Assembly: GCA_900128395.1 (NCBI GenBank)
Contig: LT649278.1
Location: 1-46,791, forward strand
DNA length: 46,791 nucleotides
Reading direction: 5' to 3'
DNA from: Stramenopiles sp. TOSAG23-2
Taxonomy: Eukaryota; Sar
Below, one piece after another: positions 1 through 46,791 of the stretch (position 1 is its first letter; every line of letters starts with the position of its first letter). The notes beneath the pieces were generated by a model. That model was given only the letters and a program-made list of their open reading frames with translations. It was not told the origin of the DNA and made no database searches. Both the position numbers and the translations under genes were made by a program.

Positions 1-756
1 CAATCGAGGCCAAATAATTAATTTATTTACAGAGCTAGATATGCCTTAATAGTTTGGACTACCGACGACATTTTACTAGGGTATGATAGATACTAGTGTA
101 TGGTAAATAATGTCCACCATTAATTATCTGATAGGAACAAGTAGCTCACGAGCATCATCAGATAGGGGAAAGTTCCTACACCTGAGTATACATATGCTGT
201 ACTCGGTACAACGAGGTGAGGAACTTTTAGATAAAGAAAAAGTCACTAAGAAAGAAGGGGCCTATCCTCACGGCATATATATATATATATATACATTAAA
301 TATATATATATGTAGATCTAAGAGTCATACACACATAGAGGATATGTTTCAAGATCATATTTATTAGACATTAATAGATATAGATCTACATAGTTAGTTA
401 AAATTTTTTCTTTTGGAAGGCAGCATATTCAGCTCCATGAGCTGGGCCATAAATCATCATTCATATGCCAACAAACACAACGTTGTATTAGAGAGTAAAT
501 TAAATTAAATTAAGGAAGTAAGCTTGAGTAGTCAGTAAGGTATATTTAGTTTACCTATCGCCGATTGTAAATAATTCATCCCAACAAAAAAAACAACATT
601 GAAATGACCAAAAAAAATAATTTAATAATAAATGACTTTCTTCAATCATACAAAACAGAACGTAAAAATTTGAAATAATAAGAACAAGTATATTTTTATC
701 GCATTTAACGAAAGAAATACTATACATACATATTATATATATAAACACAAAGATCA
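1..756. other. AT-rich flank without a recognisable gene
   Basis: I see no supportable gene here. The only open frames are short and low in complexity, including one that runs through a TA-dinucleotide tract near 275-312. The last 100 bases form the 5' flank of the SNARE gene and are AT-rich, with no recognisable core promoter motif beyond TATATA runs. Confidence 0.5.
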
Positions 757-1188
757 ATGAACTTGCGAGAGCGTGGTAGACAATACGAAGCCATGCAAAA
801 TCGAAATAATAGAAATGCATTATTTGGAAATAATCAATACAATAATAATAATAATAATAATAATAACCAATATTCTGGACAACAATCAGCTGAATATACC
901 AGAGATATTTTAACGGAACAAAATGATGCGATGCAAGATGAACTATTGTTAAAAGCGCAACAACTAAGGAGTGTTGTTACTGTTATTGGTGACGAAGTTT
1001 CTGAACATAATAGAATGTTAGGTGGTATGCAAGATAATATGAACAAAACCGATAGTTTATTAGGTACAACTTTAACAAAGTTAACTGAAATGGGGAAATC
1101 TGGTGGTAGTAAACATATGTGTTATATGGTTTTATTTTTTTTCTTTATGATATTTTTGTTATATTGGAATGCATTTCGTAAATCATAA
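757..1188 (+). CDS. Bet1-like Qc-SNARE, ER-Golgi transport
   Basis: This 143-residue protein looks like a Bet1-family Qc-SNARE, a tail-anchored protein of ER-to-Golgi vesicle fusion that pairs with Sed5-, Bos1- and Sec22-type partners. A polar N-terminus with an Asn run (about residues 29-37) precedes one SNARE heptad region (about 50-110, containing VTVIGDEVSEHNRMLGGM). A C-terminal membrane anchor follows (HMCYMVLFFFFMIF onwards) with a short basic tail, RKS. The CYM-F-FF anchor and the D/EV-x-x-x-N-x-x-L core match Bet1 from memory of the family. By my alignment the ionic zero-layer position is His rather than Gln; I recall the same in plant Bet1 homologues. The start is the first ATG, after an AT-rich leader. 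The length is normal for the family, and no intron is needed. Confidence 0.85.
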   Translation: MNLRERGRQYEAMQNRNNRNALFGNNQYNNNNNNNNNQYSGQQSAEYTRDILTEQNDAMQDELLLKAQQLRSVVTVIGDEVSEHNRMLGGMQDNMNKTDSLLGTTLTKLTEMGKSGGSKHMCYMVLFFFFMIFLLYWNAFRKS

Positions 1189-1608
1189 AATACAGAAAAT
1201 GTCATTATATGAATGTACATGTTGATTTATTTTCATTATGTTCATGTATATATATATATATTATATATAAATGTAGTATAATATTGTGAATGTGTGTGAA
1301 TAAAATCTCATTTTAAAAAATATAAAATTTAAAATACTTGATAATAAAAATAAAAAAATAATACGCGTCCCGTAATAAAATATTTTAAGTAAAGTGTCAT
1401 TTTTGTTAAAAAATACTCGTACATCGTATATATAATGTACGAGAATTAATATATCGTATTCATCATATATATATAAATAAATTAAATTTCAAAAAAACAC
1501 ACTGCTATATGTGTACGTATTTAATACTCATATTTAAAAAAATACACCTCTTCACACCACGCAGAGATACAACATGTTCTATATATTAATTATATACTTC
1601 GTATATTT
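1189..1608. other. Intergenic region between convergent SNARE and SRPK genes
   Basis: This is AT-rich 3' flank shared by two convergent genes. An AATAAA-type signal lies about 115 bases after the SNARE stop. TA-rich runs near 1245-1270 and 1440-1480 are simple sequence. I see no gene. Confidence 0.5.
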
Positions 1609-4600
1609 TTATACAATAGCAGTATTACCATTAATCACTCCTGCTTCATCATTGTTCACGATATTATTTTCGTCAACAGCAACAACAACAGCCGTTTCTT
1701 CCTCTATTACATCAGCAGCATTATTGTTTGTAATACCATTTTGACTATTAATTATATTTTCTGGTTTAACCCATGGATGTTTTAAAGCATCAAATGCACT
1801 TGCTCTTTTCTTTGGATTAAATGCTAATAATGGAACTAAAAACTCCGCAAATCCTTTTGCATCTTCTGGTTTAAAATGATATTTTTCTACCAATACATCT
1901 TTTAAACTCCATAGACGTAAATCAGTAATATGTTTCAATTCACCTTTTTTATTGAAGAAATTCTTTGAATATTTACCAGACAACGCAACTTTCTTTGGTA
2001 TTTTTCCTAATAATTCACACATTTGCGCCAAATGGTCTTCGTCTCTGTCATAATCATCCGTTTCTGATGCTCTTGGATCAAATAATAAATCACCCGTCGC
2101 GAGTTCAAAAATTAGACATGCAAGGGACCATATATCAGCAGACGTATCATACTTTGCGCCAACAATAACTTCTGGACATCGATATTGCCGTGTTTGAATA
2201 TCTGAAGCAAAATGTTTATATGTCCAACAGGCATTACCTAAATCTACAATTTTAATATCAAATGCAGATAATGACGATTGATCTTGATCGTTTCCATCCA
2301 TATTTGATGAGTTATTCTTGTCGTCGTTATTATTATTAATTACTGTATCTGCTTTTGCATTTTCAAGCTCTATTTTCATATTAATCATATCATCATTTGT
2401 ATCTCGTAAGTTAAAATCTACTAAATCTACTGGCCATCCCTCTAAACGGGTTTTAATTGGAAAGATCATTACTTGTTGCAATGTTTCTCTACCACGAGAG
2501 ACACTAGGGTCTTCCGTTGATATTGTGCGCGTTAATGATGGAGGTGGCAATGGTGGAGCATTATCTAATTTTTTATCCTTAGTAGATGGTGCCTGTGGCG
2601 CTGGGGGAGGATTATTATCATTATTACCTGGCAATACAGTAGATAAACTATTTGTTTTCGTTGTTTGTAATGATGTAGTTGATGGTGTAGCTTCACTTAA
2701 TAATTGTACACCTTCTAATGTCAATGGTGAATCTGGACACAAGGATAAACCTAAAATATATCCATCGAATGGACTTTTCTCCTTGCCCAATAATTTAAAA
2801 CCATCAGCTAATTTTCTATTTGCAATATAGAAACTTTCCGGTAATTCTGATACTGTATTAAGACCAATATTATTGCCAGTTGTTGTAACCATATCATTTG
2901 TGGCTGGTTTACTATCATCTTGTTTCTTCTTTTTCTTTTTCTTCTTCTTTTTTTTATTTGCATCGTTGTTGTTATTACTGTTGTTATTTGTAGGCACTAC
3001 TACATCACGTACATCATTCATAACTTTTTTGTATCTTAAAAATACAAGATCATCGCATTTATGTTCTAGAAAACTTAAGACTACTAATGCATAACTAGCA
3101 TCAAATGTTACTTTCCAAATTAATTCAGGATCTTCATCTTCATCAAGTAATCCGCCTTCTTCGTCGTCGTCAACGTCTTCTTCTTCATCTTCTTCTTCTA
3201 CCAGTGCTTCCTTATCTTCGCCATCGTTATTTTCGTCATCACCATCTTCTTCCTCGTTATCCTCATAATCGCTATAATCAATCGTATCGATTCCACATGA
3301 TTTTCGAAATTGACGCAACGTATGGTTTTTATCTTCACCAACGCATCTGACAGCAAACCTTGCTTTATTAGTTGGTGAAACATCTTCACGATGTTGTGCA
3401 CATAAATACCACGAACGTTCATCCGATGCTGTTTCATCATCGTTATTATCTTCCGTGCTTAAAGCTAATTCAGTTGGTAGACCTAATGCTTTTACTAACG
3501 TCCCATACGAGGTGATGAAAAAAACTGTACATGATTTCGATTTAATTGGATCCGTCCATTCTGATGGTGAAATAGACATTTTATTCCATTCAAAACTTAC
3601 AGGTTCGCCAGTCCCACAACTTCCTAAATTAAAATTTGGACTATATAAATTATGAACATATGGTTTCTCTGAATTTAGCTTGACTGCAACGGTATTTTCT
3701 TTCTTCGCGTTACTACCATTAATTTGATCATTTCCCTTTAACTTCATCTTATCAACTGCATTTGTCAATGCATCCATTGTTCCATCCGTATCATTTTTCT
3801 TTTTTTTAGAATCATCCACATTATTATTACTATCAGCATCTGTTTCTACAATTTTTGTAACATTTAATTGTTTCAATGCCGTATCTTTCTTTGCAGTTGC
3901 AGCGGCTAATTTGGCTGCTTTTTTCTTTGCCTTTTGCTTTTTACGCTTTAATTTTTTCTTCATTTTCTTCCGTTCCTCTGGTGTTAATTTGGACCAATCA
4001 ATCTCCTCCTCAGCTTTGTTGTTATTATTATTATTATTATTATTGTTGTTGTTGTTGTTGTTCGATACTCCACTACTCGTATTATTATTAATATTATTAT
4101 CATTATTACTTGTATTAGCATTTGAACCAACATCAACATTTGAACCAGTTGCAGCGATACGTTTTAAATCTTTGTAATCAGCTGGTTTTGCTAATAATAC
4201 ATTTTCAGGTTTTAAATCCGTATGAATGATTTGACAAATGCGATGTAAAAAATCTAATCCAATAAGTATTTGTCGAGAAATATGTCTGACGACAGGCAAT
4301 GGAATGCCAGTATAATTGTAACGTTTTATCAATGATAATAAATTTTCCCCAAGCGCTTCAAAAACCATACCAACATGTTTACCATTTGGCCCAACGTGTT
4401 CAAAACAATCCATTAACTTTACTACTGGTACATCAGACACACCAATCTTTGTTGCCCCTTTTTGTACAGCTTTTAAAAGTTCGATTTCATCCCATGCTGC
4501 TTCTGTATAATGTTCCGCTGATTTTTGTATTTTCAATGCCACATTTTTACCATCATTACTATTACTAACAAGCCATACAGTTGAAAAATGACCCCATCCT

Positions 4601-4861
4601 AATTTTTTTAAAACTAAGTATTTATTGTTATAAACTTCACCTAATTTTACAGGATGATATCCACCAATTTTATATCCATCAGCACCTTCATCATCATCGT
4701 CGGAATAATCTTCATCGGAGGAATCTTCATAGCTTGACTCTTCCTCACCTTCCTCTGTATCACTAGTTGTCTCTTCTTCTACACCTTCTTCTCCTTCTAC
4801 GCCTTCCTCTTCTTCGTCTTCTTCATCGTCTTCATCGTCTTCAAACTCTGCTGCATCATCA

Positions 4862-4894
<33 letters not shown>

Positions 4895-5331
4895 CTTTCA
4901 AAAATTTGTTCCGGCTTAACATCAACTTTATTTGTTGTTAATGGAGATATACCAGTCATTCTGGATTTTATTAAATCCTTTGTTGGTGTTAGGAGATTAT
5001 TTTTCTTTACACCAACTGTTATTGGTGATACTGGTAATGGTACCTTACCAGTAATAGTTGGTGCTGGTAATGGCGGTGCTGATAACGTTGATGGTGCAGG
5101 TGGTGGTGATGGTGAAGATTCTTTAACTTGTGTTCCTTCCATCTTCACCTCATTTTTTCCGTCGTTATTATTATTATTTTTCTTTTTCTTCTTCTTCTTC
5201 TTACGTTTCTTTTTTGCATTATTTGCATTATTATTATTATTAATATTATTATTACTGCTATTATTATTACCATCCATCATTGTTGGTGATGGTGGCGATG
5301 ATGATAATACATTGAATGTATTAGTCGACAT
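1609..5331 (-). CDS. SRPK-type SR-protein kinase with very long spacer
   Basis: This 1240-residue Ser/Thr kinase is of the SRPK family, which phosphorylates RS domains of SR splicing factors. The N-terminus (1-220) is Asn-, Lys- and Pro-rich, then strongly acidic. The N-lobe begins near 222 with the SRPK hallmark GGYHPVKLGE; the Gly-rich loop is GWGHFSTVWL (about 245-254) and the catalytic loop HTDLKPEN (about 370-377). The bilobal domain is then split, as in all SRPKs, by a spacer from about 385 to 1015. The DFG-equivalent is DLGNACW (about 1030), followed by QTRQYRCPEV and DIWSLACLIFELATGD. The kinase ends near 1188 at HPWVK. The spacer holds poly-Asn, poly-Lys and acidic runs, but also an apparently ordered, Cys- and aromatic-containing stretch (about 560-820). 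In other SRPKs the spacer controls nuclear-cytoplasmic partition. All key kinase residues are visible. Confidence 0.93.
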
Positions 5332-5616
5332 AATTGTTATCTTTGTTGTTATATTTTTGTATGCAAGTTGTATATATATGTATGTATATATATATATATC
5401 ACTATGATTAGTCGTCTTTTGTTTATTGTTTCTATTTTTTGAAAAGCATTGAATTGAATAGTGATTTATTTGATTTTTTTGTCTGTAGTTGTATGTTAAT
5501 AGTGTTGTTGCAATAATGTAATAAAGCTACCAAATATTAATATTAATACATGCTGTGTGGTTGTGCCAGCTAAGGCCAGCTGGCGGTGGAATATTATTGT
5601 TGATTATGATATTTTT

Positions 5617-6030
5617 ATGGATGTAGAAGCAAATACTAGGATGGAAATAGCATTGAAACCCTATAAAGAACAACAAGGCTTACCACCTGGTGGTATGTAA
5701 TATGTCATGTTTTTGTATACAGCCTTGTATGTCAAATAACAACATACATGTAACCCAAGGCTCTTAATATAAACATATCTTTATGCCATAAGGCAGGATC
5801 AAAACAATATGTTATGATGAAAAAAAAACATAGACGTGATGTTACAAATTTTACTTACAGTTTTTTCAGGATTGCTGCCTTTCTTCGGAAGATCGCTGGG
5901 CTTGCGTTTAACGCTTTTTCCATTTGTCTGTTTAATGTTTCGTTTGGTTAGCTGTGGCAATTTAGCAAGAAAAGAACATGAAAAATTAAGTGAATTTAAA
6001 TGTATACAAATCAGGTACCAACTCCTATAA
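5617..6030 (+). CDS. Possible small two-exon gene, unknown product
   Basis: This is a weak candidate. Exon 1 (5617-5692) starts at an ATG and encodes a hydrophilic peptide ending EQQGLPPG. A consensus donor GTATGT follows at 5693 and an acceptor TTTTTTCAG ends at 5869. Joining them keeps one frame into exon 2 (5870-6030), which starts GLLPFFGRSLGLRL and is rather hydrophobic, for a total of 78 residues. The splice signals fit the other introns in this window. I recognise no domain, and the gene could extend further or be spurious. Confidence 0.2.
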
Positions 6031-6345
6031 GACCTGAGTGGTATAGCTTAAATAATGCAAATCGGGTGATTTGCACACTCTGCTCAAAACATGAACATAT
6101 GTTTCGTGGTCAACAATTGAATTGTATGGCGCGAAAGGGAAAAGGTGGGCAATTATCTCATGTTCTACAGGATACTTGCAAAAGTTTCGAAAACGTTGTG
6201 CTGGTGGGGGAGGGAAAAGCACAAGATTACATGGTTAATAGTAGGTACATAGCATTACAGTAAATTATAAATTATATATCACACCAGTTACTAGCCCCAA
6301 TTGTTTTAAGGAAACAGCCAAAAAACAGGTTTATTTTTTGAATAA

Positions 6346-6400
6346 GTTATTTGATAGGTATTTCTTGCATATTTTACAATACCATATTTTCATACTAAAT
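6346..6400 (+). repeat. Left arm of 55-bp inverted repeat
   Basis: This segment is the reverse complement of 9506-9560 with one mismatch (T/C). The match begins at GTTATTTGATAGGTATTTC and stops abruptly at both ends. The pair brackets 3.1 kb that contains the secreted-protein gene. The TTTGATAGGTA core also occurs in the foldback element at 15841-16091. Confidence 0.85.
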
Positions 6401-7035
6401 CAATAATGGATGGATCGATAATAAAAACAATGTTATCAATACCTGGTAATGTAGAAAATACTTTATTAATCATATTTTCTATTTACAGTATGTTCTGTTT
6501 GTATAATTCATAAAAAATATTGTCTTATGATTCGTTATGAAATGATCTAATATGTCTGGAATACCACCAATGATGGTAGTTGTCGTCGTCTATATCCACG
6601 CAATTCGAAATAAGCAATTCGAAATATAAAAAAATAGGAGGTTCTTCTTCCGCCTCCTGCCTCCTGCCTCCTCTCGTCCGCATTTAACTCTCTAGACTAC
6701 CAACAGGTGGTATACCAAACTGTTGAAAGCAAGCCTATGTCCATGCTGTGGCAATTTTGCTGCTGAAACAAACAATAATTTTGCACCTACGTCCCACGTC
6801 ATGTGGTGGTTGTTCGCTCATTATTATTATTTTTATATTAGTATATAATAATATATAATTATATTGTTGTTGTTGTTGTTGGTTGTTGGCCATATATATG
6901 GTTGGATTTTGTTGTGTAATTTTTGTTATCAAGATATTGGCACCTACTACATCCTTTAAACATTTTTGTTTGTGAAAGAGAACGAGGATAATCCACGCAA
7001 TAATACCATATTTCAAAACAAAGACATAAAAAATA

Positions 7036-8178
7036 ATGCATCGTACAAAATTATGTATCCTATTCATGCTGCTTGCGACGGCAAGTAACACAGAAGCAAC
7101 GAAGTGGAAGTGGGTTGTTGCCAAAGATTTGTGCGCGGGTATTATTGGCGACTGCCAAAACGCAAATGAATGTACAACCACTGCTGTTGGTCCGTGTGAA
7201 GGAGGTGAAACCTCGCCAAAAGCATATTTAAAATCGCGTTTTGTTGGAATGGCATTTGTTAATTTGGAAAAATATTTAGCATGTGCTGATCCGAATTCTT
7301 GTAACGATATGAAAATAATACAACCCTCTGGACTTGGTTATCGAGATTATTCTGGAGCAAAAACGACACCAAATGGGGGGAAGTATGCATATATGATGTC
7401 TGGCAACACGTTTGGTACTAACAGTGCTGATGTATATGCAGGAGTTGCATCGTATATTAACACAGGAGACAAAAATATTGAAACTTCCACAAACGTAGTT
7501 TATGCTGCTGGCACCACAACTGCCGCAAGAGTTTCGCGAGGTGATAGCACGATTGGTGCGCCAAATGGCCCTTTCGAGGTGTGTATTGTAGAACCATCGT
7601 CGACATCGGGCGTTTGCAAAAAGAATGCTATGTTTGAACCTGGAGCATTAAAGTTTTCCGTATTTGGCTATACTATAGTTGCTCCAAATATAGTCGCAGA
7701 TTCAGGATTGGATTATTTTGGTGTTCGCATGGAGTTACAAGCTGTGGGCTTCGACGTAAATGAAGTTCTAGTCGGAACACACGACACTCATTTCCATAAA
7801 TTCAGTGAATTCGATATTAATTCGCAGGTGAAATCGTTGTCATTAATCCATGCTTCGGGTGGGATAAATATCGAATTCCCCGAAATGTACAATGCTGGTA
7901 GTGTTAACTCGGGTGACTCGGGTGAAATCTTTCCCGTGGCTTCAACAAAGCATGTAAAAATCCGCATTCATGGAGTTGATGGGGAAAAGCAAAGCATTTA
8001 TATCGACTATCTGTTTCACCAAAATCCTGATTTCACAATTGATAATAAATACTTTATGTACGATCCAACAATAACTGAGGTAAAGAGCAAGGACTATACA
8101 TCAAAAGCGCCGGCCGCTGCAATCAGCTTATACCTGATGATTGGCTCGGTTGCTGTTATTTTATGGAATTCTGTATGA
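7036..8178 (+). CDS. Secreted surface protein, probably GPI-anchored, unknown family
   Basis: This 380-residue protein has no family I recognise. A signal peptide is clear (MHRTKLCILFMLLATASNTE, cleavage probably near residue 20-22). The mature part has Cys residues clustered near the N-terminus (CAGIIGDCQNANEC, then C at about 54, 82 and 88), and later CIVEP and VCKK. It is rich in Gly, Ser, Thr and beta-prone stretches, suggesting an extracellular beta fold. The C-terminus is a short polar spacer followed by ISLYLMIGSVAVILW with almost no tail, the layout of a GPI-attachment signal; a type I membrane protein is the alternative. Unlike its neighbours it lacks Asn or Lys runs and uses more G- and C-ending codons. 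It sits between 55-bp inverted repeats at 6346 and 9506. Confidence 0.75.
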   Translation: MHRTKLCILFMLLATASNTEATKWKWVVAKDLCAGIIGDCQNANECTTTAVGPCEGGETSPKAYLKSRFVGMAFVNLEKYLACADPNSCNDMKIIQPSGLGYRDYSGAKTTPNGGKYAYMMSGNTFGTNSADVYAGVASYINTGDKNIETSTNVVYAAGTTTAARVSRGDSTIGAPNGPFEVCIVEPSSTSGVCKKNAMFEPGALKFSVFGYTIVAPNIVADSGLDYFGVRMELQAVGFDVNEVLVGTHDTHFHKFSEFDINSQVKSLSLIHASGGINIEFPEMYNAGSVNSGDSGEIFPVASTKHVKIRIHGVDGEKQSIYIDYLFHQNPDFTIDNKYFMYDPTITEVKSKDYTSKAPAAAISLYLMIGSVAVILWNSV

Positions 8179-9505
8179 TTTCGAAATGATGACAAGATGG
8201 TCAGTAAGGTAGGGAAGGATAGTTTGGTGGCTACTCACTCACACCTTTACAAATGGCAGCATTTAAAGAACAGTTGGGGATCATCCAGTTCCTCAAAAAT
8301 GTATGCTGCGGAAGCATTTGAGCATATTCAACAAGTGTATTCCATAACAGCACTCTACCTTTGTTTGATGCCGGTCGAAATATTAAAAAAATCACTCGTA
8401 GAAATATCAGAGTATATATATTTGTGTAAAAAATACGTATTATTGATGATAATCATACGCTTCCCGTAAAATATTTAATATTAAAGTTTACACTCCCTGT
8501 CTCTCCCTTGTAATTTTTTTAAAAAAATGTATACGAATAAAATGTTCTCTTACTCATATATTACATAAAAAAAAATATATATATGTGTGTGTATCACACA
8601 TAAAAAACAAATTTTTGTAAAAATATATCTTTTTTTTTAATTTTACTCCAGAATATGATTACGTACATGAAGTACCAATCCCTGTTAAGGACAACATTAC
8701 CCCGGTATAAATATACACCCCGGTGTATATTTTATTATTAGAAAACAAATAAAGCTGCGGAGGAGAAATAATATCAACATACACACTCTCTACTTGACTC
8801 AAAGTTAAGTAAACCCTCATGTTCATGTTGGCACTATTTTGGTGTTGTTGTGTTTCTCTAAGACCTCATTGGAAGCATCTCGATCGTATCTTTGTATACA
8901 ACATTTCCCACATGGTTGCCGCTGACCCTGTTTATTATATATATATGGCGTGTTCAGCCTCCACTTTTCATAAAAATTATCTCGGCATGGAACGCTACAA
9001 AAATGTATTTGTGCTTTTCCTTGGTAGGATAAACATTGGAAGGAATTCTTCTCAGCTACTGGTGATACTATTTCTCTATGTATTTGCCCTGTTGCTGGTT
9101 GTGGTGATTGAAATATGGAACTATTTGTGCGTTTTTTTTCCCTTGTCGATCTATATTATTTTTCGTGCAACAATAGCCAACTATAGTATATTTCCAAGCA
9201 ATTATGGTCAATTTATCCACGTATCACTTTATAAAAACTTAACTAGCCGAAAAGTTTATACAAATGATATCAGTTTCGTTTAGAGTATTAGGCTGGGGTA
9301 CTAAAAAGCCACAAGACTTGTTTCTATGTGTTGCGGTTCCAGAGAAATTGACTTTTTTTAAAATCGATGTTTTGTGTTTAAGTGCTAGAGTCCAATTAGT
9401 ATATATATACGCTTGAAAAAGACATGTGTACTGTATTCGATTAGTCTGGAGGGGCAAACTAGAATAAATGATGCCACCTCGGTTTCTGTGTGAGGTGATA
9501 TCAAT

Positions 9506-9560
9506 ATTTAGTATGAAAATATGGTATTGTAAAGTATGCAAGAAATACCTATCAAATAAC
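9506..9560 (-). repeat. Right arm of 55-bp inverted repeat
   Basis: This is the reverse complement of 6346-6400 with a single mismatch. No target-site duplication is obvious outside the arms. Confidence 0.85.
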
Positions 9561-9638
9561 AAATATTTTAGACACTCCTTAAATCAAGGCCAAATATCGT
9601 TGGGACTATAGTAACTGGTGTGTATTTTGATTGTGATA

Positions 9639-9718
9639 GGCTTTCTTCCAGCTTTCCAGGCTTTCTTCCAGCTTTCCAGCTTTCCAGCTTTCTGGCTTTC
9701 CAGCTTTCCAGGCTTTCT
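9639..9718 (+). repeat. 20-bp minisatellite upstream of SF3B6
   Basis: Two perfect 20-bp units (GGCTTTCTTCCAGCTTTCCA) lie at 9639-9658 and 9659-9678. Shortened GCTTTCCA units follow to about 9718. On this strand it is a CT-rich, polypyrimidine-like tract. It ends about 160 bases before the SF3B6 start. Confidence 0.8.
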
Positions 9719-9875
9719 CATCATCCCACCAGCACAACCAACAAAAAAAACATAATAATAATAATAATAATAAATACAGATTAATATATACAAATATATA
9801 ATTACATATTGTACAAAACAACATAACAAAACAGAACATATCACAAACAAACAAACAAAAAAAACTACAACAGCA

Positions 9876-10418
9876 ATGGCATCATTTGGATCGTCCTCCT
9901 CAACTGGAAGTACATCCATTGAAGAAGCAATAGCAAATTTAAAAAATAGACAAAATACATTAGCTGAAATTGAACCAAATAATAATAATAATAATGAAGC
10001 TGATGAAAAAGACCCCAATGTTATACAGTGGAAGGATATGACAAAGGAACAACAAGAAATAACTTTAAAGCGACGATTTCAAAATTGCATGGTATATATT
10101 AAAAATCTTCCTTATAAAATAAAAGCAGAAGATTTAAAAATGTTATTTTCTAGATTTGGAGAGATTCTTAATATTGCGTTAGGAAATGAAGATGCAACAT
10201 TAGGAACAGCATTTATTGTATATAAAAAACAAAAACAAGCAAAAGCAGCAATCAATGCTTTACGTGGTTTTAAACTACGTGAACGATATTTAATTGTCCA
10301 ACCATATAATCCTTTAACAATGAAAGAAAAAGTAGAAAAACAAATTGAAAGACGTCGTGAACAAGTTAGTAATAGTAAAAAATCTAACGGAAATGCAAAA
10401 AAACAGCGTGTATCGTAA
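9876..10418 (+). CDS. SF3B6: SF3b complex 14-kDa subunit (p14/SF3B6), RRM protein
   Basis: This 180-residue protein has one RRM (about 68-148) that closely matches p14/SF3B6, the U2 snRNP SF3b subunit that contacts the branch-point adenosine region and binds SF3B1. Diagnostic segments are VYIKNLPYKIKAEDLKMLF (RNP2 region), LGTAFIVYKK (RNP1 equivalent, with Tyr retained) and RYLIVQPYNP. A low-complexity N-terminal extension (about 65 residues, Ser-rich then an Asn run) and a basic C-terminal tail make it longer than the roughly 125-residue human protein. The start is the first ATG after an A-rich leader. A spliceosomal subunit fits the introns found in RPB1 and the kinase gene. Confidence 0.88.
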   Translation: MASFGSSSSTGSTSIEEAIANLKNRQNTLAEIEPNNNNNNEADEKDPNVIQWKDMTKEQQEITLKRRFQNCMVYIKNLPYKIKAEDLKMLFSRFGEILNIALGNEDATLGTAFIVYKKQKQAKAAINALRGFKLRERYLIVQPYNPLTMKEKVEKQIERRREQVSNSKKSNGNAKKQRVS

Positions 10419-10743
10419 AATAAATAAATATTAAAAAGTTAATACAAATAATATCGTATGAGAATAAAATAAAAAATTATGCATTTATTACATTTTTCTT
10501 CTTCACAAAAATAAATAAATAATAAAAAAACCTCACACACACGCCCCATTCTCTCCTACGACTTCCGTAGATTTAGATTTTAAAAATTAAAATGTATTTT
10601 ACTCCTACACTATCATTTACCCTCTTCATCATTTATATATGACGAGAAATAATGTTCTTCGCGTATATTTTTCTACACCGCACACTATCCTTCTCTCTCT
10701 CTCATCATCACCACACTATCTCCTTCATTCTTTTCGTTGTTCA
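10419..10743. other. Short convergent intergenic region
   Basis: This is AT-rich 3' flank of SF3B6 and the TTC5-like gene. AATAAA-like signals occur on the plus strand near 10420-10470. A CT-rich stretch lies near 10690-10740. I see no gene. Confidence 0.5.
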
Positions 10744-12087
10744 TCATCCTTTCATTTGATTTGTTGTAAATTCATGACTATAAAAATCAGATAATCGTGT
10801 ACCATCTCTTGCTAAACTTCTTGGATGATCCAATTGTATGCATGGAAATGTTACTTTCCCTGCTTCGCCACCTAAGTCTAGTTCAATAGTTTTATATACA
10901 GGATGCATTACATGATATACATGTTTGGAATTGAAGAAATCTAATCGATCATAACCAACTTTATACATAGCTAAACAAACACAATTTTGATCTTTATCTG
11001 CCATGATTAATAACACAGGTGGTATTTTCCCTTGTCCAGAAATTGGTACTAAAAATGTCAATGGAACAATCGTTCCAGGATTTTCCCCTTCTTTTAAATC
11101 TGATAAACCAACAACTTCTGCTTTTAATTTATCATCTTTATTATTTTGAACCTTTTCAATTAATTTTAAATGATGCTTATTCGTCATCATAGCTTTACAC
11201 ATAGCAATTAAACGTTTCGGTTTCAGACCACCTTTTTTTTTAACTAAATCTGATGCTTTTTTAACTTTTTTTTTAATAATTTCAATTCGTTCCTCTGATT
11301 GTAAACCAATTGGATCAATTTCAAATGCAGTACGATAATCAGCAACTGCTTTAGTATAATTTTGTGTATACGTATGTACCTCTGCGCGATTGTAATATAA
11401 ATCTGGCAATAACGATACATTTACATCACGAAATTTATCAGCACGTTCATATGCTGATAATGCTTTTTTCAAATCAGTCGGATCATGATTTAAATTAAAA
11501 AAACTACCAAGATACGCATTACCAAGCACATACCAACTTTCAGCATCATTGAAATCTAATGCTAAGGCTTCCTTTGCAACTTTAATACTTTCATTAATAT
11601 TTTCTTTTGCTTTTTCCACTTGTTCTTTCACTGTCTTTTCGTTTGGTCGTATTTGTCTTAATAACATAGATAATAAACGCAACGTAGTGCTAGTTCTCGT
11701 TTGCTTTAATGCACCATCAAAACAACTTTTTGCTGTATGAAAATCTTGTTTTTTCCAAAAACATTCACCTAAACAGTTCCATGCATCTACGTTTGTTGGA
11801 TCTAACTTTACTGCTTTTGATAAATCTTTCTCTGCCGTTTCATTGTACGTTTGAAAGACACTATTAGCTTTACCTTTTAAATATGTTGCTTTTGTCTTTC
11901 GTTCACCTTTTAAACCTTGATTGTTCTCACATGCCGCAATGCATTCAAATATTGAATCTACCATGGATTGTAACCTTTTTTCTTTTTCACCAACTACTGG
12001 TGGAAAAAATGTATCCCGTATCCGATATAATTCCGTACATAAATTTTCTGCTTCAATTAATTTATCATCCGATGTAATTGCTGCCAT
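10744..12087 (-). CDS. TTC5 (Strap)-like TPR protein with C-terminal OB-like domain
   Basis: This 447-residue protein resembles tetratricopeptide repeat protein 5. TPR units fill about residues 60-285; recognisable helices include AVKLDPTNVDAWNCLGECFW, DAESWYVLGNAYLGSFFNLN and YYNRAEVHTYTQNYTKAVAD. A basic linker (KKKGGLKPKRLIAMCKAM) leads to a beta-rich C-terminal half (about 320-440) with PLTFLVPISGQGKIPPVLLI and VCLAMYKVG. This matches the position and character of the TTC5 OB fold. In animals TTC5 is a p300/p53 cofactor and recognises nascent tubulin on ribosomes for autoregulated mRNA decay; whether that role applies here is unknown. Length matches the animal protein (about 440). It is a complete single-exon gene. 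Confidence 0.75.
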   Translation of the reverse strand: MAAITSDDKLIEAENLCTELYRIRDTFFPPVVGEKEKRLQSMVDSIFECIAACENNQGLKGERKTKATYLKGKANSVFQTYNETAEKDLSKAVKLDPTNVDAWNCLGECFWKKQDFHTAKSCFDGALKQTRTSTTLRLLSMLLRQIRPNEKTVKEQVEKAKENINESIKVAKEALALDFNDAESWYVLGNAYLGSFFNLNHDPTDLKKALSAYERADKFRDVNVSLLPDLYYNRAEVHTYTQNYTKAVADYRTAFEIDPIGLQSEERIEIIKKKVKKASDLVKKKGGLKPKRLIAMCKAMMTNKHHLKLIEKVQNNKDDKLKAEVVGLSDLKEGENPGTIVPLTFLVPISGQGKIPPVLLIMADKDQNCVCLAMYKVGYDRLDFFNSKHVYHVMHPVYKTIELDLGGEAGKVTFPCIQLDHPRSLARDGTRLSDFYSHEFTTNQMKG

Positions 12088-12732
12088 ATTGTATAAAAAA
12101 TATTTTTTTAATTAATTTATATATAGATGTGTGATTTGAAACTTTTCTCCTCGAACGTTGTTGTCTATATATATATATATCAATGTTGATCTTGGTTTGT
12201 CTCTCTTAGTTGTCTATAATAAATATATATTTTGAATTTAAAATGTTTGTTTTTTCAAAAAACCTCATCAAAACCACCAGTCGATTTGTTATTCTTCTAA
12301 TTGACGCTATGCTATATGTGTAGTAATTAGTAATTATAAAAGAGATAGGAAAATATTAGAATACAATCAAGTAAAGAAAGGAGTGTTTTCTCTATCATAG
12401 ATTTTAACCAAGTAAAAAGGCAAAACACATTTTAGAACTATTAAATAAATCACACATATATGGCATGTACATCAGATGATCAGATGATACGACGTATGGT
12501 TAAAATCTAAGCTAAGTTATATATAATAATTTTACTTCTCATGTTAAATAATATGCTCAATACTCAATCTCGAGAATAAATATCACCGAGAATAAACATC
12601 AGTATAAACATTTTTCCTACTGTGTGGTGTTCATTCAGAGAGTGGTGGTGGTGGTGGTGAAACGAGAGTGAAGATATGAGAGATAATTTACACAAAAAAA
12701 ACACATATACAGAGAGGGAAAAAAACTTTTTT
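12088..12732. other. Intergenic region between TTC5-like and GT8 genes
   Basis: This is the 5' flank of the TTC5-like gene and the 3' flank of the glycosyltransferase gene. It contains a TA run near 12165-12180 and a TGG-repeat tract near 12643-12660. I see no gene or structured element. Confidence 0.5.
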
Positions 12733-15330
12733 TTACACACACATACGCTCTAAGAAATCATATTTCAACATATCCGGATTGAGTTGTTTCATTGCTTGCC
12801 AAAACCCAGAATAATATGATTTTCCCATCACCCCTTGGTCTCTATAACTTTGTGCCATGAAATGTACAATTGCTGGCCTTCGTTTGCATAAAAACATGCC
12901 TACTTTCTTCGCTTCATCGCACTCTATGTTTTTTGTCGTATCCATACCACACGTTCGTAAATGTTCTTGAAATGCATGGAATTGTATATTGTATTGACAT
13001 GGTAATGGATATACCAATTCTGGGTGTAAACTAAAAATAGAATTGAATATATCTTGATCATTCATTTGTGGATTCCAACTTTCTACTTCTACTTCAAGAT
13101 CACCTTTCATTTTAATATATTTTGTAATAGATTTTTCAACTAAATCTTGCCATCCATCTCCACGTCCCATGCGTTTAAAATTTAACATCACAATGCCACC
13201 TATAAAACCATTACCATGATATTTATTTTTCATAATCATTTTAACAGTATTTGTTTCTGTTTTTTTATTATTATTATTATTATTATTACGATCATCATCA
13301 AGGTCAGCATCCTCATTATTTACTTTATCCTCGACACCGTTAATTTTTCCATCCGTTAAATCATTCACACTGGGTTGGTTTCTACCAGCACCCCATGGTT
13401 TATATATTTCCGGCATACCAATCATTGCATTTGTTGGAAAATTATTAAATTCATTCCATAATTCTACTACATCTTCTAAAAATATTTGATCACTTTCAAC
13501 TGCAATTAAACCATCGACACCAGGTATATTTTTTAAATATCTATACATATATAAACGGCAATAACCAGCATGACCGCTATAATGTGCACTTTGTGTGAAA
13601 TTAAATTTTTTCAACAAACGTTCATTTGGTTTGACACATACTTGTTGAAAATCATAAAAACTGATACGTAAACCAGGTAATTTCAAGGCTACAAAATTTT
13701 CAGTGAAAAATATACGCCCAGCTGGATCAACAATTAAATGAAAATGTAATATATTTGGCCGTTTACGATTAAATAAAATACTTTTGATCATAACCATTGC
13801 TTCATCATAACGATCATATGATCTTGCTGAAAGCACACCAATATGTACAACGGGGTATTCATCCGTAGCATCAAGTGCTGGTAAAAATTTTCCTGGAATA
13901 TTCGTATTGACCGGTATGCCAGTTGTTGGATCTTCCTCCATGCAACTATCCCAATATGTAATTAATCCCATCTTTGGACGTGGTAAGCTTGAACTTGGGG
14001 TGACACGAAACCATGTTTGTGTCATTGTTCCACGTTTACCAAGTGGTGTCCCATCCATGGAATACAATTGCGCACTAACACCATTTAAACCTTCTGGAAA
14101 ATTAGTCGATACAACGATTTCTTTTCTCATAGGTTTTAAGCATTGATCTGTACTTTCGCCAACATGTGTTACCATACCTTGTTCATTAACATGTATATCT
14201 TTACTAATCGTCATGCATACAATACCATCGTCTTTCTCAAAGCCATCCAGTCGAACGGCAACACCAACATATTGTACAGATAAATGTTCCTCCGTTCTTG
14301 GAAATGTTATACCAACCTTTGCAGGTTTCACATCTACAATAACATTGATGCTACGTGTATCTTTCGATATAATCTGACCTTGTACACGGCCATCTAACGT
14401 AGCATTCAATTCTAACGTTGCTATTGCTAACAATTGTCCACCTTCTAATCCACTCATTTCAACATCTGTAATGTCGTTGAAACAACTACGTTGTTTACCA
14501 TGGCGAAATAATAATTCTAAACACATAACAATATTTCGTTCCATTAAATTAGTATTTTCAGGCTCAATTGCTAAACCAACTAATACATCGGATGATTTCA
14601 AAATTTCACCTTCATTTGGTGACGTGAAAAAAATTTGTGGCATTTCTACACCACCAGCTACTAATGATTCTTTTGATAAGGGTTCAATGGGATATTCAGC
14701 ATGTTCTTTTGTTGGTAAATATACATATCCATCGTCCTCGTCGTCGTTGTTTTCTTCTTCTGTTACCACTGCTGTTTCGTCGCCACTTTTTATTTCTTTT
14801 TCTTGAATCTTATTCGTATCTTGTATATTATTATTATTGTTATCTGACGAAAGGGTGGTAGTAGTGGTAGTTGCAGTAGCAGTAGTAGTTGCTATGTCAT
14901 CATTGTTTAAGATGTTTTCATTCTTATTATTACTATTATCGTCGCTAACTTGTTCTTGTTCTGTTGTACTTGGTGGTATATTATTATTATTATTATTTGT
15001 ATTATATTCTTTTGTATGAACATGATCTATTTTTCCACCCGTTTTACCAGCAGAAAAGGATTTATTTATATCTTCATCGTCATTTGCAACGGCAGCAGCA
15101 CTTGCTAAAGCAGCTGCTAATGCAGCTGCAGCCCCAGCATGTTCTTCAAGACTATTATCAGCATTAATGTTTGCCGGCATACTACCACCGTTTGTTGGTG
15201 TCTGTACAATAGATCCATATGATATGTTGTTTGATGTACATAATAATATAACAGATACAAATAAACGTAATAATACAATTATATAATTGTTATTATTATA
15301 ATTTCTTCTATATATTATTGGTATATCCAT
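12733..15330 (-). CDS. LARGE-like GT8-family glycosyltransferase, type II membrane protein
   Basis: This 865-residue Golgi-type glycosyltransferase has a short cytosolic tail, then a hydrophobic signal-anchor (IIVLLRLFVSVILL, about residues 17-30). A long low-complexity stem follows (Ala, Asn, Thr, acidic; to about 220). Next comes a beta-rich region with paired segments (about 230-470) that I cannot name. The GT8 domain (about 490-860) starts at VVHIGVLSARSYDRYDEAM. It contains the metal-site region LIAVESDQIFLEDVVELW, the acceptor/donor segment YHGNGFIGGIVMLNF, NDQDIFNSIFSLHPELVYPL and a C-terminal AIVHFMAQSYRD. These match the xylosyltransferase half of LARGE and related xylosyltransferases. 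The usual DxD reads ESD here. An Asn-rich insert (about 670-705) interrupts the catalytic domain. The sugar and acceptor cannot be told from sequence. Confidence 0.8.
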   Translation of the reverse strand: MDIPIIYRRNYNNNNYIIVLLRLFVSVILLCTSNNISYGSIVQTPTNGGSMPANINADNSLEEHAGAAAALAAALASAAAVANDDEDINKSFSAGKTGGKIDHVHTKEYNTNNNNNNIPPSTTEQEQVSDDNSNNKNENILNNDDIATTTATATTTTTTLSSDNNNNNIQDTNKIQEKEIKSGDETAVVTEEENNDDEDDGYVYLPTKEHAEYPIEPLSKESLVAGGVEMPQIFFTSPNEGEILKSSDVLVGLAIEPENTNLMERNIVMCLELLFRHGKQRSCFNDITDVEMSGLEGGQLLAIATLELNATLDGRVQGQIISKDTRSINVIVDVKPAKVGITFPRTEEHLSVQYVGVAVRLDGFEKDDGIVCMTISKDIHVNEQGMVTHVGESTDQCLKPMRKEIVVSTNFPEGLNGVSAQLYSMDGTPLGKRGTMTQTWFRVTPSSSLPRPKMGLITYWDSCMEEDPTTGIPVNTNIPGKFLPALDATDEYPVVHIGVLSARSYDRYDEAMVMIKSILFNRKRPNILHFHLIVDPAGRIFFTENFVALKLPGLRISFYDFQQVCVKPNERLLKKFNFTQSAHYSGHAGYCRLYMYRYLKNIPGVDGLIAVESDQIFLEDVVELWNEFNNFPTNAMIGMPEIYKPWGAGRNQPSVNDLTDGKINGVEDKVNNEDADLDDDRNNNNNNNKKTETNTVKMIMKNKYHGNGFIGGIVMLNFKRMGRGDGWQDLVEKSITKYIKMKGDLEVEVESWNPQMNDQDIFNSIFSLHPELVYPLPCQYNIQFHAFQEHLRTCGMDTTKNIECDEAKKVGMFLCKRRPAIVHFMAQSYRDQGVMGKSYYSGFWQAMKQLNPDMLKYDFLERMCV

Positions 15331-15840
15331 TGTTTTCTATTTTTTTACTTCCAATACCTTCTTCTTCCAATTTTCGTTGTAACTATTCTTAAAAACAATT
15401 CTTAATGCTATATACTAATGTAATGGATACTGTAATAAACTGGGTTGGTGTATTTTTTTGATTTGTATTTTGTTCTATTTGCAATGTGATATATAATCAC
15501 GTACAATGTGCCAATCACAATATATATTTCAACAACAAAACAAGAAGCGTATGATTGGCGCAATGTATTTTAGCAGGTAAATAGTAGCTACCTGATAGTC
15601 ATATTTTTGCCGTAGCTCGCTTAGCTACGTGATACTAGAACAAAAAAAAAAAACAAGGCGGGGCACGGCACGCAGACTATTGTATGAATACTACCTTAAT
15701 ATATAAATATAATTACCATCATACGGTGCTTATTATTTTATTGTGTTTTAAGGAATATCAAATCACCCCACAATCGTATCATCAATTTCTCACAGCCACA
15801 CACGTCTTTTGATAAATTTATACCTTTCGATTTGTGCATT
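15331..15840. other. Hairpin-rich spacer upstream of GT8 gene
   Basis: This is the 5' flank of the glycosyltransferase gene. It has several short perfect hairpins: GTGAT/ATCAC near 15487-15500, CAGGTA/TACCTG near 15574-15594, and CGTAGCT/AGCTACG near 15612-15630. A larger imperfect inverted match pairs GTGCCAATCACA with TATGATTGGCGC. I see no gene. Confidence 0.5.
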
Positions 15841-16091
15841 CCTAAGTATTACCCGATATAATTTTTAGTGTGCCGGCCAGTTGTAAATTTTCGGTACAAA
15901 TTTGTTGGTATACTTAAACACTATATTTAACTATCAAACACACAAATTAATCCAAAACTCAACCACTCGAAAACCTGAAAACCGATTAATTTGTGTATTT
16001 GATAGGTAATATAGTGTTTAAGTATAATAAAAAATTTGTACCGAAAATTTACGACTGGCCGGCACAGTAAAAATTATATCGGGTAATTAGG
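15841..16091. mobile_element. Foldback (MITE-like) element, about 250 bp
   Basis: Two arms of about 105 bp are inverted copies of each other: 15841-15953 and 15984-16091, with a loop of about 30 bases. The arms share TTACCCGATATAATTTTTA, GCCGGCCAGT, TTTTCGGTACAAATTT, TACTTAAACACTATAT and CACAAATTAATC, with a few mismatches. There is no coding capacity. A further, single-arm copy lies at 43764-43872, showing it is a dispersed family. I could not define a target-site duplication. Confidence 0.75.
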
Positions 16092-16118
16092 GCATTTGGG
16101 ATTTCATCAAAATCAGTT

Positions 16119-16475
16119 GTTAACAAGGTTATTTTTTATACCTATATATAATACTAGATATAAGTATGATTATTTCATATACTGATAGATTCAACCTGGT
16201 AATCCCATGATGTATATTGACAAGATGTGCAGATGATTTGTTAACAAGGTTATTTCCTTTCCTATATACAATACTAGATATAAGTATGATTATTTCATAT
16301 ACTGATAGATTCAACCTGGTAATCCCATGATGTATATTGACAAGATGTGCAGATGATTTGTTAACAAGGTTATTTCCTTTCCTATATACAATACTAGATA
16401 TAAGTATGATTATTTCATATACTGATAGATTCAACCTGGTAATCCCATGATGTATTGACAAGATGTGCAGATGAT
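16119..16475 (+). repeat. Tandem repeat, three units of about 120 bp
   Basis: Units start at 16119, 16240 and 16360, each with GTTAACAAGGTTATT. The second and third are nearly identical; the first and the end of the last carry small changes. The array ends about 360 bases before the RPB1 start. Because 120 is a multiple of three, it leaves an open frame on the minus strand, which I regard as incidental. Confidence 0.9.
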
Positions 16476-16835
16476 GACGACGACGAAGGACAAAAAAATC
16501 AAAAAAAACAACAACAAAAAAATGAATAAATGGATGTCACGACTATAAAATATATATACTACTATGTAGATATATGTTGAATACAAACATATAATACCAA
16601 AGATAGACACATTCCCAATACACGATACATCAACACAGACAGATTGGAGTATTTATTATAACATTTTATTTATTATATTTTGGAACATATATTTTTGGTT
16701 TGATACGTCTATATATTTATATACCGTACATAAAATATACTTCATAGTTCTTTTTACAATTGAAAGAAAAATAGTATACTTGATATTTAAAGACAAATTA
16801 TAATAATTATAATAATAAAATAAAATACAACAATT

Positions 16836-19800
16836 ATGTCTGCTGAATTTGCTTATTCCAGAGCACCATTGCGACGTATTGAAGAATTGCAATTTTCAGT
16901 TTTCAGTCCAGAGGATATTCGTGCACAATCAGTTACGCAAGAAGCATTTATCAATGGTAAGCGTATTAAAGAAGGTATTAATACTTCAAGATGTCACGAT
17001 GAGAGTGGTAATCCAATATATGGTGGTTTAAATGATCCAAGGATGGGATATAAATTTGATGACAAGGAATGTGTAGGTTACTTTGGTCATATTGAACTTG
17101 CACGCCCTATGTTTCACATGGGATATATTGATAAGGTTCGTATGGTGTTGCAATGTGTGTGTTTTGACTGCGGTACGCTTTTAATCGATGAGAAAGATCC
17201 AACATATCATCGTATTATGAACGAACATAAGCGTTCGGAAGATCGTTTAAAGGAGTTTACTAAAATATGCCGTGGCAAAAAGAAGTGTTATGGTGGTGAC
17301 GATTTGAATGAGGACATGGAGGAAACTGGTGGCAAAGAAGTGATCCGTCGTGGTTGTGGTGCAAAACAACCAAAAATTTCGAAACCTGCCCACTCTCAAC
17401 TTTCATTTGAATATGATAATGAGGAAGATCTTGAAAATGATTTAGGTGCTGGTGGTCGGGATAGGAAACAAATGTTACAAGCTTCTCATGTTAACAATAT
17501 TTTTAAACAAATATCTGAAAAAGACATGAGAGCACTTGGTTTCCATCCAAAATGGTCCAGGCCTGAATGGCTTTTATGGCATGTCATGCCTGTGCCACCA
17601 CCACATGTTAGGCCATCCGTGCAATTTGGTTCCGGTGTTAGTGATGATGATTTAACACATAAATATATTGGTATTGTAAAAGCAAATATTGCGTTGAAAA
17701 ATAGTATTCAAAATGAAGATCCTGCGTTCACTACGAATCAATATGCCGAGTTGTTGCAATATCATTGCTCGACATTGATTAACAATGAATTGGCAGGGCA
17801 ACAGCAAGATAAATATAGGAACGGCAAGCCGTTGAAAACGATACGTCAACGTTTAGTTGGAAAAGAAGGTCGAGTACGTGGTAATTTAATGGGAAAGCGT
17901 TGTGATTTCACATCGAGAACGGTTATTACTGCCGATCCAATTTTATCTATTCAACAAGTTGGCGTTCCAAGGAGTATTGCATCCACGTTAACTGTTCGAG
18001 AACGCGTAACGCATTTTAACCAAGAGCGTTTGCATGAATTGATTGCACGTGGGCCGGATCGCCACCCAGGAGCAAATTATATCATACGCGACGATGGTGG
18101 AGTTATCGATTTAAAATTTGTGCGTAATAAAAATGATTTGCAACTTGTAGTTGGATGGATCGTAGAAAGGCATTTAAATGATGGTGATGTTGTATTATTC
18201 AATCGTCAGCCATCTTTGCACAAAATGTCTATCATGGCGCATTATGCAAAGGTACTTGATTGGAGTACATTTCGTTTGAATTTATCATGTACGCCACCAT
18301 ACAATGCCGATTTCGATGGGGATGAAATGAATCTTCACGTTCCACAATCATTAGAAGCAAGAGCGGAGGCGGAGAAAATGATGCTTACCCCATACATGAT
18401 TGTTTCCCCACAAAGTAATGCTCCGGTGATGAAAATTGTACAAGATTCCTTGTTAGGTGCATCATTGATTACCAAACGTGACATTTTTATCGATCGTGAA
18501 TTGATGATGCATTTGTTGATGTGGGTGAAAAATTTCAATGGGAAAATGCCAGTGCCTGCAATTATGGTGCCTCGTAAAAACGTGGAAGACGACTACACAG
18601 ACGGTTATGATAGTTATTGGACTGGGAAACAATTGTATTCGATGATATTGCCAAATATCAATATGCAAAAAAATTCTGGTGGCGCACCGGATGGGCAAGG
18701 AATCACAGACCTTTCTGTGACAGATTCATATGTTTACATCGAAAATGGTACGTTGCATTGTGGAAATATAGATAAAAAAAGTTTAGGAGCAGGAACAAAT
18801 GCGTTAATTCATATTACATGGTTAGAGGTTGGACCAATGGCAGCACGTGATTTAATTGATAATACGCAATTGGTCATCAATGCATGGTTGATCCATTGGG
18901 GCTTTAGTATTGGTGTTGGAGATACGGTGGCTGATGAAGCAACTATGTTTGAGATTGCTCGTATCATTGATGAGAAAAAGGATAAAGTGGCAGAGCTTGT
19001 AAAGCAAGGCCAGAACAATGAATTAGAATCGCAACCAGGTCGTACGATGATACAAGTTTTTGAAGATTCCGTGAATCGTGCATTAAATGCAGCACGTAAT
19101 GATTCCGGAAAAAGAGCATCAGACTCTTTACCAAAAGATAATAGTTTTAAAATTACCGTCACATCCGGTAGTAAAGGTAGTGCAAATAATATTGCGCAGA
19201 TTTTAGCATGCGTAGGACAACAAAATGTTGAAGGGAAACGAATTAAAAACGGATTCCAATATCGAACGTTGCCACACTTTGCAAAAGATGATTTAGGTCC
19301 TGAATCTCGAGGTTTTGTTGAAAATTCATATTTGAAAGGGTTAACACCTGCTGAATTTTACTTCCATGCAATGAGTGGAAGGGAAGGTATTATTGATACT
19401 GCATGTAAAACTGCAGAGACAGGATATATCCAACGCCGTTTAGTAAAAGCCATGGAAACCATCATGGTCCGTTACGATGGGACCGTGCGTAATGCAGAAG
19501 GTCATATTGTTCAATTTTTATACGGTGAGGATGGCATGGCTGGTGAATTTGTTGAGCAGCAAAAAATGTTTACTATGAAAATGAGCCATAAAGCTATGGC
19601 AAGGAAATTCAAATTTAGTGATTACAAACCTGGTGAAGAAACTGTTAATGGCAAAACGCATCGCTTCATGTCGACCCAAGCAATTGAAGATGTTGAACGC
19701 GATGTGGACACGAAAAGGTATTTGAGGGAAGAATACCAACAATTATTAGTGGATCAAGAGACATTAGCAGAAATTGGGGTATGGCGTAAAGCAATTCTCT

Positions 19801-22266
19801 CGTCGCCGGACGTTGCTGATACCAGAATGCCAGTACCGGTTAACATGGCACGCTTAATCAATAGAGCAAAATTGCAATTTAGAAATGTAAATAACGTTTC
19901 AGAGCTCCATCCAAAAGAAGTCGTGAAAGATGTATTAGAATTATTCGAACGATTAATCATCGTGCCTGGAAGTGACAAATTATCCATCGAGGCACAGCAT
20001 AATAGTACGTTATTATTTAAAATATTGACTAGAATGTATTTAGCAAGTAAAGTAGTCATAAAAGAACATCGTTTAACATTGGCTGCTTGGAAATTTATTA
20101 TAGGTGAAATTGAATCCAAGTTTAACCGTGCGCGTTCAAACCCTGGTGAAGTTTGTGGTGTATTAGCAGCCCAGTCCATTGGTGAGCCTGCTACACAGAT
20201 GACACTGAACACTTTCCACAATGCTGGTATTGCATCGAAAAATGTGACTCTTGGGGTACCTCGTTTGAAGGAAGTTATCAATGTCAGTAAACGTATTAAA
20301 ACGCCTGGTGTTACTATTTATTTAAAGGAGGAGGATGAAGATGGCAAGAAAATTAGCTCTGTTCAAGAACGCGCGACGCAAGTACAGGCATCTTTAGCAT
20401 TTACAACCTTACGTGATATTACGTTATCGACTTCCATTATCTACGATCCAGTAGTTTTTGAGGAGGAAGATGGATTTAAAAAAATGGTATCATGTATTGA
20501 AGAACACAATGGTATGTTGGAAACGTGGTCTGAGGCACCAGATGATTGGCTTGATATGGAACGTGTAGAAGAAAGAGGTTATCTTTCGCCATGGGTGCTA
20601 CGGTTTGAATTAAATCAAGCTGCCATGTCTGGTAAACATTTAACCATGGCTGATGTAAAAGAAAAATTAATGGCTGAATTTGGTGAAATGTTTTTGATCA
20701 TTGTTGAAGAGTCATTAGATAGGAAGCAACTTGCGCTTATACGTCTTGTTCAAGAAGAGTATATGGACGGTGGTGGTGATGAGCAGAATTATGGTGATGA
20801 TGATGACGGCGGTAATAAAGAAGATTTTGCAGTAGATCACGATGAGTTGTTGAAACAAATCGAGTCGGAGTTATTAGACGAGGTTCAATTGTGCGGAATC
20901 TCTGGTATTGACAAAGTATACACACGTTTGGAGAAGAATGGTAAAACATATACCCATGGCAGTGGCTTTACTGAACGTCAAGAGTGGATTTTAGAGACGG
21001 ATGGAAGCAATTTATTAGAAGTATTAAGTCATCCGGATGTTGATCATACTCGAACTATTAGTAACGACGTATGCGAAATTGGAGACGTATTAGGTATCGA
21101 AGCTTGTCGTGGTTCGATATTAAAAGAAATTCAAACCATTCTTTCATCGTATGGTTTATATGTTAATTATCGACATTTAGCAATTTTAGTTGATGCTATG
21201 ACATCACGTGGGCATTTAATGTCTATTACTAGAAATGGAATCAATCGCGTTGATCACGGTGTATGGCAAAGAGCAACTTTCGAAGAAACCGTTGAAATTT
21301 TATTTGATGCTGCTGCCATGGCTGAAAGTAATACATTAAAGGGTGTCTCTGAAAACATTTTAATGGGACAACAATGTCCATTTGGTACTGGTATGTTTGA
21401 TTTAATATTAGATGAAAAAATGTTAATGGAAACTATTGAAGTACGTGGTGATGAAAATGTCAAGAAACCTAGCGCCGGCTATGGGAACGATTCATCATCG
21501 ACAACAGATAGTGATATAGATCCTGAGGAACCATGGATCTTAGATGATTCTGGCCAAACACCAAAAGTTAATATTGGTAGCATGACACCAATAATGGGTG
21601 GTGTAGGCAACCAAAGCACGCCGACCACCAATGGTGGCTTTGCTACACCAAAAATGACGGATAATGATAGTGGTGTAGAATGGAGCCCAGAACCAATGTT
21701 GGATACGAAATCACCTATGGTGTTCCAAGGATATGGAACGGAAGGAGGGATGAGTGGCAGCGGAAGTAGCGGGAATGAAGATTCGCCAATATATTCACCT
21801 GGTAGTGATGATGGTGGAGATAATTCTCCTGTATATAGTCCGACGAGCCCTCAATATAGTCCGACGAGCCCTCAATATAGTCCGACATCACCGGCTTATT
21901 CGCCAACTAGCCCAGCCGTATGTAAAAATCGATCACATGAAAAAATCAAAACATCCCAACAGTATTCGCCAACTAGTCCAGCTGTAGGTAGAACTCAATC
22001 AACACATTCGCATGAGAAAATCAAATCAAAATCTAACATAAAATTTTTTATTACATTCCAACAGTATTCGCCAACTAGTCCAGCTGTAGGTAGAACTCAA
22101 TTAACACATTCGCATGAGAAAATCAAATCAAAATCTAACATAAAATTTTTTATTACACCCCCAATAGTATTCGCCAACTAGCCCCGCATATTCCAGCGAA
22201 GATGGAAGCCCGCAGTTGGAAGTCACGCTTTCGCCAAATGTGGATAACAATAACAACAATAACTAA
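16836..22266 (+). CDS. RPB1: RNA polymerase II largest subunit (RPB1), spliced in the CTD
   Basis: This is the catalytic largest subunit of RNA polymerase II. Exon 1 (16836-21917) encodes 1694 residues. It has the N-terminal clamp zinc site (CVCFDCG then RGCG), the active-site motif NADFDGD (490-496, binding catalytic Mg2+), the funnel segment GSKGSANNIAQILACVGQQN, and the bridge-helix/trigger-loop region [20 protein letters not shown] (about 849 onward). AAQSIGEPATQMTLNTFHNA follows, and then the CTD. CTD heptads (YSPTSPQ, YSPTSPA) begin near 21835. A straight read gives non-heptad peptide between heptads and closes at 22181. Removing GT-AG introns 21918-21962, 21984-22064 and 22086-22167 gives two 21-nt exons of one heptad each and a last exon ending EVTLSPNVD plus six Asn, stop at 22266 (1740 residues). 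About seven canonical heptads remain, very few for RPB1. Splicing is inferred from sequence only. Confidence 0.93.
21918..21962 (+). other. RPB1 candidate intron 1 (45 nt, in frame)
   Basis: Donor GTATGT and acceptor CCCAACAG fall exactly at the end of one YSPTSPA heptad and the start of the next, in phase 0. It looks like a shortened version of introns 2 and 3, sharing CACATGA-AAAATCAAA. It lacks their CTAAC branch-site-like motif and T-run. At 45 nt, open in frame, it may be weakly spliced or retained as a 15-residue linker. Confidence 0.6.
21984..22064 (+). other. RPB1 candidate intron 2 (81 nt, in frame)
   Basis: Donor GTAGGT, a branch-site-like ATCTAACAT, a T-rich stretch and acceptor CATTCCAACAG are all present. 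The flanking exon (21963-21983) is exactly one heptad codon set. The length is a multiple of three with no stop, so retention would insert 27 residues, including HEKIKSKSNIKFF. Confidence 0.8.
22086..22167 (+). other. RPB1 candidate intron 3 (82 nt, frame-shifting)
   Basis: It is nearly identical to intron 2, with a few substitutions and one extra base near the acceptor (CCCCCAATAG). Retention would shift frame and end the protein eight residues later at 22181. Splicing restores a last heptad and a conserved-looking acidic tail in the same frame to 22266. It is the strongest evidence that this region is spliced. Confidence 0.85.
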
Positions 22267-22823
22267 ATCTATGGCACGTATATAGAATTTGAATGGTATT
22301 ATCATGAAATCAATTGACCTTTGCATGCAATAACATTTTTAATCTTCTGTGAACATTTATGATATATTTATATGACAGCGCGTGGAAACTTTATTTAAAT
22401 TAAATTATTATTATTTATTTTTATATTACCTGGATTACCAAGTACAATTATTTTGTCTTCATCAAAAAACTTATAAATAATATTTTAAGGTGCAGGGTGA
22501 TTTGTTAAATTAATAAGATATTACTAATTGAACTAATATAATATTCTAGAAATATTATGTCCAACTCCCAAATTATTAATAAGCACACTATAATAGATAT
22601 TATATTATCATATGCATATGAATGTTGCACATATTTTAATATGATGTGCATATTATTATTTATTACTATAAAAAAATACTATACACAAGATTAATACCAA
22701 GTAATAGAATAAAGTTGAAAAGAACTACAATTGTACTATGTATATAACAATAATAAGAATAATAACAGCAACATATACATATATAGCATACCAATACTAA
22801 CAACAACAATAATACTACAAAAG
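22267..22823. other. Intergenic region between RPB1 and kinase gene
   Basis: This is AT-rich spacer between two genes in the same direction. I see no gene and no clear element. An in-frame non-ATG extension upstream of 22824 is low complexity and not used. Confidence 0.5.
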
Positions 22824-24398
22824 ATGACATCGATACAAACGAAAAGTGAAGCGACTAATGGCAATATTCCAATAAACCAATCAGGGTATAATGCAGATTT
22901 TTTATCTCAAGCAATAGATATGCCAGTTAAATCATTTGAAGTACAAAATTTTGGTGCTGAAGGTGCAGGTGGAGGATTCGCAGGCGGTATTGTGTGCCGT
23001 TTTAAAAATATTGAATATGAAGGTAACAGTGATGAGGGCAATAGTAGACCGAAAACATTAATTTTAAAATGGTTAAATATGGCTAACGGTCCTACCAGTG
23101 GAGGGGCGCCCGGAATACCTTTTATTTCAAGACTTTTATTATTTTCGATATGTAAAATGGAGATGAATACTGAAGAAGTTCAAAGAAGAGAATATGATTT
23201 TTTCAATGGGAAATCATTGTTACAAGAAAAAATTGCTAATGCAGGGGTAAAATTACCAGATTGCTATGCATGCGATATGCTTGATTATGGTGATCCAAAT
23301 CTTTGTTGTATGGTCTGGTGCAATAAAAAAACAAATATGCGCAGGTATATGTTTTTCGGTGATATTACAGATGAAATGTAAGTATACAGTGTCTATAATA
23401 TAAAATAACATTTTTCCGTTGGCTGTGTCGTCTCTCTACTAAATTACTAACTATAATGGCACTAGTAGATAAAAAATGTCCTCTCTAACAATACCTCATC
23501 ACCATTTGTTCATATATGTGTATATATATATTATTATAATTAATACATACATGCTTCATTATATTATATAAAAAACACTATATTTTATTCCAGGGCTGAT
23601 AAATACGAAGTCACAAGTATGAACATTACAGAAAAACATATTGAAATTGCTATTAAAAATATGGCAAAAATACATGCCGTAAATTGGGGGAAAAAGAAAA
23701 ATTCAAAATTATTAAAAACAATTAAAAATACGTATTGGTATCCATGTGTCTTTGGTTGGACAAAAGTTTTAAATGATATGAAAAAAAAATATTCATTTCA
23801 GAAATATATTAATGAATATGGTAGTGAACGCACATATTTAGCAGAGAATAAAATATCTGAACCATTGGTACGATTGGAAACATTATATCGTGATAAAATT
23901 TCCACAATCCTTGAAAATCTTGATGATAAACAGACTATATTACATGGTGATTATCATTGTGGAAATATTATGTTTTTAAAAGATGTTGATGATGCGATCA
24001 TATTAGATTGGCAAATGTATGGCCATGGACATTTTGCATATGAATTTGTATATTTTGTTTATTCAGCATTAGCAAATGCACCATATGTAGATAGAACACG
24101 AACATTTAATTATTTAAAATTATATTATGATGAATTAATCCAATTGGATGATGGTACAATTAACAAAGAATTGACATGGGAAGAAGCCAAAAGAGTCTTT
24201 GTCTGTGTATGTTTGGAGTTGTTTGTATGGGTTATAGCAATTTATAGGGCTGATATTAAGAAACGAAATGTTCGAGATGCTGAAAACAAACGTGATAAAC
24301 GATTTGTTGAAGTAAATGGTGTATTAGATAAACGTGATGAAAATTTTACATTATTTGTTGTCGATTTGATGAATAATTTGAAGGAATATGGGTTGTAA
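22824..24398 (+). CDS. CHK/EcKinase-like small-molecule kinase, two exons
   Basis: This spliced gene encodes 452 residues. Exon 1 is 22824-23377, the intron 23378-23593 (GTAAGT to TATTCCAG, 216 nt) and exon 2 23594-24398; the join restores ATG-GCT-GAT in frame. The protein has a protein-kinase-like/APH fold: a Gly-rich N-lobe (FGAEGAGGGFAGG), a Lys-bearing strand (TLILKWLN), the Brenner-type catalytic motif HGDYHCGNIMF (about 302) and the metal-binding DWQMYGHGHFAYEFVY (about 323). The spacing and HGD/DWQ pair fit the EcKinase/CHK-like branch, which phosphorylates small alcohols such as ecdysteroids in insects, or a related aminoglycoside/choline-kinase-like phosphotransferase. The natural substrate here is unknown. 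The chosen ATG follows an A-rich leader. Confidence 0.8.
23378..23593 (+). other. Intron of the EcKinase-like gene
   Basis: Donor GTAAGT follows exon base 23377 and acceptor TATTCCAG ends at 23593. The intron carries stops in all frames and is more AT-rich than the flanking exons. Splicing joins two halves of one kinase domain in frame. Confidence 0.9.
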
Positions 24399-25116
24399 AT
24401 TTATATAATTATAATTTCGCGCCGACAGTATCACAGATTTAATCAAATGCTAGTACGCAAATATTTTTATGATATAAGTGCTTCATATTATATTTTACCG
24501 TCTTGAGGATTGTAAACTTATTCCAAAATATTAATTGTACACATTGATTGTGCAACATCAGGCCCAATTCGCTATAAATACGAGTGCCAATATTAAGTAA
24601 TAACTCTATTAAATATTATGTAAGACTATCGATATAGCACTATTTATATGCTACATACTAAAGTTAAAAAAAAGCTGTCATTCACAAAAGTATTGGCGCA
24701 TCATCATTACCTTATTGAAATTATAGCGTCGAGATTTTAGGAGGAGATTTCGGAACCAGGAGGACCTCTCTGAAATCAGAATTGTATTTAATATATGAAT
24801 TTAATACTGTTAAAGATATTTATATCCTATTAAAACTTGTAATATTATAAGATACAAATATAGTATTAAATTTCCTCCCGATCAGCATAGCCGAAAAAAC
24901 GCATTCTTTGGCACATATTTTCAAAATCCCAGAGTAACCCAAATAGAATGTTCATATATTAATTAATATAATAGATATCATACATATAGAAAAGGGAATA
25001 TATAAATAGAATCATCGTCCTCCTCATCATATTATAATTATTATTATATTACAACGACGAGTAAATTATTAAATATTTTACAACTAGAAACAAATATACA
25101 TATATATACATAAAAG
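24399..25116. other. Intergenic region upstream of the histidine fusion gene
   Basis: This is AT-rich spacer. An imperfect inverted repeat (ATTTAATACT near 24800 against AGTATTAAAT near 24862) could form a long AT hairpin. GGAGGA-type purine runs lie near 24740-24765. I see no gene. Confidence 0.45.
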
Positions 25117-28100
25117 ATGACATCCATTGTGGAACCAAATCGTAAAAAACAAAAAACAATACACCCTGCATTAAAACATGCAGCAATATTGGCAAATGGT
25201 CCAGCTTATAAAGGTGTACCACCACCAAGTGGTGATATTGCTAAATTAAATGCAAACGAAATGAGTTATGGACCTCATCCAGAAATTATCAAAGCATCAC
25301 AAGATGCAATTAAATCATTTCATGTTTACCCCGATCCTGGACAAAATGATTTAAGACAAGCTATTGCAAAGACACATCCTGGATTTTCCAAAGAGGAAGT
25401 CGTTGCTGGCTCTGGTAGTGATGATATGTTAGATGTAATATTGCGTGTAATTAAACCAAAACGTGCTATTCATTTAACACCAACGTTTGGAATGTACAAC
25501 GCGCTATGTGGATTGCACGACATTCCTATGGTTAATATCCCACGCGATGATAAAAATAATTTCAAAATCAATGTACAAAAAATTGTGAAAGAATCTGATG
25601 AAACAACTATTATTTTCCTAGCAAATCCAAACAATCCAACTGGAACTATGACAAGTGAAGAAGAAATTGAAATTTTAGCAAAGACGGGTGCGTTAGTAGT
25701 TGTTGATGAAGCATATATTGAATTCGTGGAATCGTTGAATAGCATTGTTGCACCATCATTAAGTTTAGTGAAAAAATACCAAAATGTTGTCGTCATGCGA
25801 ACGTTATCCAAATGGGCTGGTTTAGCTGGATTACGAATTGGATATGCATTGGCTGATCCAATTATCATCAGTGCTATGATGATTGCAAAGCAACCTTACA
25901 ATGTAAATTGTACTGCGGAAAAAACTGCAATTAAAGCATTGGAAATGAAACAAATGTTAGTGGAAGATAAATCTTCGAATGTATTTAAAGTTGCAGAAGG
26001 TGCAAAAGTATTACAAGCAAAGCTAAATGAGAAAGAATGGTTAACACCAACACCAACAGAATCGAATTTTGTATTATGTCGTGTACATGGTTTCAATGCA
26101 AAACATGTTGCTGCAGTACTTAAATCGCATGATGTTTGGATACGTTTTTTTGGCAGTCAAGGTGGTGCGTTGGAACGTTACATTCGTGTAAGTGTCGGTA
26201 CACCGCGTGATATGGAGCGATTTCATAATGCTTTGGAAATGGTCCCGAATGAAAGTGAGTTAGTAAATGATTTTTCTATGGCAAATAAGAATGTAAAAGC
26301 ATTAATATTTGATATGGATGGTGTCCTTGCTGATGTAAAAGCAAGTTATAGAGCAGCAATTATTGAAACATGTAAATTTTTTAATGTGAATATAAGCAAT
26401 GAAGACATCAATGACATGAAGGCAAAAGGTGATGCAAATAATGATTGGGTTGTTTCACATCGATTGATCATGAATAATAATATTGGTGGTGGTGGTGCTA
26501 CGGTGGAATATGAAGATGTTAAAAACAAATTCCAAGAACTTTATCTTGGTGGATTACGTGATACGGAAACATTAATACCAAGTAAACAAATGTTACTTGA
26601 TTTAGCTGAGAAATATCCATGTGCAATTGTTACTGGCAGACCACGGGATGATTGTGATTATTTTTTAAAATTAGTAGGTTTAGATCAAGTGTTTACAAAA
26701 TGTGTATGTATGGAAGATACTGAAAAACCGAAGCCAGATCCAGCACCTGTACAAATGGCATTAAAATTGCTTGGCATTGAGAATGTTAGCAAGACAAATA
26801 TGCGGGATGATATTTATATGTTTGGGGATACGGTTGATGATATACGAGCATCAACTGCTGCGGGTATTGTTGGTGTCGGTGTCAAGTTGCCAGAAGGATC
26901 GGAAAAAACAGCACGTTTATTAGCTACCTCCGGTGCAGATATCGTATTAAATCATGGGATGGATGCGTTGAATGTTTTATTAGTAGGTAACGATCGTAAC
27001 AGTAAAAAGCAAACGAAAATAGATAAATCTACTGATTCAAGTTTGCCATTACAGCGTTTTACTGCTACTCAAGTTTTAAACAAAGAAAAAAGCTTATGGC
27101 GTGCATCTACCAATCCAAAAATTGAACAAGCTGCTGTGGACATAGTAAGGGATGTGGAAAAGAATGGGGAAACTGCATTGTTAAAATATTCAGTGCGTTT
27201 TGGTGATTTGCCAAGTGAATCTACACCATATTTATTACGAAATGGACCAAATGTAGAAAAAAATGAATTGAAAGCAGCATATGATAGAATATCGGATGAG
27301 ACACGATCATTATTAAATCGTTCTGCACAACGTGTAAGAGAATTTGCACAAGGACAAAAAGATTCATTGAAACAATTTAATATGGATATTCAAGGTGGAA
27401 AAGCTGGCCATACGGTACGGGCAGTAAAAAATGCAGGATGCTATGCACCTGGCGGTAGATATCCATTGCCATCATCTGTTCTAATGACAGTCATACCGGC
27501 ACGTGTGGCTGGTTGTGAAACTGTCGTAGTTGCAAGCCCACGCCCAACAGATGAAACATTGGCAGCAGCATATGTAGCAGGTGCAGATTATGTTTTAACG
27601 ATTGGGGGAGCACAAGCAATTGCTGCTATGGCATATGGTGTAGGAAATATACCAGAATGTGATATTGTCGTCGGTCCAGGAAATGCTTTTGTAACTGCAG
27701 CGAAGAAAACCGTTTTTGGAAAAGTTGGTATTGATATGTTAGCAGGACCATCTGAGGTATTAGTTTTAGCAGATGAATTTGCCAAGCCAGATATTGTAGC
27801 AGCTGATTTAATAGCACAAGCTGAGCATGATACCGCTGCATCAAGCGTATTAATTTCAACTTCATTGGAATTAATTGAAAAAGTTGAGAAAGAATTATTT
27901 AAACAATTGTCTGTTTTGTCAACAGCTGATGTTGCACGTGCATCTTTAGTAAAAAATGGCTTTGGTGTTTGCGTTAAAGATTTAGAAGAAGGTATTAAAG
28001 TTTGTGATATGCTAGCACCGGAACATTTAGAGGTTCATACTGCTAATCCACAAGATGTTGCTAATAAATTAAAAGCATATGGTGCCGTATTTATTGGTGA

Positions 28101-28335
28101 ACAATGTGCGGAAGTTACAGGTGATTATGCTAGTGGTCCAAATCATACATTGCCAACTAGTGGGACTGCTCGTTTCTCCGGCGGGTTAAGCGTTTTAACA
28201 TTTCTTTGTGTACGAACATATATGTCATTTGATGATGCTGTAAAATCTCGACCATTGATAGAAGATGCAGTTGCCTTTGCAAAAATAGAAGGTTTGGCTG
28301 GACATGGCGCAGCTGCAAAGATTCGATTGCCATAA
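25117..28335 (+). CDS. HisC-HAD-HisD fusion, last three steps of histidine synthesis
   Basis: This 1072-residue polypeptide has three enzyme domains. Residues about 15-385 form histidinol-phosphate aminotransferase (HisC): ANPNNPTG, then the PLP-lysine site TLSKWAGLAGLRIGYA (Lys about 232). Residues about 395-625 form a HAD phosphatase with all motifs: FDMDGVLAD (about 398), VTGRP, EKPKPDP with the motif III Lys, and FGDTVDDIRA. Residues about 640-1072 form histidinol dehydrogenase (HisD): GGRYPLPSSVLMTVIPA, GPGNAFVTAAKKTVFG, GPSEVLVLAD (about 878), the AEHD catalytic segment and GPNHTLPTSGTARFSGG. HisC makes histidinol phosphate, a phosphatase releases histidinol, and HisD oxidises it to histidine. 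The domain order follows the pathway, so the HAD domain is probably the phosphatase. I recall related HAD proteins in cyanobacteria and Phytophthora. It is single-exon, with no obvious targeting peptide. Confidence 0.9.
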   Translation: MTSIVEPNRKKQKTIHPALKHAAILANGPAYKGVPPPSGDIAKLNANEMSYGPHPEIIKASQDAIKSFHVYPDPGQNDLRQAIAKTHPGFSKEEVVAGSGSDDMLDVILRVIKPKRAIHLTPTFGMYNALCGLHDIPMVNIPRDDKNNFKINVQKIVKESDETTIIFLANPNNPTGTMTSEEEIEILAKTGALVVVDEAYIEFVESLNSIVAPSLSLVKKYQNVVVMRTLSKWAGLAGLRIGYALADPIIISAMMIAKQPYNVNCTAEKTAIKALEMKQMLVEDKSSNVFKVAEGAKVLQAKLNEKEWLTPTPTESNFVLCRVHGFNAKHVAAVLKSHDVWIRFFGSQGGALERYIRVSVGTPRDMERFHNALEMVPNESELVNDFSMANKNVKALIFDMDGVLADVKASYRAAIIETCKFFNVNISNEDINDMKAKGDANNDWVVSHRLIMNNNIGGGGATVEYEDVKNKFQELYLGGLRDTETLIPSKQMLLDLAEKYPCAIVTGRPRDDCDYFLKLVGLDQVFTKCVCMEDTEKPKPDPAPVQMALKLLGIENVSKTNMRDDIYMFGDTVDDIRASTAAGIVGVGVKLPEGSEKTARLLATSGADIVLNHGMDALNVLLVGNDRNSKKQTKIDKSTDSSLPLQRFTATQVLNKEKSLWRASTNPKIEQAAVDIVRDVEKNGETALLKYSVRFGDLPSESTPYLLRNGPNVEKNELKAAYDRISDETRSLLNRSAQRVREFAQGQKDSLKQFNMDIQGGKAGHTVRAVKNAGCYAPGGRYPLPSSVLMTVIPARVAGCETVVVASPRPTDETLAAAYVAGADYVLTIGGAQAIAAMAYGVGNIPECDIVVGPGNAFVTAAKKTVFGKVGIDMLAGPSEVLVLADEFAKPDIVAADLIAQAEHDTAASSVLISTSLELIEKVEKELFKQLSVLSTADVARASLVKNGFGVCVKDLEEGIKVCDMLAPEHLEVHTANPQDVANKLKAYGAVFIGEQCAEVTGDYASGPNHTLPTSGTARFSGGLSVLTFLCVRTYMSFDDAVKSRPLIEDAVAFAKIEGLAGHGAAAKIRLP

Positions 28336-28577
28336 AAATTTTGTAATATTTTCAATTGTCACCTTAAAAGCCTATACGGAAATAGTGTACATATTAAAAT
28401 CAGAGTGAATTCTCTACGTTAAAATTATACGTAAAATATTTATTTTAATTAGTTTAAGGAAGTTTATATTGGGAAACAAATTTACGTAATGCTATTTCTC
28501 TATCTATTAAGCTATAAATTAAAATATTCCTTCTCCCTTTAAAAATTAAAAATATTATAATATATATTTTTAATGTT

Positions 28578-30569
28578 TTATAAATTTTGAAATTCATCAT
28601 GTGTAAGCATTTCAATAGCTTCCTCATCTGCTTCCTTCTCTTCCCCATCTTCAAATTTATCATTAGCAGCTTTTTCATACCATTCTTTTGCTTGTTTTAA
28701 ATCTTTTTTGATACCATAACCATAATGATACATATTGCCAAGTAAACGTTGAACTTCAGATAAATTTTCATAATAACGTTTTTCCCACTTCTTTACTAAT
28801 TGTGAAAATAATTCAAATGCCTTTTTATAATTTTTTCTTACACCTTCACCATTTTTATACATTATACCTAGTAAATGTTGAGCATTGGCGTCTGTACGAT
28901 AATGGCCTTCATGAGACCCTACTGCTTTTTTGAAATATTCAAATGCTTTTTTATCATCTTTTATAACACCTTCACCATTTCTATACATTTTACCAAGCTG
29001 AATTTGACTCCAACGGATGTAAATTTTATCTTTGCCTATTTCAATTGCTTTGGTGTAATATTCAAAGGCTTTAGTATAATTTTGTGGCATTTCATCTCTT
29101 TCATAGTACAATTCAGCTAGCAAATACTCATATTTACCACTCTTGCAGTGATCTGCTGCTTTTTGATACCATTCTTCTACTTTTTCATAATCTTTTGTAA
29201 CATATTGACCATGTAGATACATCTCGCCAATATAACACATACTACTTGAATCTTTACAATGCTGTGCTGATTTTGTGAAAAATTCAAAAGCAACTTTATA
29301 ATTTATGGTACACCCAGCCATTCCATAAAGATAATACCAACCAATTCTAGACAGTAAGCCAGAATTTTGCTCTGTTGCTTTTGTCAGCCATTCCAATGCT
29401 TTTTTTTCATCTTTTGGAAAACTATCACCACAACCTTTTTCATACATCTCACCAATTGCTTGGGAACTCTCAGCATATCCTTGTTCAGATGCTTTTTTAT
29501 ACCATTCCAAAGCTTTATTATAATTCTTTGTGATAAAATCTATCCCACCACAAAAATACAGAGCAATTGCATATTGACCTTGCGCAAATCCTTGTTCCGC
29601 AGATTTTTTATACCATTCGAATGCTTTTTTATCATCTTTTGCAACACTGTCTCCATACATACGAGGACTATATGCTTCACCAAGATAATATTGACCAATT
29701 GCTGATCCTTGTTTTGCTGATTTCATCAACAAATCAAATGCTTTCTTATTGTCTTGTTTTACACCATGACCATCACAATAGCATCTACCAAGCCAACATT
29801 CACCATATGCATCTCCTTGTTCTGCTGATTTACTAAAATAATCAAATGCTTTTTTATCATTATCTTTATATCCGAAACCTTTTAAAGGCTCGATTTGAAT
29901 ATAATGCAAAAAACCAAGTATATTTTGTGATAAACTATCATTTTTATTATTTTCATAATATTTAGTAATAATATTATATCCTTTTTCAGCATCTTTAATA
30001 AAATTACCAAATCCAAAAACATGACATAGACCAATTGCAAGATCAAATCCACTATATGCAGATATTTCAATCATTGTTTGATATTGAAGTGGTATAAATA
30101 TCTGTGAATCGTAGTCATATTTGCGAATTAAATGAAGAAATCCATTCATCATCAATTCACGTGTACCAACAGATAAATCAATACTAACATTATTATTATT
30201 ATTATCAATCTTATTTTTACGACGTTTTTTTCTTCTGGATGTAGATGATGATGAAGAAGATGAGCTGGTAGTACTACTATTGCTGCTGCCATCAGCATTA
30301 TTGTTTATCTCATCCACACCTTTTCGTTTTTTACCTGTTACATTATTGCTATTACTAATGTCTTTACCAACAGCGTCCTTCACATTCTTAATTTTCAATT
30401 CAATAATTTCATTCATTTTTTTCAATATTTCAAGTTTTTGTTTATTTATTAATAATGATTTCTTCACTACTTCAAAATTCAGTTTTGCTTCATCATATGC
30501 TTTTTCTGATTGAATATATTCATTTTTCAATTTTACGCTATTGAAATGCTTACACATGATGAATTTCAA
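28578..30569 (-). pseudogene. 3' portion of disrupted U-box/Sel1 gene (copy B)
   Basis: This 663-codon frame holds the coiled-coil and Sel1-repeat part of a protein whose N-terminal half is the next frame upstream (30566-31405). The first codons (MKFIMCKHF) are junk from an inserted fragment; homology to copy A begins at NSVKLKNEYIQ. A coiled coil (about 10-70) and a Ser-run/basic patch (SSSSTSRRKKRRK) precede about 11 Sel1-like repeats of roughly 36 residues, such as AFDYFSKSAEQGDAYGECWL. The intact tail is EEAIEMLTHDEFQNL. Sel1 arrays are solenoid scaffolds. The frame is separated from its U-box by a 107-base insertion, so a full-length product cannot be made unless this is an assembly error. 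Confidence 0.75.
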
Positions 30570-30577
30570 AATTTATA
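30537..30577. repeat. Inverted copy of the gene's own 3' end at a duplication junction
   Basis: Bases 30537-30577 match the reverse complement of about 28579-28619, the extreme 3' end of the same gene. They lie between two direct copies of a 72-bp coding segment (30471-30542 and 30578-30649). The six bases GCTATT at the junction belong to both sequences, a microhomology typical of template switching. Confidence 0.85.
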
Positions 30578-31405
30578 TTCAAAATTCAGTTTTGCTTCAT
30601 CATATGCTTTTTCTGATTGAATATATTCATTTTTCAATTTTACGCTATTTTCCTCCTCTGATTTTATCATTAAAGATTGACAATCTTTGATAGCATTATA
30701 TTTATTTAATTCATCAGCTTTTTTATTTAAGAAAAGTGCAATTTCAGATTCAAGGACACTAAACGATGATACTACCTCTGTAGTTAAAAGTGAATTAGAA
30801 TCAATGTACTTTTTCCATTTATTAATTTTTTCACTTGTCACTAAGACTTTTGGACTTGATTGTACAAGGTTTGCAATCTTTGATATGGTTTCAATCACAT
30901 TATTCGTTGTCTCTGATGTTAGCATTTCACCCTCAATCGTCCTCAACGCTTTATTGAAATCAATGCCATTTTTATTTTTTTGTTGCCACGATGATATCAT
31001 ACTTTTTACCATATGATTTGGTGTTAACATATGATTATTTAAAATAGCACCAGTTAAAGGAGATCTAACAGGTTGACCTTCTTTTGTTGCAATCCATTTT
31101 TCAATAGATTCACGCATATGATTTGGTGTTAACATATGATTATTTAAAATAGCACCAGTTAAAGGAGATCTAACAGGTTGACCTTCTTTTGTTGCAATCC
31201 ATTTTTCAATAGATTCACGTTCATATGTTTGCCCATCTGATGCTATAACAGGCTCTTTAAATATTTCACCACTAATTGAGCATATAAAATGTTCTGGTGT
31301 TGGCACTTGCATACCACCAGTATCTTGACTATTTGAAATTGACGTCGTCGCCGTGGTGGAATTCGTCGTCGTCGTTGTGGTTGTTGTTGTTGGCATCATC
31401 ATCAT
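30566..31405 (-). pseudogene. 5' portion of disrupted U-box/Sel1 gene (copy B)
   Basis: This 279-codon frame starts MMMMP plus a Thr run, as in copy A. It carries a U-box (about residues 38-105: HFICSISGEIFKEPVIASDG, then YERESIEKW), the E2-binding RING-like fold of E3 ubiquitin ligases that lacks zinc ligands. The second half of the U-box is tandemly duplicated (105 bp, 35 residues, 31009-31218), which probably distorts the fold. A helical region follows and the frame stops shortly after AKLNFE, where copy A continues into its Sel1 repeats. The insertion at 30537-30577 is the cause. Confidence 0.75.
31009..31218 (-). repeat. 105-bp in-frame duplication inside the U-box
   Basis: Two adjacent, apparently identical 105-bp units (31009-31113 and 31114-31218) each encode 35 residues beginning RESIEKWIATKEGQPV and ending LTPNHM. 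Copy A has one unit. The lack of differences implies a recent event. Confidence 0.9.
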
Positions 31406-31950
31406 GATGATAATTTCTGTTGATTTTTAATCTTGTATATTATCGATACACACTCGTATGTAAATATATATATAGATGATTGAACACAGAAGCGCACACG
31501 CACACTTATAATCTACTATTACAATTGTATATAAATACTCTTTATACTATTACATACATTTACAAACATTATACAATACATGTATTAATAATAGAAATAC
31601 ATATTTTATCATCAAATATCAAATTAATTATTCCAGGTATTTCTAATTTCAAAATATTTTATACCCTTTCCCCTATTAATTAGAATATACCTGGTACATA
31701 TAAGTATAAGAAATTTGAGATATTGATTGAATATGATTTGATATTTCGTGAATTCGAAAAGATTTGTGCATTTGGTGATTTGGTGTGTGTGTCTGTTTGA
31801 GTGAGAGTGAAAGTAGTGTGTTGTTTTTTAATATTATAAGAAACATGAAACATGATGAGAGGAAACGCATGCGTATCTCTGTCTTAATATATAAATTCCT
31901 TTTTGCTTTAAATATTATATATAATATATATATATATATATATATGTTTT
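31406..31950. other. Spacer between tandem U-box/Sel1 copies
   Basis: This is 5' flank of copy B and 3' flank of copy A. The copy-B-proximal 170 bases resemble 34680-34850 upstream of copy A (shared ACAATTGTATATAAA and CTCTTTATACTATTA), so the promoter was duplicated with the gene. A TA run ends at the original copy A stop. There is no separate gene. Confidence 0.6.
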
Positions 31951-34679
31951 TTATAAATTTTGAAATTCATCATGTGTAAGCATTTCAATAGCTTCTTCAT
32001 CTGCTTTCTTCTCTTCCCCGTCTTCAAATTCATCATTAGCAGCTTTTTCATACCATTCTTTTGCCTTTTTTAAATCTTTTTTGATACCATAACCATAATG
32101 ATACATATTGCCAAGTAAACGTTGAACTTCAGATAAATTTTCATACTCGGAACCTTCACCTTCATCTACCGATTTTGTAAATAGTTCAAATGCCTTTTTT
32201 TTAAATCTTTTTTGATACCATAACCATAATGATACATATTGCCAAGTAAACGTTGAACTTCAGATAAATTTTCATACTCGGAACCTTCACCTTCATCTAC
32301 CGATTTTGTAAATAGTTCAAATGCCTTTTTGTTGTTTTTCCGCACTCCCTCACCATTTTTATACATTATACCTAGTAAATGTTTAGCTTCAAAAGATTCA
32401 TCATCTTCGTCATGTTCTAGTGCTTTTGTGAAATATTCAAATGCTTTTTTATCATCTTTTATGATACCTTCACCATTTCTATACATTATACCAAGCTGAA
32501 TTTGACTATAACAGATGTAATCTCCATTTTCAATTGCTTTGGTGTAATATTCAAATGCTTTAGCATAATTTTGTGGCATTTCATCTCCGTAATAGTACAA
32601 ATTTGCTAGCATATACTCATATTCACCACTCTTGCAGTGATCTGCTGCTTTTTGATACCATTCTTCTACTTTTTCATAATCTTTTGTAACATATTGACCA
32701 TGTAGATACATATCGCCAATATAATTCATACTACTTGAATCTTTACAATGCTGTGCTGATTTTGTGAAAAATTCAAAAGCAACTTTGTAATTTTTGGTAC
32801 ACCCATTACTTCCACGAAGATAACTCCAACCAATTTCAAACATTAATTTAGAATTTTGCTCTGTGGCTTTTGTCATCCATTCCAATGCTTTTTTTTCATC
32901 TTTTGGAAAACTATCACCACAACCTTTTCTGTACAACTCACCAATTATTTGGGAACTTCGAGCATATCCTTGTTCAGATGCTTTTTTATACCATTCCAAG
33001 GCTTTATTATAATTCTTTTTGATAAACCCACTTCCATAGCGAAAATACTGAGCAACTTCATATTGACCTTGCGCAAATCCCAGTTCTGCAGATTTTTTTA
33101 ACCATTCAAATGCTTTTTTTTCATCTTTCGCATCACCGTATCCATACCTATATGCATCACCAAGATAATATTGACCGATTGATGATCCTTGTTTTGCTGA
33201 TTTCATAAACAAACCAAATGCTTTCTTTTTGTCTTGTTTTACACCACATCCATAACAATAGCATATACCAAGCAAACATTCACCATATGCATCTCCTTGT
33301 TCCGCTGATTTACTAAAAAAATTAAATGCCGTTTTTTTATTATTTACGGTTTCGAAACCTTTTAAAGGCTCAATTTGAATATAATGCAAAAAACCAAGTA
33401 TATTTTGTGATAAACTATCATTTTTATTATTTTCATAATATTTAGTAATAATATTATATCCTTTTTCAGCATCTTTAATAAAATTACCAAATCCAAAAAT
33501 ATGACATACGCCAATTGCAAGATCAAATCCACTATATGCAGATATTTCAATCATAGTTTGATATTTAAGTGGTATAACAATCAGTGAATCGTAGTCATAG
33601 TCGGCGATTAAATGAAGAAATCCATTCATCATCAATTCACGTGCGCCAACAGATAAATCAACACTACTAACATTATTATTATTATTATCAGTCTTTTGCT
33701 TACGACGTTTTTTTCTTCTGGATGTAGATGATGATGAAGAAGACGAGCTAGTAGTACTACTATTGCTGCCATCAATATTGTTACCGTTTATCTCATCAAT
33801 ATTTTTACGTTTTTTTCCTGTTACATTATCGTTATTAATAATGTCTTTACCAACAGCGTCCACCACATTCTTAATTTTCAATTCAATATTTTCATTCATT
33901 TTTTTCAATATTTCAAGTTTTTTTTTATTTATTAATAATGATTTTTTCACATTTTCAAAATTCAGTTTTGCTTCATCATATGCTTTTTCTGATTGAATAT
34001 ATTCATTTTTCAATTTTACGCTATTCTCTTCCTCTGATTTTATCATTAAAGATTGACAATCTTTGATAGCATTATATTTATTCAATTCATCAGTTTTGTT
34101 GTTTAAGAAAAGTGCAATTTCAGATTCAAGAACACTAAACGATGATACTACCTCTGTAGTTAAAAGTGAATTAGAATCAATGTACTTTTTCCATTTATTA
34201 ATTTTTTCACTTGTCACTAAGACTTTTGGACTTGATTGTACAAGGTTTGCAATCTTTGATATTGTTTCAATCACATTATTCGTTGGCTCTGATGTTAGCA
34301 TTTCACCCTCAATCGTCCTCAACGCTTTATTGAAATCAATGCCATTTTTATTTTTTTGTTGCCACGATGATATCATACTTTTTACCATATGATTTGGTGT
34401 TAACATATGATTATTTAAAATAGCACCAGTTAAAGGAGATGTAACAGGTTGACCTTCTTTTGTTGCAATCCATTTTTCAATTGATTCACGTTCATATGTT
34501 TGCCCATCAGCTGCCATGACAGGATCTTTGAATATTTCACCACTAATTGAACATATAAAATGTTCTGGTGTTGGTATTTGCATACCACCAGTATCTTGAC
34601 TATTTGAAATTGACGTCGTCGTGGTGGTGGAATTCGTCGTCGTCGTCGTTGTTGTTGTTGTTGTTGGCATCATCATCAT
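31951..34679 (-). CDS. U-box/Sel1-repeat protein (copy A), tail frameshifted by duplication
   Basis: The open frame runs 34679 to 32166 (837 residues). A Thr-rich N-terminus (MMMMPTTTT) precedes a U-box (about 38-105: HFICSISGEIFKDPVMAADG, GQTYERESIEKW), a helical/coiled-coil region (about 120-285) and a Ser-run with a basic patch RRKKRRK. About 11 Sel1-like repeats (about 390-825) follow, such as AFGLFMKSAKQGSSIGQYYL. U-box plus Sel1 suggests an E3 ubiquitin ligase with a solenoid substrate or chaperone-binding arm; the substrate is unknown. A 131-bp tandem duplication (about 32071-32332) shifts frame, so translation ends at ...KKRHLNYLQNR instead of the ancestral tail EEAIEMLTHDEFQNL, which is still readable down to a stop at 31951. 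Only about 35 C-terminal residues are replaced, so function may survive. Confidence 0.85.
32071..32332 (-). repeat. 131-bp tandem duplication causing a frameshift
   Basis: The segment beginning TAAATCTTTTTTGATACC occurs at 32071 and again at 32202, and the two copies are essentially identical. The period of 131 is not a multiple of three. Copy B has a single unit at the matching place (about 28700). Confidence 0.9.
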
Positions 34680-35246
34680 GATGATAATTTCTGTTTATTT
34701 TTTATTGTATGTTATCAATACACACACACGTATATAAATATATGTAGATTATTACACACAGAAGTACAAGCACACACACAGACTTATAATATACTACTAC
34801 AATTGTATATAAAGACTCTTTATACTATTATACATTTACAAACATATACAAAATATATGTATTAATAATGTAAATATAAATACAGTTTTTATCAAAAAAT
34901 ATTATCATCAATCAAATTCTTCTAAATTTCAAAATATGATATATCTTTCCCCTATCACTTAGAATACAAACAAGTATAGAAGTTTGAAATTGAGGTAAAG
35001 ATTGATTATATATGTATTCGTGATTCGTGAAGGGAAAAAATTTGTTGGCATCATCTGGTGTCGCGACTTGTGTGTGTGCTTTAGTGAAAGTAGTGCTAGA
35101 GTTAAATAAAAAGAGAAAAATATGTAGTACACAAAAAACATTTTTTTAATATATCCACAATGTATGATACTAAGTATGATACGTTCGTACGTACGAGAGA
35201 TCGTAAAATTATAAAAAGAGGATATTTTAGAGAATGATGACAATTT
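34680..35246. other. Intergenic region upstream of U-box/Sel1 copy A
   Basis: This holds the 5' flank of copy A, homologous to 31406-31600. The half nearest the next gene is AT-rich 3' flank of the RING/ankyrin gene. The short frames at 34959-35293 on the minus strand are low complexity and not called. Confidence 0.5.
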
Positions 35247-38200
35247 TTATTCTTCCTCCTCTTCAGATGTAAACCCGGAGTCACTTGCTTCATTTAATGC
35301 ACGTTCATCATCTGAATCATAATTTGCATCTCTTTCATAACGGGACAATTCATCTCTTGAAAAATATTCCCAATTATCCTTGCGATAAGTTTCATCTTTC
35401 TGTTCATCATCATCTCTTTTCATATCTGCTCTAGTATTTCGTATATGTATTTTAAGCCTTCCATCAGTTTCAAAGCCAATAATTCTTCCAACTTTCGATA
35501 CTGATTTTCTCCATGATTTTTTTTTCAATTTCCGTTTTTTTGCCTGACAATTGACTAGTTCTCCAAGCATAAAGACGTAATCAATAGGAAAATCCTCAGT
35601 TGCATCCTGTGGGCTTAAAAATTGATGACAAGCAATGACATCGTTTGCTTGGATACGTACTAATGCTTTGCTATATGTTGTTTTATTTAACAATGTAGCT
35701 CTGAAAAAATCGTGTTCCCTTCCATCTTTTTTCATAACATGAGCACTTTTAATTTTATGCGTGTCTAAAATTAGCTGTGCTTGGTAAGAGAACTCTTCCC
35801 ATGTTTGTGGAAGAAAAATCCGTTTTGTTTTCGCTTTAAGAATGTTTCTATGGCTTTCAACAAGATCTACCGGTATTTGTTTTTGTGCTATTCGCATTAT
35901 ATTCCCATTTGGCATGTATATAAGATTACGTTTGATATCAGCTGCATGCAGCTTATTTTCCAATTCGAACATACATAAATCCTCTTGGACAGTAAACTTG
36001 ATATCTTTGTTTTTATTTTCTACAACGCCATATTTCACAAGCAATTTATCAAAGTCCAAGATTTCATCTTTCTGAAGAACCCAACGCTCATCATCATCAA
36101 AATGTATTTTAAATTTTATGGTGTTCATTCTCTTGATAATTTTAACAATTTTACCTGGAAAATACCTGGTCCATCTTTTCGCCCTAAGTTTTCCCTCTAC
36201 ACGTTTACCAATCAGCTTACTATAATGATGATCCTTTGCAATACTTGTGTCGTCATCGTCCTCCTTCGTCTCCTCCTCGTCATTGTTGATGTAGCCTTTA
36301 GTTTCCCCAATAACCTCACCATCCGTTAGAGCTTTTTTCTGTTTCAAACTTGTTAAAAATGTTTTAGGTTTTGTACGCAACAAATTTTTTGAATTTAGAA
36401 TATCTACAATTTTCCGTTCGATATTTTTGTTAAATTGGTAAGATATATCTCGAGTTTCATTTGAAAAAGCATACTTTGGTAGAACATTTGATACATGTTC
36501 TATTATGGTGTTTAAATCGCGCATACGTGTATCCCTATTATCATAATATTCATCTCCGTGATAATATTCATCATCGTCGCTATTTTCTCCATGATCATTT
36601 ATCTGCTTATAGAAACATATGTCAAAAGTTCCATCATCGTGTTTTTTTAATATAGTTCCTGGTAACCAATCAGTATCTTTTATTTCGTTAGCATATTTAT
36701 TGAGGTTATTTTCAGACCACGGTGTTGCTAATACTGTATCAGTTAGGCGGAGCGAATTTGTCTTACTATTTGATGGTTTTCTGCAAGGATGATAACGTTT
36801 AGTAACTCCACAACAAGACCAGTGTGGTTGTCGAATGATTGCTATTCCATGACAACATACAGGATGAAACGTGTTACAATTATTATTACAGGTACTGATT
36901 TTTTTCTTTGAACGATTACACCATGCATCTTTTGACTCGTCCCGCCATTCACCACTATGTCCAAGTATTCGATCGGTTAATGACTTACATGGTATCGTCA
37001 CCGAGGATGATGTAGCAATACTATTATCAACATCAGTTTTATTAGCATCATCTTCTTTGAACTCATTTGTTAATTTAATAATTTCTCCACGATTTAATAC
37101 TTTTATCACTTCCTCCATTTTTCTTGATTTATATAAGTTTGTTTCACGAAGAACGACAAAACTCAACGACTTATCTTTTTTATTATTTGGAAAAGTAGGA
37201 CATAATGGACTTCGGAGTATAACCTCGTTAATATCTCCTTTTTTCCCCTTATTTACGCTTGAACCAATTACAGCGTATCCCACAGACCCGTTGTCAGTTT
37301 GAAATTTTAGACATGAGCAAGTACCTAATAAAGGCATAAACGGGGTGATACGCTTCATTGGCACAAAGTTTAATGAAAAATGATCATCTGTTAACAATTT
37401 TACAGTTTGTTCATCATAATTTACAGACTGTACAACGCATATTCTGCGTCTTTCTTTTCTAAATACATGGCGTCTTGAATAATTAATCCCACCCTCTAAC
37501 CATTCTGTATGTGGTTTCAACGTTTTTAAAATCACAATGTCGCCCTTTTCATATATTTTGGAGCTATTATTTGTTTTTTCCATGGCCCACATCTTATGCT
37601 GTGATCTCGTTTTCGTTTTTAACAACTTAATTTTTTTCCAATCTTTGCTTTCAAGTGGCATATTTTCTAATCTAATTTTCTCTTCTTTCAGTTTCTTCAG
37701 CCTATCTTCCAGTTCTGGTATCTTCTTTTCAGCAATTGATAAATTCTTTTGCATTTCTTTGAATTGAGCATTTTTCGAGGCGATGCTATTAATCTTATCG
37801 TTAATAAGTTTCTTGATTTCTTTTTTATTTTTTTTAATTGGTATTTGCTTTACAATTATTTTCCCGAGTAAATCTTTGGTTTCGTAAGGTCCATACCCAT
37901 CAGAATCATAAAGTACCAATGATGGCGTAATATCTGAATGTTCCAATAACTTTTGAACAACTTTAACGTTACCGCAACTAATGGCCATTAATAATGGTGT
38001 TTTCCCCCCTTTCCCACGTTGGTTTACATCGATACCTTTTTGCTTCAATAAAAATTCGGTAACATCAGGAGTTCCATGATACGCGGTGGTGCATAATGGT
38101 GTTTCTTGCTCAAATTTAGACACATTTGCATTGACATTATATTTATTATCTTGAATAGCCTTCCGAGATTCCCCGTTAAAAAAGACAACATGGCTTTTAC

Positions 38201-40712
38201 AAGATTTTACAAGCATTCTGTCCAATGCTGATTCTTTATTTATAGCATCATTCTTCTCCATCATATCTATCAATGATTTATAGGCCTTATCAAAACACTT
38301 CAATGTTACCGTGGATTTTTCTAGATCAAGTGGATCAATCTTTTTTTTTTGTTCCATCGTAGACGAAACCAATGCAATTATATCTTGCGTATCTTTATTT
38401 CTGCAACTCATCATTTGTTTCTCTACATATTTTAACTCTTTTTCTTTCTTTTGAAGTGTTCGTGTAATTTTTTTACGTTCCTTTATCAATGCTTCATGTG
38501 GTGCTAGCAAATCACTATATTTTTCGTATTTCTTATTAATATTATCAAACTTTTTGTCTAGTAATCGGAATTCTTTTTTATTAGACACAAGTCTATAATG
38601 ATAGTGTGCACACACCCATTTACGAATAGTATGGCAAACGGAATATGCTTTTCCAAGATCTCCTGCTACCAAATCCCCAGCAAAATGTGTTTCAACATAT
38701 GGCCGAAGTTTCTTGAGAGTATTTTCATCTATTTTTGTGCTATCAAATGTCATCATATTATTCATCATTTGTTTCCCTGTCATATAAAGTTCTTGCGTTA
38801 CTATGCGAAAATAATCTTCTTCTCCATTATTTTCATTTATATCTGGTGCAAGTTTAAAAATAATTCCAAGTGCCTCAGTAGCCAATATTAGAGATTTTGG
38901 CGGCGAGACAAAAGATCTTATTGCGTATACCTCGTTTGGAGTTGTCAGCTGCACGAGTGATGACACTTTTTTAACTTCTTCTTTTGCTTTAGTTATTAAG
39001 TTGTCATATAATGCCTCTTGTTTTAACTTTTCACATAGCACCTCAATTACATCGCAATTTTCTACCTCATCAGCATATGCTTGTTTGGACAATGCAATTT
39101 CTTTACTAGTTTTAACAAGAGATTCTTTTATTACATTTTTTTGAATATTTAATTGTTCTACAAATCCATGGAGTTTATTATCTTTGTTAAATTTGTTTAC
39201 TAAAGAACAAAAACCAATGAGGTTTACAGTATTTAATTTCAATGCAAATAATTTTTGCTCCAAATTTTTTACGTGTACTTTTTGATCCTCGATGTATTCT
39301 TCAGTATCTTGTATCGCTTTTACATTTTCGACTAATAATGGCTTTTTCTCAAGTAAATGAAGCAACGGCTTCCGTGTATACATTCGAGCCTTTGCCCCAT
39401 TTGCAAGAGCCCAATTTAATTCAATGACATTGACTCCATCATTACGAGCTAAGATAAGCTTGCCGACACCCATATGGGTTTTGATTGTATATGCATCAGT
39501 TGGACATGGATTATTTTTTCTTTCATTTTTTTTTCGCAGTAAATTATCTTCAATCATACCACTTACCTTTGTTTCATTTTCAGTATCGTCATTATTAGAA
39601 TTGCTATTAGTATTATTATCATTTAAAACCACAGAGTCGTATGGCAATCGCCCATCCCATAATGGATAATCATACCAAAGAGCACTAGCCCAACCACATC
39701 TTGGGCAATTGTTATTGGCTTCATGGGCATGTGCAGCCATATCATTGCAATTCAAATTAATAATTGGACCAAAGAAACATATTTTGCACATTCTTGCGTT
39801 TGGTAAAGCATTTTTCATTGCATAATTAATTTTTGTCCTTTCTACTGCTTTCTCATCGATTCCATTTCCTCTCATTGCATTTAATAATTGTTCTTGCGTT
39901 TCCTTTATACGTTTACTCGTTTCTGTTGCGTATAATAATGTTGTAAAAAATCTACAACAAATAGATTGAGATAATACTTTGGAAATTTCATGATCAGCAT
40001 AATGATCTGAATTACAATTTCCGGAAGCCACAGCTGGGCAATAAATATGACCAGAGCGGGTATGTAAATCTTGAAAATTAAAGCTTGAACCACTTTGCCG
40101 TGCTTTCTCAACGCTTTCGAATGTGCTCTGTTTCACCCAATCATTTAAACAGTCCGAGCAAGTAAAGTGTGAATTACAACACGAAAGACCTTTTAAGGAA
40201 CTTTTCGTTTCCAGGCAAATTAAACAAGTATTTGTATCTGGATTGAATGTAATACTTTTTGAATGAACTTGCTTAATTCCTTCTTTGCTGGAAAGTAATA
40301 GTTTTTTTAATCTAGCTTTTTCTACAATGGTGATGTTGCCCAACCTACATGATTCTGATATCTTATCCAAAGTATATATAACTTCATCTTTATCAGTTCC
40401 ATATTCTTTTTCAATAAAGTCAGCGATTTCTTCATGCCCTCCTTGCCCTGTTTTTTGTCGCAAAATATTTGGCGGTGATGTTTCGACATACGATGTAGTA
40501 TCATTGACTTCTGATCTAATTTCTCCTAATAGCCTATTCATTGGTGGCAACCGGTTTAGCCCAGTCACATTATTAAATAATTTACATTTTGTTAAGTTAT
40601 TTTGTATATTTTTAGAAAAGAGGTTAAAATTCACAATTTGGATTTCTGATGATTTTTTTGCTTCCTTGTTTTCTTTTTTCCTTTTTTTTGCACCTTTTCT
40701 TTTTTTTGGCAT
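35247..40712 (-). CDS. Large RING/ankyrin/Tudor-like multidomain protein, probable E3 ligase
   Basis: This 1821-residue protein starts at a Lys-rich nuclear-signal-like N-terminus (MPKKRKGAKKRKKE). A RING-type zinc module begins near 163 (CLICLETKSSLKGLSCCNSH, then CSDCLNDW). A second Cys/His cluster lies at about 308-337 (MCKICFFGPIINLNCNDM, then NNCPRCGW), so the pair recalls RBR-type ligases but is not canonical. Coiled-coil stretches lie near 470-520, 740-800 and 985-1040. Two ankyrin repeats occur near 870-925 (TPLCTTAYHGTPDVTEFLL; KTPLLMAISCGNVKVVQKLL). SH3/Tudor-like barrels follow (YEKGDIVILKTL; LIGKRVEGKLRAKRWTRYF at about 1505-1550), separated by a Cys-rich finger (about 1263-1310). 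An acidic tail ends ...SEEEEE. The Tudor-like part could read chromatin or another modified partner; this is inference. It is one uninterrupted exon. Confidence 0.75.
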   Translation of the reverse strand: MPKKRKGAKKRKKENKEAKKSSEIQIVNFNLFSKNIQNNLTKCKLFNNVTGLNRLPPMNRLLGEIRSEVNDTTSYVETSPPNILRQKTGQGGHEEIADFIEKEYGTDKDEVIYTLDKISESCRLGNITIVEKARLKKLLLSSKEGIKQVHSKSITFNPDTNTCLICLETKSSLKGLSCCNSHFTCSDCLNDWVKQSTFESVEKARQSGSSFNFQDLHTRSGHIYCPAVASGNCNSDHYADHEISKVLSQSICCRFFTTLLYATETSKRIKETQEQLLNAMRGNGIDEKAVERTKINYAMKNALPNARMCKICFFGPIINLNCNDMAAHAHEANNNCPRCGWASALWYDYPLWDGRLPYDSVVLNDNNTNSNSNNDDTENETKVSGMIEDNLLRKKNERKNNPCPTDAYTIKTHMGVGKLILARNDGVNVIELNWALANGAKARMYTRKPLLHLLEKKPLLVENVKAIQDTEEYIEDQKVHVKNLEQKLFALKLNTVNLIGFCSLVNKFNKDNKLHGFVEQLNIQKNVIKESLVKTSKEIALSKQAYADEVENCDVIEVLCEKLKQEALYDNLITKAKEEVKKVSSLVQLTTPNEVYAIRSFVSPPKSLILATEALGIIFKLAPDINENNGEEDYFRIVTQELYMTGKQMMNNMMTFDSTKIDENTLKKLRPYVETHFAGDLVAGDLGKAYSVCHTIRKWVCAHYHYRLVSNKKEFRLLDKKFDNINKKYEKYSDLLAPHEALIKERKKITRTLQKKEKELKYVEKQMMSCRNKDTQDIIALVSSTMEQKKKIDPLDLEKSTVTLKCFDKAYKSLIDMMEKNDAINKESALDRMLVKSCKSHVVFFNGESRKAIQDNKYNVNANVSKFEQETPLCTTAYHGTPDVTEFLLKQKGIDVNQRGKGGKTPLLMAISCGNVKVVQKLLEHSDITPSLVLYDSDGYGPYETKDLLGKIIVKQIPIKKNKKEIKKLINDKINSIASKNAQFKEMQKNLSIAEKKIPELEDRLKKLKEEKIRLENMPLESKDWKKIKLLKTKTRSQHKMWAMEKTNNSSKIYEKGDIVILKTLKPHTEWLEGGINYSRRHVFRKERRRICVVQSVNYDEQTVKLLTDDHFSLNFVPMKRITPFMPLLGTCSCLKFQTDNGSVGYAVIGSSVNKGKKGDINEVILRSPLCPTFPNNKKDKSLSFVVLRETNLYKSRKMEEVIKVLNRGEIIKLTNEFKEDDANKTDVDNSIATSSSVTIPCKSLTDRILGHSGEWRDESKDAWCNRSKKKISTCNNNCNTFHPVCCHGIAIIRQPHWSCCGVTKRYHPCRKPSNSKTNSLRLTDTVLATPWSENNLNKYANEIKDTDWLPGTILKKHDDGTFDICFYKQINDHGENSDDDEYYHGDEYYDNRDTRMRDLNTIIEHVSNVLPKYAFSNETRDISYQFNKNIERKIVDILNSKNLLRTKPKTFLTSLKQKKALTDGEVIGETKGYINNDEEETKEDDDDTSIAKDHHYSKLIGKRVEGKLRAKRWTRYFPGKIVKIIKRMNTIKFKIHFDDDERWVLQKDEILDFDKLLVKYGVVENKNKDIKFTVQEDLCMFELENKLHAADIKRNLIYMPNGNIMRIAQKQIPVDLVESHRNILKAKTKRIFLPQTWEEFSYQAQLILDTHKIKSAHVMKKDGREHDFFRATLLNKTTYSKALVRIQANDVIACHQFLSPQDATEDFPIDYVFMLGELVNCQAKKRKLKKKSWRKSVSKVGRIIGFETDGRLKIHIRNTRADMKRDDDEQKDETYRKDNWEYFSRDELSRYERDANYDSDDERALNEASDSGFTSEEEEE

Positions 40713-40719
40713 ATTATTA

Positions 40720-41125
40720 TATATGTCTTTGTTTTTCTTTAATTTAAATTATTATTATTATATTATTGTTGTTGTATTTACAATTTGATTTCAAAAAGTT
40801 CTTAATATTATATATGGGTATATACAATTATTTATTATTGTTTTATTAAATAAAGAAAAGGTGGTTGTCGTGTTGTCGTGTTGTCGTGGGAATTTATATA
40901 TATATATGTCTTTGTTTCTCTTTAATTTAAATTATTATTATTATATTATTGTTGTTGTATTTACAATTGGATTTCAAAAAGATATACATATGTGCATATG
41001 TGGGTATATACAATTATTTATTTACTATTCATTATCATGATATAATAATAATAATAAGAAAAAAAAAAGGTTGTTGTCTTGTTTTGTCGCGAGAGGACGT
41101 TGTCGTGTGTTGTCGTGTGTTAATT
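40720..41125. repeat. Tandemly duplicated promoter-proximal region
   Basis: Two copies with a period of about 180 bases lie immediately upstream of the RING/ankyrin start codon. The first 70 bases of each are nearly identical; the rest has diverged with small indels. Both end in short TGTCGTG repeats. Confidence 0.75.
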
Positions 41126-41364
41126 TTTATTTTTTTATTTTTATGTACAAAATAGGATAACATATAAAGTGCTATTTATATGCTAAATTAGATCACGCAA
41201 TACCTTAAATGTATCCTATAATTAAAATTAAAATCTTAATTATATCTAGTACTATACTAATACTACTACTACTATAATACTACTATATATCTAGATATGG
41301 ATTCTTAAACATGATGAACAATGAACAATGTAGAAAGAACCTATTCCCTATCCGGAGGGATAGG

Positions 41365-41639
41365 GTGTGTACAGTAAAATTTACTAAGCAATAGGCCTGA
41401 AATGATTAGCATTGAATAGCACATGTCCCAGATTATATCGGGACATATGGGACATTTTTGGGACATACGCTATGTCCATGCTAAATTTACCATATTTAAA
41501 ATAAATAGCATATACACATCATTCATGTCCCGTCCTGCTATGTCCATACTAATTAACAGGCACACAGCTCATGTCCCGCTGTGTTCAAACGAAATCCGGG
41601 ACATAAAAAACGTGTGTACAGTAAAATTAACATGGACAT
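41365..41639. repeat. Heptamer cluster bracketed by a 17-bp direct repeat
   Basis: ATGTCCC or its complement GGGACAT occurs at 41423, 41440, 41449, 41460, 41525, 41571 and 41598. One-base variants lie at 41472, 41540 and 41633. GTGTGTACAGTAAAATT occurs at 41365-41381 and again at 41612-41628. The cluster could be a small repeat element or an array of protein-binding sites; the sequence does not decide. Confidence 0.7.
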
Positions 41640-42088
41640 ATCACCATGATGCTGTGTACTGCCTAATTCCAAAAGAACAATTCTACAAATTGGAGTTTTT
41701 TTAGTATAGTAACAAGAACATTTTTATGCTATCAAATTAGAGGAAATATTTGGAATTTTTTTTTTTTTATATTTTCGGAAATTCTTACTTTGAAGTTTGG
41801 TATTATTTTTGTATTTGAAAAATAGGATGTAGTGGAGCAAAAATAATTAAAATATACATTTTTTACATCTTATTTTTTTTTATTAATTTTGTTATTTTTA
41901 AACTCACACAAAGCTTCGATATAACATAGTTTTCGACTATTGTTATTCTTACACCCTTTGAACTTTGAAGTGTACTAATTCGAATATTTAAGTGATAAAT
42001 TTTTTTATTGAAAGAAGACATTTTTTTCTTTAAGATGTTTATTATTATAAACCTTCCTTAAACATAAATAGTATGGACACAGCATGTC

Positions 42089-42733
42089 TTAATTCTGTTT
42101 CTCGTTTGTTTTCTTTACTTTCAGCAACGGGACCACTTCCTCGTCTGCTGCTTTTGATTTTAGCCTTCCGATCATATACCCTTTTTCTAACACGATGTCG
42201 TCCTCCTCGGGATGCAGTGCGATTATTACCTTAAACTTCATTAGTTTGTCAAAATATTGAACAACTACTTTTGCTCGTGATTTATTTAACAGTTTGCCTA
42301 ATCGTTCACTCGGTGTGAATATTACTTCATCCACATACTCTGGCATGTTTCTTATATCCCCTTCCTGGATTATAAAATAGCCTTTTTTGCTGTTCAGTCG
42401 GATGCCCGCCTGCAGGTATAACTTCGTTGTGGGAAGTCGTTGTGATGAGATGGTCTTGCCATTGACAACGATTGACTTTCTTCTGGATGTTCCATCGATG
42501 TTTGCAACCACGCTTGCGGGTTTGCTTTTTCTAGTTGCAATACTTACTTCATCGGCGTGTGTTGTATCTTGCGGTTCAGGGAATGTCATTATATTGCGCT
42601 TTGGGCAAAAGATAATCATATTTCTACTTGTTAAACAGGTGTTTGTTCGTTGGTTTGGCGGTTTGGTTAATAATACGGTTTGTGTTCGGTCTTTGTATTT
42701 GTTGTGTGTTTGTGTATGTAGGTAGTAAAGCAT
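42089..42733 (-). CDS. Unrecognised ORF with less AT-rich codon use
   Basis: This open frame has 214 codons from the first ATG; starts at codons 39 or 49 (about 42619 or 42589) are also possible and remove an unlikely leader. I do not recognise the product. The N-terminal third is polar and basic (ATRKSKPASV, SRRKSIVVNG). The C-terminal 110 residues look like a compact beta-rich domain (TTKLYLQAGIRLNSKKGYF; KFKVIIALHPEEDDIVLEKG then YMIGRL). The last segment faintly recalls the end of a dUTPase-like barrel, but no catalytic motif is present. It lacks Asn/Lys homopolymers and uses many G/C-ending codons (CTG, GCG, CCG, GTG), unlike the housekeeping genes. It lies in a repeat-rich tail, so a mobile-element or acquired origin is possible. 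Confidence 0.4.
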   Translation of the reverse strand: MLYYLHTQTHNKYKDRTQTVLLTKPPNQRTNTCLTSRNMIIFCPKRNIMTFPEPQDTTHADEVSIATRKSKPASVVANIDGTSRRKSIVVNGKTISSQRLPTTKLYLQAGIRLNSKKGYFIIQEGDIRNMPEYVDEVIFTPSERLGKLLNKSRAKVVVQYFDKLMKFKVIIALHPEEDDIVLEKGYMIGRLKSKAADEEVVPLLKVKKTNEKQN

Positions 42734-43428
42734 TCACTTGTTATTAAATTTACAATAATTATATCTGCTTTAGAATATTCTTCACTTATTCGCCATCCCC
42801 GTGCGATTGCTTTTTACCATACGAATAGCATTTAACGTTCTGTAAAGATGCGTTTCTCCCGTTCTAGTCATTAACAGGCTTTTAGTTTGGTGAATTCCAT
42901 TCACCGTTTATATTTTTTCTATATTGAAGTCGGCAGTAACGGTTCCCAAAGGTTTCATTTTCGTGTTCCATTCCCGCCCAATCGAAATAGCATGCTTATA
43001 TCATTGGCGTTCCCAAAAATCTTATATGGAAAGTCATTAGCACCACACAGCAGGCGTTATCCGAAAATGATTTGGGGTCTCGAGGAGTGTTTAAGGGGCG
43101 TGGTTGGAGGGTAGGGTTGGCGATAAAAATTCGTGGAGGAATTTTTCCCGCAAAATGAAAATCTTAAGACGGTGCTGTGTCAGCCTAGCGTGCAAAAATC
43201 CCAAAACTGTGAATATATTTTTGGGGTTACGATGGACGTACCATTACCCGTGCCGATTTTACTGGGATGATATGCAAGAAAAAATGGATTATTAAAAAAA
43301 TTGCGTATCGTACATAAATATAAATTATTTAAATTAAATTTAAATTAAATTTAAATTAAATTTAAATTATATTTTTTTTATTTAATATTATTTAAAATAT
43401 ATCGTATGTTTTATGTTTTATATGTGTT
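42734..43428. other. Gene-poor region of mixed composition
   Basis: Bases 42780-43290 are less AT-rich than ordinary spacers here and could be a decayed element. A hairpin AAAAATTC/GAATTTTT lies near 43126-43147. An 11-bp tandem repeat (AAATTAAATTT) fills about 43327-43370. The short frames at 42887-43295 show no recognisable product. Confidence 0.4.
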
Positions 43429-43535
43429 TTAATAATCATATAATTCTTCATCACGTTTTCCACCTTTTGAACGTATAAGATCAATGATCTTTTGTTTAAT
43501 TGGATTACCACTATCATATCCCCGGCAATTTGTAT
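43429..43535 (-). pseudogene. Orphan 3' exon of an unidentified gene
   Basis: On the minus strand, 107 bases after an acceptor-like TATATAG encode a coherent, AT-biased reading frame: NCRGYDSGNPIKQKIIDLIR, then SKGGKRDEELYDY and TAA at 43429-43431. The composition and codon use match the genuine genes of this window. An in-frame stop just upstream of the acceptor means it must be spliced to an upstream exon, or be a fragment. I found no convincing upstream exon before the foldback half-copy at 43764. The protein family is not recognised. Confidence 0.4.
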
Positions 43536-43763
43536 CTATATATTGATATATCTATTTTGCACTTTTCTTATAACAGTTTATTGTAATTTGTTGTAAATTT
43601 GTTGTAATTTGCTTTTCTTTTTAATGAATTTGAAATGCTCTGATAAAATTGCATTAAATCACATCAATCACATCATCTATACGACTCATTACATCTACAT
43701 AAATGTATATATTGTATCTATTTACACCATATTAATATTTGACCCTCTTGTTGATTTATGGAA

Positions 43764-43872
43764 ACCTAAAAAACCGATTAATTTGTGTATTTGATAGGTA
43801 AATATAGTGTTTCAGTATACGAACAACATTGTACCGAAAATGGGTGACTGGCCGGCACGCCGGCACACAGTA
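43764..43872 (+). mobile_element. Single-arm copy of the foldback element
   Basis: It matches the right arm and part of the loop of the element at 15841-16091. Shared stretches include CCGATTAATTTGTGTATTTG, ATAGGTAAATATAGTGTTT (one base longer), TGTACCGAAAAT and GACTGGCCGGCAC. The left arm is absent, so this copy is truncated or was a solo-arm insertion. Confidence 0.75.
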
Positions 43873-44516
43873 ACAGTTCTCTGGACACCAGAGGCATTTC
43901 CAGGTCCAAATCTACGTTTTCCCAGGAAAGCTAGGCCCAGAGGCCAGGTGGAAACTAATTTTAAATACCTTTATCATTACTAGCAGTGAACATACAGTAT
44001 TATAGTATACAAAGGGCGAATTTGGAAATATGCCCTTCTCTCAAGTACAAAAAATACCTAATTTGGCCTATCAAATATATCAAACACTACAAATCTACTG
44101 AGTATATGAAAAGTACTATATTAAGTATAAATATGATAGGAAATGAAAAATGTAAAACATGGCAGAAAAACACAATTTTCACAAATAAAATGTTGAAAGT
44201 GCTCTGACAATGCTAATTTATACAGTGCTATTTCCATATATTACAAAAAACTTCATAGGGAGAATTATCATTACTATAGAAAATAACAAAAAATCTCCAT
44301 ACTATAGTTTTAAGTACTCTAACAAAATTATGTAAATTAGACTACCAAATTTATACTACATTTCTATAACACCTCAAACACACATATTTTTGCCAATTTT
44401 ATTTTTGAGAAATTTCATCCAATATATAAAATTTGCATTACGTCTCACAACATCATTCCCAACATTTTAAAGTCACATAAAGTTTCAGATCCTCTCTTTA
44501 TATATATAACTTGTAT
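43873..44516. other. AT-rich region without a gene
   Basis: A short less AT-rich stretch (43870-43960) follows the foldback copy. The remainder is ordinary AT-rich DNA. A 73-codon plus-strand frame at 43986 has no recognisable product and is not called. Confidence 0.4.
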
Positions 44517-45850
44517 CTCTAAACTCCAACCAAAATAAATATTACATTTACATGAAACGCTAGACCCAAAGTGAATTTTCATTCAAAAATGCACTTTTTT
44601 TGACACTTTTATTAAGGTTTTACAAGCCTATTCCATAGAAAGGGTACTTTGACATGCAATTGAAACGTCGTTAGTAAAGTAGGTTCCTGAAACTCAGTTG
44701 TCATCAACTTACTCTTAAGTTTGACTCTATACATGTTCTCTAAACTCCAACCAAAATAAATATTACATTTACATGAAACGCTAGACCCAAAGTGAATTTT
44801 CATTCAAAAATGCACTTTTTTTGACACTTTTATTAAGGTTTTACAAGCCTATTCCATAGTAAGGGTACTTTGACATGCAATTGAAACGTCGTTAGTAAAG
44901 TGTGTTACTGACACTCAGTTGTCATCAACTTACTCTTAGGTTTGGCTCTATACATGTAGAAATGAGAATCGAACCTACTTTTATATCAATATTTTCATTG
45001 ACTTGAGATATATTGTTTCGATTATACCCCATTTTGCAATGTATTTTCACATGCCTGAAAAAGGCCTAGAAATCCAGATTGATTTTCATTCACAACAATT
45101 TTAATGGGAGCTAGAAATCTTCATTTGGAACACGAAACATAAAAAATTTTGATAAAATGTCGTAGATACTCTTAGGTTTGGCTCTATACATGTAGAAATG
45201 AGAATCGAACCTACTTTTGTACTAATATTTTGATGGATTCGAGATATGTTGTGTCGATTATACCCCATTTTGCAATGCATTTGACCATGCTTGAAAAAGG
45301 CCTAAAAATCCAAACTGATTTTAAATCACATCAATTCTAAATGGAGCTAGAAATCTTCATTTTAAACACGAAACATAAAAAATTTTGATAAAATAACGTA
45401 GATTCTATATGATAGGTGATATATTTAACTTTTCTCCGAGAGTTTAGACGTACAATTATGTTTTTAAAGAAAAGTGCTGGAAAAAAAATTTTAATCGCAC
45501 GTTAGCATGGAGTTAGTATTAGAGCACTTTTGCATCGAAATGGTGAAAATCATGAAAGGTTGAAAACTTTCATTGAAGTTATTAATATTAGACTTTGAAA
45601 AAATTCATTTCGAACATGCAACATAAAAAATTTTGATTAAATATCGTAGATTCTATATGGAAGGTGATATATTTAACTTTTCTCCGAGCGTTTATAGGTA
45701 TAATTATGTTTTAAAAGAAAAGTGCTGAAAAAAAAAATTTAATCGCACGTTAGCATGGAGTTAGTATTAGAGCACTTTTGCATCGAAATGGTGAAAATCA
45801 TGAAAGGTTGAAAATTTTTATTGAAGTTATTAATATTAGACTTTGAAACG
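44517..45850. repeat. Array of diverged tandem repeats with periods of about 221-249 bp
   Basis: Three consecutive pairs of tandem units are visible. Units at 44517 and 44738 have period 221 and share CTCTAAACTCCAACCAAAAT. Units at 44957 and 45193 have period about 236 and share AGAAATGAGAATCGAACCTA. Units at 45405 and 45654 have period about 249 and share TTAACTTTTCTCCGAG and CGCACGTTAGCATGGAGTTA. ACATAAAAAATTTTGAT with a nearby CGTAGAT recurs at the end of units in the last two pairs, so the array may come from one older repeat. There is no coding capacity. Confidence 0.8.
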
Positions 45851-46791
45851 TTGTATATCCGTTACTTATTACGTATACATTGTCTGTAGGTCGTGGTCTT
45901 GGGAGTTTAGTTGTAGAACCATGTTTACTAAAAATATCGTGCATTTTGATCATTCACGTTAGGGTTAGAGATGCTAGCACTACTCAGCACCGCGGGGTCA
46001 TACCAGTACATGACGGGACCTCTCACTCTATTTTTCAACACCATCATACACTCACACGAATGCCATTTCTACTCTTTCCCATAATATACAAAGCTGAAAC
46101 CAATACCTAAAAGTCGTATACTGATCCCCTGAACGTTCCCCGACCGTTCTCCTGTCCATACATCATATATAAGTCGAGCTTTACACCGATATGTGATTTT
46201 CAAGATCGGGTTAGTTTAGGGTTAGAGACCAAAAAATCACCAAAATATTGAAAAATTATCACAAATATCATCAAAATACAATATGTCGATTTTTTCTATC
46301 TAAATCTTCTACAAATTAATCCGTTATAAGACACACCTCTTAACACATGTCTAACGGAAAGATAAAAATGGTGATTTTTTTTCAAATTAGTATGGACATA
46401 GGCTGGACTAAAAATGGAAAATTTCAAAATTACAAAAGGTAGTTTTTTGGGTATACAGATACATAACTTTAGCAAAACAAGTATCCACGATCAATTTATA
46501 TATGTTTGGTAATAAATATACGAGATATATCAATATTTCTGTATCTATTTCATATTTGAATATCCGTTAAAAGTTAAAAAAAACGCGTAACCCTATAGCT
46601 GTAACTCTACTTGATAGGTGGTTTTCACATGTAGTGTCGGCTCTGTCTTACACTTTTTAGTATAAAAATATTATATGGAATTTTGATAGGTTTCAATCTT
46701 CCAAAAACGATATTTACAATTTATGTAAAAAATGATATTTCCATCTATATTATGATATTTTGTATAATTTCATATTGATGGTATTTATATG
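45851..46791. other. Terminal gene-free region
   Basis: I see no supportable gene. A less AT-rich stretch (45885-46060) includes TTAGGGTTAGAG, and a second TTAGGGTTAGAG lies near 46213. Two isolated telomere-like units are too few to call a telomeric tract. Confidence 0.4.

Follow-up and report, generated by a model that had tools for sequence, protein, structure and literature searches.

Introduction

The CTD of RPB1 is a platform that couples transcription to splicing and recruits splicing factors, and its expansion in primate malaria parasites was reportedly described by Kishore in 2009. Short exons in series, the skipping of which alters protein length without a frameshift, are a feature of the troponin T gene TNNT3 and of schistosome micro-exon genes. 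For TNNT3, exons 4-8 are described as alternatively spliced (PMC2447309). The number of RPB1 CTD repeats changes across eukaryotes (PMC4362643), and tandem genomic duplication can lead to intron gain, a duplicated exon becoming an intron by way of AGGT (PMC3443670).

Here we analyse an RPB1 gene in which heptads of the CTD alternate with GT-AG segments. The term window denotes the whole stretch of DNA that was analysed, 46791 nt in length. Two of these segments, 2 and 3, resemble spliceosomal introns and are named as such in the following list of features.

Contig C45, 1-46791: the window, part of a genome assembly of 17.45 Mb in 793 contigs
16836-22181, + strand: unspliced ORF of 1781 aa, the first 1694 codons of which are RPB1
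16836..21917, + strand: RPB1 exon 1, 1694 codons without interruption, with the entire catalytic body and the first four YSPTSP[QA] heptads
21834..21917, + strand: four contiguous heptads, two identical YSPTSPQ 21-mers followed by two YSPTSPA
21918..21962, + strand: segment 1, 45-nt GT-AG, donor GTATGT, without CTAAC, a decayed relative of segment 2
21963..21983, + strand: putative micro-exon 1, 21 nt, one YSPTSPA
21984..22064, + strand: putative intron 2 (segment 2), 81 nt, donor GTAGGT, branch TCTAAC, acceptor CAG
22032..22037, + strand: TCTAAC, the branch motif located 29 nt before the end of intron 2
22065..22085, + strand: putative micro-exon 2, one YSPTSPA, identical in DNA to micro-exon 1
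22086..22167, + strand: putative intron 3 (segment 3), 82 nt, donor GTAGGT, branch TCTAAC, acceptor TAG
22134..22139, + strand: TCTAAC, the branch motif located 30 nt before the end of intron 3
22168..22266, + strand: last exon, YSPTSPA (22168-22188), then the tail YSSEDGSPQLEVTLSPNVDNNNNNN and a stop

Comparison with described systems

As in the known changes of CTD repeat number, numbers differ between relatives and near-identical heptad DNA lies in tandem. In contrast to those changes (PMC4362643), the copied unit here includes a putative intron between heptads. The resemblance to TNNT3 and the schistosome genes consists in short exons that could be skipped with a change of length and the frame preserved, but only two putative micro-exons are present here, both coding for the same heptad. 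Multiplication of introns by tandem duplication inside one gene is shared with the intron gain of PMC3443670; unlike that type, an existing intron would have been copied here, and the junctions are without AGGT, reading GCC/GTATGT or GCT/GTAGGT and CAG/TAT or TAG/TAT. The lack of AG/GT at the junctions rules out intron gain of the AGGT type, whereby homology between intron and exon was judged by eye only. Near-identity of the introns is reminiscent of introner-like elements (PMC4457414), but copies occur in one array only. DNA searches of the own genome, in which simple repeats and very common words were skipped, found the array only at RPB1, on which ground an introner family was rejected.

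According to the sequence-only reading, CTD heptads as individual exons were not known to have been described before. This agrees with our search, limited to openly licensed PMC literature, in which no paper on such heptads was found among those listed. The CTD of database entry P0097, an RPB1, runs into a non-heptad stretch and then into RPTRRRA repeats, seemingly heptads in a shifted frame; by our reading, the gene caller may have read through an intron there. In view of this entry, the presence of an intron within a CTD is probably no novelty. A different irregularity is seen in P0042, an RPB1 with 13 motif-counted heptads, none of them spaced exactly 7 residues, and with spacers rich in Gly, Ala, Met and Ser.

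The RPB1 gene

The protein encoded in the window resembles RPB1 over its full length and carries a heptad CTD. Protein search (best 120 of 8000 scored) lists P0002, a fragment at 99%, and P0003, a relative at 69%, with oomycete and other RPB1 at about 47-49% to the window protein. The top matches of a PDB sequence search are Pol II RPB1. In a quick tree of 37 rows, computed on the first 1560 residues and rooted at the midpoint for drawing only, the window protein forms one group with P0002, P0003, P0004 and P0069 (SH-aLRT 100), and branches apart from oomycetes, diatoms and a thraustochytrid. We describe the organism as a stramenopile-like protist. The N-terminal part of RPB1 has a single full match in the own genome, at the window locus; hence this gene is no spare copy of RPB1. 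Two further loci, which presumably encode the Pol III and Pol I counterparts, match that part at 38% and 32% identity.

A 120-bp unit is present three times (97%) at 16117-16475, a few hundred bases 5′ of the RPB1 start codon. An Rfam scan of the whole window returned nothing at gathering scores, and RNA folding of the array region was discarded as evidence (z 0.78).

Anatomy of the array

The three GT-AG segments, of 45, 81 and 82 nt, are located exactly where they had been claimed to be (3/3), and the same holds for the blocks between them; only the first heptad begins at 21834 instead of 21835. The two internal blocks are identical 21-mers, each coding for one YSPTSPA as had been proposed, and all junctions are in phase 0. 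Segments 2 and 3 are near-identical, with 77 matches, 4 mismatches and 1 gap column in 82 columns. The description of segment 1 as a shortened relative is likewise borne out: aligned to segment 2, it displays 39 matches and 6 mismatches with gaps of 9 and 27 nt, and the similarity of the interiors was equalled in 25 of 5000 mononucleotide shuffles. TRF detects the array independently (21951-22181, period 102, 95% matches). The sequence supports the proposed tandem duplication of a unit composed of intron and heptad. In their DNA the last four heptads are near-identical to one another and unlike the first three. The tail following the last heptad is acidic and ends in Asn.

The observation that each internal exon would hold precisely one heptad is exact, but it calls for no special cause, since copying of an intron inside a 21-nt repeat yields one-heptad exons automatically. 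Only the register was free, i.e. the position between A7 and Y1 (1 in 21).

Reading frame and splice models

The frame stays open over segments 1 and 2 and almost the whole of segment 3, so that missing stops are no mark of either presence or absence of an intron. Segments 1 and 2 lack stops and have lengths divisible by 3; by shuffling, the chance of finding no stop in them is 0.66 and 0.33, respectively, for which reason missing stops were discarded as evidence. The frame is broken by the 82-nt length of segment 3 only. If segment 3 is retained, the frame shifts and reaches a stop at 22181, and the last heptad and the tail are lost; the C-terminus of this unspliced model is ...TPPIVFAN, and the peptide that unspliced translation would yield is VGRTQSTHSHEKIK. 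Among 12 translated splice models, the last heptad and the tail are reached only if segment 3, or a span up to its acceptor, is removed, and predicted products that reach the tail have 5, 6 or 7 heptads. Restoration of the protein by removal is thus seen for segment 3 only, with segments 1 and 2 in frame either way. Compared with the final 60 aa of P0003, the last exon scores 63 in the spliced frame, part of which comes from the heptad that it takes in, versus 15 and 16 in the other frames.

Evidence for introns

GT and AG ends are present in 3/3 segments, and the TCTAAC motifs of segments 2 and 3 have no counterpart in segment 1. For the branch motif of segment 2, the probability of a chance occurrence is about 0.013 (20,000 dinucleotide shuffles). 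For comparison, introns were sought in about 247 kb and in six small kinase stretches, and eight were accepted: one each in L010, L018, L020, L028 and L030, two in L015, and one at 23378-23593 of the window, within a gene identified by eye as kinase-like. These introns are 84-216 nt long, with donor GTAAGT in five and GTATGT, GTACGT and GTAGGT in one each. All eight contain CTAAC, 20-42 nt from the end in 7/8 and 106 nt in one, whereby five of them came from scans that favour CTAAC (the window intron and those of L028 and L030 did not), and the acceptors of L028 and L030 were placed partly by help of listed CTAAC sites. The five from L010, L015 (twice), L018 and L020 were kept from 13 printed candidates of one scan and 8 rows of another; the rest was dropped by eye because of weak flanks, lack of a branch motif or alternative acceptors (L008, 277 nt, among them). 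From the six kinase stretches L028 and L030 were accepted, the introns of both interrupting protein-kinase domains, and L027, L029, L031 and L032 were left out of the intron count; L029 looks like an intron with its acceptor not placed. Judged by eye, the L030 intron (641-820, 179 nt) seems to be internally repetitive.

Segments 2 and 3 resemble the eight accepted introns in donor, branch, acceptor and base composition. Their donor GTAGGT recurs in the L030 intron that splits a kinase domain, and the donor GTATGT of segment 1 recurs in one of the L015 introns. Segments 2 and 3 are slightly shorter than the shortest accepted intron (81 and 82 versus 84 nt), while segment 1 with its 45 nt is far below it.

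Two controls show the intron model for this genome to be thin and built on few cases. A scan joining ORFs gave 8 rows (6 donors) with CTAAC, compared to 5 and 5 with two scrambled motifs. Counting of motifs alone displayed no enrichment of CTAAC over permutations for any of three donor types (GTA[AT]GT 18 versus a permutation mean of 19.1, GTAGGT 5 versus 4.5, GTACGT 2 versus 5.6), and was discarded as evidence for introns. In codon usage, segments 2 and 3 lean weakly towards non-coding, with scores as low in 16 and 7 of 224 coding windows and as high in 51 and 66 of 270 non-coding windows. Segment 1 leans to neither side, the respective figures being 36/224 and 27/270. The test is a weak one here, since the certain CTD exon is itself low (34/224 coding, 31/270 non-coding). 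A protein search with the translation of the segments, in which lengths of 0.55-1.75 times the frame were eligible, gave 89 candidates and none at E<=10, which is weak evidence as relatives are few. The search for the U2 snRNA family found no match, with the controls remaining without match as well, and none of the viral contigs scanned for an intron word contained it.

Taken as sequences, segments 2 and 3 have the appearance of spliceosomal introns. Segment 1, which had been put forward as an intron in its own right, is doubtful as such in view of its length and the missing CTAAC.

Proposed origin of the array

We consider it somewhat probable that related introns lie in the same CTD register, that the unit was copied twice, and that introns 2 and 3 are spliced, with segment 1 either kept or its donor used together with acceptor 2. 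We infer the splicing, the order of events and the isoforms as follows. A founder intron would have come to sit between two near-identical heptads. Unequal exchange between such heptads, a natural route given their near-identity, would then have copied intron plus heptad, a unit of about 102 bp, twice. Segment 1, the most divergent copy, may have lost 36 nt including its branch site. Introns 2 and 3 would most likely be removed, giving a continuous run of heptads with the tail in frame. Segment 1 would either be kept in the mRNA, adding 15 codons, or its donor would join acceptor 2, in which case micro-exon 1 is skipped.

A sub-case of this proposal treats segments 1 and 2 as one intron of 147 nt, donor 1 being used with the branch site and acceptor of intron 2. 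Micro-exon 1 would never be used, and only micro-exon 2 would be real. Segment 1 has the donor GTATGT but no CTAAC, and the next pair of TCTAAC and acceptor is that of intron 2, which speaks for this arrangement. On the other hand, branch sites can be degenerate, and micro-exon 1 is undamaged, its DNA being the same as that of micro-exon 2. We regard the single 147-nt intron as a serious possibility, albeit one that we would not expect to prevail.

This sub-case and the three alternatives considered below are not mutually exclusive, and the probabilities assigned to them need not sum to one.

Reliability of the assembly

One of the near-identical units may be spurious, for example with alleles or overlapping contig ends joined unmerged; the real gene would then have segment 1 and a single full intron, and no more than one micro-exon. 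The assembly offers several grounds for this suspicion. A scan of 247 kb yielded 18 tandem duplications, 54-174 bp in size, in which an exact run covers at least 0.9 of the period; 15 of them have periods of 94-132 bp, a range that includes the RPB1 period of 102, and in 17 the exact run is at least as long as the period. Exact two-copy duplications lie in the window (31010-31219 and 32066-32330) and in L005, L008, L010-L013, L015, L018, L020 and L021. Frames that would be longer with one copy are interrupted by 4 of the 18 (L021:3011, L011:197, L015:7811 and window 32066), one of these four gaining only slightly. The exact duplications reflect either joins made during assembly or frequent recent tandem duplication in this genome. 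Contig pairs C18/C644 and C163/C209 give kinase matches with identical coordinates and scores, by which the assembly looks redundant, unless these are allelic contigs. By our reading, the kinase gene of L027 appears to contain a one-base frameshift at a homopolymer.

The RPB1 copies are set apart from the exact class by differences at 5 of 82 intron columns, an indel among them. The breakpoint falls within heptad sequence common to both sides, as unequal exchange would give, and the array is found at no second place in the genome. Erroneous joining of allelic RPB1 copies is possible, and a spurious unit as a whole appears unlikely.

The exact duplications of about 100 bp were also considered as new introns and rejected: on the strand of the frame, 3 of the 4 in long frames are without AGGT and all 4 without CTAAC. 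On the - strand of the window, at 30440-30720, a short filler is flanked on both sides by copies of about 70 nt of coding sequence, and what by eye is an apparent single repeat-protein gene is split into two frames.

Segments as possible translated inserts

The segments might mostly be kept as lysine-containing linkers between heptads and only optionally be spliced. Exitrons are defined as stop-free interiors of coding exons with canonical splice signals (PMC4484396), and segments 1 and 2, stop-free, a multiple of 3 in length and with canonical ends, are similar to them; the deletions of 9 and 27 nt in segment 1 also speak for such linkers. The difference lies in segment 3: its retention shifts the frame and truncates the protein some eight residues further on. 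In addition, the lack of stops is unsurprising at the chances stated above, the codon usage of segments 2 and 3 points weakly away from coding, and P0003 has no such insert by eye, with only one 16-residue spacing among its heptads. We consider translated linkers improbable.

CTD length

The spliced CTD would have 7 heptads, compared to 20 in P0003 (one motif, last 700 residues). Counted by the same single motif, at least 9 heptads are present in 114 of the best 120 database rows. The six rows below 9 are P0002, which ends before the CTD, P0060, which ends inside the heptad run, P0100, which is named partial, and P0087, P0098 and P0121. The claim that the CTD grew is doubtful in view of this comparison, while copying of the unit itself is supported. 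A number below that of most listed rows points to either a short CTD or a collapsed assembly. The CTD of P0003 would be encoded by one exon, judging from its uninterrupted predicted protein.

Identical units of about 100 bp tend to be compressed by short-read assembly. The locus could contain more units of intron and heptad than were assembled, most of the CTD consisting of one-heptad micro-exons, and the count of 7 heptads would fit such a loss. Since the search of the own genome gave no extra place for the cassette, and some lineages may simply have short CTDs, a collapsed array is rather improbable in our view.

Implications

If single heptads are separate exons, heptad number would be a splicing decision, and the length of the CTD could feed back on splicing. 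A more far-reaching version, in which most of the CTD is an expandable array of introns and heptads compressed in the assembly, its length set by unequal exchange and by heptad-wise exon skipping, strikes us as very improbable; if it were true, Pol II would tune the length of its own CTD through splicing. The array is of interest if RNA confirms splicing. Even without heptad-wise splicing decisions, the locus would be a plain example of intron copying within a protein repeat, in which introns are carried along as the repeat expands, although the frame of the gene is unbroken elsewhere across 5 kb.
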